A stretch of DNA of 64,000 nucleotides from Pseudisothecium myosuroides (lineage: Eukaryota > Streptophyta > Bryopsida > Hypnales > Lembophyllaceae). Of the stretch, positions 1-64,000 are shown in pieces. Numbering within the stretch: the first letter of the stretch is position 1; each line of letters starts with the position of its first letter. The DNA lies in NCBI GenBank assembly GCA_951799445.1, contig OX637292.1, positions 2,669,296 through 2,733,295 of the forward strand. The letters run 5' to 3'. Under the pieces are notes generated by a model that saw nothing but the letters and a program-made list of their open reading frames with translations, was not told the origin of the DNA and did no database searches. The position numbers were made by a program, and so were the translations under genes.

Positions 1-1258
1 GGTGGATCGGTGCTACTCTGAGCAGATTACTATTTTTAGATTTTTGTTAATTTTTCTTTGTAACTCTTAATTCTAGCTTTCCAAAATGCTAAGACACGTG
101 CTAATTGGACCTTCCTACTAGGAGTTATCAATGGATGAAGTTTGACCGCTAATGGGTACTTCAAACTTCATCCATGGTTTTCTACTAACCTACAACTTGA
201 ATTCTAATTTTTGTTTCACTTCTGGATTCTAGATTTATGTTTCTACCTAAGATTCTATTCTTGTTCCATTTGGATGAAATGTACTAACTTTCATCCGATA
301 TTACTCCTAAACTTCATCCGCTAATATCTCTTTCAATTTGATTCCAAATTCTAAGGGTGAGATGGTTTTGGAAACCTCTAACTAGACTCTACAACACTAC
401 TACCCTGGTTCTTGAAATATTCCTATTCTAGACACTTTGAATTGAATTTAAAGTTCGGTCCTACTTGTAAATGTCTAATTTTGAGAAATTGGAATGGATG
501 GTTTAAAGTTAGGAGCTTACCTCGGAGTTGGAGTCATTGTTTAGGTAATCGTATACCCCTTCAAACTTCATATCATTTGCCATATTTTGGAATCGTTTGG
601 TAGTTTTGCCCACGGCTTAAAGTAGGGATTTTAGTACAAGGTTTGCCAATTCTTGAATTTCACTTTTCTTTTCTTTTCCTTCTAATTTCTCTTTCTCTTC
701 TAACACTATTCTAATTCAATTATTTATACTCCTAGTTGACTTGAAAGGTCTTCTCCAATAATTCCTTTTGAATTATCGAATTGATAAGCTTCTTCCTTCC
801 TTCAAGTCAATAATTCATTCTATCCTATTTCTAATGGTCCAAATCACTCCTTTAAGATTTTCTAAACTCCTCTTATCTTCTAATTTGTTTCCATTTAAAC
901 TCCCAACTTCACTCACTAATTTCACACTTGTAATATGAACCGGTTGGTACCACTAGCTATTGAGAGTATGAAGGATTGAGAGAATTCTATACCATTGTTA
1001 AATTTGAAGAGTTCTAATTGTCACTATCTTTCCTCTCTATTTGCTATTCTAATCACTATTTCCTTCCTTCACCTCCTATTCTAATTTCAAATTAAATTCT
1101 CCTACTACTTCCTATCCTTCTTTTCTTTTTGAGGACCTTCCTACATCTAAAGTTTAGTTTGTCCTTTGAATTCTTTTTGTTTGAGTTTGAGTTTCATCAA
1201 AAATCCAATTTTTTAGCAACTGGCCAGGGCCTAGATCCGTCCAGTTCAAGATCACAGA

Positions 1259-1442
1259 CCTTTGAGCAAGACCAGATCACAGACTCGAGCAAGACCAAAT
1301 CATAGACCCAAAGCGAGGCAGTCCATAGACCCGAAGCGAGGTAGTCCCAGACTCGAAGTGAGGCAGCCACAGACCCGAAATGAGGCAGCTACAGACCCGA
1401 AACGAGGTAGCCACTGACCCAAAACGAGGCAGCCACAGACTG
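1259..1442. repeat. GC-rich tandem repeat in LTR2 (about 24 bp unit)
   Basis: About seven degenerate units of the form CAGACCCGAAGCGAGGCAG. The matching array in the inverted copy (about 43583-43725) has fewer units, so this is where the two otherwise near-identical LTRs differ in length. Confidence 0.85.
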
Positions 1443-1587
1443 GGAGCGATCCCAATACCCGGCTCCTCCACACGCCACGTGTCGCGCCCCGGTTTGCCGG
1501 ACCCGTCCCCATCAGCAGCCGGTTGGCAGTCTTGCCCGCTGAGATGGCCCCGCCACGCGGCGGCTTATGGTTTGCCGGACCCGTCCT

Positions 1588-1735
1588 TGGCAGCCCGTGT
1601 ACTGATCGTCCTTGGCAATCCGTATACTGATCGGTCTTTGGCAGCCCGTGTACTGATTGGTCCTTGGCAGCTATGTACTGATCGACTCCTTGGCAGCTGT
1701 GTACTGATCGGTCCTTGGCAGCCTGTATACGGATC
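1588..1735. repeat. Tandem repeat in LTR2 (about 25 bp unit)
   Basis: About six units of GTCCTTGGCAGCCCGTGTAC plus TGATC. The right copy (about 43350-43450) has about four units, a second copy-number difference between the inverted LTRs. Confidence 0.85.
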
Positions 1736-1964
1736 TTGGAAGATGGCTTGGGATGATTTTCTGGGGGTGTTTGAGTTCTTAATTTTTGGTATTACCTTTT
1801 GGACACTAATCCGAAGATGGAGCTCTAATTTTTGGGAATATTAATTTAACACTTGCGAATGCTAACTTTTGGATACTAAACTTGGACTTCCAAACCAAAT
1901 GTTTTGGAACCTAAACTTGGATAAGTCACCACTTCTATAATTTCTTAGGAATTTTTGGGCATCT

Positions 1965-2120
1965 ATGAAGCCAAAGCTTCGCCGTGTTTTTGTGAAATGG
2001 CTAAATTTCTATAAAAATCTAGACACACTAAACCAAAGCTTCGCCATGTTTTTTGTGAAATGGCTAAATTTCTATAGAGACTCTAGACACACTAAGCCAA
2101 AGCTTCGCCGTGCTACAAGA
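1965..2120 (-). repeat. Triplicated CGGCGAAGCTTTGG motif block of LTR2
   Basis: Three ~60 bp units each carry CGGCGAAGCTTTGG on the minus strand (one variant has CATGGCGAAGCTTTGG) and end in a TTTGTGAAATGGC-like stretch on the plus strand. The same core recurs in all LTR1 copies. The short plus-strand ORF here is a repeat translation, not a gene. Confidence 0.75.
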
Positions 2121-2566
2121 AACAAGGAGAATGTGGACAACGATGAAGGGAATGGATTGTTAGTAAATACTTAAGCTATCACGTGTTAGTGCTAAACAAC
2201 ATAACAACTCTAGAGATTTTTCCCAAGCGGCATCGCCAGTTATAGGGAAAAGAAACTCTCTAGGATTAGTGCAATATTAGCCCCCAACACCCAAGGATGT
2301 CAACAAAATACCAAAACTTCAACAAAACATTAATCAAAGCTTCAAACACTTACGAGAAATGTCACAAGAAGATAGCTAAGTTGAAGGGACCCCTAAGTTC
2401 TTCAAAAGAGCTCAAAAAGTAGCAACAAGGAGCTTGAAATGCTCCCAAAACACGAGAATTTGGCAACGTGGCCCAAAAATGGCCAAAATCCAATTAAATG
2501 GACCCAAATTATACAAAGCGGTTCACAAATGAACCTAAGGGGTGTTTTGAGAGAGAAATGAGCCCC

Positions 2567-2574
2567 CTTATATA
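2567..2574 (-). promoter_or_regulatory. LTR2 TATA box (copy L)
   Basis: TATATAAG on the minus strand, followed by a pyrimidine-rich CATTTCTCTCTC start-like sequence. The same arrangement occurs in every LTR copy here, which supports a real LTR promoter. Confidence 0.6.
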
Positions 2575-3839
2575 CATTTCCAAGGGTGCTCACCCCCCCT
2601 CTTTTCCTAAGTCGTAAACTTATCAACTAAGATTTTCATCCTAATCTTCAATTTTTGACTTTCTACGCTGGTCCGAATGTCTAACTTTTGGAGATTAACT
2701 CCAAATTGAAAACCGATTGCGCCGTTGGCTTTAGAAGGCCATTTTTAATCTTGGAGAACTTTCCATCCCTTAACCAAACTCTAAAAAACGCAACATAACC
2801 TACCGCTAACTGAACGCCAAAACGGGGTGAAAACCCAAATCTTGGAGGTTGACTTTTTTGAGAAAAGTAACTAGCCTAGGTTCTTTAGTAGGTATGGGGG
2901 AGTAAGAAAAGACCTAGTTTTGACCTCATTCCGATTTTGTATGCTCCCAGTGCGCAAGTCAACTCCACCGTAGACTTCAATTTCGCCAATTTCCGGGGAA
3001 TCTCGCCGGTTCGGGCACTTCTGGCTATCGGAATGTCTTGAAACTTGGTGGGGCATCTTATTAGCATAAAAGAAGCTAATCTAATTTTTAGTGAGATTTT
3101 ACCGCAACCTGGGTAATTTCTAAGAATTTTCCATCGTAGGTTTTGGCGGTTGACCGTCCGGAAGGGCATCTTCTGCAAGTCAGAAAATTCCGAAACTTTT
3201 TATGGAACCTCTCATGGGACCCCACAAAGGATGTTCAAGCTCATATTTTTACTTTGTACAAAGGTCAGAGGAGAATCAAATTCTGTCTTCTCCTTTTAAT
3301 TCTGGCAACTAGGGAATCTTTCACATACAAGGGAATCTTGGCAAGCCGATTTCGCCATTGAGTCCCAAATGTGATTTCCACCCTAGAACGCCATACTTTA
3401 CCCGTAGATTCCGCTTACGGGCCAATCTTGAGTTTGTAACTTCTACAGGCTAACAATTGGGGTTTCTGCTATTTCGTCAATGCTATGGGGAAAGTGAAAC
3501 CTATCTCTGGGAATGGACTTAAGACCTCAACGGTGTTCCCTCGGACCGATTTTAGCCATAAGATGTCACATGTACCGTAGGTCTGGGCTGTTTGGGTCAG
3601 GTTAGCCCTTAATTCTACTTTTTACTGATATTTCTACATTTTAACCTATGTACAAGTGGAAATGGGATTTATTTGGGGGAAAACAATCTATAAGGGACCA
3701 AATGCTATATTGGTACGTGACATACCTATTTTGGTTTTACACTCTTTTTTGGACTTTTTGTATATAAAACTATACTTAAATTTGTTAAAATTAAAAAAAA
3801 GAAAACTGTGAGTTCCTAGTGACGAGTTGGGGGCTCACA

Positions 3840-3963
3840 ATGACTCAACCCTATTCTGGTTCTACACTCTTTTTATGGCTTTTTGTATACTTTTATCAAC
3901 TTTAAATTGTAAATTCCTAAAAAATAGTTTTACGAGTCCCAAGTGACAATTTAGGAGCTTACA
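3840..3963 (-). mobile_element. 5' tip of an LTR1 copy, separated from its body (copy C)
   Basis: On the minus strand this starts TGTAAGCTCCTAAATTGTCA and matches the first ~120 bp of LTR1 copy B (20046 onward). It stops at GTCAT, exactly where LTR2 begins. The rest of the LTR1 sequence (ACCCATTATAG onward) resumes at 45668, after the other LTR2 copy. The outer flank on the minus strand is CCCAG, against CCCGG after the end of copy C at 50179-50183. This fits one LTR1 copy with LTR2 inserted in it, later split by an inversion. Confidence 0.75.
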
Positions 3964-5624
3964 CTGGGGAGCACAATTTTTTTTTGGTAAGCTGCTCTCG
4001 ATATCCATGAAATTTGAGGAAAGACATTTCAAAATGTAGGACTATAATCTGTCGGGCAAAATAAAAATTCGCATTCTATATAATCACATTAGAAGAATTT
4101 TCAGCCCTCCAGAGGGCTGCTCTAGAGTGACAAACCAAGCTACTAAAAAGCTTGGTATATCACTCCAGAAAACTGCCGCAATGAGCAGTCAGCCAAGTTG
4201 ATTGCTTGCCGAAACAGTCAGTTTTTTTATTTTTTATTTTTTTATTTTTAAAATTAATTTTATTTTTTTAAGATTTAAATTTTTTATTTTTTATTTTATT
4301 TTTACTCGTAAAACTTGGTTCCTGTGCCACTGCCACTACAATTTCAGGTGGGCGAGAATAGGAAAAAAATGAATTTTCCAGCCAAAAAAAAACAAATTTC
4401 AGGATATCTCGGAGGGTTGTGGAGCAGCCTTCTGGAGGCCTGAAATTTTCTCTAATGAATTATGGCTTCATTTCTGGTTTCTTCGATGTAGGCTATTACA
4501 GATACTGAATGGACATGAGGGTTTAGTTTTGCATTAGGTTTTACACTAGGTTTGTTTTGCAAGCATTCGATAGGAACATAGAGCTCTTCTCCAAGTCCTG
4601 GAGAGTCAAAGTTGGAGTCCCAGAGAATCTATAGACCTTGGCCTTTGGCAAACTGCATATTACGGATCTCCATTAGTTGCGACAAATTCTATGCAGTGGA
4701 TGGCAAGCTGAGATTGAGGTCGTGAAAGGAGATGGATAAGCAAAATCCCCAAATGTCTGAGTAACCCCGGCACAGTGATGAGGTCAGTTTTTTCATTTGT
4801 GGTCCTTGCATTTCTAAGCTTTTTCTATCCACATCTGAATTTTGTGTCCTTGGTTTTCTTCCAAACATTGATTGCGTACAGGATTTCACAACATATGTGA
4901 TTTGACCATTGTATTTCATGTGCCTCACTTCTGGTTTGATTATATATCTTGTTATTCATTTGTACAGGTTATTTATAGGCTTCTTGCGAATTCAAAGCGA
5001 TGTACACATGCTGCCATTTGTTGTGTTCCGTGTCTAGGATGAGACAACTCTCGTGATTTTGCACTGCATTTTTCCTATTGCATTTTGACCTTACAATCTT
5101 GGACCTTATTGACTGCAGTCTTTAGTTTTTGAACCACATTGTGGAACAGTTTGTTGTATTTGTTAAGATATTCCTTGCATTTGTGCTCATTTCATTTTCA
5201 CCATTGATTGAGAGGATTGCTACTTTTTGTCTTAATTGCCTATGCTTTGTGAATGCTTTGTGAAATCAATGCTTTGTGTATAAAGTTCTCATTGGTTGTT
5301 AGTTTGTATATAATTTGGTATGTAGTATTGCAAGTAGTTTCACTTTGAATGCAATTGAGCTTTGTTTGAAGGTGGTGTTCTTTTGGGCTGCAAATTTCCA
5401 AGGATTTTCCTTCATGATATCTACACTTAACAAAAAATTGAATGCACAATTTCTTGTCCAAAAGTCTTTACATCCGACTAGTGTTGGGCACTTCCACAGC
5501 ATTTGTTTGTTAGTTATGAATTTATTAAAAAAATAGGATATCCAAAATGAAGCCAAAAAAAAAATTCAAATAAAAGATAGGGTACATAAAATAAGATGAT
5601 TTTAGAAATTTAGGTAAACATAGC
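3964..5624. other. Unassigned sequence between LTR copies
   Basis: Apart from the foldback element at 4087-4457 I recognise no gene or repeat here. Base composition is less biased than in the LTRs. The short ORFs (60-85 codons, several overlapping on both strands) show no domain or splice pattern. On the inversion model this is the original upstream flank of LTR1 copy C. Confidence 0.5.
4087..4457. mobile_element. 371 bp foldback/TIR element, copy 1
   Basis: The ends are inverted repeats of about 37 bp starting CATTAGA and including a CAGCCCTCCAGAGGG-type block, itself nearly palindromic. Inside the left end, 4125-4140 pairs with 4050-series partner 4150-4165 to form a stem with a 9 nt loop. 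The middle is T-rich. A homologous 374 bp copy lies at 61283-61656 with the same termini and stem. There is no coding capacity. I could not find a clear target-site duplication at either copy, so the superfamily is unknown. Confidence 0.75.
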
Positions 5625-5989
5625 TGTGGGCGCAAGATTACCCACCCTTGGTAATAAAGCGAACACCGACCAGGTTCTATGCCTTTATCCACATTTTTAA
5701 TATGTGGGGGTGATGTGAGCGCGGTCCACTGTGCCTTCCAAGCAATGGATCTTTTTTGCTAACGTTTCCTAAGTGTCGTGGATGGCAACAAATAATTAGT
5801 AATGCATGTAGTAACTCACAAGTTAACTGCGATGTTCAGAGTGATGGTGAAATCATGACTCCCTAACTATCTATCCTATGTCGAGGGTCGACTGGGTAGT
5901 TGGCGTCATTTCTAACGTCCCTAACTACGTAAAAAGGAGAACCCCTATGTTCCTTCCATGAACCCCTAAGACTATCTTGGGTTTCTAAG

Positions 5990-6720
5990 ACTCCACCTAG
6001 AAGTTCTACTTTTAAAAGCTACCCCTAAAGTTCCAACTTCTTTATGTAACTCTAGATTTTACTTCTTCAGCTGGGTTCTAGGTATTAACTACCGACTTCT
6101 ATTCTATGTTTTGATTTTTTGACTCTAGGTTTTTACTTCTAAATCAACTTCAACTCCTAACTTCCAAGTTTTAACCTTCTAGGGTAATTCTAAGTTTCAC
6201 TTTTAATTCTATGTTCTTATTTCTAAACTACTCTAAGATTTACCCTCTAAATTTAACTCTAACTTTTCACTTTTTACTATAGATTTTTACTCCTAATTTA
6301 ACTCTAGGTTTTTGACTTTTAACTCTAAATTTTTACTTCTAAAATTAATCCCCAATCTTAACCTCCAGGTTTAACTCTACGTTTTCACTTTGACTCTAGA
6401 TTTTTTCTACTTCCAACTAACTCTAAAATTTAACTTCTACCTCTAAATTTTAACTTCTACTTTTAGCTTTTCACTCTAACTTTTTACTCCCCAATTGACT
6501 CTAAAATTTAACCTTTAAATTTAATCTAAACTTTTGACTTTTGACTTTTGACTTCTATTTCCTACTCTACTTTTTACCTCCCAAAGTTAACTCCAAATTT
6601 CGACTTTTGAATTTTACTTCCCTAATTAAAATCTTAATTTAACTCGAGGTTTTTAACCGTTATTTGATCTTTAATTTTAATCCTAAATTATCCTTCTACT
6701 CTAATCCTAATTTCCGTCCA
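5990..6720 (-). repeat. Degenerate purine-rich repeat tract in LTR1 (copy A)
   Basis: On the plus strand this is a long run of CTCTAAATTTTTACTTCTAA-like units, strongly strand-asymmetric. Copies B (about 23680-24400) and C (about 49060-49800) have the same tract, so it is a fixed part of the LTR rather than a random expansion. Confidence 0.7.
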
Positions 6721-6811
6721 TTGTTCCTTGTGGATCAAATTTAATTAAAATTCCTCCGTTCTACCCCCTACCGCTTAACTTAGCCGAACGCGGTCAGTTT
6801 ACGGTCGAATC

Positions 6812-6815
6812 TTAA
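6812..6815. other. TTAA target duplication, left side of the piggyBac unit
   Basis: TTAA directly before CCCCTAAAGGACC. It pairs with TTAA at 17117-17120, and one copy is present in the empty site at 23574-23577. Confidence 0.9.
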
Positions 6816-8321
6816 CCCCTAAAGGACCAAGGGTGTTTTCTGTCAAAAACCACGCAAAACTGCCATTTCTGCTGCGTTCACTTAAGAAAACCAAAAAAAT
6901 ACTTTTTTTTAGAATCTAACCATAGGATCTTGCACTTAACTTGTCTAAGATCATGTGGTAAAAATTTCATCAAATTTGACCGTACGGATTGGAAGATATG
7001 AGCATTCAAAGTTAAAAAAAAAGTTTTTTTGGACTCTGCCCTACAGCTTCAGCTGCCTTTGACCGGCATTTGTGGAAAATATTTGCACTACAAACTTTGA
7101 ATAAAAAAATTTACCATAATGAAGGTAATGTTATACATATGTCCACCAAATTTCACCTCAAAAAAATTAGTGGAACACATCCAAAAAAATCTTGGAAGGA
7201 CACAATGCCCAGAGGATTGACTATACACTATGTTTTTTTGCTAACAAGATTTCTACCTCATATTTTCAAAACTCAAAAATCCCAACGGTGGATTGAAACA
7301 TTTATTTATCTTTGACAAACTCCCCAAAAAAAAATTAAAAAAAAATTAAAACTCTAGTTTATATTGAAATTAGAAGCATTAAGTGAGCCAAAGTCTTTGG
7401 GGCAAAGGGAAAAAAAGGGACCCGGTTTGTTCCCCTGTGTTCCCGGTATGTTCCCTACAGCGTTCCATTGCATGGGACCTCCAACTCACTACATCATCAA
7501 CTTACCATGTACTCCATCCATCAAGTGTTTCTATCCACCTACTTCTCTATGAACTTCAAAAATTCATAACTAATTCCACAAAGGTCCAAAAAATATGAAA
7601 CGACCTGGGTTAGATGCCACTTTCATTTCTCTTCCTCTGAAAATTTACTGAAAATTTTTTCAAGCACTTCATCTTCCCCTAAAAGGCAATCAGCTCTCAA
7701 AATCAGCATACTTCCTTTGCTCCATCCAGATGGTATTGCTCCTGTGATTCTTTGTTTGGTTGGCTCCTGTCACTACTCCTCCATTTGCCATATAAGCTTA
7801 CATCAGATGGCATGCACACTTCTAAGGACATGAGATACAAGCCATCAAGGCCATTTGAACAACGTCCCTGCACCAAAAAAAAATGTCAAAGGCTTGCATG
7901 GGTGTAAAATTTTTTGTTGTTTGTCAAGGCTTTGAAAATTCTTAGTTTTCCATACAAGGTCTAAACATTTAGAATACTCTAGAATTTCATTGTTTATTCA
8001 TAAGGTGTCCTAGAACAAAAATAAAAATGTGAGAGAATTCATTTTTCAATCACAATATCTACAACAATGGAATAAATTTATTTTTTTAGATTCATAGCCA
8101 CACTTCTGAATGCCCATAATTTCTTTTGGCAATTATATATTTCTTTGTGCCTCTAAAAAAAACCTATATCCCTACACATTCAATTCAAAATTTATCCTTT
8201 CATTGACAAGTCTTATTATAGTTTGAGATCTTACAAAAAAATATAGAAAAATTATTATAGAGCAATTATTGAAGTACTTGTTATAGTTGTGCATGAAAAT
8301 TGTACTCACTTTGCAAATGGC

Positions 8322-10043
8322 TTAGCCATTCAAACGTTCGTGGAAAACTTGGAAACACCCCTTCCGCCAACACATAAATTTATTGCCACAAGTAGGGCAA
8401 TATGTCTTTGGCCGCGTCAATGGAGATGAGCCATCGTTGCAAACCACGCAAGGATTGCGGTCCTTGGTAAATGTAGGGTAGCATACTTGCCTACGACGGG
8501 CTGGTTCTTCAAATTCTTGACGTCTCTTCCCCTGCCATCTTGAAGTTAGAGTTTCGCACAATTGAGTGCGAAATTGCAAATGTTTCATCGGACACTTTGG
8601 AGGATCTTCCGCCTTGCATTTGTCCATGTAAATTATATACATGTTCACAATGCTTGTATCGACGAGAAAAAAGAAAACACGGTGCCACCACTTGTGGGAC
8701 CGGGTCTGACATGAATATGACGCTCGTAATTGGTCAGCTACGTCCACACCACGCATGTGAGTTGTATACTCAAGATGCACCGGTGATGTCTGAATGTTCT
8801 TCCTCTCTGAACCATTACGACATGGAACTGTTGCAACTGGAAATTCCCACGGAAACTGAATTGGAACTGCGTGCGTCGAAATGATAAGAACCGCTTTCTT
8901 ATCTTTCCATACAATGCTCGACATTTGCCTCGAATCATGCATGCGCCAATCTAGTGTGCCTTGCTCATTTCTATTGAAATCCTTTGTGTTCTTGAAAGAT
9001 TGAGGAAGACCCACCCGATTTGCTCTCATTGTGCCGGTTGCATATGTTTTTTTATCCAATAGGTCTTTGAATAAAGCAATGCTAGAAAAAAAATTGTCCA
9101 TGACAATTACATGTCTTCTACCCTCAATTGGTGCAAGCAAGCGCAATACAACGTTATGCGCTAATCGTGCTTCCCCATGTCCCCCCGGTCGTCGCATTTC
9201 TTCCTCAACCACGGGATTTTTGCCACAATATACTTCAAAATTTGAAACAAATTTTGATTTTGAATCTGCTAAACACCAAACCTTCAAGCCCCACTTTTGC
9301 GGCTTCTGGGGCATATATTGTCTAGCGGGGCAGTAAGTCCCCTTGTATCGAATCATCATTTTGTCAATTGTAGCAAACTTACCAACATTCCATGCGTTTT
9401 GGCAATTGTCTCTCATTGCATTCAATAACCATCTAACTTGCCCCATTTTGTCATATCCTGGCATTCTTTTCTCACTCTCATATGTTGCTGGATTGGTAAC
9501 ATGTAAACATTTTGTGAGTAGTTCAAACCGGCTCCGTGACATCAAACTAGAGATAGTTGGACAATGAAAAAGGCCTTTTTTATGCCAGAAAGACCTCAAA
9601 TTGGGTTGCTGCCTCATGCCCATATATAATATGATGGCCATGAAAACCTTCAACTCCAATACGGTAAGGTTTTCCCAATTCGGCCCTCCAAATGTGCCAT
9701 CATCTGGATTCAATGCTGTTGCATACCGATTCGTCTCAGCAACGATCTCCCGTAAAATCCACATGGGCCAAAAAAATTGAAATAAATCGGAAAAAGTAGG
9801 GAACCGATTTTCAGAGAAACTGGACCCATAACTACCAAGATATTCCGCTGGTTCAGGGGTATAAGTAATGAAATTTTGATGCCAAGTAGAATCTCGATAA
9901 ACATGTTTGATGCTATTCACATCCCCTTCATAGCCATCATCATACACGTCGTCTTCCTCCTCTTCACCAAAATCTAGCTCAGGATATTCAATGTCGAACT
10001 CGCTCCCACTTTCATCTACAAATTTGAAATTCTCATGTGTCAA
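8322..10043 (-). CDS. piggyBac-family transposase (DDE_Tnp_1_7, PGBD-like)
   Basis: Encodes an uninterrupted 573-residue protein that should cut and paste TTAA-flanked elements in the nucleus. The N-terminus is acidic (residues 21-42 are rich in D and E). The DDD catalytic positions known for this family appear intact: D227 in ATIDKMMIRYKG, D316 in VMDNFFSS and D434 in MRGVDVADQ. A C-terminal cysteine/histidine domain (C532, C535, C549, C552, C558, C563, H568) matches the zinc-binding tail that recognises the ends. The length is close to the family norm. No stop or frameshift is present, so it could be active. The ATG at 10043 has an in-frame stop just upstream. Alternatively, translation enters from an upstream exon through an acceptor at 10016-10017 (see 11356-12022). 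Confidence 0.93.
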   Translation of the reverse strand: MTHENFKFVDESGSEFDIEYPELDFGEEEEDDVYDDGYEGDVNSIKHVYRDSTWHQNFITYTPEPAEYLGSYGSSFSENRFPTFSDLFQFFWPMWILREIVAETNRYATALNPDDGTFGGPNWENLTVLELKVFMAIILYMGMRQQPNLRSFWHKKGLFHCPTISSLMSRSRFELLTKCLHVTNPATYESEKRMPGYDKMGQVRWLLNAMRDNCQNAWNVGKFATIDKMMIRYKGTYCPARQYMPQKPQKWGLKVWCLADSKSKFVSNFEVYCGKNPVVEEEMRRPGGHGEARLAHNVVLRLLAPIEGRRHVIVMDNFFSSIALFKDLLDKKTYATGTMRANRVGLPQSFKNTKDFNRNEQGTLDWRMHDSRQMSSIVWKDKKAVLIISTHAVPIQFPWEFPVATVPCRNGSERKNIQTSPVHLEYTTHMRGVDVADQLRASYSCQTRSHKWWHRVFFFLVDTSIVNMYIIYMDKCKAEDPPKCPMKHLQFRTQLCETLTSRWQGKRRQEFEEPARRRQVCYPTFTKDRNPCVVCNDGSSPLTRPKTYCPTCGNKFMCWRKGCFQVFHERLNG

Positions 10044-11355
10044 TAGAGTGTTAAATTGGTCCCCTTCACTTTCTTAGGCCCTAAAATCAAAAGCTTTTTT
10101 TATTTATAAAAATGTACATGACACTACATTTCCAATGCAAAAAGCATGAAATAGAAAAATGGAAATTTTTGGAGTATGTAATTGTAAGATTTAGTAGTAC
10201 AAGAACATGAAAATGTTTGCAAGACATTTCTGGAATTTTGACCACATACGTTGTAAAATACATGCGTTCAAAGATAATTAGAAAAAAACTTCTATAGCAT
10301 CAAGGCAAACTAGTTTATAACACTTTGAATCCTTTGAACTTAAAACTTTATCATTACATATTTTTTAAATTTACATTTTGCAACTGTTTTGTGATGGAAA
10401 AAAATGAAAAAAATCTTTATTTTCAATCTCTAAATAAATTATTAGGTAGAAGTAGGTTTATGATGAAGGAGAAAACTCAATTGCTAATACCCCAAAGGTG
10501 GACTAGAATATACTCTCAACGATGAAATTGGTGTAGCATTGGAAATTAATCCTCTAGAAATTATTATTTTCACAAATGGTTGAAAGTTGGCTTCAAGACA
10601 AATCCTAAATTTTTTTTCCAAGAACATATTTTAATTGCCTGTAGAACAAGATGCACCATAACTTCTACATCAAAAATCCAAATGGAAGGAATTGAAGTTT
10701 TCCATGTCATAACAACAATATAAACTATGAAAATCAATTTCTTGAAATCCTTGAATGGAAGTTCTTTGATTTTTTTTTCTATTAAATTCAAATTGGTACT
10801 TGTAGTGGTAAAATTCCTACTATCGAGCATTGATTGAAATAAAAATTATATTCCTCAAAAGCTAATAACTTCTTAAAATTTTGGAAAAAGTTCATGAAAT
10901 ATTCCTAAAAAATTGTGCTCATATTACATTTTTTAAAATCTATGTGTCCCCCCTTAGAACAATGTTAATTCAAATTTTATCCTATGTTGTACCCAATTCC
11001 ATTGCATTGTCATACAATTGAAGATGTCTTGTATGCACTATTTTCCACTTGTTTCGGTTAGTGAAAGCTATTGGCTATACTTTGTAAAGAATTTTTTGTA
11101 TATTTTACAAAATAACTTGATGACTGCTATATTTGAAGTCCAAGCGGCAAACATTACCTATATATCATATAATTTTGATAAAGGTGTCACAAAGTATCAT
11201 CCTAATTATATTGCTAAAGAATTGTTTGAGAATTGAAGATATACATGTCCATTTTTCATAACTAAAGGTAAAAAAATGATTCTCTAACTGCCAAATCCAA
11301 CTTGAACCCCAACTCTTTAGACAAATCTAGTAGAGCAAAACTTTGCAATGCTTAC

Positions 11356-12022
11356 CTGCTGTGGAAGGGCTATTGGAGCACTGCCGTTGAAGACGTTCTT
11401 GTTGGCGCTCCCAACCTCGTCCCCGGGGACGCTCCTTGGCTATTTCTGCATTCTCGCATTGGTTGCCTTCATCCCCATCCGAGCTCTCCCAAGTTGGCGA
11501 AGGCGTCCTAATCACTCTATCGACAGAGGCTACAGGCTCGTGAAGTGGACCACTCTCACTTGGAAGCTCTCGATGTACAATCTCCCTCTCCACCCTTGTT
11601 GATGCACTTCCATCACGCAATCGTTTGGGTGGACGTGCAATCTGCTCAGGGTTGTATAACAACTCCGGAGGCCAGAGGAGATCATCAACATCTCGAATTT
11701 CGTGTGAAGAATAGGGGCCTTCATCAAAGTCTTCTTCATCAAGTTCTTCACAACTAGATGCTCTACCTCCAACTTCATGCTCCTGGCTATCAATGAACTC
11801 TGGATTGATGTTGCCAATGATGTCAATGTCCTCTGGGAAAAAATTCTCTTGACCTTCTTCTGGTAATGAAGGTACAAAGCGAGGTGTAGGATAATCAAAT
11901 CTTGCTTGTAATGGAATAGGGGGGGTAGGACTCCGAGGTGGACATTGCAAATTTGAAGAAGAAGGGGTATCATGGGCTAGCAATCTGCAACTACGACGAA
12001 CGGGCAGTCCATTCCATGCAAC
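11356..12022 (-). CDS. Probable upstream exon of the piggyBac transposase gene
   Basis: A 667 nt open exon bounded by a CTACCAG acceptor (before 12022) and a GTAAGC donor (after 11356). It encodes about 222 residues that are acidic, proline- and serine-rich, with a basic patch (RPRGRGWERQQERLQRQ) near the end. No domain is recognised. It ends one base into a codon. Joined to the TTTGTAG acceptor before 10015, the phase fits, giving GAT-GAA-AGT and continuing straight into the transposase frame. The product would be a transposase with a long acidic N-terminal extension. Further 5' exons would lie above 12022. The splice model is inferred; an independent second protein is the alternative. Confidence 0.5.
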
Positions 12023-12417
12023 CTGGTAGAAATCAATAAAATAGAACTTTGGACTTAGAAAACTCAAAGTGTCAATGGTAGCAAAGTGGTGCAGTTAATC
12101 ACTAAAGGACCTCAAAAACAAATCCTATACATTATTATTTGAAGAGGACACTCTAATTGCCTACAAAACAAGATGCTCCATAACTTTCTTATTACTAATG
12201 CAAATGGTTGAAAGTGTTCAATGTAGACAAAAGTGTAATCTAAAAACCAAAAGATTTAAAAAAATTTCATTTCAAGTTATTGTGAATTCTTTTTTGAGCT
12301 TCATGAATTGAAGAAATCATAGAGAGCGGCATAACCTTTACTTTGGGGTACCAATTGAAATAAAGATCATATATTCTAGAAGGTAATGTGTTCTTGTATG
12401 TTCAAAAACATTTTAGT

Positions 12418-12661
12418 CAATGAATCATTCCATTTTAGTCAATGAGAAAAATTGAGACCAAAGGAGCTTGCTTGAAATCCATTCTATTCCTTGAAAGACA
12501 ATAGCCCTTTAGGGGATTAACCCCTCAAATTCATAGATCATATGGTTACATGTGTTCAAAAATGTAACCGTATGATCTTTTAGAGTAGAAAATCCATAAC
12601 TACCCGCAAACTAAAATTCCTCATAACTTTTGACTCATTGACTAAAATGGAATGATTCAAA
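12418..12661. repeat. Nested inverted repeats in the piggyBac right arm
   Basis: About 28 bp around 12420-12450 (GAATCATTCCATTTTAGTCA) recurs inverted at 12631-12661. Between them, GATCATATGGTTACAT and its near-perfect inverse form a hairpin at about 12536-12577. A terminus-like CCTTTAGGGGATTAACCCCT lies at 12497-12516. It may be a small foldback insertion or a remnant of another piggyBac end. Confidence 0.5.
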
Positions 12662-12948
12662 GCTTTCCACGTGTATATAAATCCTTCACTTCAATTTCAA
12701 ATTTTTGTTTATGAAAAAAGTGATTTTTTTTTATCTACCTAGATTGCCCAAGTTGGAAAACAAATAACATATTGAGCCATAACTTTTGACTCCAATTTCC
12801 AAATGTCATGAACTTTAGTGCATATGAAAGATATTCTTGGTCCCCAACTTTTACTAAAATTTCAGCCTAGAAATACCTGAATTTCTGGTCACTAATACTT
12901 GCCCGAAATTGCTATGTTGCAAAAAATAACAAGCTAGTCCTTTAGGGG

Positions 12949-14720
12949 TTAAAATGTTATACCTTATCCAAGGAGGTACTAGTCCTCCGTCTAGGCATTG
13001 CTCTTTGTCCTTCAAACTCCTAATAGTGTACAAAAAAATCTCCTTGCCTGAACACAAAAATGATAGTCTAAGGATTATTCAACTTGACCACCAAAAAGGC
13101 CGTCATGTCAAATACATTATGTATAAAAGAACGAGATTGTGGAGTACTTGACTGTGTATGATATAGATCATGAAGACCAATCAATTCCAGTATAGTCAAA
13201 AGAATCTAACATACAAAACATTTTTCCTATTCTGTTGAAGTATGTTAGATCATAAATCAAGAAGTGTGCTCCATGTCCTCTTCAGTTCTTATGTTGTCAA
13301 TATATGCAAGAGTAAAGAGCCCAAATCAATGGAATTTGCATCAAAGTAGCTAAGACCTACACTAAAAAGGCTTTTGAATGAATACAATGAATTCCAAAAA
13401 CAAAAATAAAAACACAAGCTCATTTGATTGACCCTTGAAGTTCCATTTTTGTATTGGGGGACAAAATGGATTTAGGGTAGTCTCCTACGTTCTCAATGTT
13501 GATCATGATTTTCTAGAAACTTTTTTCAAAGATAGGAAAACACATCAACTTTCTATAAATGTGATTTTTATTTCAATCAGTGCCTATAAGCTAAAGTTAT
13601 GCCACCATGAGCTGAAATTGGCAGTTGTTGGGCAACACAAAAAATTCAAAGAAAATGAGGATAAATTTTTTGAATTGTTGTTTTTTATAGAAAATATTTT
13701 TATCTACTTCAAAAAAATTGATTCATTCTATTTAGATTGGTAATGAGAGAGCTATGGACAATCTTTTTTGTTTGGGGGGGGGGCAATCTAGACATGTTCT
13801 TGAAAAATTAACTTATAGTATTTATATTTTGATGCAATTTTTATGATTTTTCCAAAGAAATTGTTGAATACGATCAAGTGTGCTTTGCAAAACAATATCA
13901 TTACCTGGATTATTGTATTGTAATTTATCTTAGAGCTATAAACTATTTAGAGTTTTGTTCGATCTCGAACATATTTCTACTTCACAATTTTCTGGAGAAT
14001 AAAAATGAAGTTTGTTTTCATAAAAATATTCAAATTTGGAAGTGTAGTTCTAAAAGTTTTAGCTGAACGGATTGTTAGGCAAGGGAAGTGCAAAAAGAAC
14101 GATTTTCTTCACTTCAAACACAAAAATTTTGCAATCCACATATTCAAAGTTTTTTTAAATGTCCTTTACACGTTTTATACCATTGTAGTGCAATTAGTAA
14201 ATGAACTAGAATCCTGTTCATAAATATGTCTATGCAAATGACATTGTAAAAATGAAGTTTAGATCTAAACAAATAACAATATGATAATCCTTTGAACAGA
14301 CACAAGAGTTGAATCGGAAAAAAAATTTCAGAACATTGTGTCCTCTCCAATACCTATACAAAAAGTAATAGTCGTGAATGGCAAGCGACGATTCAAACTA
14401 TATTGAACCACAATGAATAGATGCAATTATCTAGTAGAAAATGTGAAAGCAACAAGATTTGATCTTGAACTAAACTAGAGAAGGAACAAAATGAAAATAT
14501 AAGATAATACCTTAGTAATTATAGTAAACATAATAGAGTATGAGATTTTATATTTGCAATTACATCCTATCACTATAATCATCACTACCTTTAGGTAGGA
14601 GGCTCAAACTCCGACCAGGCATTAAAAGAATATGACTCAGAGGTACATTTTACTTTCTTCAATGTACCAATTATGCACATTTCAAGAGGTGGTCGTTTTT
14701 AATGACCACAAACGACCACT
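12949..14720. other. Cargo region with no recognised gene
   Basis: DNA between the inner right end and the piggyBac-like block. It is AT-rich, with several ORFs of 60-100 codons (the longest at 13435-13743, plus) that show no domain or codon signal. A stem GTGGTCGTTT / AAACGACCAC lies at about 14690-14720. Confidence 0.4.
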
Positions 14721-14850
14721 TTTTTCCAACTTCAAATATTCATAACTAATTCCAAAAATGTCCAAAAAATATGAAATGACTTGGGTTAGATGTCAATTGC
14801 ACTTGTCTTTCAAGGAAAATCTACTGAAAAATATTTCAAGATGTTTTACC
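14721..14850 (+). repeat. Partial second copy of piggyBac internal sequence
   Basis: Homologous in the same orientation to 7550-7670 of the inner element (shared ATTCATAACTAATTCCA and AAAAAATATGAAA blocks). It suggests that the outer right part comes from a second, diverged piggyBac copy whose interior was replaced by captured DNA. Confidence 0.65.
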
Positions 14851-15156
14851 TCCCCAAAATTCAGTTTCAGCGCTTAGATGGTCGCTTTATGGATGTCCTA
14901 CCTTATCACTATATTGTTCTGGAACTACAAAACACCGTTATACATAACAAGATACCTGAATTCGGAATGACAGTATGAGCAGTTCCAATCAGTAAATGAG
15001 GGCAGCAACAATATAACGAGTATGAAGGGTTGCACCAAAAGCTCATTTTCAAAGTAAGAATTGACCTCAAATTTTCACCCAGAAAACATTTATTGAGAAA
15101 CTTATAGTATTCTGATAGAATCAGTGGATGATAACAAGCGCTCAAATGAGACGTAC

Positions 15157-15540
15157 CTAGAGGATCTGTGCACCACAGATATTCCAAAGTTGAATCTCCA
15201 GTCACGCCTCCCTCTTCTCCGAGAATCAGATGATCTGGAAACCTTTCTCGCACGATTTCTAGAATTGGAAGCTCCGTTTTATGATCAGTGCTGTCGATTA
15301 TAGTCCCAACATAAGGTTTGCAATTCAGTTTCTTAGTACTCAGAGCTAGCAGACCGTTCTTCCAAATGAAGGGATAATAAACTCAAATTGAAAGTATAAT
15401 CAACTGAACACATGCACATGAATCAAAAAGTGGATGAAGCAGAGAGATACTGACTCTGTCTCAAGGTCGGCCTTGCCCTTGTAGTCTATATCTCGTGGCT
15501 TGTCAACTGTACCGGCCAATTCCTCCTCAGAGCCGTAGGA
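15157..15540 (-). pseudogene. Captured fragment of an IMPL1-like inositol monophosphatase gene
   Basis: Two exons and one intron of a plastid-type myo-inositol monophosphatase. The upstream exon ends at 15455 and encodes VDKPRDIDYKGKADLETD (last codon split). The intron is 15291-15454, with GT donor (GTCAGT) and AG acceptor (CGACAG). The second exon, 15157-15290 (134 nt), encodes the metal-site region with GEEGG and WCTDPL, and stops one base into the next codon at a GTACGT donor. The frame is kept across the intron. The next exon, which should begin by completing the Asp of the DPLDGT signature, is not found, so the gene is truncated. Sequence above 15540 may be its 5' part but is not recognised. 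It sits inside the piggyBac insertion, not in host context. Confidence 0.82.
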
Positions 15541-16350
15541 AGATCCCAATGTGTCAAGTCTAAAAATCTCAAATTTGAAAATCCCAATGTGAATACTTCT
15601 GAGTTCACTCTGAGTTCCCAATGTCAACCGACTTCCACCGATTCTCTCCGAAGCTCACAACGAATCAAATAGGTGCCGCATGCCCAAGATAGAACAATGT
15701 CGAAAAGAAAGAGACGAAACACTCTTCACAAACCTTGAAAAATCAAATCGTGAAGTGCAACTGCATGTCTCTCTACAAACCAACCTCTCTGCAGATTGAT
15801 GGTGTGTTAGGAATTCGTGGTGTATTACGAATATTGAAAGCTTCTGTACGTGGCAACTTGTGAACAACCTTGGGAGTCAAAATTTGGGCAAATTTTGGAA
15901 TAACATCAATTAGGTAGAGGAAACATTGAATTCAAGCCTCTTGTTTCTTGATTCTTTGCTTGGTGTGTCAGAGAATTGTGAATTGTCAACGAATTCGACC
16001 TAAATTTGCCTTCATTGAAGAAGTGCTGTTGTGAGTGAAGAAATGGGAGCCATTTATGATTACAATTGTGTAGATAGATGCTCTAATTTAGCAAATGTGG
16101 GTGAAGTTAATTTCCCATGCTTCAATTAGGTGCCACAAATTCAATTCATTGCTTCGTTGTGCTCATCAAATTAAATTTTTGGTCAAATTATGGACTTTGA
16201 AGATTTTTGTAGTCAAAGAAGCAATTGACGTCATTGGCAAATTTGCCAAAATTTCGCATCAAATGTCAGTGTGTAGTTGCTTGCAGACAAATTTTCACTT
16301 TGAATTTCAAGAATTGAAGCTTCAATTGCCAGAATTTGGCAAATTTTTGG
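15541..16350. other. Cargo region upstream of the IMPL1-like exons
   Basis: Moderate GC and no clear coding signal. The minus-strand ORF of 75 codons that starts at 15627 continues into the recognised exon, so part may be 5' coding or leader sequence of the captured gene. The rest could be its promoter. Confidence 0.3.
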
Positions 16351-16469
16351 TGCATTGAAGGGGGCGCGGCTCGCAGCACAGGCGCAACCCGCAGCACAGG
16401 GGCGGCCTGGCAGCCCACGCACCCCCTCCTGCGACTGGAGGTGGGCGTCCCCCGGCCTTTGTGACCAAG

Positions 16470-16830
16470 GGTTGCCAACCAGGCAGGGGGTTGGGGTCAT
16501 TAAGGCAGGGGGTGGGGTTATTAAGGCAGGGGGTTTGGGGAACGGGGGTTGGGGGACAGGGGTTGGGGAACGGGGATTGGGGGACGGGGGTTGGGGTTGG
16601 GGTTATTAAGGCAGGGGGTTGGGGGAACGGGGGTTGGGGGACAGGGGTTGGGGAACGGGGGTTGGGGAACGGGGATTGGGGGACGGGGGTTGGAATTGGG
16701 ATTATTAAGGCAGGGGGTTTGGGGAAAGGGGGTTTGGGGAAAGGGGGTTTGGGGAACGGGGGTTGGGGAATGGGGATTGGGGGACGGGGGTTGGGAACCA
16801 AGGGCTGGGAACGGAGGTTGGGGACAGAGG
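16470..16830 (+). repeat. G-rich minisatellite with G-quadruplex potential
   Basis: Tandem blocks built from GGGGAACGGGGGTTGGGG and ATTAAGGCAGGGGGTTTGGG, with dozens of runs of four or more G on the plus strand. The long ORFs on both strands are repeat translations. It lies within the piggyBac cargo, about 280 bp from the outer right end. Confidence 0.9.
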
Positions 16831-17116
16831 CTTCACCTGCTGCCCACCCCAGCTTCCACCTCCTTCCTGCTTCACCTGCCCTCCTCCAAAGTCAAGAAAA
16901 TAGTGACAGCCCAGCCTGCCCCAAATTTTTGTTCCTAAAAAAATGTCCGTAACTTCTTCATACAGAATCCGATTGAAATAAAAATTACATATTCACCAAG
17001 CTCTCGGGAAAGTACACAACCTCAAAAAATCTCAAAAAATCTCACTTCAAACTGAGACAATAGGAACCTACCCGGACCCAATTTGTCCCCCGAGGGAACA
17101 AACGGTCCTTTAGGGG

Positions 17117-17120
17117 TTAA
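17117..17120. other. TTAA target duplication, right side of the piggyBac unit
   Basis: TTAA directly after the outer right terminus. The bases that follow resume the LTR1 sequence seen in copy B. Confidence 0.9.
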
Positions 17121-17939
17121 GTGTAATATATTTTTGGAAACCTCTATCACTAATCTATAACTTTTTGAATCTAAACTTCTAATTTGCACTAATCTCGGGT
17201 GCTAATCGCGCTCTAAGGGCTGATTAGGGAAAATAAATGCTAATTAGGGAGAAACATCAAAGATTAAATCAAAAACTCACCTCTTCACTACCGGTGTCGG
17301 AAATAACTTCGTCCACGTCCACGTATACATCCTCACGCTCCATGGTGGTCTTTAGTTTTGTTTTGAATTTTCTTCAAGCTCACCGCTTATTTAGAAACTA
17401 TTACAATTTTTGGATGATCTAAACTCCTTCTTTCCTCTTCCCCTTTCTTTTCTTTCCTCCCCTTTCTTTTCTTTCCTCCCCTTTCTTTTCTTTCCTCTTC
17501 TTTCTTCTACTCTAGCACTATTCCACCTAAGCTTTTATGAGTCTTACACTATGGTTTCAAACTCCAAGGAGGTATTTAAGAGGCCAACTATCCTCTTACA
17601 CAATTTTGCCTTGTTGTCATCCTAATCCTCCTCCCAACGGTCACCACAAATTCTCAAGATTTCCTTCCCTAAGTCTACCTAAGCTTAGGCCTAGGTCACT
17701 ATTTATCGTCTCTCTCCTTTTTGTTCTCTACTTCATCTCCTTCTTTCTAATCTCCCTCCATTGCTCATGTGTGTATTTGGTTGGTTAGAATGGAGGTTTC
17801 AAGTGTGCGTGCAGGTGTGACGTGGAGGTTGCAAATATGTGTGTAGGAGTGATGTGAGGTGTTGACTCTCTTTCTTCCCCTCCCTTTGTTCTTTAGTCAC
17901 AACTTGGAAGTTTTGGAATTTTGGCCTTGGATCCCCACT

Positions 17940-18095
17940 GGGTTTAACTGGTTTTCTAAACTAGCTCTATTTCTGATTTCCTAAACTAGATCTATCACTG
18001 GTTTTCTAAACTAGATCTATCACTAGTTTCCTAAACTAGATCTATCACTGATTTCCTAAACTAGACCTATAACTAATTTCCTAAACTAGGTCTTA
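17940..18095. repeat. Tandem repeat in LTR1 copy A (about 27 bp)
   Basis: Five or six units of TTTCCTAAACTAGATCTATC-type sequence. The related array in copy C (47990-48310) is longer and has drifted. Confidence 0.8.
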
Positions 18096-18274
18096 ATTAG
18101 TGGAGAGTTTTTTTTCAAACAAAAAACCAAAGTTGGGGCTTCGCAGAGCATCATCCTGTTTTTGGTTTGAAATCAGCCATGATGTATGTGGGTTATGGTC
18201 CAGTCCACCAGATCACAAAACCGGCCAAAGGTGGGCGCTGGGACAGGCAGTATACCGGCCTCGGGTACCGGCCT

Positions 18275-18425
18275 TGGCTGGGCTCCCCGTTACTGCCGCT
18301 GGACTCCCCGGTACTGCCGCTGGACTCCCCGGTACTGCCGCTAGACTCCCGGTTCTGCCGGCTGGGCTCCCCGTTACTGCCGCTGGGTTGGCTGGTACGC
18401 TGGGCTGGCTAATACGCTGGCTGGC
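18275..18425. repeat. GC-rich tandem repeat in LTR1 copy A
   Basis: Units of CTCCCCGGTACTGCCGCTGG, four to five copies, then a shorter GCTGGNTACGCTGGCTGG array. Copy B has a different array at the equivalent place (22505-22660). Confidence 0.8.
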
Positions 18426-18534
18426 TTGGTACGCTGGCCACCATCAAATTTTTAATCACCTCAACGGGTTCCCTCAGGGGAACCCACTTAGCAAATAAAA
18501 ATTGGAATTTTAGAAAAAATTAGTGCTAGAGCCA

Positions 18535-19110
18535 AGGCTTCGCCGTCCGGGGAATTACGCTCGAATTTGTGAAGCAAGACACTCGGCTTAAAAAATCACG
18601 TATACAAGGGCTAGGCAGCTAAACTTGGCCCACCACTTCCTACTTCATGCTAAACTCTAATATCTTGGAAGCTAAACTTTAGACTTTTCCAAGAAGGTCT
18701 TGGAAACTAGACTTTGGAATGGGGTTTCCGGGAGGTTCAAAGCTTCGCCGTCAAGTTGGGTTTAACACCAACTCTAGGACTTGTGCCGCTCCGGGGGTCC
18801 AAAGCTCCGCCGTCTATGAGTATTTTAACACACACTGTAGGACTTGACGTTGTCACTAGTTCAAAGCTTCGCCGTTGTGGGGAGGGGTCCACGTAATAAG
18901 AGGGATATTAGAAGAAGATAGAAAAGACAAACTTAGAACACACGTGACAAAGCCAAAGCTTTGCCGTCCCGAGGGGGGGTCCACGCAACGCGGGAAAGAA
19001 TAGAAGAGGGTGAGGACACGTAAGTGAAGAAAAACAACACGTTTTAGTATGCGTAAAGACACACAACTTCACAAGCTAAAGGCCCCCCAAAGCGGCATCG
19101 CCAAGGTACG
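18535..19110 (-). repeat. Cluster of CGGCGAAGCTTTGAA motifs (copy A)
   Basis: AAGCTTCGCCGT or close variants occur near 18535, 18740, 18805, 18862 and 18957 on the plus strand, plus GCGGCATCGCC near 19091. They correspond one-to-one with motifs in copies B and C, so the spacing is conserved in the LTR leader. Confidence 0.75.
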
Positions 19111-19428
19111 GTGGGGGGTGACTTTAGGATTAGGACAAGACACCAAAAGACTCCTAACTCACAAGTTAGCTCACAAAGGCACCACAAGAGAGAAGCAAGG
19201 ACTCTTGACCTGTAACAAGGGGATAACAAACGTACGAGAAGTACACAAGGAAAAATAGAAGGACCCCCAAGGACCTTCAAAGCTCGAAATCTAGCAAAAA
19301 TGGAGCAAAAAAGTGCTCCAAAAACACCGTAGAGGTTTTTGGCTCTAAACGCCAAAATATCCAAAGCAAATTGGACCTACGGACCCAAACAAAAGTGAGG
19401 GGGTGTTTTAGAGAGAGAAATGGGGCCC

Positions 19429-19435
19429 TTATATA
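19429..19435 (-). promoter_or_regulatory. LTR1 TATA box (copy A)
   Basis: TATATAA on the minus strand, followed by GGGCCCCATTTCTCTCTC, as in copy B. Confidence 0.55.
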
Positions 19436-21336
19436 GGTTTCCAAGGGCTCACCCCTCTCTCTACAGCTCTAAGGTAACCTTATCAACGGGGATTTTCATC
19501 CTCATCCTCAAAGATTTTCATTCTAAATTCCTAAAAATCTACTTCTACCATCTATGCTGGACCAACATCCTAACTTTTGGAGATTAGCTCCAATCGCCGA
19601 ACGGATTGCGCCGTTGGATCCAGATCGCCGTGTTTAGTCCTAAATCCCCTCACCCCCAGTACCGAGGCCAAAAACCCATCGTAGGCTAATTTAGTTTAAA
19701 AATCAAATCGTGGTAAAATCCTAGATCTTGGGGGTCTCCTATTTTGAGAAATGTGAATAGCCTAGGGTCTCCGGTAGGTGCGAGAGAGTCGGGAAGGACT
19801 TTTGGTTGACTTCGTTTCGTCATTGTATGGTCCCGGAATGCCGGTCAACGTGGCGGGGACCCCGCCACGTGGTTAATTCCCGAGGAATCTCGCCGGTTCG
19901 GGTACTTGCCGCTATCGGAATGTCGTGAAACTTCACAGAGCGCATTATTAACATAAAACAAGCTAGTCTAATTTTTAGTGAGATTTTATTGTAACCTGGG
20001 TAATTTTCATGAAATTCCCATTGGAGGTTAGGAGGGTTGACCACCTGTGAGCTCCCAATTTGTCACTTGGGACTTGTAGAATTATTTTTTTGGAAATTTG
20101 CAATTTAAAGTTGATAAAAAGTATAGAAAAATCCATAAAAAGAGTGTAGAACCGAAATAGGGTTGTGTCATACCCATTATAGTATTTGGTCTAGATTTGT
20201 GTTTTTTACTTAGAATCCCCCAAATCTTGCCTAAAAATGGTATAAAAATAACGAAAAGGTTAGATTTGGGGGATTCGATTCACACAGCCCCAAAAGGGCT
20301 AAATCCCACCATGAAGGTGGCGATTCATGGCTAGGTCGGTCCGAGGGATCCACAGCGGGGCCACTAGGTCAGGTCCTAGAGTTAGATTTAGAATTCCCCA
20401 TTAGATCGACGAATTCCCAAAATCCCGATTGTTAGCATGCAGGAGCCATTCACGCAAGACCGAGCCTGTGGAGGAATCTACAGCCCAAGGATGGTGTTCT
20501 AGGGTGAATCCCATGCCAGGAGTCCAACGGCAAAATCGGTTTGCCAAGATTCCTCCACCTGCAGAAGATTCCCGCATCGTCGCTAATTCAAGGAGATGTC
20601 CAGTTTAAATCTCCATTGACCAATCGTGCCAGGTACGGAAACACACCCGCACGTCTTTCATGCGACTCCCTGAGAGGTCACGTGAAAAATCCCGGCATCT
20701 TCCGACTTGCAGAAGAACCTTTTTCCGGGTGGTCAACCCTCCTAACCTCCAACGGGAATTTCATGGAAATTACCCAGGTTACATTAAAATCTCACTAAAA
20801 ATTAGACTAGCTTGTTTTATGTTAATAATGCGCTCCGTGAAGTTTCACGACATTTTGATAGCGGCAAGTACCCGAACCGGCGAGATTCCTCGGGAATTAA
20901 CCACGTGGCGGGGTCCCCGCCACGTTGACCGGCATTCCGGGACCATACGATGGCGAAACGAAGTCAACCAAAAGTCCTTCCCGACTCTCTCGCACCTACC
21001 GGAGACCCTAGGCTATTCACATTTTTCAAAATAGGAGACCCCCAAGATCTAGGATTTTACCACGATTTGGTTTTTAAACTAAATTAGCCTACGATGGATT
21101 TTTGGCCTCGGTACTGGGGGTGAGGGGATTTAGGACTAAACACGGCGTTCTGGATCCAACGGCGCAATCCGTTCGACGATTGGAGCTAATCTCCAAAAGT
21201 TAGGATGTTGGTCCAGCATAGATGGTAGAAGTAGAAATTTAGGATGTAGGATGAAAATCTTTGAGGATGAGGATGAAAATCCCCGTTGATAAGGTTACCT
21301 TAGAACTTTAGAGGGAGGGGTGGGCCCTTGGAAACC

Positions 21337-21343
21337 TATATAA
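21337..21343 (+). promoter_or_regulatory. LTR1 TATA box (copy B)
   Basis: TATATAAGGGCCCC followed by ATTTCTCTCTCT. The same spacing is seen in copy A; copy C has TACATAA at 46847-46853, probably weakened. Confidence 0.6.
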
Positions 21344-21794
21344 GGGCCCCATTTCTCTCTCTAGAAGACCCCCAATTCTTGTTTTGGGTCCGTGGGTCCA
21401 AGTTATTTTGGATATTTTGGTGTTTCAAGCCAAAAACCTCTACGGTGTTTTCGGAGCACTTTTGGCTCCATTGTTGCTTATTTTCAAGCTTTGAAGGTCC
21501 TTGGGGGTCCTTCTACCTTGCTTTGTGTACTCGTTTGTGCAGTTCTTTGTACTTTGTTGTAAGTGGAGAGCCTCTCTCTCCCTCTTGTACGTGTTGTGAT
21601 CTAACTTGTGAAGCTAAGAGTCCTTTTTTTTTGTATCTTGCACTAATCCTAAAGTCACCCCCCACCGTACCTTGGCGATGCCGCTTTGGGGGGCCTTTAG
21701 CGTGGGAGCTTTGTGTTTTGTGGTCTAACTTGTGTGGTTCTCTTTGTGTTTTTTTTCTTACACCCTCATCTAACCTTCTCCTTGTTGAGTGGAC

Positions 21795-22045
21795 CCCCCT
21801 CCGGGACGGCGAAGCTTTGAACTCACGTGTGGTTGTTTTTCTTAAAAATCTAGCTTTTCCCTCTTCTAAAGTCTCTCTCACTGTGTGGACCCCCCTCCGG
21901 GACGGCGAAGCTTTGAACTAGTAACAAAGTAGAAGTCCTAGAGCGTATGTTAAAAGTGTAGACGGCGGAGCTTTGAACCCCCGGGGGGTCTAGAAGTCCT
22001 AAAGTTGGTGTTAAAACCAATTTCACGGCGAAGCTTTGCACCTCC
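21795..22045 (+). repeat. CGGCGAAGCTTTGAA motif cluster (copy B)
   Basis: Four copies of GACGGCGAAGCTTTGAAC or a close variant, near 21804, 21901, 21961 and 22026, two preceded by GTGGACCCCCCTCCGG. The 197-codon ORF crossing this region translates the repeats and is not taken as a gene. Confidence 0.8.
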
Positions 22046-22504
22046 CCCGTGTTTAGATCCAAAGTCTAGTTTCCAAGACCTTTGTGGAAACCTCCAGAGT
22101 TTAGCTTCCAAGATAGGTATGTTCCTTTGCACTTAGTAAAGTTTAGTCATTTCCCAAGATTTAAGAGAGTTTAGTGGTTCCCCAAATTTTATTTAGTTAG
22201 TTGTATCCCAAAAATCTTAGTAGATCTAGCACCCTCCAAAGTTCTATCCCCCCCTAGGTTAGCAAGAACCTAGTCTTTTATTTTCAGCCTTAGCCAAAAT
22301 TCTAGTCTTTTGGCCTTAGTCAGAAATCGAGTTCCCGAACCAGCAACCGAGCCAGCCAACATTAGACCAGCAACGAGCCAGCCAACATCAGACCAGCAAG
22401 CAAGCCAGCCAACAAACAGAACCAGCAGCCACAACCGGGAGAGGAAGAGAAAAAAAAAAAAAAATAATTAAAAATTTTGGCCGACCCCCCAGCCAGCCAG
22501 CCGG

Positions 22505-22665
22505 AGGGCCAGCAGCTCTCCCGATACAGCAGCTTCTCCGATACAGCAGCTTCTCGGATACAGCGGCTCTCCGGTACAGCAGCCCTCCGGTACAGCGGCT
22601 CTCCCGGTACAGCAGCTCTCCGATACAGCAGCTCTCTCGTTACAGCAGCCCTCTCAGTCCAGCAG
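22505..22665 (+). repeat. Tandem repeat in LTR1 copy B (about 16-17 bp)
   Basis: About nine units of TACAGCAGCTCTCCGG. It lies at the same relative place as different arrays in copies A and C. Confidence 0.85.
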
Positions 22666-23679
22666 GGGAGGCTGGGGCCATTCGGGCTCCTCCCCAAATT
22701 TTGGATTCTCTCGTTTTTTCTTATTAGTTTTGGTCCTCCCCAAACCCGAACACAAACAAAGGCAAAACCAAACCAAAAGCATGTTGGACTAATTTTGTGC
22801 TAAGAGGGGTTGAAGTAGGACTAGGCCAAAAAATACAAAAGGGAGAAGGGAGAAATAGAAGTTGCCATTCCACACGCCACCTGCACCAAAACATCCGGTT
22901 CAACTTACATCACCACTCACACCTACACACAATGGAAGGAAATTAGGGAGAAGGAGGTGTTATAGGAATGGAAGGGAGAGAGACGATGAATAGTACTTGT
23001 TAGGAGATTAGGTAGGAAATCTAGAAGAACTCCTTGCAACCGTTGGGAGGAGGATTAGGATGACACAAAGCAAGGTTGCGTAAGAGGGTAGGAGAACATT
23101 TAAACCCTTCTCGTAGTTTGAATCATAGTGTAAGACTCATAAAAGCTTAGGTGGAATAGTGCTAGTGTATAAGGAGGAGAGAAAGAAAAGGAAAAGGAAA
23201 TGGGGAGAAAGGGTTAGAACATCATACGTGTAACGTTTTCTTTTCTACAAATTAAGCCGTGGGCCTTAAAAAAAATAAATAATATAAAATAAAATAAAAT
23301 AAATAAAAACCATAACACAAAAACAAAAGAAGACAATCGCGAGTGGCCACCATGGAGCACGAGGACGCGCATGTGGACGGGGATGATGTCATTTCCGACA
23401 CTAGCAGTAACGAGGTGGGTCATTAAACTAATCCTAGTCGTTTCTCCCTAATCAGTATTTGTTGTCCTAATCAGCCCTTAGAACGTGATTAGCATCCGAG
23501 ATTAGTGTAAATTAGAAGTTTAGATTCAAAAGTTGATAGATTAGGAATAGAGGTTTCCGAAAACATCTTATAATTAAGATTTGACCGTAAACTGACCGCG
23601 TTAGGCTAAGATAAGCGGTGAGGGGTAGAACGGAGGAATTTTAATTAAAATTGAACCACAAGAAACAATGGACAGAAAT

Positions 23680-24400
23680 TAGGATTAGATTAGAGGGAGA
23701 ATTTAGGATAAGAATTAAAGATCAATTAACAGTTAAAAACCTAGAGTTAAATTAAGATTTTTTAGGGAAGTTAAAATTCAAACGTCGAAATTTGGAGTTA
23801 ACTTTGGGAAGTAAAAGTAGAATAGGAAATAGGGGTCAAAAGTAGAATCCACTTAGGAAGTAGATTGTTGAGTTAAAAATAGAGTAAAAAGTAGAAGTCA
23901 AAAGTCAAAAGTCAAAAGTTTAGATTAAATTAAGAGGTTAAATTTTAGTCAATTGGGGAGTAAAAAGTGGGAGTGAAAAGCTAAAAGTAGAAGTTAAAAG
24001 TTAGAAGTAGAAGTAAAATTTTGGAGTTAGTTGGAAGTAGAAACATCTAGAGTCAAAGTGAAAACGTAGAGTCAAACCTAGAGGTTAAAATTGGGGATTA
24101 AATTTAGAAGTAAAAATTTAGAGTTAAAAGTCAAAAACCTAGAGTTAAATTAGGAGTAAAAATCTACAGTGAAAAGTGAAAATTTAGAGTTAAAGTTAGA
24201 AGGGTAAACTTAGAATAGAATAGAGAAGTAAAAACTTAGAGTTAAAATTCGGTAGTTAATATTTAAACCCAAGTTAAAAGAGTAAAAATTTAGAGTGTCA
24301 TTTAGAGGTTGAAGATTAGAGTAAGAGTTGAACTTTAGAGTTAGTCTTTAGAGTAAAACTTCTAGGTGGAGTCTTAAAACCCCCCGATAGTTTTAGAGGT
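23680..24400 (+). repeat. Purine-rich degenerate repeat tract (copy B)
   Basis: Runs of AGAAGTAAAAACTTAGAGTTAAA-like units, strongly purine-biased on the sense strand; the counterpart of 5990-6720 and 49060-49800. Confidence 0.7.
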
Positions 24401-24738
24401 TCATGGAAGGAACATAGAGGTTCCCCTTTTTACGTAGTTAGAGACATTAGAAATGACGCCAACTACCCAGTCTACCCTCGACATAGGATAAATAGTTAGG
24501 GAATTAGAATTTCACCATTACCCCTGAGCATTGCAGTTACCTTGTGAGTTACTACATGCATTCTAATTATTTGCTGCCATCCACGACACCTAGGAAATAT
24601 TAGCAAAAAAGATCCATTGCTTGGAAGGCACAGTGGACCGCGCTCACATCACCCCCATATATTAAAAAATGTGGATAAAGGCATAGAACCTGGTCGGTGT
24701 TCGCTTTATTACCAAGGGTGGGTAGTCTTGCGCCCACA

Positions 24739-26200
24739 GATAGTCGACAAAATTATTCCAAAAGCTCTAATAGATGATGGGAGTGGAGTCAACATCATGC
24801 CCTCCTTCACTATGCGGAAATTAGGCTTAGAGGTCATCCACCCATCCTACGTCACCCTTAAATGTGCCGATCAAAGGTCGGCCAAACCCTTGGTTCGAAT
24901 CAGAGATCTCAGGATGCAAACTGGAGGAGCCAACTACATCCTCACCTTTGAGGTCCTCAAATTTGAGGAATCCAATGGTGCTTATCCTCTATTATTAAGG
25001 CGCCAATTCCTTCGTGAAAGCGGAGGAGTCGTGAATTGGTCACAAAAACGTCCTACTTTTACATATGGACCAGGGAAAACAAGGACCATGGTTGCAATTG
25101 TAGCAAAGGGACCATTATCGATAGATAATAGTGAGCCCGAAATGCCAGCATTTCAAACTAGTCGTGCTGAACCTTCTATCAATTTAGGAACGATAAAATG
25201 TATCGGCCCAGGCCTCTATGATTATGTGGATGATGGGACCTTCCAGCAATGGCTACAAGAGCTCCCATGTTCTAGTGACGAGGCCTTTATTATACTAGAC
25301 GTCCCTTCAAGCCCTACGAGGACTGGTGCCACCAAAGAATTTCCAATAGAAATCCCTGATGATACCAAGGACCTTCTCGACGAGTCATTAGCATCAGATA
25401 CCCCGTCTAGCAAAGACACCCCAATTGCCTTGAATTTAGGATGTGACAAAAAATCACCTCCGAGCGATTTTGTTGATCCGAAAGACAATCTTAACCCAGT
25501 CCATCCTTCTTCTCCACCAGTTGATGTTGAACTTGAAAAGGCAAACCAACTAACTCAAGTCATTACCCCAATACCGATCCGCGCTAAAGGAGCCCTTGCA
25601 AAGAGACAATGTCAATATTGTGTGTCACCACGCGAAATTGAACGTTGCCGATCAAGTCAAACTTTGTCTCTCCCAGCTGATTGCCACCAACCCAAAGATT
25701 GGGACGTGTCCTTAGCATTGACTATAGGTCAATCATCTACAGCAATCAGGGAACTAAGAAACGATTGGGTTCTACGTAGGTCCAAGGACCGACACCACCA
25801 AGGACCCTATGCTAATGAACCCACTAACCCCTCTCTAGATGGCCCCATTGCCATTAGGGATTTTCCAGTGGATTGTAACCCTCCTGCAGGTTGGATTCTG
25901 GGAATACACGGAGAATGGGGCGGAGAACCCGACCCACAAGATGAGGAGGAAACGATTATGGTACTAACAGCAATGAGAGACATTGTCTCTACCTCAACAG
26001 AAGTCATTCCCTACGGAATGAACAACGCACCTCTCAGCCTACAGCGTCAGCTACAGTTAAGAAGTGACATGGCAGAAATTCTACCGCTCTCGGCCGATCA
26101 ATTCAAGCGTCGGCCACCAACTATTGAGAACCTGCACATTTCCTCATCAACACTTCTCTGCAACCTCCTACATCTAGGATTGTGGCATATAGGTATGTAA
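24739..26200 (+). pseudogene. Retrotransposon fragment with retropepsin-like aspartic protease
   Basis: An open frame that begins inside LTR1 and runs to a stop at 26200. Its retroelement part starts at the LTR end. The motif ALIDDGSGVNIMP (active-site D-D-G-S at about 24773-24784) and the following xxLGL..IHPSY..LKCAD pattern fit the pepsin-like protease of Ty3/gypsy Pol. After about residue 170 of the frame the sequence is rich in S, P, D and E and unrecognised. No reverse transcriptase, RNase H or integrase follows, and the region upstream of the protease is lost at the LTR border. It is a truncated remnant; whether it belongs to the LTR1 family is unknown. Confidence 0.65.
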
Positions 26201-27753
26201 GCTGACCCATACTAGTTGGTTGTGTTTTTTTTAAAAAGTATAATCGGATGTTGGTTACATTTTTCTATGACCAGATTATCTAGTTGTATTTTCCTTAAAA
26301 CGCGTAAAAGCTTTCATATGCCTCCAAACAAAAACATGTAGCTATCACCTCTCGTTTATAAGGGTAGCTCATAAAAAATCCATTAAAATCCCTAAAAATT
26401 TAAAAATCTTCAAAAATCATAAACAACTTTTGTGTTTTACTTCAAATTCCGTTAACAAATCTTAAAAAACTAAAATTCTTGGTTGTTATTCCTAAATTAT
26501 CTCAGAGTAGGGCTGCGAAGTCACGTAAATCTTGCAAAGATAGTTGGAATTTAACGTAAAATAGACCATAAGGTGTCATCCAAAGAATTGAAAGTCAAGA
26601 TGATGTTTTAGGAACCAGGTTTAAAACTTAAATTTGCAGGTCACTTAGAGGTATCTTAGAGGATCATTTATCAATTCAAAACTTCTTGGTTGCTAATTGT
26701 TAATTATCTCAGAGTAGGGCTGATGAAGCTGCATAAATCTTGCAAAGAGTTGAGCTTATCAAGTCACTTAAATCTTGCAAAGATAGTTAAAATTAACGTA
26801 AAGAATAAGCCTTTGATGCCGTCCAAGAATGCCAATTCTGCCATTTGGTTGTTAATTTCTTAAAGATAGAATTAACGTAAAATTGGCCGTAAATTCTTCC
26901 AAATAAGAGCACTTATGTTGCATATCTTCTTAGGAGGTCAGGAGGGTTGACTTTTAGATGATGATTCCTAGGTCCACCCACTGTCAGAAGATAGCTTCAA
27001 GGGGAAGCAAATCCAGCTCCCCATGTTGGATCCTTTAGAACCGCTAGACCGGACGTAATAAATGCCAATGGAGCTAAAAAGATGGCTAGACGGGGATCCT
27101 GTATGTTTTGCTAGACCGGACGTAATAGAAGCCTATGTGCTGAAAAGACAGCTAGCCGGATACTTCTTGGGCCGCTATGTGCTAGACCGATACAGTCTTG
27201 GATCTTCTTCACCATGAGTTGCCAGATGTACGGCTAGATACAAGTTGCGGTCCTGGGATTTCTAACCCACAACCCTAGTATATAAGCAAGGGGAAACTCT
27301 TGTTGGTATACTAGAGGTTGTGTTGTTGCAGGTATAGTAGATTAGTGCGTCTGGCATATGGATCGTGGCTGGTATCGACCCCCATTGGCCATTCCTCGAG
27401 TACTCACTTAGGAGATCATCTTCATCGAGAAGCGTAGGTTCACTAACTTCCTCATCTCTCACTTTGGTGTTGATTTCCTAATCGACATTCTCAGCTGGCC
27501 CTTGCTAGTTCCACTTCCCATTGTCACATATGGGGAAACCTGGAGCGTGACCGTCTTCATCTTGTACTAGAGCATGTGAGGTCTTGAGCCTAGAGTTTAT
27601 ATCTCCTCTCCCTTTCTATCTCTCTCTTAGTCCAAACTCGCTCCGTTGAGGGAGGAAGGCCGGTTTGAAACGTTTTTTATCTATAGGTCCAAGCCAACTC
27701 CATTTGGGGCAGACATTACTCACAGTAGGGGTTAGTACAGCATAGCCATTGTC
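26201..27753 (+). other. Retroelement non-coding debris with short internal duplications
   Basis: No gene. Two ~90 bp blocks share TTATCTCAGAGTAGGGCTG and AAATCTTGCAAAGATAGTT (about 26500-26560 and 26700-26790). GCTAGACCGGACGTAATA occurs twice (about 27041 and 27111). A block TCCAAACTCGCTCCGTTGAG at 27630-27715 recurs at 28831-28915 and, diverged, at 28953-29040. Confidence 0.55.
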
Positions 27754-28467
27754 ATGGGTCTTATATACACTGTCCCAGAGGCAATACTACCATCATCACC
27801 ATCTTCATCAGCACATTCAGAGCCATCAGTACAGTATCCGGAGGAGCCTGCACCAGAGCCCACGGAAGAGCCTACAACAGAGCCTACGGAGGAGCCTGCA
27901 TTAGAGCCCACGGACGAAGCACTCACACAACCTCACACTGACACCATCTCCCAGTCCACGGAAGATCAAGAAATGGAGCCAAGGGACGACCCAACGGAAG
28001 CACCTTGGACCGAGGCTAAGGACGAGCAATTGACACAACTTGTCATGGAGGGATTACCAACGGACCCTCGTTTCGAAGGATTGACGGAGTTTTCCACTCA
28101 ACTGGTGAGTTTGGCCCAGCTAGTTGCTTCACGACGGCGACGGAGGGAAGAATTGGAACAAGCAGGCTTGAAAGTTCCAATGCCCACTGCTCCTCCTCTT
28201 CAAATCCAAGAGGCGTTTGGCCCACCTGGTACCAGATCCATCATGATCTACCTGCAGCATCAGACAAATGTAGACACCAATGAGCACATCACATGGGCGG
28301 GCTCATTCTACAATTTGGATGATTTGGAGAGCATCAGGAGGATTTCTAATGGCAACCGGCACGAGTTCATGACCATTGGACCACTCCAGATCCTTCCGGT
28401 CCAACTCCGTGCTGTATTCGTCTTAGATTCTCTTGCCCAGCTCCTCACATTTTTTGGAATGCTGTGA
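27754..28467 (+). CDS. Unrecognised Pro/Glu-repeat ORF, possibly gag-like
   Basis: A 237-codon open frame. Residues 28-58 are degenerate PEEPA/EPTEEP repeats. A region with a basic cluster (RRRRREE, about residue 130) follows, then a more globular C-terminus with no motif I know. It lies in retroelement debris downstream of the protease fragment and just before a SINE, so a gag-like or accessory retroelement protein is the simplest guess. Hypothetical; expression is unknown. Confidence 0.35.
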   Translation: MGLIYTVPEAILPSSPSSSAHSEPSVQYPEEPAPEPTEEPTTEPTEEPALEPTDEALTQPHTDTISQSTEDQEMEPRDDPTEAPWTEAKDEQLTQLVMEGLPTDPRFEGLTEFSTQLVSLAQLVASRRRRREELEQAGLKVPMPTAPPLQIQEAFGPPGTRSIMIYLQHQTNVDTNEHITWAGSFYNLDDLESIRRISNGNRHEFMTIGPLQILPVQLRAVFVLDSLAQLLTFFGML

Positions 28468-28514
28468 GCGCTCGGCTTCTGGCCTTGTATATAATGTATA
28501 TACTTATTTAATAA

Positions 28515-28738
28515 AAATAAAAAAATAAAAAAATAAAAAATATGAGCTCGACAGGGGTACTTATACCCTCGCGGCGGAGCATCCAACGTCTCCAGCCGTC
28601 GGGACTTGGTGGCGTTGGTTACGAGTCCCCGTATTATCTCCCCGGCGACGACGGTTCGAACCCGAGGCCGGTTGGTGTTATCCCCTGAGCTAGTGAAAAG
28701 GCAAGAAAAGTCACCGACAACCGCGGCTGGAGACACCT
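28515..28738 (-). mobile_element. tRNA-derived SINE
   Basis: On the minus strand an A-box-like TAGCTCAGGGGATAAC (28677-28692) and a B-box GGGTTCGAACCG (28652-28663) are spaced as in an RNA polymerase III promoter. A GC-rich body and a T/A-rich tail of TATTTTTT runs follow, down to about 28515. The tRNA-like part does not fold as a full tRNA. No target duplication was confirmed. Confidence 0.6.
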
Positions 28739-29474
28739 TTTAAAGGGAGCTCCTGAGCATTGAGGTCTTAGACCCTTCCCCTTTTTCTTTCTTCTTCCTT
28801 TTCGTTTTTCTTTTCTTTCTTTTTTTTTAGTCCAAACTCGCTCCGTCGAGGGAGGAAGGCGGGTTTGAAATATTTTTTGGCTATAGGTCCAAATTTGTTC
28901 CATCAAAGGCGGACAGGGAATTCTCTTCTAAAATCTATCTCCCTCTTTTAGTTCCAAGCTCACTCCTTTGAGTTCGGAAGGATGGGTTTTTACCATTTAT
29001 TCTCTATAGATCCAAGTCAACTCCGATTGAGGCGGATGGGAAAAAACAAGAAAATTAAAAATTAGAAAATAAAAATGAACAAAAATATTACCTTTCCCCT
29101 AATGCAAGACCTCCCTTGGTCTGCATTACATCCTTCCCAGTCACGTAGTCGGTACAGTTCATCTCTTCCTTTCTCACCTTCCAGGTTCATAGCGGTATAG
29201 CTAAAATCAGTTCTCCTACGTCTCACACAGTTACATAAGATGGCTTTGGCCAGTGACCAAACCATGTTGGGGTGTCTTAGAAGATTTCACCTTAGGCTTC
29301 CATAGAAATTGTACAGTAAGGGCAGTCAAACCAAGATATTCGTGTACTAGGAAGTCTAGGCCCCAACATAATCGCCACCACTGTATAGAAATTGACCGTG
29401 TACCCAAGAATAGTCGTAGCAAGAGACTCTGGGTCCTCATGATTTTCCAAATCATACCGCAGATGGCCGCCATA
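28739..29474. other. Retroelement debris before LTR2 copy R
   Basis: Contains two copies of the TCCAAACTCGCTCC-type block (28831-28915 and 28953-29040). Short ORFs on both strands near 29230-29500 look spurious. The last five bases before LTR2 are CCATA. Confidence 0.4.
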
Positions 29475-30739
29475 TGTAAGCCCCCAACTCGTCACTAGGA
29501 ACTCATAGTTTTCTTTTTTTTAATTTTAACAAATTTAAGTATAGTTTTATATACAAAAAGTCCAAAAAAGAGTGTAAAACCAAAATAGGTATGTCACGTA
29601 CCAATATAGCATTTGGTCCCTTATAGATTGTTTTCCCCCAAATAAATCCCATTTCCACTTGTACATAGGTTAAAATGTAGAAATATCAGTAAAAAGTAGA
29701 ATTAAGGGCTAACCTGACCCAAACAGTCCAGACCTACGGTACATGTGACATCTTATGGCTAAAATCGGTCCGAGGGAACACCGTTGAGGTCTTAAGTCCA
29801 TTCCCAGAGATAGGTTTCACTTTCCCCATAGCATTGACGAAATAGCAGAAACCCCAATCGTTAGCCTGTAGAAGTTACAAACTTAAGATTGGCCCGTAAG
29901 CGGAATCTACGGGTAAAGTATGGCGTTCTAGGGTGGAAATCACATTTGGGACTCAATGGCGAAATCGGCTTGCCAAGATTCCCTTGTATGTGAAAGATTC
30001 CCTAGTTGCCAGAATTAAAAGGAGAAGACAGAATTTGATTCTCCTCTGACCTTTGTACAAAGTAAAAATATGAGCTTGAACATCCTTTGTGGGGTCCCAT
30101 GAGAGGTTCCATAAAAAGTTTCGGAATTTTCTGACTTGCAGAAGATGCCCTTCCGGACGGTCAACCGCCAAAACCTACGATGGAAAATTCTTAGAAATTA
30201 CCCAGGTTGCGGTAAAATCTCACTAAAAATTAGATTAGCTTCTTTTATGCTAATAAGATGCCCCACCAAGTTTCAAGACATTCCGATAGCCAGAAGTGCC
30301 CGAACCGGCGAGATTCCCCGGAAATTGGCGAAATTGAAGTCTACGGTGGAGTTGACTTGCGCACTGGGAGCATACAAAATCGGAATGAGGTCAAAACTAG
30401 GTCTTTTCTTACTCCCCCATACCTACTAAAGAACCTAGGCTAGTTACTTTTCTCAAAAAAGTCAACCTCCAAGATTTGGGTTTTCACCCCGTTTTGGCGT
30501 TCAGTTAGCGGTAGGTTATGTTGCGTTTTTTAGAGTTTGGTTAAGGGATGGAAAGTTCTCCAAGATTAAAAATGGCCTTCTAAAGCCAACGGCGCAATCG
30601 GTTTTCAATTTGGAGTTAATCTCCAAAAGTTAGACATTCGGACCAGCGTAGAAAGTCAAAAATTGAAGATTAGGATGAAAATCTTAGTTGATAAGTTTAC
30701 GACTTAGGAAAAGAGGGGGGGTGAGCACCCTTGGAAATG

Positions 30740-30746
30740 TATATAA
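30740..30746 (+). promoter_or_regulatory. LTR2 TATA box (copy R)
   Basis: TATATAAGGGGGC followed by CATTTCTCTCTC, 1.27 kb from the LTR start, identical in layout to copy L. Confidence 0.6.
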
Positions 30747-31168
30747 GGGGGCTCATTTCTCTCTCAAAACACCCCTTAGGTTCATTTGTGAACCGCTTTG
30801 TATAATTTGGGTCCATTTAATTGGATTTTGGCCATTTTTGGGCCACGTTGCCAAATTCTCGTGTTTTGGGAGCATTTCAAGCTCCTTGTTGCTACTTTTT
30901 GAGCTCTTTTGAAGGACTTAGGGGTCCCTTCAACTTAGCTATCTTCTTGTGACATTTCTCGTAAGTGTTTGAAGCTTTGATTAATGTTTTGTTGAAGTTT
31001 TGGTATTTTGTTGACATCCTTGGGTGTTGGGGGCTAATATTGCACTAATCCTAGAGAGTTTCCTTTCCCTATGACTGGCGATGCCGCTTGGGAAAAATCT
31101 CTAGAATTGTTATGTTGTTTAGCACTAACACGTGATAGCTTAAGGGTGGATGCACGGTTGAGTGGACC

Positions 31169-32070
31169 ACTTTTCATGTCACAGTGCTTTTTCCAGTGAG
31201 ACCTTTGCATTGCAAGCCACATTGTACAAAATTGACTACACCATTTGACCTACAAATTTGAACATACACTCTCAACTTGAGTGCAAAGGCAACTATATAA
31301 TTATTATTAAGATATTTTCTTTACCTAAAGAGCTATGGACTTTTAGAGTTGTACATTCAATTTAGAAAAGTCCATATGTTATTTTGTGAAGGCGTTTTTA
31401 ATGAAAAGAACATTCGTGTAATTGTATTAGTGACTCATGATGTGTTGTAGTATAGATTGAGGCACCCCTAAACTATATTGCTTTGTTGTATTGTGGTCTT
31501 AAAATAGTAGTTATGGACTTTTGAAGCAGCTAAGTTCAGTTGTATTTAGAAAAGTCCATAAAAGAATCAAAACAAGGTATTTTCTTAAATTTTTTTTTTG
31601 ATCCAAAATGTTTTTAAAAGTTACAAATGGGCTTTGAATTTATACTTCATTTTAGGTGATTGCTTGAATGCTAGCATTCAACAAGTGTAGGGTAGAAGAA
31701 GACGGGGAACGCTATTCCCAGTCATTTGTGACGGGACTCGGGCCTGGGACGCGGGACCCGATTAGGGTTCTGAACCCACCCCTTCAGAACAGTCATTCTG
31801 CGTCTCTCTCTGCTGGTTGAGTGCTTCCTTTGTGCAAAGTGTCCTAGCTATGGTGAAGTTTGATTTTACTGTTTCAATTCGGGCTTTGAGTTGGGGTGAT
31901 GGCACATTTGGCGATTGCAAATTGAAGTGTTTCTAAACATTCAATTACAGTGTTTACTGAGGTGTTTAGGAGAACCAGTGCCTGTTACAGTTATTCATTT
32001 GGCATGCAGTCTAGGGTTTAGGGTTCACAATGTGAGGGTTTAGAGGAGGAGGACGCTTATTATTGTACAA
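31169..32070. other. Transposon left arm, no gene
   Basis: The first ~430 bp are conserved in the short derivative (53440-53879) and presumably include the transposase-binding sites. ATGGACTTTT and its inverse AAAAGTCCAT occur repeatedly. 31670-32070 has a more GC-balanced composition that may be promoter and leader for the plus-strand gene. Confidence 0.5.
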
Positions 32071-35000
32071 ATGACAAGTGCAAGAGATTTGGCAAGGCGG
32101 ACTGGGGTAAAGCGTCCAGGTCCGGCTGAAAGAGAAAGAGTGTCCTTACAGAAAGAAAGAGATAGAGAGCGGCAACAAAGGAGTAGGCTTCTCAGGAGAG
32201 AGGAGCTTGGTCGGATGCAAGAAGAAGAGCGACTGTATGTTGGGGAAGAGCGCGGAGGAACAGGCGAGAGTTCTCGAGATCATGACAGGGTTATTCGGCG
32301 AGAGGTGTCGCGTGATGTTACAACCATACTAGAGTGTGTGAAGTCAACGTTGGGTGAGCACAGAGATGGACGCCACAGAGAAGCGGTTTTGCAGGCGTTG
32401 TGGTCAAACCCGTTTACCACTTCACAATTGTCGCTCTCAAAAAGGGTTTCAGATGAGGCCAAAATGCAAGCTTCCATCGTCTCTGGGTTGGTTCAATCGT
32501 TGTCCGAAGTGAAAAATGCCAAAACCAGGGCACAGCTAGTAGCGAAGCATACAATTCTTACAACAGTTGTGAGTTCTAGGTCTTCGGGATCGGGATCCGC
32601 AAGACAAACAGCCTGTTTGCTGATTGTCCATCATCGTAATGTGACTATGGCTGTGCAAAGGCGGGCTTCTATGGGGAGTAGTGATCATATAATTTGGACT
32701 CTTTCTGTGAGAAAACAAAGAAGTGACCGAACGTCTGATTTCGTGAAGACGGAAGTTATTGCTTGGTGGATTGCTGAAACCAAGGCTAGTCCAAATCGCA
32801 AGGAGGTGGTGAAGAACTGGATTGCAGCTGGTATCTACGAAAAACACCATACACAATATCTATTGGAATCACAGGTATGAAATCTGTGTTTATTGTTCAA
32901 TCTGTGCAATTTTGGGTTGATTGATTGTTTTTGTGATTAGGATTTAGGGTATTCCAGAATGGAGGGCAAGAATAGATTGCCTGAATGTATCGGGTGTGGT
33001 TTAGGATATAGCAGAAAGTATGTGAAGGTTTAGGGTTTAGGGTTTTAGTTGTGGAACTGTTGGGTGCATTCTATAGGTTCTATGGATAGGATAGGGAAAT
33101 AGTGACCTCTTCTATTATACCATTCATCTTCACACATGGAATTGTGCTTTGAGTGAGGCGGACTTTGGGATCCAGTCAGTTTGGTGTACTTGTGTGAACT
33201 GCAATAGGGTAGAAATGCATTCCAAGTGAGTCACATGGGACCTATGAAGACTGATGTTGTAAAAGTGGAGTAATGAAATGGTGTCCAATGAAGTGCATTT
33301 GGACTTCTATGGCTTCCTGAAGTCTTACGCAAGTTGTATGCAATGTTGCAATCTCAATGGGAATTGAATTACTGTTCTATTGAGTTTGATTAGTGTCCAA
33401 TGAAGTATAGTTACAATTGTATGGCTTCCTAGAATCTCTTGCAACTTGTATGACGAATTGCATTGTTGCAAGGAATTGAGTTAGTTTTCTATTGAGTCTT
33501 CCTCATCATGTATGGTTGATAATGGAGTAGGCAAAAGGTCCATGTCAATTTGTTGCAAGTTTTATAAACTTCTAGGGGAAGCTGGAGCACTTCACAGGCA
33601 GAGAGTATAAGCACTGTACCCAAATTTTCTATATTCAAGTATGTTTACAATTGTTGATGACTGAGCTTGATGATAGACAATACTCGTATGGCACCTCCAG
33701 AGTTCTTGGCTGGACTTTAATGCAGTGATGTTGTGGCTGCAGATGGAATTCTATTTGCGATTTCAAGCTGCAAACCCCCAAGTAGTTGTTGGTAAGAGGG
33801 TCTTTGACTCATTCCAACCATACTTTGTCAAAAGGCTGAAGGAACGAAATGTTTGTTGCTGTATTTATCATGTTGAAATGGAGGAGCTTAGGGTAGGATT
33901 CAATTACATGCGGGTTCTGTCTACATTGCACTTTAAAAGTGCTTGCCAATGTCAGTGTGAGGTGTGTGAAGCTATGAATGGGGAGGGCCAATGTTGTGCC
34001 GAACAGTCCACCTTTCCTGGGGTCACGGCTATGGTGGAATCTATTTTGTGTCCTCGGATTGATGAATGCCAATGGCATAAAAGGGAGTGCATTTTTGGTG
34101 ACTGTGAAAACTGTGGAATAGACTTCCTTCCTCTCTACCCCATTGAGGAAGATGGGAGTTCCAACAGTAAAGTGAAATGGAAGTGATTTGCAATGGAAGC
34201 AATCACAACCAGAAAAGGCGAGGAAAAAAAAATTAACGTTGGTTTACAAAGAAACCTCTTCTGCCGAGTTTGTGAGTTATCTGAAACCTAAACTCCAAGA
34301 GTTTGTGCGTCATTCTTTTGTTGCAAAGTGGGAGGATGAGCAGTTCAAAAATTGTCTTGCAAGCTTTCCTGCTGATTCTATAGTATCCGTGATTGATTTT
34401 GCTGAAAACTACTTGTTTGAGGTCCAAAACAAGGTGCAGTCTATGCATTGGCATAGCTATCAGATCACCATCTTGGTGCACATTACGTGGGTGAGAAATC
34501 CAAACCCTGACCCTACTAATGAAAGTACTAGGAATATAATGGAGTACCATTTTTATATCAGTGACGACAAAAAGCATGATAGCTACTTCGTCTAACATTG
34601 TCTGATGCTTCACTGGGACAGTCTCACCGAAGGAGGCTTCAGGCCTAGAAATCATTGGATTTGGAGTGATGGTTGTGCTGGCCAATTTAAGAGTCGAATT
34701 CCATGGTACTTTGTAAGTCGGTATCCAGAAATTACTAATGGGTGTGCATGTATGTGGAGCTTTTTCGGATCTGGACATGGTAAGGGCCCCCATGACGGGG
34801 CAGGTGCTGTGCTTAAACGTTACATAAGGACTGCCCAACTTGATGTGCATGGCCCACGCCTTGAGGATGCTGAAACAGTTGTCGAATTCTTGAGAGCCAA
34901 ATTGAGCGAAAGGCCAAGAACTACGTATGGTGATCGAAGACCAGTGCAGAGAACCTTCTGGCACGTTCTAGAAGATGACGTTGACAGGGAGAGTAACTTC

Positions 35001-35636
35001 GACTGTGATCCCATCAAAGGATGCAGAGAAGTGCATTCTGTCCAGTCAGTAGGGTCAATGGATGTTAATAAGTTGTTGAAGCGAAATTTGGCTTGCTTCT
35101 GTATTGCTTGCATTGAACGTAACTGGAGGGCATGTGAGAATTTGGCTTGGGCTCAAACTTGGGAGGTTGAGCTTCTTGTTGTTCATAAGCTAAGTTATGT
35201 CCAATCTGTAGTCATGGCTGAGTTCAAGGAAGATGACTGGGATGAGTTTGGAACGAATGGTGAATACTTTGCTTTGATAACGGAGCTTGGTGATAATTTT
35301 GCTATCAATGCTACTCCTAACAATGAAGAGAATGTTGATTTCTATGTCCTTGTTTGTACTAAGGAAGTGTATACATGTAGGAAGGCATTTGAGTGCCCGT
35401 GGGGTGAGTCTTTTGAGCCGGGAGATTTGGTGATTCAGGGACGTTACTATCAAAAATATAGAACTGCGGCTGACACTTATGTTTTTTTGAAGACATCTCA
35501 GAAGGCTCACGTTCTGGTGGCTAACATTAGAGCCACGAAATTCCCAATGCACATTGCTGACCATCGTGTTGCAGGTAATGATTTAGTGTACAGGTTACCT
35601 GAAACTGTGGAGGAGGCAATCCTGGAGTATGTATGA
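32071..35636 (+). pseudogene. Sola-like DDD transposase, spliced and broken
   Basis: Exon 1 (32071-32874) encodes 268 residues: a basic, RERQQRSRLLRREE-rich N-terminus, then a region with DFVKTEVIAWWIAETK and SPNRKEV. It ends CAG|GTATGA. The acceptor GCTGCAG before 33743 resumes in phase 0. Exon 2 has GKRVFDSFQPYFVKRLKERN, then CCCIYHVEM and a cysteine-rich stretch (CQCQCEVC). The presumed catalytic core is DFAENY (34395), WSDGCAGQFK (34668) and GHGKGPHDGAG (34794), giving three aspartates. Three breaks are visible: TGA at 34184-34186, a frameshift probably in the A-run at about 34225-34233, and TAA at 34593-34595. The C-terminus continues open to 35636. The family assignment is from memory of conserved motifs and needs a profile search. 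Confidence 0.65.
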
Positions 35637-37429
35637 TGCGTTACTTGCATTCCGCATTTTGGGCAGCCTACCTCGCTTGGATGTGCGTGGCCATCACCCA
35701 CAGCCTGCCATGCTTGGCAGGGCATTTTTTCTTTGGGACGTGCCTTCGGGCATGTCCCTCCAATGAAACACCAAATTGGAATGATACTGTATTGCTAAAG
35801 GGGGTGATTTGAATGAGGTTTTACGGACTTTGCACTTGCAGGTTTTAGGAACGTGGCAGAGGATAAATGAAGTTTCAAAATGTAACTTAGAATGGTGTCA
35901 AACGAAAGCCTCGGTGGTTTGTATGAGTTCCAGGGACTCTCTATAGAGCTGCATGGGTGTGGTCCTCAACATGAGTGAATTGTTGGTGACTCAATGTCAT
36001 AGAAATGCGCAGTGCTGCTCATAGTGCGGGAAGTTAGATCTTTTGGATATTACTGAACGTCAAAGAAATGGAGATCAGTGCAATTATGGTTCATAGATAC
36101 AGCTAAGCAATTGGGTTGTAGTTAGTTGTACTGTAACTGCCTCGTGGATATAAAGATCCGCATCCTGCAGGCTCTAGGAACAATGCAGTTACTCTTTCTG
36201 CTCACCAACTTCTTAAATAACATTCTTTCCACCGAATTTTGAAATTCTCTACCTTTGATTGACATCTGAGACCCTACCTGAAATCAAAATTACCGATATA
36301 GGGTACAATCAGTTTTCCTAAATTTGTTGGAATGAACTCATGTACAAAATGGTAATGAAATGACCCTTGTCTGAATGTTAAAATTTAGGGTAGTCAGTTA
36401 ATTAAACTAGGTGTTTGTCCAATCAAAAGATTTATGTTCTAAATCCATTATCAATTTCTTGGAAGAAGTCCCATCTGGATGATCTAAAATGTGAATTGAT
36501 TCCACTCTCTTCCATATAGAACATGTATATGGTCCATTTCTTAAAAAGATTAGTGAGACTGGTAATTCTATGAATTCAAGTTTAATGAGGAGTAAGGGCA
36601 CAAGGGCGTCCTTTTAAATTCTCCATGACTGTTGGCCTCCACCCTTGTATAAATTAATGAATTAATAAAATAAGAAGCGTCACTTGAATACAAAAAACTG
36701 CATTGCAACTCCAACATTAGGCCATATTGTTTGCATTCAATTGTACTATTTTTTGACCACTTTCAATTGTGGCCACATGTGATAAATTTAGGATTTAAAT
36801 CAAAACATCATGTATTAGTTTCAATAGAATTTGAATTGGAGGCCTAAACTATATAGTTTGACATGTGACATTTACCTACTCTAATTAACACGTGTCCATT
36901 TTAGAAAGAACAAAAAGGGGGGGGTCCGGAGGCCCAATGGAGATTCCCCTTGTCTCAATGAGACTGAGGCATGGTCCGCCCTTAGGCCCCCAAGTTGAGT
37001 GACTAACACATACGAGCCTTTATATAGGAGCCCACTCAATTAGTGCCAAACGATATGGGATAATCAAGACCTGTCGCCTTCTTGTAACCTAGGCATCCAC
37101 ATTGAACATAGTGGCTTCTCCAAAAACTTATAAAGGGATGTATTTGTGAATTGATTGTGCCTTAGTCATTTAATTTAATGGCCATATGCTCAAGGGTCAA
37201 CATGCAGGCATCTAAATTAAGTTGCCAAGGCTTCTATGTGCAAGTTGATTATGCACTAATTTAATTTAGTAAACGTACATATGGTAAATTAAACATAGAG
37301 GCTTCTATGTGTTTTCAATTATTATGACCAAAATGTTTGGATACATCATCTAATATTATCTGAGACAAAACTTTGGGGCAAGCCAAGACTTTTGGAATAA
37401 TAATATATTCATTTTGGATTTCCATTTAA
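35637..37429. other. Region between transposase and tandem array, no gene seen
   Basis: AT-rich, with ORFs of no more than about 70 codons. It holds no motif I recognise. Confidence 0.4.
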
Positions 37430-38072
37430 AAAGTTTGGTGCAAGTCCAAACTTGTGAATAATTCATTTAATTTTTTTTGAGACAAAGTTTGGTGCTTGCA
37501 AGTCCAAACCTTTGGATAATTCATTTCATATTTTTTGTTCCAAAGTTTGATGAAATCCAAACTTGTGGACAATTCATTTCCTATTTTTTTTGACAAAGTT
37601 TGGGAAAATCCAAACTTGTGGACAATTCATTTTCTATTTTTTTGGACAAAGTTTGGGGAAATTCAAACTTGTGGATAATTCATTTCCTATTTTTTTTTTA
37701 AAGTTTGGTGCAAGCCCAAACTTTAGGATATTAAATCATTTCCTATTTTTTTTACAAAAGTTTGGTGCAAGCCCAAACTTTAGGATATTAAATCATTTCC
37801 TATTTTTTTTACCAAAGTTTGGTGCAAGCCCAAACTTTAGGATATTAAATCATTTCCTATTTTTTTTACAAAAGTTTGGTGCAAGCCCAAACTTTAGGAT
37901 ATTAAATCATTTCCTATTTTTTTTTTAAAGTTTGGTGCAAGCCCAAACTTTAGGATATTAAATCATTTCCTATATTTTTTACAAAAGTTTGGTGCAAGCC
38001 CAAACTTTAGGATATTAAATCATTTCCAATTTTTTTTTACAAAAGTTTGGTGCAAGCCCAAGCTTCTAGAAT
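37430..38072. repeat. Tandem array of hairpin-containing units (about 58 bp)
   Basis: About eleven units. The right-hand ones are near-identical and the left-hand ones diverged. Each contains AAGTTTGGTGCAAGCCCAAA with CTT following, a small stem-loop (AAGTTTGG / CCMAAACTT), then GGATATTAAATCATTTCC and a T-run. It lies between the two converging transposon genes. Confidence 0.9.
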
Positions 38073-39107
38073 AATGGTATATTAATTTCATGTCGCTAAT
38101 GAGCACTAATTAATCCCATAAAATAAGAAGTGGGCGTTATATGCACTCTTTCATTACTTCATGAATCTATTTCTTTTCTTTAGATGAATGTATAACTCTG
38201 AAAGTATTTGAGTAATAACAGTCTTTTGGCCAAAAATAGGGATTTCACTACTAGTCAATTTGCTTTGCTTTTGTCAACCTTAAAGGTAGAACTGAGCCAT
38301 ACGACATGTAGATTTAGTAGGTGCTAAATTTAATTCCATGAAGTAGGATGTGGCCTATATATGCATGGGTATAGTATTCTTTCATTATGGTCACTGTAAC
38401 TTTTTCTTCTTGGAATTTTTTTATTCCACCCACCCTCCCACTAAAATCTTGTCTTCAGTAACAAGGTTAATATTGTATACTACAATTTGCCCATTCAATA
38501 ATTGAGGCTGGCCTTGCTTCATTTTCTGGCAATAAAGACTTTAATATCTATTGGAATGCACTCCCAAACTACAACACTCCAAATTTGTTTCAATTGAATT
38601 CAGCATGTTCTCTTGGGGCATGCTGGCTATAAAGACTCTCCATCCGGTAGGCATACACTGAGAAACCACTATGTAACATGTTGTACCCTGGGAACAGTAA
38701 CACTTTGGTGTTTTTTTTAAATTTATCAACCTACAAGAAGTTAGCTCATTTGGAACCCTGATCAAGTAGGACTGAGTATGCTTTACAACACAACCAAACA
38801 CAAAAGATGCTGCAGTACCACTCCTTTGTATACAGAAATTGATCTTCAAATTACTGTAAGTATAAACAAAATGTACAATCAATTGTCAATCCTCAACATG
38901 ACACTAAGTGTCCTCAACATTGGATCAAAAGAATCTGTGGCTATAGAGACCTAGAAGTAGAGTAAAACAAGTATACCTTTGCAACTCAAATTCTCTACCA
39001 AAAAATGAAAGCCTCCACAATTAATTACAATAGTTGCTGAAATCACTATGTCCTAGTGGTTTTATGCACAGCAGCTCGTGTCTTAGTAGAGAGGCTGATC
39101 CTCTCAT
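38073..39107. other. Region downstream of both transposon genes, no gene seen
   Basis: The minus-strand ORF 38541-38882 (113 codons) has no recognisable domain and no splice context. Probably 3' flanking sequence. Confidence 0.35.
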
Positions 39108-42100
39108 TCACGGGCCTCTTTGCTTCTTGCTGCGCACTCTGCTGCTTTGCTTTCCTGGCTTACTTCGGCCTGAATTCTGAGCAGCTTCTGCATCACTCTC
39201 ACCATTGTCATCCTTTTTTTGTCTGGACTCCCCATCCAATAAGATGCTCTTGTCGCATGCAAGATCACCCTCACTCTCATAGTCATCGCCCACTGCCTGC
39301 CTCGGAGCATCCTCTTGAACTGTTTGGAGCGTTGCTTTCTTGGCTGCTCCCCTCATCCGTTTTTCAGGACAGCTAGAATCCCCCTCTCCATGCATCCTAG
39401 ACTCCTCAGCATTCGGACCCTTGGAGCCAAGCAGGGGCTGCGGTATTGGTACACATCCTTCATTCATATCTTGGCTGCAGCTTGGAGAAATCTGAGGCCC
39501 ACCATGCGGACCTGCAAAATTTTCAACATCACAAGAAGGTAGGATCTGCCTCTTCCGCTTCAACGGAGAGCCCTTCTTCCCGTCCTGCTGGAACTCCTCT
39601 CCTTCGCCCACTGTGTTTACAACCACCATATTCACATTGAGAGGCTTGTAAATTTGCTTCTTGCGCTTAGGTGAAGAGCCTCCTTCCTCCCCCATGTACT
39701 GTTCTTGTGGATCTTCCCAACGCCCTTCCCGACGCCCTTCTCTTGTTTCCCTCGTTCCTGCCCCCAGCCATTGGAAGCTTTGCCCGATCGATGGGCTTAC
39801 AGTATTGGAACGAGCCGAGCGAACCCCCACCGTTGAGAATGATCTTGAAGTTCGAATTGGATCTGCATTTCTCAGTTTTTAGACTCGATACAGCTTGCTC
39901 TAGACAGTTGAGAAAACCATCCATAGTCCACATTGACACTCATGACAATCCTATGACTCACTCTGGACCTTACAGTGATTCATACACCACAAGAAGTCTA
40001 CCCTCAATCATCTGGAACTCTGTACAACACCCCAAGACTACGTTGGGACTTAATAGTAATTCAATAATACCGAGAAAAGTCCACATTCAATAAAGTGGAT
40101 GCTTTGGAACCGAGTCTGGAACACCCTAAGACTATGCTGGGACTTTACAATAATTCCCTAGTACCAAAAGAAGGCTGCACTCGATCAAGTGAACTCTCAT
40201 TAATACACTAAGACTACGCTTGGACTTCATAGTAATTCAATAATACCAAAAAAAGCCTACACTCAGTCAAGTGAACTCTCTTTAACACCCTAAGACCTGG
40301 CTGGGAGTATATAGTAACTGTACTGTAGATTCAAGAACACCACCTAGAGTCTACATTCATTCAAACGAACTCTATATAACACCCTATAACTCCCTCTACA
40401 AGCACACAATACCTCTAGTATGGATTCCCAGACCACAAAAATTGTCTACATCCATTCATCCGAACTACCTGTTATACACTATAACCCCATCCAGAGTAAA
40501 AAGTCCCTGAAGTAACAATTGTAAGACACCCCAAGCAGACTCATTCCATTTAAATGAACTCCCTGATACACTATATAACTAGCAGGCTCTCCGATATGCA
40601 CAGCCCTTATTTTCATTCAAGAACACCTGTGTAGTCTTTGCCACTCTCTTTGCCACCGACTGACTCCTTTGAAAGTACAAATGAACTACTTGAAAGCCCA
40701 AAGTACATTCCTGTGATCCATGGCCGAAATATACCTACTGTGCAAGCCCAAGTCCATGGAGCTTCAATTCACAGAATACCAAATCAATGGACGTTACTAA
40801 CTCTGTGACTCGAAGACTTGTAACATTGTTCCCAATTCAAAAGCAGACTTTGGTGGATTGACAGAACTCTAAACCAGCAAAACAAGTGCAGATATGACAA
40901 AGGTCAAAACCCTAATTTGAATCTGTTCTCCTAGATCAATGCAGGAAGATACAAACTGTGAACTCACCTCCTAAATCTGTGCCAAGATCATTAGGCTGAT
41001 GGTTCCACCCTTCATGTTGTAACCCCTTTGCATTATCACCATCCGGCTTCTTGATACCAAACATCATCCACCAGTCTTTGTGCATTTCTTTGCCACAACC
41101 GTGAAACATATAGCTCGTGGAACTTGAAAAATGAGAAACCGCACACCACGAGTGATAAGCATGCTGGCAACTTGCAAACTTGCAGTCCCACATTGGATCA
41201 AATCCTTTACAACAAAACGGGCAAGGAGCTATCTCCACAATCACTATTTCCCCCACATCCTCCTCACAAGAAAGATAAAAAAAAGGCAAGGGCACTGGGA
41301 AACAGCCTGGGCGTTGGTATCTAGCCTTCATGCCCCTCAACTGCGCCATCGGTACAGTCCTATGACGCCCCCAAAGTTCTTGCTTTGATGCCACGCTGCC
41401 ATACGCTTCTTCAGCTACTGCAGTCTTCTTTGCAGCGTCCTCAAATCCAGTTTCTCCAGAACCAAACATCACCCGCATATGATCCATAACCCCTCTCTAT
41501 GCCTGGACTTGGCATCTCAAATCTGCCACCCTAGAATCCACAGCCCCAATCTCAGCTTCATTTTCTGGTAATTCTGCCCTCAATGCGGTCAGCTTCTCGT
41601 CTTCTAGGGAGCATTCACCCTCCAATGTCTGCAGCCGCAAATCAGCAGTGGCAAGCAGAGATCGCCCATACTCATATTGAGTAGACAATTTCACAAGTTC
41701 AATTTTTGCTGCGTCCTCTTTGCAACGACGCTTGACGAGCCCCTCCAACATTGGGAACTCCTTGTTCAACAAAGACAGCGCTTCCTGCCATTCCGCTATA
41801 GACATTGTGTGCTCACCTAATTTCCCCTCTAGCCCTAATCCGTTGTCAGTCACTTGTGCGCTCCTACTCGGCTGTGCTTCGACACCTTCGACCCCAACGT
41901 TGATGACATCCACCGCACCCTCCTTCTTGCAACCAGCAGTCAAAACACATTTTTTTCTCTCATCGCGCTCTAGGTTAAATCTTCGCAGCTGGTCGCGGCA
42001 GGTCCACTCAGCATGAAGACACCAATTTGTCTTCTTGTTCGGCAATAACTCATATGCCAAACCTTTAGCTTCAGCAACATTGATCAGCCGTGTGTTTGGA

Positions 42101-42471
42101 ACACTTGTGCGTTGGTGGGTAAGCATCCATATCTTCTCCACCTTCTCCACAAAGTTGGTATCTTCCAACGACGAGTAAGCGTAACCGTTGGAGTTGACCT
42201 TCGCTCCAAACAATGCCTCTACGTCTGATTCTAGCAAATGAATCCCGTATTTGAGCCGCTTTGGAGCCAAACCCTCATTACACAAACCAAAAGCCTCTGC
42301 AAAATACCCCCGCTTCAATGGTGTCAACTTGTCCCACGTAATTGTGGGTTGTTCTGCGTACAAAGGGTCGACCCAAGCTGCTCCTTCAACCTTGACCTTC
42401 TTCCTAACTGATCGCGAAACCTTCCCCAATAGAGACTCCTGCTCTTCCTCGAAGACCTCCGTATCACTCAT
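39108..42471 (-). pseudogene. Second gene of the Sola-like element: coiled-coil / zinc-finger protein
   Basis: Exon 1 (40968-42471) and exon 2 (39108-39757) are joined by a 1,210 bp intron with GTGAGT donor and GGGGGCAG acceptor; the phase fits exactly (GG|GTGAGT to GA-ACG-AGG). The ~717-codon frame has one defect, TAG at 41497-41499. Upstream of it is a 324-residue part ending in a probable coiled coil (LRLQTLEGECSLEDEKLTAL). Downstream is a zinc-finger-like block CPFCC-x9-CKFASCQHAYHSWC followed by CGKEMHKDWW, resembling RING/PHD cross-brace spacing. Exon 2 is hydrophilic, with two SPKRKKQIY/SPLKRKRQIL repeats that look like nuclear localisation signals and a basic end. Its role in transposition is unknown. 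The TAG could be a recent mutation, since the frame is otherwise open. Confidence 0.6.
39940..40420. repeat. Degenerate ~100 bp tandem repeat in the intron of the second transposon gene
   Basis: Four to five units share CACCCTAAGACTACGCTGGG, TAGTAATTCAATAATACC and AAGTGAACTCT. It lies fully within the 39758-40967 intron. Confidence 0.7.
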
Positions 42472-42902
42472 TGTTTCCGTAAAATACGACTTACGATTTT
42501 CCTAAACCATTGCTAAGAAAAACACTCGAGTCCTAAACTTGTCACGCAGGGCACGCGGGCCAGCTTCGGGGACAGACAGAGAAGGAGCATGACGGACAGA
42601 CAGGAATGAAGCCCCCAATGCCGGCGTCAGCAGCAGCTCCGATCATTGTCGGATGCGATAACTTCAAAATGGACGGGTCAGATTTCCAACCACGCGGCCC
42701 ATTAACTACTTTATGGCCAGTTCAACTATCGGGCCCTGAAGCCGCCAAGCCAGCTCTGAATGGGCTGATTTCTCTGATGCACTTTAATCTCACCCAATCA
42801 CAAAGCCATATTCTGCCACGTCATACTGCGGGTCAGCCTTATATTAAGTTCTATGGATATGGACTTCCGCCACCTTTGGTCCACTCAACCATGCATCCAC
42901 CC
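42472..42902 (-). promoter_or_regulatory. Transposon right end and probable promoter of its second gene
   Basis: The 431 bp between the presumed ATG (42471) and the right terminus. The outermost ~65 bp are conserved in the short derivative (53106-53170). No obvious TATA box was identified with confidence. Confidence 0.4.
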
Positions 42903-45900
42903 TTAAGTATTTACTAACGATCCATTCCCTTCATAGTTGTCCACATTCTCCTTGTTTCTTGTAGCACGGCGAAGCTTTGGCTTAGTGTGTCTAGAGTCTC
43001 TATAGAAATTTAGCCATTTCACAAAAAACACGGCGAAGCTTTGGTTTAGTGTGTCTAGATTTTTATAGAAATTTAGCCATTTCACAAAAACACGGCAAAG
43101 CTTTGGCTTCATAGATGCCCAAAAATTCCTAAGAAATTATAGAAGTGGTGACTTATCCAAGTTTAGGTTCCAAAACATTTGGTTTGGAAGTCCAAGTTTA
43201 GTATCCAAAAGTTAGCATTCGCAAGTGTTAAATTAGTATTCCCAAAAATTAGAGCTCCATCTTCGGATTAATATCCAAAAGGTAATACCAAAAATTAAGA
43301 ACTCAAACACCCCCAAAAAATCATCCCGAGCCATCTCCCAAGATCCGTATACAGGCTGCCAAGGACCGATCAGTACACAGCTGCCAAGGAGCCGATCAAT
43401 ACATAGCTGCCAAGGACCGATCAGTACACGGGCTGCCAAGGACGGGTCCGGCGAACCACGAGCCGCCGCGTGGCGGGGCCATCTCAGCGGGCAGTGCCAA
43501 CCGGCTGCTGACGGGGACGGGTCCGACAAACCGGGGCGCGACACGTGGCGCGTGGAGGAGCCGGGTATTGGGATCGCTCCCAGTCTGTGGCTGCCTCGTT
43601 TCGGGTCTGTGGCTGCCTCACTTCGGGTCTGGGACTACCTCGCTTCGGGTCTGTGGACTGCCTCGCTTTGGGTCTATGATTTGGTCTTGCTTGGGTCTGT
43701 GATCTGGTCTTGCTCAAAGGTCTGTGATCTTGAACTGGACGGATCTAGGCCCTGGCCAGTTGCTAAAAAATTGGATTTTTGATGAAACTCAAACTCAAAC
43801 AAAAAGAATTCAAAGGACAAACTAAACTTTAGATGTAGGAAGGTCCTCAAAAAGAAAAGAAGGATAGGAAGTAGTAGGAGAATTTAATTTGAAATTAGAA
43901 TAGGAGGTGAAGGAAGGAAATAGTGATTAGAATAGCAAATAGAGAGGAAAGATAGTGACAATTAGAACTCTTCAAATTTAACAATGGTATAGAATTCTCT
44001 CAATCCTTCATACTCTCAATAGCTAGTGGTACCAACCGGTTCATATTACAAGTGTGAAATTAGTGAGCGAAGTTGGGAGTTTAAATGGAAACAAATTAGA
44101 AGATAAGAGGAGTTTAGAAAATCTTAAAGGAGTGATTTGGACCATTAGAAATAGGATAGAATGAATTATTGACTTGAAGGAAGGAAGAAGCTTATCAATT
44201 CGATAATTCAAAAGGAATTATTGGAGAAGACCTTTCAAGTCAACTAGGAGTATAAATAATTGAATTAGAATAGTGTTAGAAGAGAAAGAGAAATTAGAAG
44301 GAAAAGAAAAGAAAAGTGAAATTCAAGAATTGGCAAACCTTGTACTAAAATCCCTACTTTAAGCCGTGGGCAAAACTACCAAACGATTCCAAAATATGGC
44401 AAATGATGTGAAGTTTGAAGGGGTATACGATTACCTAAACAATGACTCCAACTCCGAGGTAAGCTCCTAACTTTAAACCATCCATTCCAATTTCTCAAAA
44501 TTAGACATTTACAAGTAGGACCGAACTTTAAATTCAATTCAAAGTGTCTAGAATAGGAATATTTCAAGAACTAGGGTAGTAGTGTTGTAGAGTCTAGTTA
44601 GAGGTTTCCAAAACCATCTCACCCTTAGAATTTGGAATCAAATTGAAAGAGATATTAGCGGATGAAGTTTAGGAGTAATATCGGATGAAAGTTAGTACAT
44701 TTCATCCAAATGGAACAAGAATAGAATCTTAGGTAGAAACATAAATCTAGAATCCAGAAGTGAAACAAAAATTAGAATTCAAGTTGTAGGTTAGTAGAAA
44801 ACCATGGATGAAGTTTGAAGTACCCATTAGCGGTCAAACTTCATCCATTGATAACTCCTAGTAGGAAGGTCCAATTAGCACGTGTCTTAGCATTTTGGAA
44901 AGCTAGAATTAAGAGTTACAAAGAAAAATTAACAAAAATCTAAAAATAGTAATCTGCTCAGAGTAGCACCGATCCACCTAAGTAGGATAAAGATCAAACA
45001 ATTATTAAAAGAGGTAATCAAAGAGAAGAATTAGATTTGGAAATAGGTAGAAGGCACTTAGTAAAGCCTAGAACTAGTCTAACTTAAGAGAAATTCTTAA
45101 TCATTTAGTAGCAACCAACGGATGAACTTTGGGTTAGAATATGGATGAAATAGGATAAAACTCATCCATCCAAGTCCAAACTTAGAACTTAGGTAGAAGT
45201 GGGCAATATAGAGTCAGAGTCAAAAACTTGAAGTAAAATAGAATAGGGAAGGAGTCTAAATCCAAGGATGAAGTTTGGATAGACTTATACAAGCTAAAAC
45301 TTCATCCGTCCATAACTCTTGCTAGGAAGGTCGCATAATGTTGAGTTTTATATTTTTGGAAATGGAATGAAATTCTCTATCTTTATATGTGGCTAAATTT
45401 AGACTGTATCACCTTTCTTTCAAAAACCACCGTGGCCTAGTTGGTACGACCCAATTAGAGTAAAACTTGCAATTTAAGTTAGTTCTCTTGACTTCTTTAG
45501 TTCTTGCAAACTTGTGTATGTTTAGGATTTAGAAAAGATCCATTGCTTGGAAGGCACAATGGATTTACGCTAAGCACCCACAGAACGAGAATCAAACCTA
45601 AAAACTCAAGAGCCTAGTTGTGCTCACTTATTTACCAAGGGTAGGTAAATAAGCACTCACAATCATACCCATTATAGTATTTGGTCTAGATTTGTGTTTG
45701 TACTTAGAATCCCCCCAAACCTCGCCTAAAAATAGAATAGAAATAACGAGATGGCTAGATTGGAAGGATTTGAATTTCATAGCCTCAAAAGGGCTAAATC
45801 CCACCAGGAATGTGGCAATTCATGGCTAAGTCGGTCTGAGGGATCCATAGCAAGGCCACTAGGTCAAGTCCTAGAGTTAAATTTAGAATTCCCCATTAGA

Positions 45901-47294
45901 TCGACGAGTTTTCAAAATCCCGATTGTGAGCATGCAGGAGCCACTAATGCAAGACAGGGCCTACGGAGGAATCTACAGCTCAAGGATGGTGTTCTAGGGT
46001 AAATCCCATGCCAAGAGTTCAATGGCAAAATCGATTCCCCAAGATTCCTTCACCTGCAGAAGATTCCCGCATTGTCGCCAATTCAAGGAGATGGTCAATT
46101 TTAATCTCCACTGACCAATCGTGATAGGTACGGAAACGCACCTACATGTCTTTTGTGGGACCCCTTAGAGATCCCATGAAAATTCCTGGCATCTTCCGAC
46201 TTGCAGAAGAACCTTTTCCAAGTGGTCAACCTTTTCCAGGTGGTCAACCGTCCTAACCTCCAACGGGAATTTCATGAAAATTATTTAGGTTACAATAAAA
46301 TCTCACTAAAAATCAGCATAGCTTGTTTTATGTTAATAATGCGCTCCGTGAAGTTTCACGACATTCCGATAGTGGCAAGTACCCAAACCGGCGAGATTCT
46401 TCAGGAATTAACCATATGGCGGGGTTTCCGCAACGTTGACCGGCATTCCGGGTCCATACGATGGCAAAACGAAGTCAACCAAGAGTCCTTTCCGACTCTC
46501 TCGCACCTACCAGAGATCCGCTAGTTACTTTTCTCAAAATAGGAGACCCCTCAAGATTTAGGATTTTACCACGACTTGGTTTTTAAACTAAATTAGCCTA
46601 TGATGGGTTTTTGGCCTCGGTAAGGGGAGTAGAGGGATCTAGGATTAAACACGGCAATCTAGAGCCAACAGCGCAATCCGTTTGGCGATTGGAGTTAATC
46701 TCCAAAAGTTAGGATGTTGGTCCAGCATAGATGGTAGAAGTTGTTTTTTAGGGATTAGGATGAAAATCTTTAAGAATGAGGATGAAAATCCGAATTGATA
46801 AGGTTACTGTTAGGAAATTAGAGGGGGGAGTGGGCCCTTGGAAACCTACATAAGAGCTCCATTTCCCTCTCTAAAATCACCCCATACTTGTTTTGGGTCT
46901 GTGGGTCCAAGTTATTTTGGATATTTTGGCGTTTGAAGCCAAAAACCTCTACGGTGTTTTTGGAGCACTTTTGGCTCCGTTGTTGTAGTATTTCAAGCTT
47001 TGAAGGTCCTTGGGGGTCATTCTATCTTGCTTTGTGTACTCCTCGTGTTTTCTTGTGTCCCCTTGTTGAGAGTTGAGAGCCCTTCTTTCTCTTGTGCGTC
47101 CCCGTGATTTAACTTGTGTGTCTTAAGAGTCTTTTGGTGTCTTGTATTAATCCTAAAGGCACCCCCCACCGTACCTTGGCGAGGCCACTTTGAAAGGCCT
47201 TTAGTGTGTGAGTCTTTCGTGTACCACGTTGTCCTAACTTTTGTGTACTCTTGAGTACGTTTTTACCCTCTTTTAATGTTTTCCTTGTTGAGTG

Positions 47295-47740
47295 GACCCC
47301 CCTCGGGACGGCGAAGCTTCGAACCTACTTTGTGTGTTTTCCTTAAGTGGGATTTTGTCTTCTTCTAAAGTTCCTCTTGTTGTGTGGACCCTCCACTAGG
47401 ACGGCGAAGCTTTGAATCTATAACTAGATCTAAGTCCTAGAGTGTGTGTTAAAAAGATCCCAGACGGCGGAGCTACAGACCCTCGGAGTGTCAGAAGTCC
47501 TAAAGTTGGTGTTAAACCCAACTTGACAGCGAAGCTTTGAACCTCTTAAGTGCCTAGTTCCAAAGTCTAGTTTCCAAGATCTTCTTGGAAAAGTCTAAAG
47601 TTTAGCTTTTAAGATATTAGTGCTAGCACAGGATAGGTATTGTATGTCCAAATTTAGTGAGTATAGCAACCAACTCGTGAAGTTGCAAGTCTGGGACTTC
47701 CACCCAAAAATTCAGGCCTAACCCCCCGAACGGCAAAGCT
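47295..47740 (+). repeat. CGGCGAAGCTTTGAA motif cluster (copy C)
   Basis: Motifs near 47307, 47399, 47463, 47526 and 47732, some mutated (GACAGCGAAGCTTTGAAC). The positions match those in copy B. Confidence 0.75.
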
Positions 47741-47989
47741 CTGGTCGTGATACTAATCCCCACAAAATTCCAATTCTATTTTGATTAAGTGGGTTCCCTC
47801 AGGGGAACCCAAGGGGTTGGATTGAGAAAAAATAGGAAGCCAGCAGAGCCAGCAGCAGTCACCCAGCCGTCCGGTACTCTGCCTGGCCAGCACTTGTCTG
47901 GTCTTGGTTGACTGATCGTGGTTCACATACGTACTTGCTGGACTCCAGACCAAAATTGGGATGATATCCTACGGGATCCCACTTTCTTT

Positions 47990-48310
47990 CTTTTTCTGAT
48001 TTTTCAACCAATTAGGATCTAGTTTAGAAATCCAATTATAAAAGCCAGTTTAGAACCCCCAGTTATGAAGCTAGTTTAGAAATCCAGTGATAAAAGAAAA
48101 CCAGTTTAGGAACCCAGTTATAAAGCTAGTTTAGAAATCTAGTTATAAAAGCTAGTTAGGAACCCAGTTATAAAAGCTAGTTTAGAAATCCAGTTAGAAA
48201 AGAAAACCAGTTTAGAACCCAGTTATGAAAGCTAGTTAGAACCCCAGTTATAAAAACCAGTTTAGAATCCAGTTATCAAAACCGGTTTAGAACCCAGATT
48301 AGAATCTAGA
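47990..48310 (+). repeat. Tandem repeat in LTR1 copy C (about 25-30 bp)
   Basis: About ten units of CCAGTTATAAAAGCTAGTTT plus AGAAA. It is the counterpart of 17940-18095 (inverse) in copy A. Confidence 0.8.
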
Positions 48311-49059
48311 TCAATCCAATTGAAGCTCAGTGGAAACCAGAGGTTCAAAAATCCGAAAATCCAAGTTGTAACTAAAAAACAAAGGGAAGGGGAAGAAAGA
48401 GAATCAACGCCTCCATGTCACACTTGCACACAAAACCTGCAAATTCCACTCTAACCAACCAAATACGCACACGAACAATGGAGGGAGATTAGAGAAGAAG
48501 GAGATGAAGTAGGGAACAAAAGGAGAGAGATGATAAATAGTGACCTAGGCCTAGGATTAGGTAGGCTTAAGGGGGGAAATCTCGAGAAGTTGTGGTGACC
48601 GTTAGGAGGAGGATTGGAATGACATAAAGGGAGAAAGGTGTAAGAAGGGAGGAGGCACATTAAAACTTTCTTGGAGTTTGGGGCAATAGTGTAAGACCAC
48701 CATCAATACCATAGGTTGAATAGTACTAGTGTAGAAGGAGGGGAGGAGAAAGAAAAGGAAGGAGGAAGGAAAAGAAGGAAGTTAGATCGCAAGGGTGTAA
48801 TATTTTCTAAAATTAAGCGATGAGCTTGGGAAAAATCTAACAAAACAAAAGACTACAATGGAGCATGAGGATGTGCATGCAAAGGTGGACAAAGTTATTT
48901 CCAACACCAATAGCGATGAGGTAAGTAATTAAACTAACCTATGGTGTTTATTCCTAAATTACTTCTTGATTTTTCTTGATTGGACCTTAGTTCTTGATTA
49001 GCAAAAATTTGATTAGCAGAAGGGAGAAGTTTAGATTTAGAAGTCCTTAAATTAGGAGG

Positions 49060-49800
49060 TAGGATTTAGAATTAGATTTAGGAGGTGAAAATGAAGGTGG
49101 AATTAAGAAGTTAAAAGAGGTTAGAATAATTTGGAAGTTTAATTTAAGGGTTAAATTCTCAAGTCAAATCTTAGGGTAGTTTAAAAGTAAAAGTTTAGAG
49201 TTAATTAGGAGTCAAAAATCCGAGTAGAAAGCAGAAATTGAAGGTAAAGATTTTAGAGTAAATTTAGAAAGTGGAAGTTAGAAGTCAATTTTGGAGATAG
49301 ATTTTAAGAGTAGAAATAGAAGTTAAATTTTGAAGTAAGAAATTAAAAGTTAGAGTTAAAATTAGAGGTTAAAATTTAGGATTAAACTTAGAAGTTAAAA
49401 CTTGGAGTAAAAATTAGATAATAAAAATCAAAGCTAAAAGCAGAAGTAAAAGTTAGAAGTGGAAGGTAAATTTTAGAATTAGTTTTAGAAGTAGAAAATC
49501 CAGAGTTGAAAGTCAAAACATAGAGTTAAATTTCGAGGGTAAATTTTAGAGTTAGTTTAGAAGTAAAAACTTAGAATCAAAGGTCAAAACCTAAAGTCAA
49601 ATTTAGGGGATAAATTTTAGAGTAGTTTAGAAGTAAAAACCTAGAATCAAAAGTCAAAACATAGAGTCAAACTTGGAGGTTAAAATTTAGAATTAAGTCA
49701 AAGGAGTAAAAATCTAGAGTTACATTTGGAAGTTAAAAATTTAGAGTAGAAGTTAAAATTTAGGGTTAGTCTTTTGAAGTAGAATTTCCAAGTGGAACAT
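49060..49800 (+). repeat. Purine-rich degenerate repeat tract (copy C)
   Basis: Units like AGTTAAAATTTAGAGTTA over about 740 bp, purine-biased on the sense strand. Confidence 0.7.
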
Positions 49801-50178
49801 TAAAATACAAAAGATAGTCTTAGGGGTTCATGGAAGGAACATAGGGGGTCCCATTTCACGTAGTTAGGGACATTAGAAATGACGCCAACTACCCAGTCAA
49901 CCCTAGACATAGGATAGATAGTTAGGAAGTTAGAATTTCACCACTAAATCTCCATCACCCCTGATCATTGGCAATTAGCTTGGAAGTTATCACATGCATC
50001 TCTAGGCATTTCTTTTGCCCATCCACAACACTTAGGAAACATTAGCAAAAAGATCCATTGTTTGGAAGGCATAGTGGACCGCCCTTACAACACCTCCATA
50101 TATTAAAAAAGTGGATAAAAGCTAAGAACCTAGTCGGTGTTCACTTTATTACCAAGGGTGGGTAATCTAGCGCCCACA

Positions 50179-51970
50179 CCCGGCAACACCAAGATGAATG
50201 TGCCGTTCTTGAAGTTCGGCTTGTTTAGGCAACCGTTACTCCAAACTATTTGTATGAAAAAAATACGATGCAAATTCATACGGTTTTTCACTATATAACA
50301 AAAAATAATTCATGCTATTTTCTAAAAACCGTGCCTGCAAGTTGTCATTAAGACACTAGCTGTGAACTATTTCTTTAGAAAAGGATGCAGGTTTCATTTT
50401 CCACGATGCAAAACGAGGTGTAACACGTACATACCCGAGACTACTGAAAAACCTAGTCTGGACAAACAGCCATACTCGAGCATGTTGAAGCCAACCTGTG
50501 AACTCAACTTCTCCAATTTGACTTCATTCTGGGCTCCTACGAAAACCACATCAGCGCAAGCTTGGCTGCGAACTTCTCACCCAAGATATGGACATTGGTG
50601 CTTCACAGTGCCACAACAGACCACAAGGCACTTGCCCAAATTTTATGACAAGCCACACACTCCAAGTGGGCAGGAATACACGCCCATCTCAAACAAAGTC
50701 AAAACTCATAAACTTACGCTTGCCAATCAGTAATCTGGAGACAGCCATAGTGAAGTGGAAAGAACTTTGCTACTCCACCACATTGTTTGAGACAAACTCG
50801 TTCAAGTTCTCAGCATCATCCTGTTATCAGATGCTCAATTTTCCACACCCTAACCATAGGAACCCTAAACACAAACCACAAACCACATGTAATTCTATTG
50901 AAAGTTCTAAACACACTGTGAAGCAACATTCCGATGAGTTTGTGCAAGAACACTTCAAGCATTCACAGAAGCAGCCGTTTGAGACGTGGGACAACAACCT
51001 CAAATCCAAACCCTGAACTCCAAGGAAACATTGAAATTGAGGTTGAATCGTTGATTCCATACTGAATGAAGTGAACTTGTCACCCACTACCAGTTCATTT
51101 GGTAGTTCTCATCCACAATACATAGGATCCATCGCCTTGGATTCCTGAAGGCATAGTTGTCTAAAGTTTAAATTTGGGAGGGGGAACCAAACTTATTATA
51201 GTTCATAAAAACTCTGATTTTGGAGGCTGAATTTTGGCTACCCTACCTTTGGAAAAAAAGTAGATAAAATTGTATATTATTTTATATCCTTATGTATTTA
51301 TAATTTAAAAATATCCCATTTTGGTGATGCTAATGTACTTCTAAAAATTGTCTAAAACTTAGGTTAAGTTAATTAAAACTACCCTACTTTTGAATGCACG
51401 TTATATCTAAAAAAAATTGGGAGTGCACCCCCCACCCACCCCGAGACTCCAAGCAACGATTGACAACCCAATCTAAAATATATCGCAATCTAAATTGCCA
51501 TGAGTTAGAATGCTAATCAAATACTTGCGCTAATTAAAGCTGAAGACAACAAGCAAGGTCAAGCGAGAAGCAAAGCGGAGAAAATTTGAATTCTTTTCTA
51601 GTGGTCTTCAAAAGATAATGGAACCACCAGTTACTAATGGATGAACAAGGAATGACCCATCAAGGAGATAGTTCATTTGTTAAAATGAGCTTCAACAGCA
51701 GTGTCCAAACCAATAGGAAAGAAAGAAGCCTTCAACTAAAAGCTGTGAAAATTAACAAGTTCTGTCTGCCTGTGCATGAAACAACAGAGATTTGTTGGTT
51801 TTCTGTTAATTTGGTTGCCATTTTCTACTACTGTAGTGGCAATATAGAGAGACCAAGACTGTGAAGTTAGAATAATAAGCTGCAACGGATTTAAAAAATT
51901 GATACTACCAATTGGCTAAAAATAGATCAATAGGCATTAATTGACATCAAGAATCAACACTAGTGACATT
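50179..51970. other. Unassigned sequence right of LTR1 copy C
   Basis: The plus-strand ORFs 50362-50733 (123 codons) and 50588-51016 (142 codons) overlap in different frames with no domain, so I do not call a gene. 51170-51420 is AT-rich. On the inversion model, 50179 was once adjacent to the sequence now at 3964, read on the minus strand. Confidence 0.4.
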
Positions 51971-51972
51971 AA

Positions 51973-52140
51973 TCAAGCATTAATCAAGATCAAGAATGAG
52001 ATCTTCTGGAAGGCACTTACGACACTAGGATCTTTCAATATTTCATCAATTACTCTGTGAAACAAGGGATGAATTCCTTTCTCAATTTCTTCAAGACTCC
52101 ATTTTGGTTGATGAACAAAGTGAGTCTCAAACGTGGCAAC
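51973..52140 (-). CDS. Possible coding exon downstream of the Crypton-like gene
   Basis: An open frame with an amphipathic-looking stretch (WSLEEIEKGIHPLFHRVIDE) that ends at a GTC|GTAAGT donor near 52019. It could be a further exon of the gene upstream or a separate gene fragment. No domain recognised. Confidence 0.25.
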   Translation of the reverse strand, partial: VATFETHFVHQPKWSLEEIEKGIHPLFHRVIDEILKDPSVVSAFQKISFLILINA

Positions 52141-52289
52141 AACGTTGAGGTGATAGCACGTCACAAGTCATCGTAGTTTCTTTGGCTGACAGTGCTTGAG
52201 ATCAACCTTGTGATTCTTTGAGGAGCATTCATCAAATGTGACAAACTTCCAAATGCATCAAAAAAAATCTCAAAATAAGAAAAGCTTAC

Positions 52290-54149
52290 ATTGTATAACT
52301 CTTGCTGAGTACAAACACAGAAGTTGTGAACAAGAAAGAACGCTAGTCGCATTTGACAGCCACGCCTGTCACTTCGGCTCATAAAATCTTGTGCAAGGAT
52401 GGCTTGGATCTAATCCAGAATAAGGACAAAGGTCATTTTTCTCTTTCGACCGATTTTACCTTAGTAGAACGTTGTATTGAAATTAAGCATGACGTACAAG
52501 CATGACCTTAAAACGTGGATCATTAAGGATATAAAACTTGTCAGTCTTTAAACTTGTCTCTACGCTCTTTTTCTCACAATGGCCGCAGATTATGCGGCCT
52601 AAAGCACGCAAAAGTCCGACCAAGGTCCCACTAGGGTAGATTTTACCATCTCTTTGCAGAACCTGAAGGAAAAATGTAGAGAATAGTTCATTGAACTCTG
52701 CCAAAGCTAATCTATATAGCTCTTCAATCTTTATATTGCCAGAGATGCCACTAACTTTCCGCCAAGCATTGAATATGTTGTGTGCCCACTATTCCATGTA
52801 CAATGACTTTCAATTGCCACCTTGCTTCACAAGCTCCACCTCTTTCTTTGTCAAGTTGCATAAATCCCTTCCTAAGGAACTTGATCTCGTCATCACTTTG
52901 TGGATCAGGAATAGACATGAAGGGAGGAACATGATCACTGTTGTCATCTCCTAGAAGTTGAAAAACATCCTCCTTGCTAGGTTCGGTTACGAAATCGATA
53001 TCCTCTTTGTCTTCAACTAGCCAAGGAGGATCTTCAACATAAGAGAATTTGTCAGATTGAATAGCAAAGCAGTTAGTCTCTACAACCACTAGATCATTGC
53101 TAATTGGGTGTTTGCATGGTTGAGTGGACCAAATGTGGCAGGAGTCCATATCCATATAACTCACTACAAGGCTAGTCAGAAAAAATTTGCATAAAAAAAT
53201 GAAGTAATGAACACAATAATCCAAAGAAAGACACATGTTGGTATAGAATAAGCGTTGTAGAGAATCCTTTTAGAACCCTGCAATGTGTCCTACCAAAAAT
53301 GCTTAAGGACATCATCTACTCATTCTGGTGCCCTAAATCTTGAAAATGCCAATGGTATCAATATTTATCCAATTGTCAATGTTGATTTGAAGCCCATCTG
53401 CAATTTCTAGCAACATTTAGGATTCCAATATATTTTTTGGGAAAACACATTGTTTTGACACTTCTATGGACTTTTTAAAATATGATTCAATTCAACCCCT
53501 TCAAAAGTCCATAACTACTATTTTAAGATCAATATCAAGTAAAACAATATAATTTCTAGGTGCCTCAATCTACACTACAAAACATAATTAGTCACTAATA
53601 CAATAACAAGAATGTTCTTTTCATTAAAAAGACTCACAAAATGCTATATGGAGTTTTCTAAATCCAATTTGCAACTTTAAAAGTCCATGGCTCTTTATCT
53701 AAAGAAGAAACCTTCTAAATAATTATGTGGTTGCCTTTGCATTCAAGTTGAGATTGTATGTTCAAATTTATAGCTACAATGGTAAAGTGAATTATCTACA
53801 ATGTGGCTTGCAATGCAAAGGTCTTGCTGAAAAATTCATTGTGACATGAAAAGTGGTCCACTCAACCATGCACACACCCAATTGTAGCAACCACATGAGC
53901 ATTGCTAATAATAGAGCAATTGATCTCAGAAACCTTAGGAGTATCGCCAGTTGCAGAAGATGCAAGATCAAATAGAACAGCTTCACTATCAAAATGTCGC
54001 AATTTTGATTCAAACGCAGCATTAAAAGCCTCATAGAAATAACTAGATGAGTCATGCGGTTCACTCAAATTGCTCTTTGAAGTAAAAACAACAATAAAAC
54101 TAATAGGATCCAAGTTAGAAACGCCTCGCAATGCACTCCGAGTTTCCAT
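52290..54149 (-). pseudogene. Crypton-like (tyrosine recombinase / DUF3504-type) gene, interrupted
   Basis: Reading from an ATG at 54149, one exon runs to 53880, is interrupted by a 774 bp transposon (53106-53879), and continues in frame from 53101 once a single AATT is kept. It ends AAG|GTCATG at 52507. A further exon, 52290-52409 (exactly 40 codons, AG acceptor and GTAAGC donor), follows in phase. The N-terminal part is acidic. The middle resembles the SAM-like core-binding domain of Crypton-derived recombinases (LALAEFNELFSTFFLQVLQR, YPSGTLVGLLRALGRII, NDPRFK). The last exon (RLAFFLVHNFCVCTQQELYN) resembles the segment around the first catalytic Arg, which appears replaced. A one-base frameshift near 52760 also breaks it. 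The family call is tentative. Confidence 0.5.
53106..53879. mobile_element. 774 bp deletion derivative of the Sola-like transposon
   Basis: Ends GGGTGTTTGCATGGTTGAGT and, inverted, GGGTGTGTGCATGGTTGAGT. AATT flanks both sides (53102-53105, 53880-53883). Its right ~430 bp match the left arm of the 11.76 kb element (31144-31590, inverted), and its left ~65 bp match that element's right end. There is no coding capacity, so movement would depend on a full-length copy. Removing it with one AATT restores an open frame in the surrounding gene. Confidence 0.9.
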
Positions 54150-55618
54150 TGCTACAGCGCGCAGCAGGATGAACAAGAACACAACTTGTAGGGTGATAAA
54201 GAAATCCAACTTGTAGCCTGGCAATAATACGCAACAATATGCAAGAAGACAAATAATAATGGCTGGCAGCAAGAAACAAGAATGTATAACGAAGCAATTT
54301 GGAAAAGGACGTTTGCATATGTACAAAAACTAATAATACGGTGTATTATTGTCGAATATGCCTACCCTGTTTTTAACACTAGAGAGCAGGCAGGGGTTTG
54401 CAAAATATGCAGACCCCTACCCGTTCTCTAATATGAGGAGGCTCGACCGTGTAGGAGAAGGCTAATGGAGTGGCTAAAGAGGGAAGTTGGAAATTCCAGG
54501 GGTTTAGCATAATAGGTATGTTGACTATGGTCATATTTAAATTGTTGCACCGGCATAATTTCACAAAATTGGGTGCTCTCAACTTGAAATTGGAAAACTT
54601 TGATCAATTGCTTTGGAAATGTCAAATAGAACCTTAGATCTTTGTTTTTGTCAGTGGGATTTGGAGAGTGTTTGGTTCTTGAATTTTAGGATTTTGGATT
54701 AGATCTACACAATTGAAGCTATTAGGTGTTTGAGATTAAATTGTTGCAATTGGTCAATTTTTAAAATTTAGCAGCATTGTGTCATAAGTTTAGAACTATA
54801 CAAGTGCCATCTTTGTTACTGTAACTGGATCTCTTTACCTTTTTTTTAGGCTTATTACATACAGCTATATCTGATTTTGGACACGCTCTTAATATGGAGA
54901 CTCTTGTAGTCGCTGCTGGTGAGCGGGACACACCTATCGAGGTATTTTGGTTTCACATCTGCGGGCATTTGTGATGCATGGTGAGAATTTTATTGACAAG
55001 AGATTTGTTAAGATTTGTGATGAGCGCGTATTTTTGAGCATGCTTACCTTATTTTGGTGTTTTTTCCTCTCATACGCCAAGTTAAAACACATAGGACAAA
55101 GTAGCATTCGTTATCAACAATATATCTTGGATAAATCTGGAAGTCAAAGCAAAGTTTGGAGTGTGTTAAAGTTTTGACAGATCCATGATCCATAGTTTGC
55201 TCCATATATTGTGATGAAACAATAAACATACATATATTTTTTGTTGATTCTTATGTGGTATCATTGTTCAAGGTTACTCAATTGGGATAGGAAAATGAGC
55301 TTGAATGTCAAGTTCTTGGAGTTCGGTCAAATTTGGACCTAAATCTCTTATTATCATGGCAATATTGATGCTTCGAACTTGCTTTCCTTCCCCAGCTTGT
55401 ACTTTACCGTTCTGAGATGAACGTGTATTATGTATGTGTCTCCTAAAATTTAGTGTAATGTTCATAATGTTGTAACTTAGAAATAGCTCTCCTTTATCAA
55501 CACTTCATGCACTGGATTTTGGTCTTCCATCAACACATGATTCTGCTTGGAGCGTGTTTGGAAGATGTCTCATCAACTTGCATAATCTACAAGATCATCT
55601 CCAGGGTTCTCTTTTGGT
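54150..55618. other. Sequence with no clear gene; one possible small exon
   Basis: 54850-54942 (plus) looks exon-like: TTTTTTTTAG acceptor, open frame including METLVVAAGERDTPIE, then GAG|GTATTT. No domain is recognised and no partner exon found. The rest holds short ORFs only. Confidence 0.3.
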
Positions 55619-55622
55619 TTAA

Positions 55623-56557
55623 CCCCTAAAGGCCCAAGGCTTTTTTTCTGCCAAAAAACCATCAAAACTGCCATTTCTATAGCAAGGAGTAAAAAAAAAT
55701 GAAAAATGATTTTTTTTTCACATCTAACCGTAGGATCTTACACCTAACTAGTATGAGAATGTGTAAAAAAAAATTCAGAATATTTGGCCGCTCAGATTGC
55801 AAGATATGTGCGTTTAAAGTGGAAAAAACAAGTATTTCAGCACATTGCGGGACTAGATTTTTTGACTTTAAACATTTTGCACTTAAAATTTTTGCACTAT
55901 AGAGTTTTGTGCTTCAAATCTTTATAGTGGATAATTGAGTTGAAAGTCTAGGGAAAAAAATATATATTCAAAAAAACTTAATTATCATTCCTAAAAAATT
56001 TATTAAGTAGAAGTAGGTATGAGATAGAAGGAAAATCTAAAACATTAATATATTTTAGATGGAATTAAAATACACTAATTCCAATGGTGAGATTGTTCTA
56101 GCAAAAAAACTAAACCATGAGATTTTTTTTTTTTTTTAAATTGCAAAAATAGCATTTAGAAATGAATCCTACAAGTTATTTTTTTCAAGAAGATGCTCTA
56201 ATTGCTTGAAAAACAAGAATGTCCATAACTTTTTCATAACAAATCCAAATGAAATGAATCAAAGCTTTCTAGATAGACAAAAATATAATCTACAAGAAAA
56301 AAAATATTAAAAAAAAAAATCAAATTTTTGCCAAATTTTTCTTACTGCCCGGACTGCCCAGTTACAAAAAAAAGTAACATATTTGGCCATAACTTTTGAC
56401 TCCTATTTCCAAATGTGCTGAAATTTAATGCATATGAAAGATATTCCTCGCGCCCACCTTCTATTAAAATTTCAGCTTAAAATATAGAAATCTCTAGTCA
56501 CACGGACCTGCCCAAAATTTCTATACGGCCAAAAAACTCATGCCAGTCCTTTAGGGG
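55623..56557 (+). mobile_element. piggyBac MITE, copy 1 (935 bp)
   Basis: Ends CCCCTAAAGGCCCAAGG and, inverted, CCCCTAAAGGACTGGCATG; TTAA on both sides (55619-55622, 56558-56561). Both subterminal regions match those of the inner piggyBac element at 6816-12948, so it is an internal-deletion derivative that could be moved by that transposase. Non-coding. Confidence 0.9.
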
Positions 56558-56561
56558 TTAA

Positions 56562-57041
56562 TGTCACTGTTAATTGTCATATTTTGGTTTGTAGCACGCC
56601 ATTTTGGCATGTTGTATTTATCTTTGTTCAGTTTATTATTCACAATACTGTTAAATGTCCTTGATTGAGCTTTTTGTGAGGTTTTGGCCGTATAGATATG
56701 GCTTGAATGATGATTTGTTGTATCTGCGTGATATTGGTGCAAGGCTACTGTAGGATTGGGAGCTTGTCGAGGAATTGAAGAACTAAAACTTTATGGTTGT
56801 TCTAAGTAGAAGGCAGACCCTTATTAACAGTGGATTGTAGATCTAGAATTAGGTTTGTTGAGCAATGATGCATCCAATTCATCAAATCCTTGATTTGCTT
56901 TGATTTATGAAATACTTGCACTCTCAAAAAATAGGAACTTAGAGTAAGTCAAAGTCGGTCCAAACTTAGGAAAAGGATAAAAAGCCTAGAAGAAAATCAG
57001 GGATGAAGTTTAGGATAGAGGATGGATGAAGTTAACTTAAA
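56562..57041. other. Spacer between the inverted MITEs, no gene
   Basis: About 480 bp of ordinary sequence. Near the right end it has GGATGAAGTTTAG phrases like those in the LTR2 leader. Confidence 0.4.
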
Positions 57042-57045
57042 TTAA

Positions 57046-57975
57046 CCCCTAAAGGACCGGCATGCCTTTTTTGGTTGTATAGAAATTTTGGGCAAGTACG
57101 TGTGACTAGAGATTTCCATATTTTAAGCTGAAATTTTAACAAAAGGTGGGCGCAAGGAATATCTTTCATATGCACTAAATTTCAGCACATTTGGAAATAG
57201 GAGTCAAAAGTTATGGCCAAATATGTTATTTTTTTTCATAACTGGGCAGTCCGGGCAGCAAGAAAAATTTGGCAAAATTTTGATTTTTTTTAAAAATATT
57301 TTTTTCTTGTAGATAATGATTTTGTCTATCTGGAAAGCTTTGATTCATTTCATTTGGATATGTTATGAGAAAGTTATGGACATTCTTGTTTTTCGGGCAA
57401 TTAGAGCATCTTTTTGAAAAAAATAACTTGTAGGATTCATTTCTAAATGCTATTTTTGCAATTTAAAAAAAAAAAAAATCTCATGGTTTAGTTTATTTGC
57501 TAGAACAATCTCACCTTTGGGATTAGTGTATTTTAATTCCATCTAAAATATATTAATGTTTTAGATTTTCCTTCTATCTTGTACCTACTTCTACTTAATA
57601 AAAAATTTGGAATGATAATTAAGTTTTTTTGAATATTTCTTTTTCCCTAGACTCTCAACTCAATTCTCCACTATAAAGATTCAAAGCACAAAACTCTGTA
57701 GTGCAAAAATTTTAAGTGCAAAATGTTTAAAGTCAAAACCTCTAGTCCCGCAATGTGCTGAAATACTTGTTTTTTCCACTTTAAACGCAGATATCTTGCA
57801 ATCTGAGCGGTCAAAAATTCTGAAATTTTTTCCACACATTCTCATACTAGTTAGGTGTAAGATCCTACGGTTAGATGTGCAAAAAAAAACATTTTTCAAA
57901 ATTTTTTACTCCTTGCCATAGAAATGGCAGTTTTGAGTGTTTTTTGGCAAAAAAAAGGCCTTGGGCCTTTAGGGG
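57046..57975 (-). mobile_element. piggyBac MITE, copy 2 (930 bp, inverted relative to copy 1)
   Basis: Same family as 55623-56557 and closely similar to it, in opposite orientation; TTAA at 57042-57045 and 57976-57979. Together they form an inverted repeat with ~0.93 kb arms and a 488 bp spacer. Confidence 0.9.
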
Positions 57976-58074
57976 TTAATTTGTTCCTCTGTGAGTCATT
58001 TCCCCAAATTTTAATGAATGCTGTTTCTTTTAATGATATATTTCTTATGTGAATACCATCTGCCACAAAATCAT

Positions 58075-58260
58075 CCATCCAGAGAAAAATCATCCAAACA
58101 CTAGCTAGATGTATACTCTAAATTCATGCATCCAAAATAATTCATCTACAAATTTGTCATCCAAACAACAAAACTTCATCCATCCAAAATTATTACATCC
58201 AACAAATCGTCATTCATCCAAAATATATTTTATCCAAAAAAATGTCATTCGTTTGATGTT
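58075..58260. repeat. Degenerate CATCCAAA repeat
   Basis: TCATCCAAA or a close variant recurs about every 15-30 bp, interspersed with AT-rich filler. Confidence 0.5.
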
Positions 58261-58327
58261 TTTTCATCCGCAGTGGGTTGAGGCATTCATAATACTGGAA
58301 GGAGCTGCCGAGATCTACTTTAAGATA

Positions 58328-58425
58328 AAAAGGCAAAAAGAGGGGGAGGGGGAGGGAAAAAAGGAAAAAGGAGGGGGAAGAGGGAAAAAAAAAGGAAAAA
58401 ATGAGAGAAAAAAACAAGATCTTAA
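58328..58425. repeat. Homopurine tract
   Basis: Almost pure A/G over ~95 bp (GAGGGGGAGGGGGAGGG followed by AAAAAAGG runs). The ORF across it is a low-complexity translation. Confidence 0.8.
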
Positions 58426-58444
58426 ATCAATTAAAAAACTTTAA

Positions 58445-60234
58445 CATCAATACCTTATAGAAGAGAGTTTGACCACTTAATTCAAGAGTGTAAAGCTTTG
58501 CATTTTCTTTATTAATTTATGTATGCAAAATAAAAGTTGAATAAAAATAAAAATAAAAATAAAAATACAATGGTAACATTTGTTCTAGTTTGTTTTGTAT
58601 GTAATGTTGAAATATCGTCGATTGTGCGCTCACTGGTCATTCCCTTTATACCATTGGAGAGCTTGACTTGATGAGGCTTGTAATAAAGTGTATCATTGTT
58701 TTTGGATGTATGATGGATTTGCGATAAATTATTAAGACCATAAATTGAATTAAAATATGAAAAATGGAGTATAGGAGTTTTTGATGTCATTCTTGGTATT
58801 GCCAAAAAGCATTCAATGAGTAGAAATGCACCAAAGTTGTTTTGTTGTTTTGGTTCTTAAGTGTAAAAGTTATGGATTTTCAATTGAATTTTGTTTTTAT
58901 AAATTTAATTTAATTACGGATACATTATTTTAAAAATTAAAAATTAAAAGAATACATAGGTAAATCACGGAAAACACTTGGACAAGTGCACCATGCCACA
59001 CAAGTTGTTTATAAGTCAAATTTTAAAAAATTACATTAATGTGATTTTAAATTAAAAAAAGATATAAACAAGAAAGTCTTTGTATTTAAGAAGAAAAAAA
59101 GTTTTAAATTCAATTCATAAATCAATTTAATATTCTCTAAATAATTAAATAAATCTTTAACATGATTTAAAAATACAAAAAACAAATATTTTAAACAATG
59201 TTCAATGCATTGTATATATTTCAACTTAATGGTAAATGTTCTTATTATATTTTATTTTTATTTTTATTCTTGTATTTTCACAATAAAATAAAATATTAAA
59301 TCAATAATGATAATTGGAAATATTTAGCATTATTGAAGGAAATGAATCAATAATGATAAATTGATTATAAACTCTATATAGTGAATGAAATTATCTAAAA
59401 TGAAGTGAAAATAAATGAAATCATATAGTAAAGTAAAGGAGATATAAAATGATTGCAAAGCAATGTTGTCATTTCATTTGTACAAAAGAAAACATGTGTT
59501 CAAATAGGTACATACATAAATGAAAACCATTGCTTTATAAAAAGCATCAATATAACAACTAAATTCTCTAAATCATCATAGTTTTACATATATGATAAAT
59601 CTAAATATTAAATGAATTACACATAAATTCTAATATGAATGCATATAATATCTACTACATTTTCACTTTTATCTTTTGTCTACATCTTTCTTTTTTTGTT
59701 TCAATTAAAATTGATCTCAGAAATTAGAATTTTCAAGGTAGTTTTCTACGTGATAATAATATTTCCATTGTATTGCAAAAAAATTTCAATCAACCGTAGT
59801 ACGATTGTTTGGTTTAATATGTTTCTTTTTGTTTTGATGATATAATAAATATGAAAACAACTAAGTCTCTTTTTCAGAATATAGAGTGCATTTTGCTGTA
59901 GATAGTACAATTGCCAAGAATATCTTTAAGACTTGGAAGTTGACTACAAAGTGGAGGCTCATATATAGATTCTATTCTTGGTACTTATAAAGAATCTGAA
60001 TCAATCAAATGCAATGATCACCCACCACATAATTTTTCATCTTCTTTGGAGCAAATGAAAAAAAGATTTCATTGCAAAAGGACAATACAACAAAGCCCAA
60101 GACATGAGTATCTTACTCCACAGGCCAAGCAGACTCAAGACCAGACAAAACCTATTTTTGCATCTATGGACATGGAACAACTGCGGTGGAGGGTCTCTTG
60201 CCCTTTCAATGGTTTCATTTTTCCAGCCTCTATA
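58445..60234. other. AT-rich sequence, no gene recognised
   Basis: Very AT-rich, with short spurious ORFs (K, N, F and I rich). 60040-60230 is more balanced in composition and open on both strands for ~75-80 codons, without a domain. Confidence 0.45.
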
Positions 60235-60237
60235 AGA

Positions 60238-60440
60238 CACTACAAGAGAAAGGGGTGTTTTAAGTAGTGTCCTAGACATCACGTCTTTTAAGTAACGTCT
60301 TTTAAGTAAAATTTTAAGTAAAATTTTATTATAAAGATTGTCTTTTTAGTAAAATTTTACTTAAAAACTTACTTAAAAGACGTTACTTAAAAGACATGAT
60401 GTCTAGGACACTACTTAAAACCCCCCTTCCTCTTGTAGTG
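60238..60440. mobile_element. CACTA-type foldback MITE (203 bp)
   Basis: Begins CACTACAAGAGAAAGGGG and ends with the inverse, flanked by AGA on both sides (60235-60237, 60441-60443): the 3 bp duplication and CACTA terminus expected of the En/Spm superfamily. Nearly the whole element is one inverted repeat with a short centre around ATTATAAAGATTGTC; arm units of GTCTTTTAAGTAACGT repeat. Confidence 0.9.
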
Positions 60441-60443
60441 AGA

Positions 60444-61282
60444 AGCAAGCGTCATTGGTGTTGCAGCTAGGCTTTGTCCTCTATAGGCGGCCGTGAAAGG
60501 CCTCACAAGCTCTCCCTATGCTGAGTCTCTTGGTCGTTTCCTTTGTTGGTCTTGTCTTGGTCTATCATTGTTTTTGTATTGTCCTTGTTTATATCGCTCC
60601 GCTAGGCCACTTGTGGCTAGTGGTCTTGTAAGGTAAACCAACCTATCTCCACCATCTCCCTATTATTGCCATCTACTTTTGGCCCCATCTCCACCATAGA
60701 ACTCATCCAAATCTGTTTACTTTTTTGACAAAATCAAAGCCTTAATGCAATGTCAATCCTTTATTGGTAGATACTTAAATACAAATAGACACTTGGAATG
60801 GCAGTTATAGGCTGTTTGTAGGATGTTTATGACTCCAATTATGAATGGATTTGTAATTTTAGGGTAGATTGCTTCACAAATTCATAGAAGTTATAATTTT
60901 AATCGGAAAATTGTAATTCCACTTAGGTTTGATTTGTGAAAGAAGCGCACACCTCTAGAAAATATGTGTCCATTCTACTTCTAGCTCCAAGATGCTTAGA
61001 TTGCAAATTAGGGTGGTAATAGGCTGGTCTACCTTATTCTATTTCTTTCCAATAAAATTCCATTTCATTTGTGTAAAAAATTAAAAAGATTAAAATTTTA
61101 AAATTTTAAAAAATTAAAAAGACCAAACAAACCGCAAACTAAAAGCAACAACTTCGAAACTCAGGTGGAAGAAATTTTCACCTGAATGAAAAGATTACCA
61201 CATAATTTCATACTATCAATTCTTTACAAGCTTTCTACTCACTGTTTTAAGAGCCAACACTTTAAATTACATTTCAAGTATC
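60444..61282. other. Intervening sequence, no gene recognised
   Basis: 60450-60660 (TGGTCTTGTCTTGGTC..., GGCCACTTGTGGC) resembles a retroposon 3' end but lacks a confirmed tail or duplication. 61060-61140 is AT-rich. Confidence 0.35.
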
Positions 61283-61656
61283 CATTAGAAAAAAAATCAG
61301 CCCTCTGGAGGGCTGCTCCGCAGTGACATGCCAAGCTATTAAAATGCTTGGCCTGTCACTGCAGAACTGTCCCTCGGTGAGCAGTCAGAAATCAGAATTT
61401 ATTTATTTATTTATTTTTAAAATTTTAAATATTTTTTTAAGACTAAATATATATATATATGTTTTTTTTTTGTTTTTTTTTGTTTTTTAATTTTTTTTTT
61501 TACTCGTATATTTCGTTTCCTGCGCCACTGTCGCAGCAGAAACTGCTGCGCGGAAATAAGAGAAAAACTATTTTTTTTGCAAAAAAAAAAGTAAATTTCA
61601 AGGTCCTTCGAAGGGCTGTGGAGCAACCCTCGGGAGGCCCTAGATTTTCTCTAATG
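61283..61656. mobile_element. 374 bp foldback/TIR element, copy 2
   Basis: Same termini (CATTAGA...) and CAGCCCTCTGGAGGGCTGCT block as 4087-4457, with a 16 bp stem (61321-61336 with 61346-61361, 15 pairs) around a 9 nt loop, a T-rich middle and an inverted right end. Two stem positions differ from copy 1 by paired changes. No target duplication identified. Confidence 0.75.
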
Positions 61657-64000
61657 CTACAAAAACTTACTGATATTGGCATAATTATTTGTCTTGGGTA
61701 AAGCAAAAGCCACTTCATACCAGCAAATCGATATCATGATTAGAAGGAATAATTACTAAAAGATTAAATCAACATTGATCTCCTGTCTCAGTCTTGTTAC
61801 TATTTCCATTCAAACATCAGAGACGAATTAGAAATTTATTTCAGTGCTGTGTGAAACAACCATGAGAATAAAACAAGTAGAGCATCACTTTAAAACTTTT
61901 GACCTATTTGAGAGTGAGATCCGGAGGGGTGAAGTCACAATAGGGTAGTCACACCTCCTCCGAACTTGTAACAATTTTCAAAGGTTGGACGCGTGGCGCT
62001 GTGTGTGTGGTTTTCCGTGGCTTGTGGAGCTCTCAACCTCCGAGGTTTTGGAAATGCCATTCTTTTGCTTTGGAGGTGAAGAAACGTTCTCGAAGAAAAA
62101 TTTCTCGAGGAATTTTTCAGTTTCATTAGCTATACTTGACTTGCGGAGTTCCCATCCAGCTTTGTAGGTAACGCATTCTCCAAGAATTACTCCAAACAAC
62201 AAAAAGGGGTGTCACACCTTCACACAAAACAGCTCGCCATTGGCTCCTCTTTTGTCTCACCAATTTCTCCCACTTCGTAGAATTCTGGTTCTCGGAGAAG
62301 GTGTGACTAACCCTAATGGGAAAATACCTCCCCAGTGTGTGGGAAGTTTATACCCCGGTGTCGACCTCCCGGTCTCTCTGTGCGATCCTAGGAAATTTCT
62401 CATCAGACTGGATGGTCCAATCTTCATTGATTTTTGCCAATCCTGCTCGCAGTACTCCACAGAATGCGTCTCAGACTGAAACTGAGGCTATTAAACCAAC
62501 CAATATCCGCAGTAATATGTTATCCATCGATTTTTCGTTCATGTGTTTTGATTGTTTTGTGCCTCAATCGACTTTTGTACATGAAATTTGCTTAATCGTG
62601 CTGAAAAAAGTGCCAGTTTAACGAAATTGATGTTTTGGGTTTCATCTGCAAGGCGTTCAAAGCATCAAACCTGGAAGAAGAAACCCTGTAAGGTCATAGA
62701 CTCATAGTAGAGAAATCGGCATGTTTCAGAGTGCCAAAATTGTGATATTCAAGTGCGCTCGACCTAAAAACTAGTCCTGCATGGCTGGTACAGACGTGCG
62801 GTTTCTGATGGGAGCCTGAGAAAGTGCCAATCTCTTGAAATTTCTGTTTTGAACTGTTTTGAACCGATATGGCAATCTCAATTCGAGGTTCTCAACTCGC
62901 CCTTCAATTCGTCTCGAAAAGTCGGAAAAAAAGTTGCCAAATCAGAGTGGGAACGAAAGCTGGAGCATGTAGTTTGATTGTTCACACATTCGAAGCACCT
63001 TTGTGTTGCACTCACATACAGAGATTATAGCTTCAAGAGCCACGGATTCCAAACTAAATGGGTAAACACCTGCAAATTACTCCGTATCTTGGACATAGGA
63101 TTACTTTCGTGCACTGTATTAGTCAGGCCATCACTCAGAATATGACGGATCACTGCTAGTTTTTTTCCCGAATCTAACAAAATCTCCTATTTCGTCTCGA
63201 TCGACGGATTCGAGACTGTGCGAATGAATCAAAAAGGCACAAAAGAAAAAGAAAAAAGCTCAAGTCTTCAACCTCGGCTAACTACTCGGCTAACGAACTG
63301 GTACGTCACCTGAATTCATTCCGAAAAGTCTTCCTTGAACTCGTCCCTTACATTGCAATCATTCGGTAAAGGTCTTGCACTCATGGTAGTCCGTAAGTAA
63401 CGGCCATTCCGCCATGAATACACTTTAATTTGGAATGTGCGATTGTGCGCTTCTTCCAATTCAAGGGCGGTATGCCAACAACATTCAACGCTCATCAAGG
63501 ACCCTCCAAGCAAACCCCTGCCCCTTTCTGCAAAAAGCTCCATCGACGTTGATCGACGCACGGCAACACCCGAATTCGAATCTCCAGGAATCGAAAGAAA
63601 GCGAGAAATCATCCCCGAAATATGGAGGCCTTTCCAAGTCACTCAGTTCAAGCTCGCACATGCATTCAACGAGACTCGCATCATCTACCGTGCAGTTTGC
63701 TTCTCTATCCTCCCAGAAACCTAAAGACGCTCCTACCACTGGTCCCAGCGAATCGCTTGGATCAAATCGCTTGCGACCTCACAATGGGGCTCACACTCAC
63801 CTTTCTCCAAGTCGAGGCTGCGTGCGTGACGAGGTGGAGCAAGAGGTAGGAATTCATGATGGGTATCGATCGACTTTGCTCGCTTTCGCTTTCAGGCGGA
63901 TTTGCAGGAACGAATGGATGGCGAAGCTGCGATCGATCTGTGATCGACATGCAAAGCTGGATCGATCAGGCTTCACTTCACTTCGAGCCACGCAAGCACT
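61657..64000. other. Higher-GC right edge, possible gene region
   Basis: Base composition and the density of overlapping 60-108 codon ORFs rise from about 61920. The minus-strand frames 61978-62202 and 63316-63642 are the most protein-like (for example ETEKFLEKFFFENVSSPP), but I recognise no domain or exon chain. GATCGA-rich sequence lies at 63860-63970. It could be the 5' region of a gene beyond the window. Confidence 0.3.

Follow-up and report, generated by a model that had tools for sequence, protein, structure and literature searches.

An 11.8-kb segment carrying two converging genes interrupts an LTR-type repeat in the window, the whole 64,000-nt stretch of DNA from the moss Pseudisothecium myosuroides that was analysed. 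This raises the questions of what kind of mobile element the segment is, and whether its second gene is a working part of it or a passenger. Our preferred reading, with a probability of roughly 0.8, places it among the Class II DNA transposons, in a DDD lineage that resembles Sola; it would be a broken copy of a family that includes full-length copies and in which the converging gene 2 would act as a helper.

Borders, ends and insertion site

A previous reading of this DNA, made from the sequence only, had delimited the element to positions 31144–42902 (11,759 bp), and these borders proved to be exact, with TTAA directly outside both ends. The same sequence-only reading described termini of 25 bp; inverted ends are indeed present, but they span 26 bp and contain one mismatch. 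The surroundings of the inserted element are an LTR-type repeat, another copy of which lies at the left side of the window. The empty site claimed at window positions 2171–2174, within that other copy, was confirmed. The two flanks, joined with one TTAA, align to this copy across the scripted junction over 2,210 bp (98.9 %, one gap opening). The features of the borders and of the non-coding parts of the element are as follows:

2171–2174, no strand: unoccupied TTAA target, within the other copy of the LTR-type repeat, in inverted orientation
31140–31143, no strand: target-site duplication TTAA, left copy
31144–31169, plus strand: left terminal inverted repeat, 26 bp, 25/26 identical to the right end
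31334–31376, plus strand: subterminal inverted repeat TATGGACTTTT ... AAAAGTCCATA, from direct reading of the sequence
31512–31560, plus strand: second subterminal copy of the TATGGACTTTT ... AAAAGTCCATA inverted repeat, also from direct reading
37425–38073, no strand: 57-bp tandem array of 11.6 copies, separating gene 1 and gene 2
42877–42902, minus strand: right terminal inverted repeat, 26 bp
42903–42906, no strand: target-site duplication TTAA, right copy

The left ca. 440 bp, including the repeat at 31334–31376, are kept by two short relatives, C5_19.6 and C7_26.3. The window copy is defective in gene 1 and gene 2 alike, a point absent from the sequence-only reading; as neither protein has an uninterrupted reading frame in it, it would be expected to be mobile only via the proteins of another copy.

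Genomic copies and target-site duplications

The left end has 40 matches in the source genome (388 Mb, 222 contigs), counting that of the window itself, and ten of them are at 96–100 %. We examined 33 of these 40 matches, comprising the window copy, a second copy within the window and 11 plus 20 others, with seven left out; both ends were seen in 22 copies, whereas the other 11 did not show both. Most two-ended copies (16 of 22) are short, internally deleted relatives of 753–1,033 bp that retain the ends, as expected for elements moved in trans, and one non-autonomous relative lies in the window:

53106–53879, minus strand: 774-bp non-autonomous relative, with the 4-bp duplication AATT

The genome-wide search with the element ends, which had been suggested as a check, also returned one further full-length copy without large insertions, which measures 11,984 bp, shares about 97 % identity with the window element and has its own duplication (TTGT), as well as 4-bp duplications at other copies. 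We surveyed these duplications in 24 elements, namely the 22 two-ended copies and two diverged relatives described below. A perfect 4-bp duplication was found in 16 of them, with three of the four letters matching in five and fewer in three; in 19 two-ended copies we compared lengths from 1 to 9, and none matched beyond 4. The perfect duplications are TTAA, TTGT, TTCA, GACA, TAAA (twice), GACT, TTTT, TGAA, CTAC, TCAT (twice), TGTG, AATT, ATAT and AACT. TTAA thus accounts for one of the 16 and other words for 15, so that the window copy represents a single instance of a loose, mostly AT-rich target, and the TTAA specificity expected from this copy is ruled out by the survey of genomic copies; this lack of specificity was likewise absent from the sequence-only reading.

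Gene 1 codes for a putative DDD transposase

Gene 1 lies on the plus strand and consists of two exons, whose splice sites are proposals from the sequence:

32071–32874, plus strand: gene 1 exon 1, N-terminal region, with a proposed donor GT at 32875
33743–35635, plus strand: gene 1 exon 2, predicted to contain a Cys-rich region, an RNase H-like DDD core and a C-terminal domain
34395–34397, plus strand: presumed first Asp of the catalytic triad (DFAENY; D219 of P0001), within strand 1 of the predicted RNase H-like fold and unchanged across an alignment of 55 sequences
34668–34670, plus strand: presumed second Asp of the triad (WSDGC; D310 of P0001), where strand 4 ends, invariant in the same alignment
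34794–34796, plus strand: presumed third Asp of the triad (GHGKGPHDG; D352 of P0001), at the helix start after strand 5, likewise invariant

Exon 1 is present in eight of the nine other long copies and is missing from the internally deleted C11_15.7. In the window copy, exon 2 is broken by a TGA (34184–34186), a frame break at a run of A (34224–34232) and a TAA (34593–34595). The A-run frame break is common to all nine same-family copies that keep that region, and may reflect the spread in trans of a subfamily, slippage that restores the frame in part of the products, or an assembly problem; the subfamily to which the window copy belongs may have spread only by means of proteins from elsewhere.

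The motifs DFAENY, WSDGC and GHGKGPHDG, already pointed out from the sequence, were found in gene 1, and the DDD core that they suggested is supported by the invariance of the three Asp in the 55-sequence alignment and by their RNase H-like positions in a predicted model. This fold comparison was made by re-aligning the predicted model, and gave a moderate Z. Among about 5.8 billion proteins searched, 55 transposase relatives were identified, the closest being 76 % identical, and those with a name include the moss Ceratodon (39 %), the liverwort Calypogeia, the alga Klebsormidium and a sponge. A profile search yielded 146 matches; among the 120 listed there are two conifers, a prasinophyte alga, two fish, a hagfish and a limpet. 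The third Asp is missing in two fish among six distant relatives that were read outside the 55-sequence alignment.

A Pfam scan of the 55 relatives did not identify any transposase family at E 0.01, its matches being to LRR models (one member), DUF6597 (two members) and two weak singles. Likewise, a profile of 22 transposase sequences had zero matches by sequence among solved structures, and the family is of structural interest as an example of a DDD transposase class lacking such a match. Plain Foldseek against solved structures gave a single match under E 0.001, to NurA, with TM-scores of 0.10–0.12, and the comparison of the transposase model with predicted viral structures gave one under the same threshold, unusable at TM-scores below 0.1. 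Stretches matching the motif pattern numbered 73 in viral contigs and 134 in bacterial contigs, and none in either set was confirmed as a relative.

A second gene converges on the transposase gene

The sequence-only reading also described a second gene converging on gene 1, with a coiled coil, a zinc finger and NLS-like repeats. We found this convergent gene, together with its long helices, a zinc-type site and lysine-rich stretches:

39108–39862, minus strand: gene 2 exon 2, lysine/arginine-rich (SPKRKKQ, SPLKRKRQ) and NLS-like, joined in frame to exon 1 by the splicing that we propose
40968–42471, minus strand: gene 2 exon 1, with a conserved N-terminal region, coiled-coil-like helices and a RING-H2-like zinc site; TAG in frame at 41497–41499
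41095–41223, minus strand: RING-H2-like Cys/His site of gene 2, in which one ligand Cys of the relatives is a Tyr in the window copy

Gene 2 has thirteen database relatives, the closest 87 % identical, among which the N-terminal region is conserved. The full-length relatives also contain the helical part and a C-x2-C ... C-x-H-x2-H-x2-C ... C-x4-C site, the first His of which is not universal. The Pfam RING model matched this site in six of the seven relatives scanned, in all cases below the curated cut-off. The strongest single Pfam match in the scan was to a lipase-chaperone model in the helical part of P0060 (E 0.0001, also below the cut-off); we read it as an effect of the helices and discard this identity for gene 2. 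The predicted model of the protein is confident only in about residues 240–390, which form long helices, and poor elsewhere. A search of solved structures with the gene 2 profile returned nine matches, the best at E 0.013; most were coiled-coil chains, and one RING protein appeared among them at 0.26. A short serine-proline motif of exon 2 was also seen by eye in the two diverged relatives.

Conserved pairing of both genes and purifying selection

We then examined how often both genes occur together in the source genome, where at least 120 transposase matches and at least 85 gene-2 matches merged into 115 and 80 loci, respectively. As many as 32 of the 80 gene-2 loci converge on a transposase within 12 kb, with a single divergent case and 47 loci without transposase, whereas shuffled positions gave a mean of 0.26 pairs and a maximum of 2 over 1,000 trials. 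Conversely, 83 of the 115 transposase loci lack a convergent gene 2 partner among the matches listed; decay, nested insertions, the use of listed matches only, or the existence of one-gene families could be the causes of these unpaired loci. The family of the window element itself accounts for nine of the 32 convergent pairs (91 % or more), and in the other 23 the transposase is 36–51 % identical to that of the window. The scores of transposase and gene 2 covary across pairs (Spearman 0.71 for bits and 0.50 for identity), a correlation partly confounded by the lengths of the fragments.

Two diverged relatives could be read from end to end, one of 13,289 bp flanked by ATAT and one of 13,835 bp flanked by AACT; they show the same gene order, and their ends are related to GGGTGAATGCAYGGTT. 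Between them, dN/dS is 0.09 in transposase exon 2 (dS 0.72) and 0.19 in gene-2 exon 1 (dS 0.77), and by this sequence measure both genes of these 13–14 kb relatives are under purifying selection. The comparison of the window copy with C6 gives a dN/dS of 0.34 for gene 2 and, for the transposase, saturation at synonymous sites. Within the family, pN/pS between the window copy and five others is 0.37–0.56 for gene 2 and 0.33–0.68 for gene 1, indicating weaker constraint, as in decaying copies.

Because the convergent pairing is conserved and both genes show purifying selection, gene 2 has travelled with the transposase for a long time; it is not there as a chance passenger, and appears to have been kept functional beside the transposase. 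The opposite explanation, that gene 2 belongs to a mobile or host gene family of its own, members of which are often captured by chance, seems improbable to us: most of the 85 gene-2 matches are diverged, the 47 loci without a transposase within 12 kb would suit it, and so would the tandem pair of gene-2-like genes present at two of the loci that were read, but it does not agree with the fixed convergent order, the similar dS of both genes, the purifying selection or the divergence of gene 2 in step with the transposase. DNA transposons have mostly been described by their transposase, and in the family reported here a second gene is also under selection across a large divergence. A comparable arrangement of a transposase and a second gene in convergent orientation occurs in MuDR, formed by the transposase mudrA and the helper mudrB, whose proteins are unrelated to the present ones.

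Relationship to Sola and other superfamilies

The published description of Sola elements includes a DDD transposase, 4-bp duplications, sizes mostly of 2–9 kb with some above 15 kb, ends of 11–1124 bp and presence in Physcomitrella (PMC10741241). Compared with this description only, our element is compatible with Sola, an assignment that is partly supported by its cut-and-paste type, its DDD transposase and its 4-bp duplications. The likeness resides in the three invariant Asp columns at predicted RNase H-like positions, in the duplication, perfect in two thirds of the two-ended copies surveyed (16/24), and in the 26-bp ends and size of 11.8–13.8 kb, both inside the published range (PMC10741241); additionally, the host is a moss, as is that of Sola1, already reported from Physcomitrella (PMC9033089). 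Conversely, the conserved converging gene for a coiled-coil/RING-like protein is absent from the portions consulted of these Sola accounts (PMC10741241, PMC9033089), and a literature search, chiefly of titles and abstract openings, found no Sola-type element with such a second gene. We designate the element as Sola-like and new in its obligate-looking second gene. The sequence-only reading had called it unusually large, a weak argument given the Sola elements above 15 kb on record (PMC10741241), and it is uncertain that the family is undescribed, because of the earlier report of Sola1 from that moss (PMC9033089).

A distinct superfamily apart from Sola, characterised by GGGTG ends, duplications of 4 bp, a transposase with DFAENY/SDGC/HGKGxxDG and an obligate second gene, is an alternative that we regard as possible but rather unlikely. 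The absence of a Pfam transposase family in the 55 members at E 0.01 would agree with it, as would the lack of a sequence match of the 22-sequence profile among solved structures and the conservation of the second gene across deep divergence. It is opposed by the reach of the transposase profile to fish, hagfish and limpet proteins that seem to resemble Sola transposases; the animal Sola proteins presumably carry the same three motifs as gene 1, which we use as a lead only. Furthermore, the combination of DDD and 4-bp duplications is that of the published Sola description (PMC10741241), and Sola1 was reported from a moss (PMC9033089). In its widest and equally tentative form, such a superfamily would extend across green plants and animals, and its plant branch would possess an ancient, obligate coiled-coil/RING-H2-like protein coded on the facing strand, perhaps partnering the transposase in a ubiquitin-type or chromatin-directed role, with some members exceeding 20 kb and carrying two gene-2 copies.

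Four other groups disagree with our element in duplication, ends or motifs. Kolobok elements are TTAA-specific, have a DDD/E transposase with a C/DxxH motif and, in KolobokP, a further gene on the opposite strand (PMC9587614). Like KolobokP and Kolobok0/KolX (PMC9587614), our element is a DNA transposon with a second, lineage-specific protein; unlike them, it is not TTAA-specific, and its accessory protein is different. We consider it very improbable that it is a TTAA-specific element, either Kolobok or piggyBac, possibly with an opposite-strand accessory gene in the style of Kolobok, even if the window copy is flanked by TTAA, its GG..CC termini fit the RR..YY of Kolobok and KolobokP offers a precedent for the second gene (PMC9587614). 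Only one of the 16 perfect duplications is TTAA, which counts against both superfamilies; the third acidic residue is Asp, C/DxxH was not seen by eye in residues 311–351 of P0001, and there is no Pfam DDE match, which also speaks against piggyBac. Mutator (MULE) elements are ruled out by the length of the duplication, 4 bp versus 7–12 bp (PMC10741241). Nuwa elements carry a second protein of Myb/SANT type, and Lanisha is a proposed cut-and-paste superfamily; CMCT elements have duplications of 2–5 bp, mostly CA..TG ends and C(2)C/H(3-4)H motifs (PMC12730594). The present element is similarly of cut-and-paste type, and its 4-bp duplication falls within the range of CMCT (PMC12730594), but we discarded CMCT and Lanisha because its ends are GGG..CCC instead of CA..TG, and only a C-x-C was found by eye in residues 311–351 of P0001.

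Proposed mechanism and role of gene 2

In the mechanism that we propose for this Sola-like element, the transposase would bind the inverted ends and perhaps also the subterminal inverted repeats at 31334–31376 and 31512–31560. The DDD transposase would excise the element and join its ends to the target strands at points staggered by 4 bp, which would generate the 4-bp duplication. The product of gene 2 would be a nuclear, coiled-coil, RING-H2-like protein aiding transposition. Helper proteins of other plant transposons bind the transposase or the ends, or counter host silencing, and by analogy a first guess is that the gene 2 protein might do one of these. We propose this role from domain matches below threshold and from a predicted model that is reliable in the long helices only. 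Among plant transposons, the gene 2 product is a candidate, amenable to testing, for a new protein that helps transposition or opposes silencing. Among the stop codons found inside matches, TAG accounts for 126 of 214 and TAA for 22 (raw counts); this predominance of TAG is compatible with C-to-T change at methylated CAG sites, and faintly suggests an anti-silencing role.

Coding capacity and size of the element

The frame of gene 1, which codes for the transposase of the Sola-like element, is broken at an A-rich run (34224-34232) in all nine of the same-family copies that keep this region, and the break may reflect a trans-mobilised master, slippage or an assembly error. Among database relatives of the transposase, the fish proteins P0138 and P0140 do not have the third proposed catalytic Asp (that of the GHGKGPHDG motif) and are perhaps inactive or domesticated.

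Two further features lie in the window:

37425-38073, 57-bp tandem array between gene 1 and the converging gene 2
53106-53879, minus strand, non-autonomous relative of 774 bp, flanked by a separate 4-bp duplication (AATT)

At C3:19.3 Mb, the full-length copy exceeds the window element by 225 bp in total length, and the 57-bp array is possibly the source of this extra sequence. Larger elements may also exist: two loci, L060 (C7:13.80 Mb) and L061 (C10:1.27 Mb), each contain two gene-2-like genes in tandem. No element ends were found. Since both genes of the C7 pair are directed towards a transposase match ca. 10-18 kb away, there may be elements of more than 20 kb carrying two copies of gene 2.

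Insertions into element copies

Inserts of ca. 3.5 kb interrupt copies C4_25.7, C9_227, C9_448, C11_6.1 and C11_12.2 (loci L011-L014 and L017-L022), at differing positions within the element and each with an overlap of ca. 5-6 bp that resembles a short duplication. They look like a single candidate repeat family that frequently inserts into these transposons. The copies at C9:227 kb and C9:448 kb are near-alike, lie in opposite orientation ca. 200 kb apart, and carry an insertion at the identical point of the element, with different left flanks.

Distribution and decay in the genome

Contig C11, possibly a repeat-rich or sex-linked chromosome, comprises 4.4 % of the genome and holds 26 of the 120 transposase matches listed. 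In-match stops in the transposase and gene-2 matches of this genome were mostly TAG (126 of 214, with 66 TGA and 22 TAA), a bias in the raw counts that might be expected if methylated CAG sites had undergone C-to-T change.
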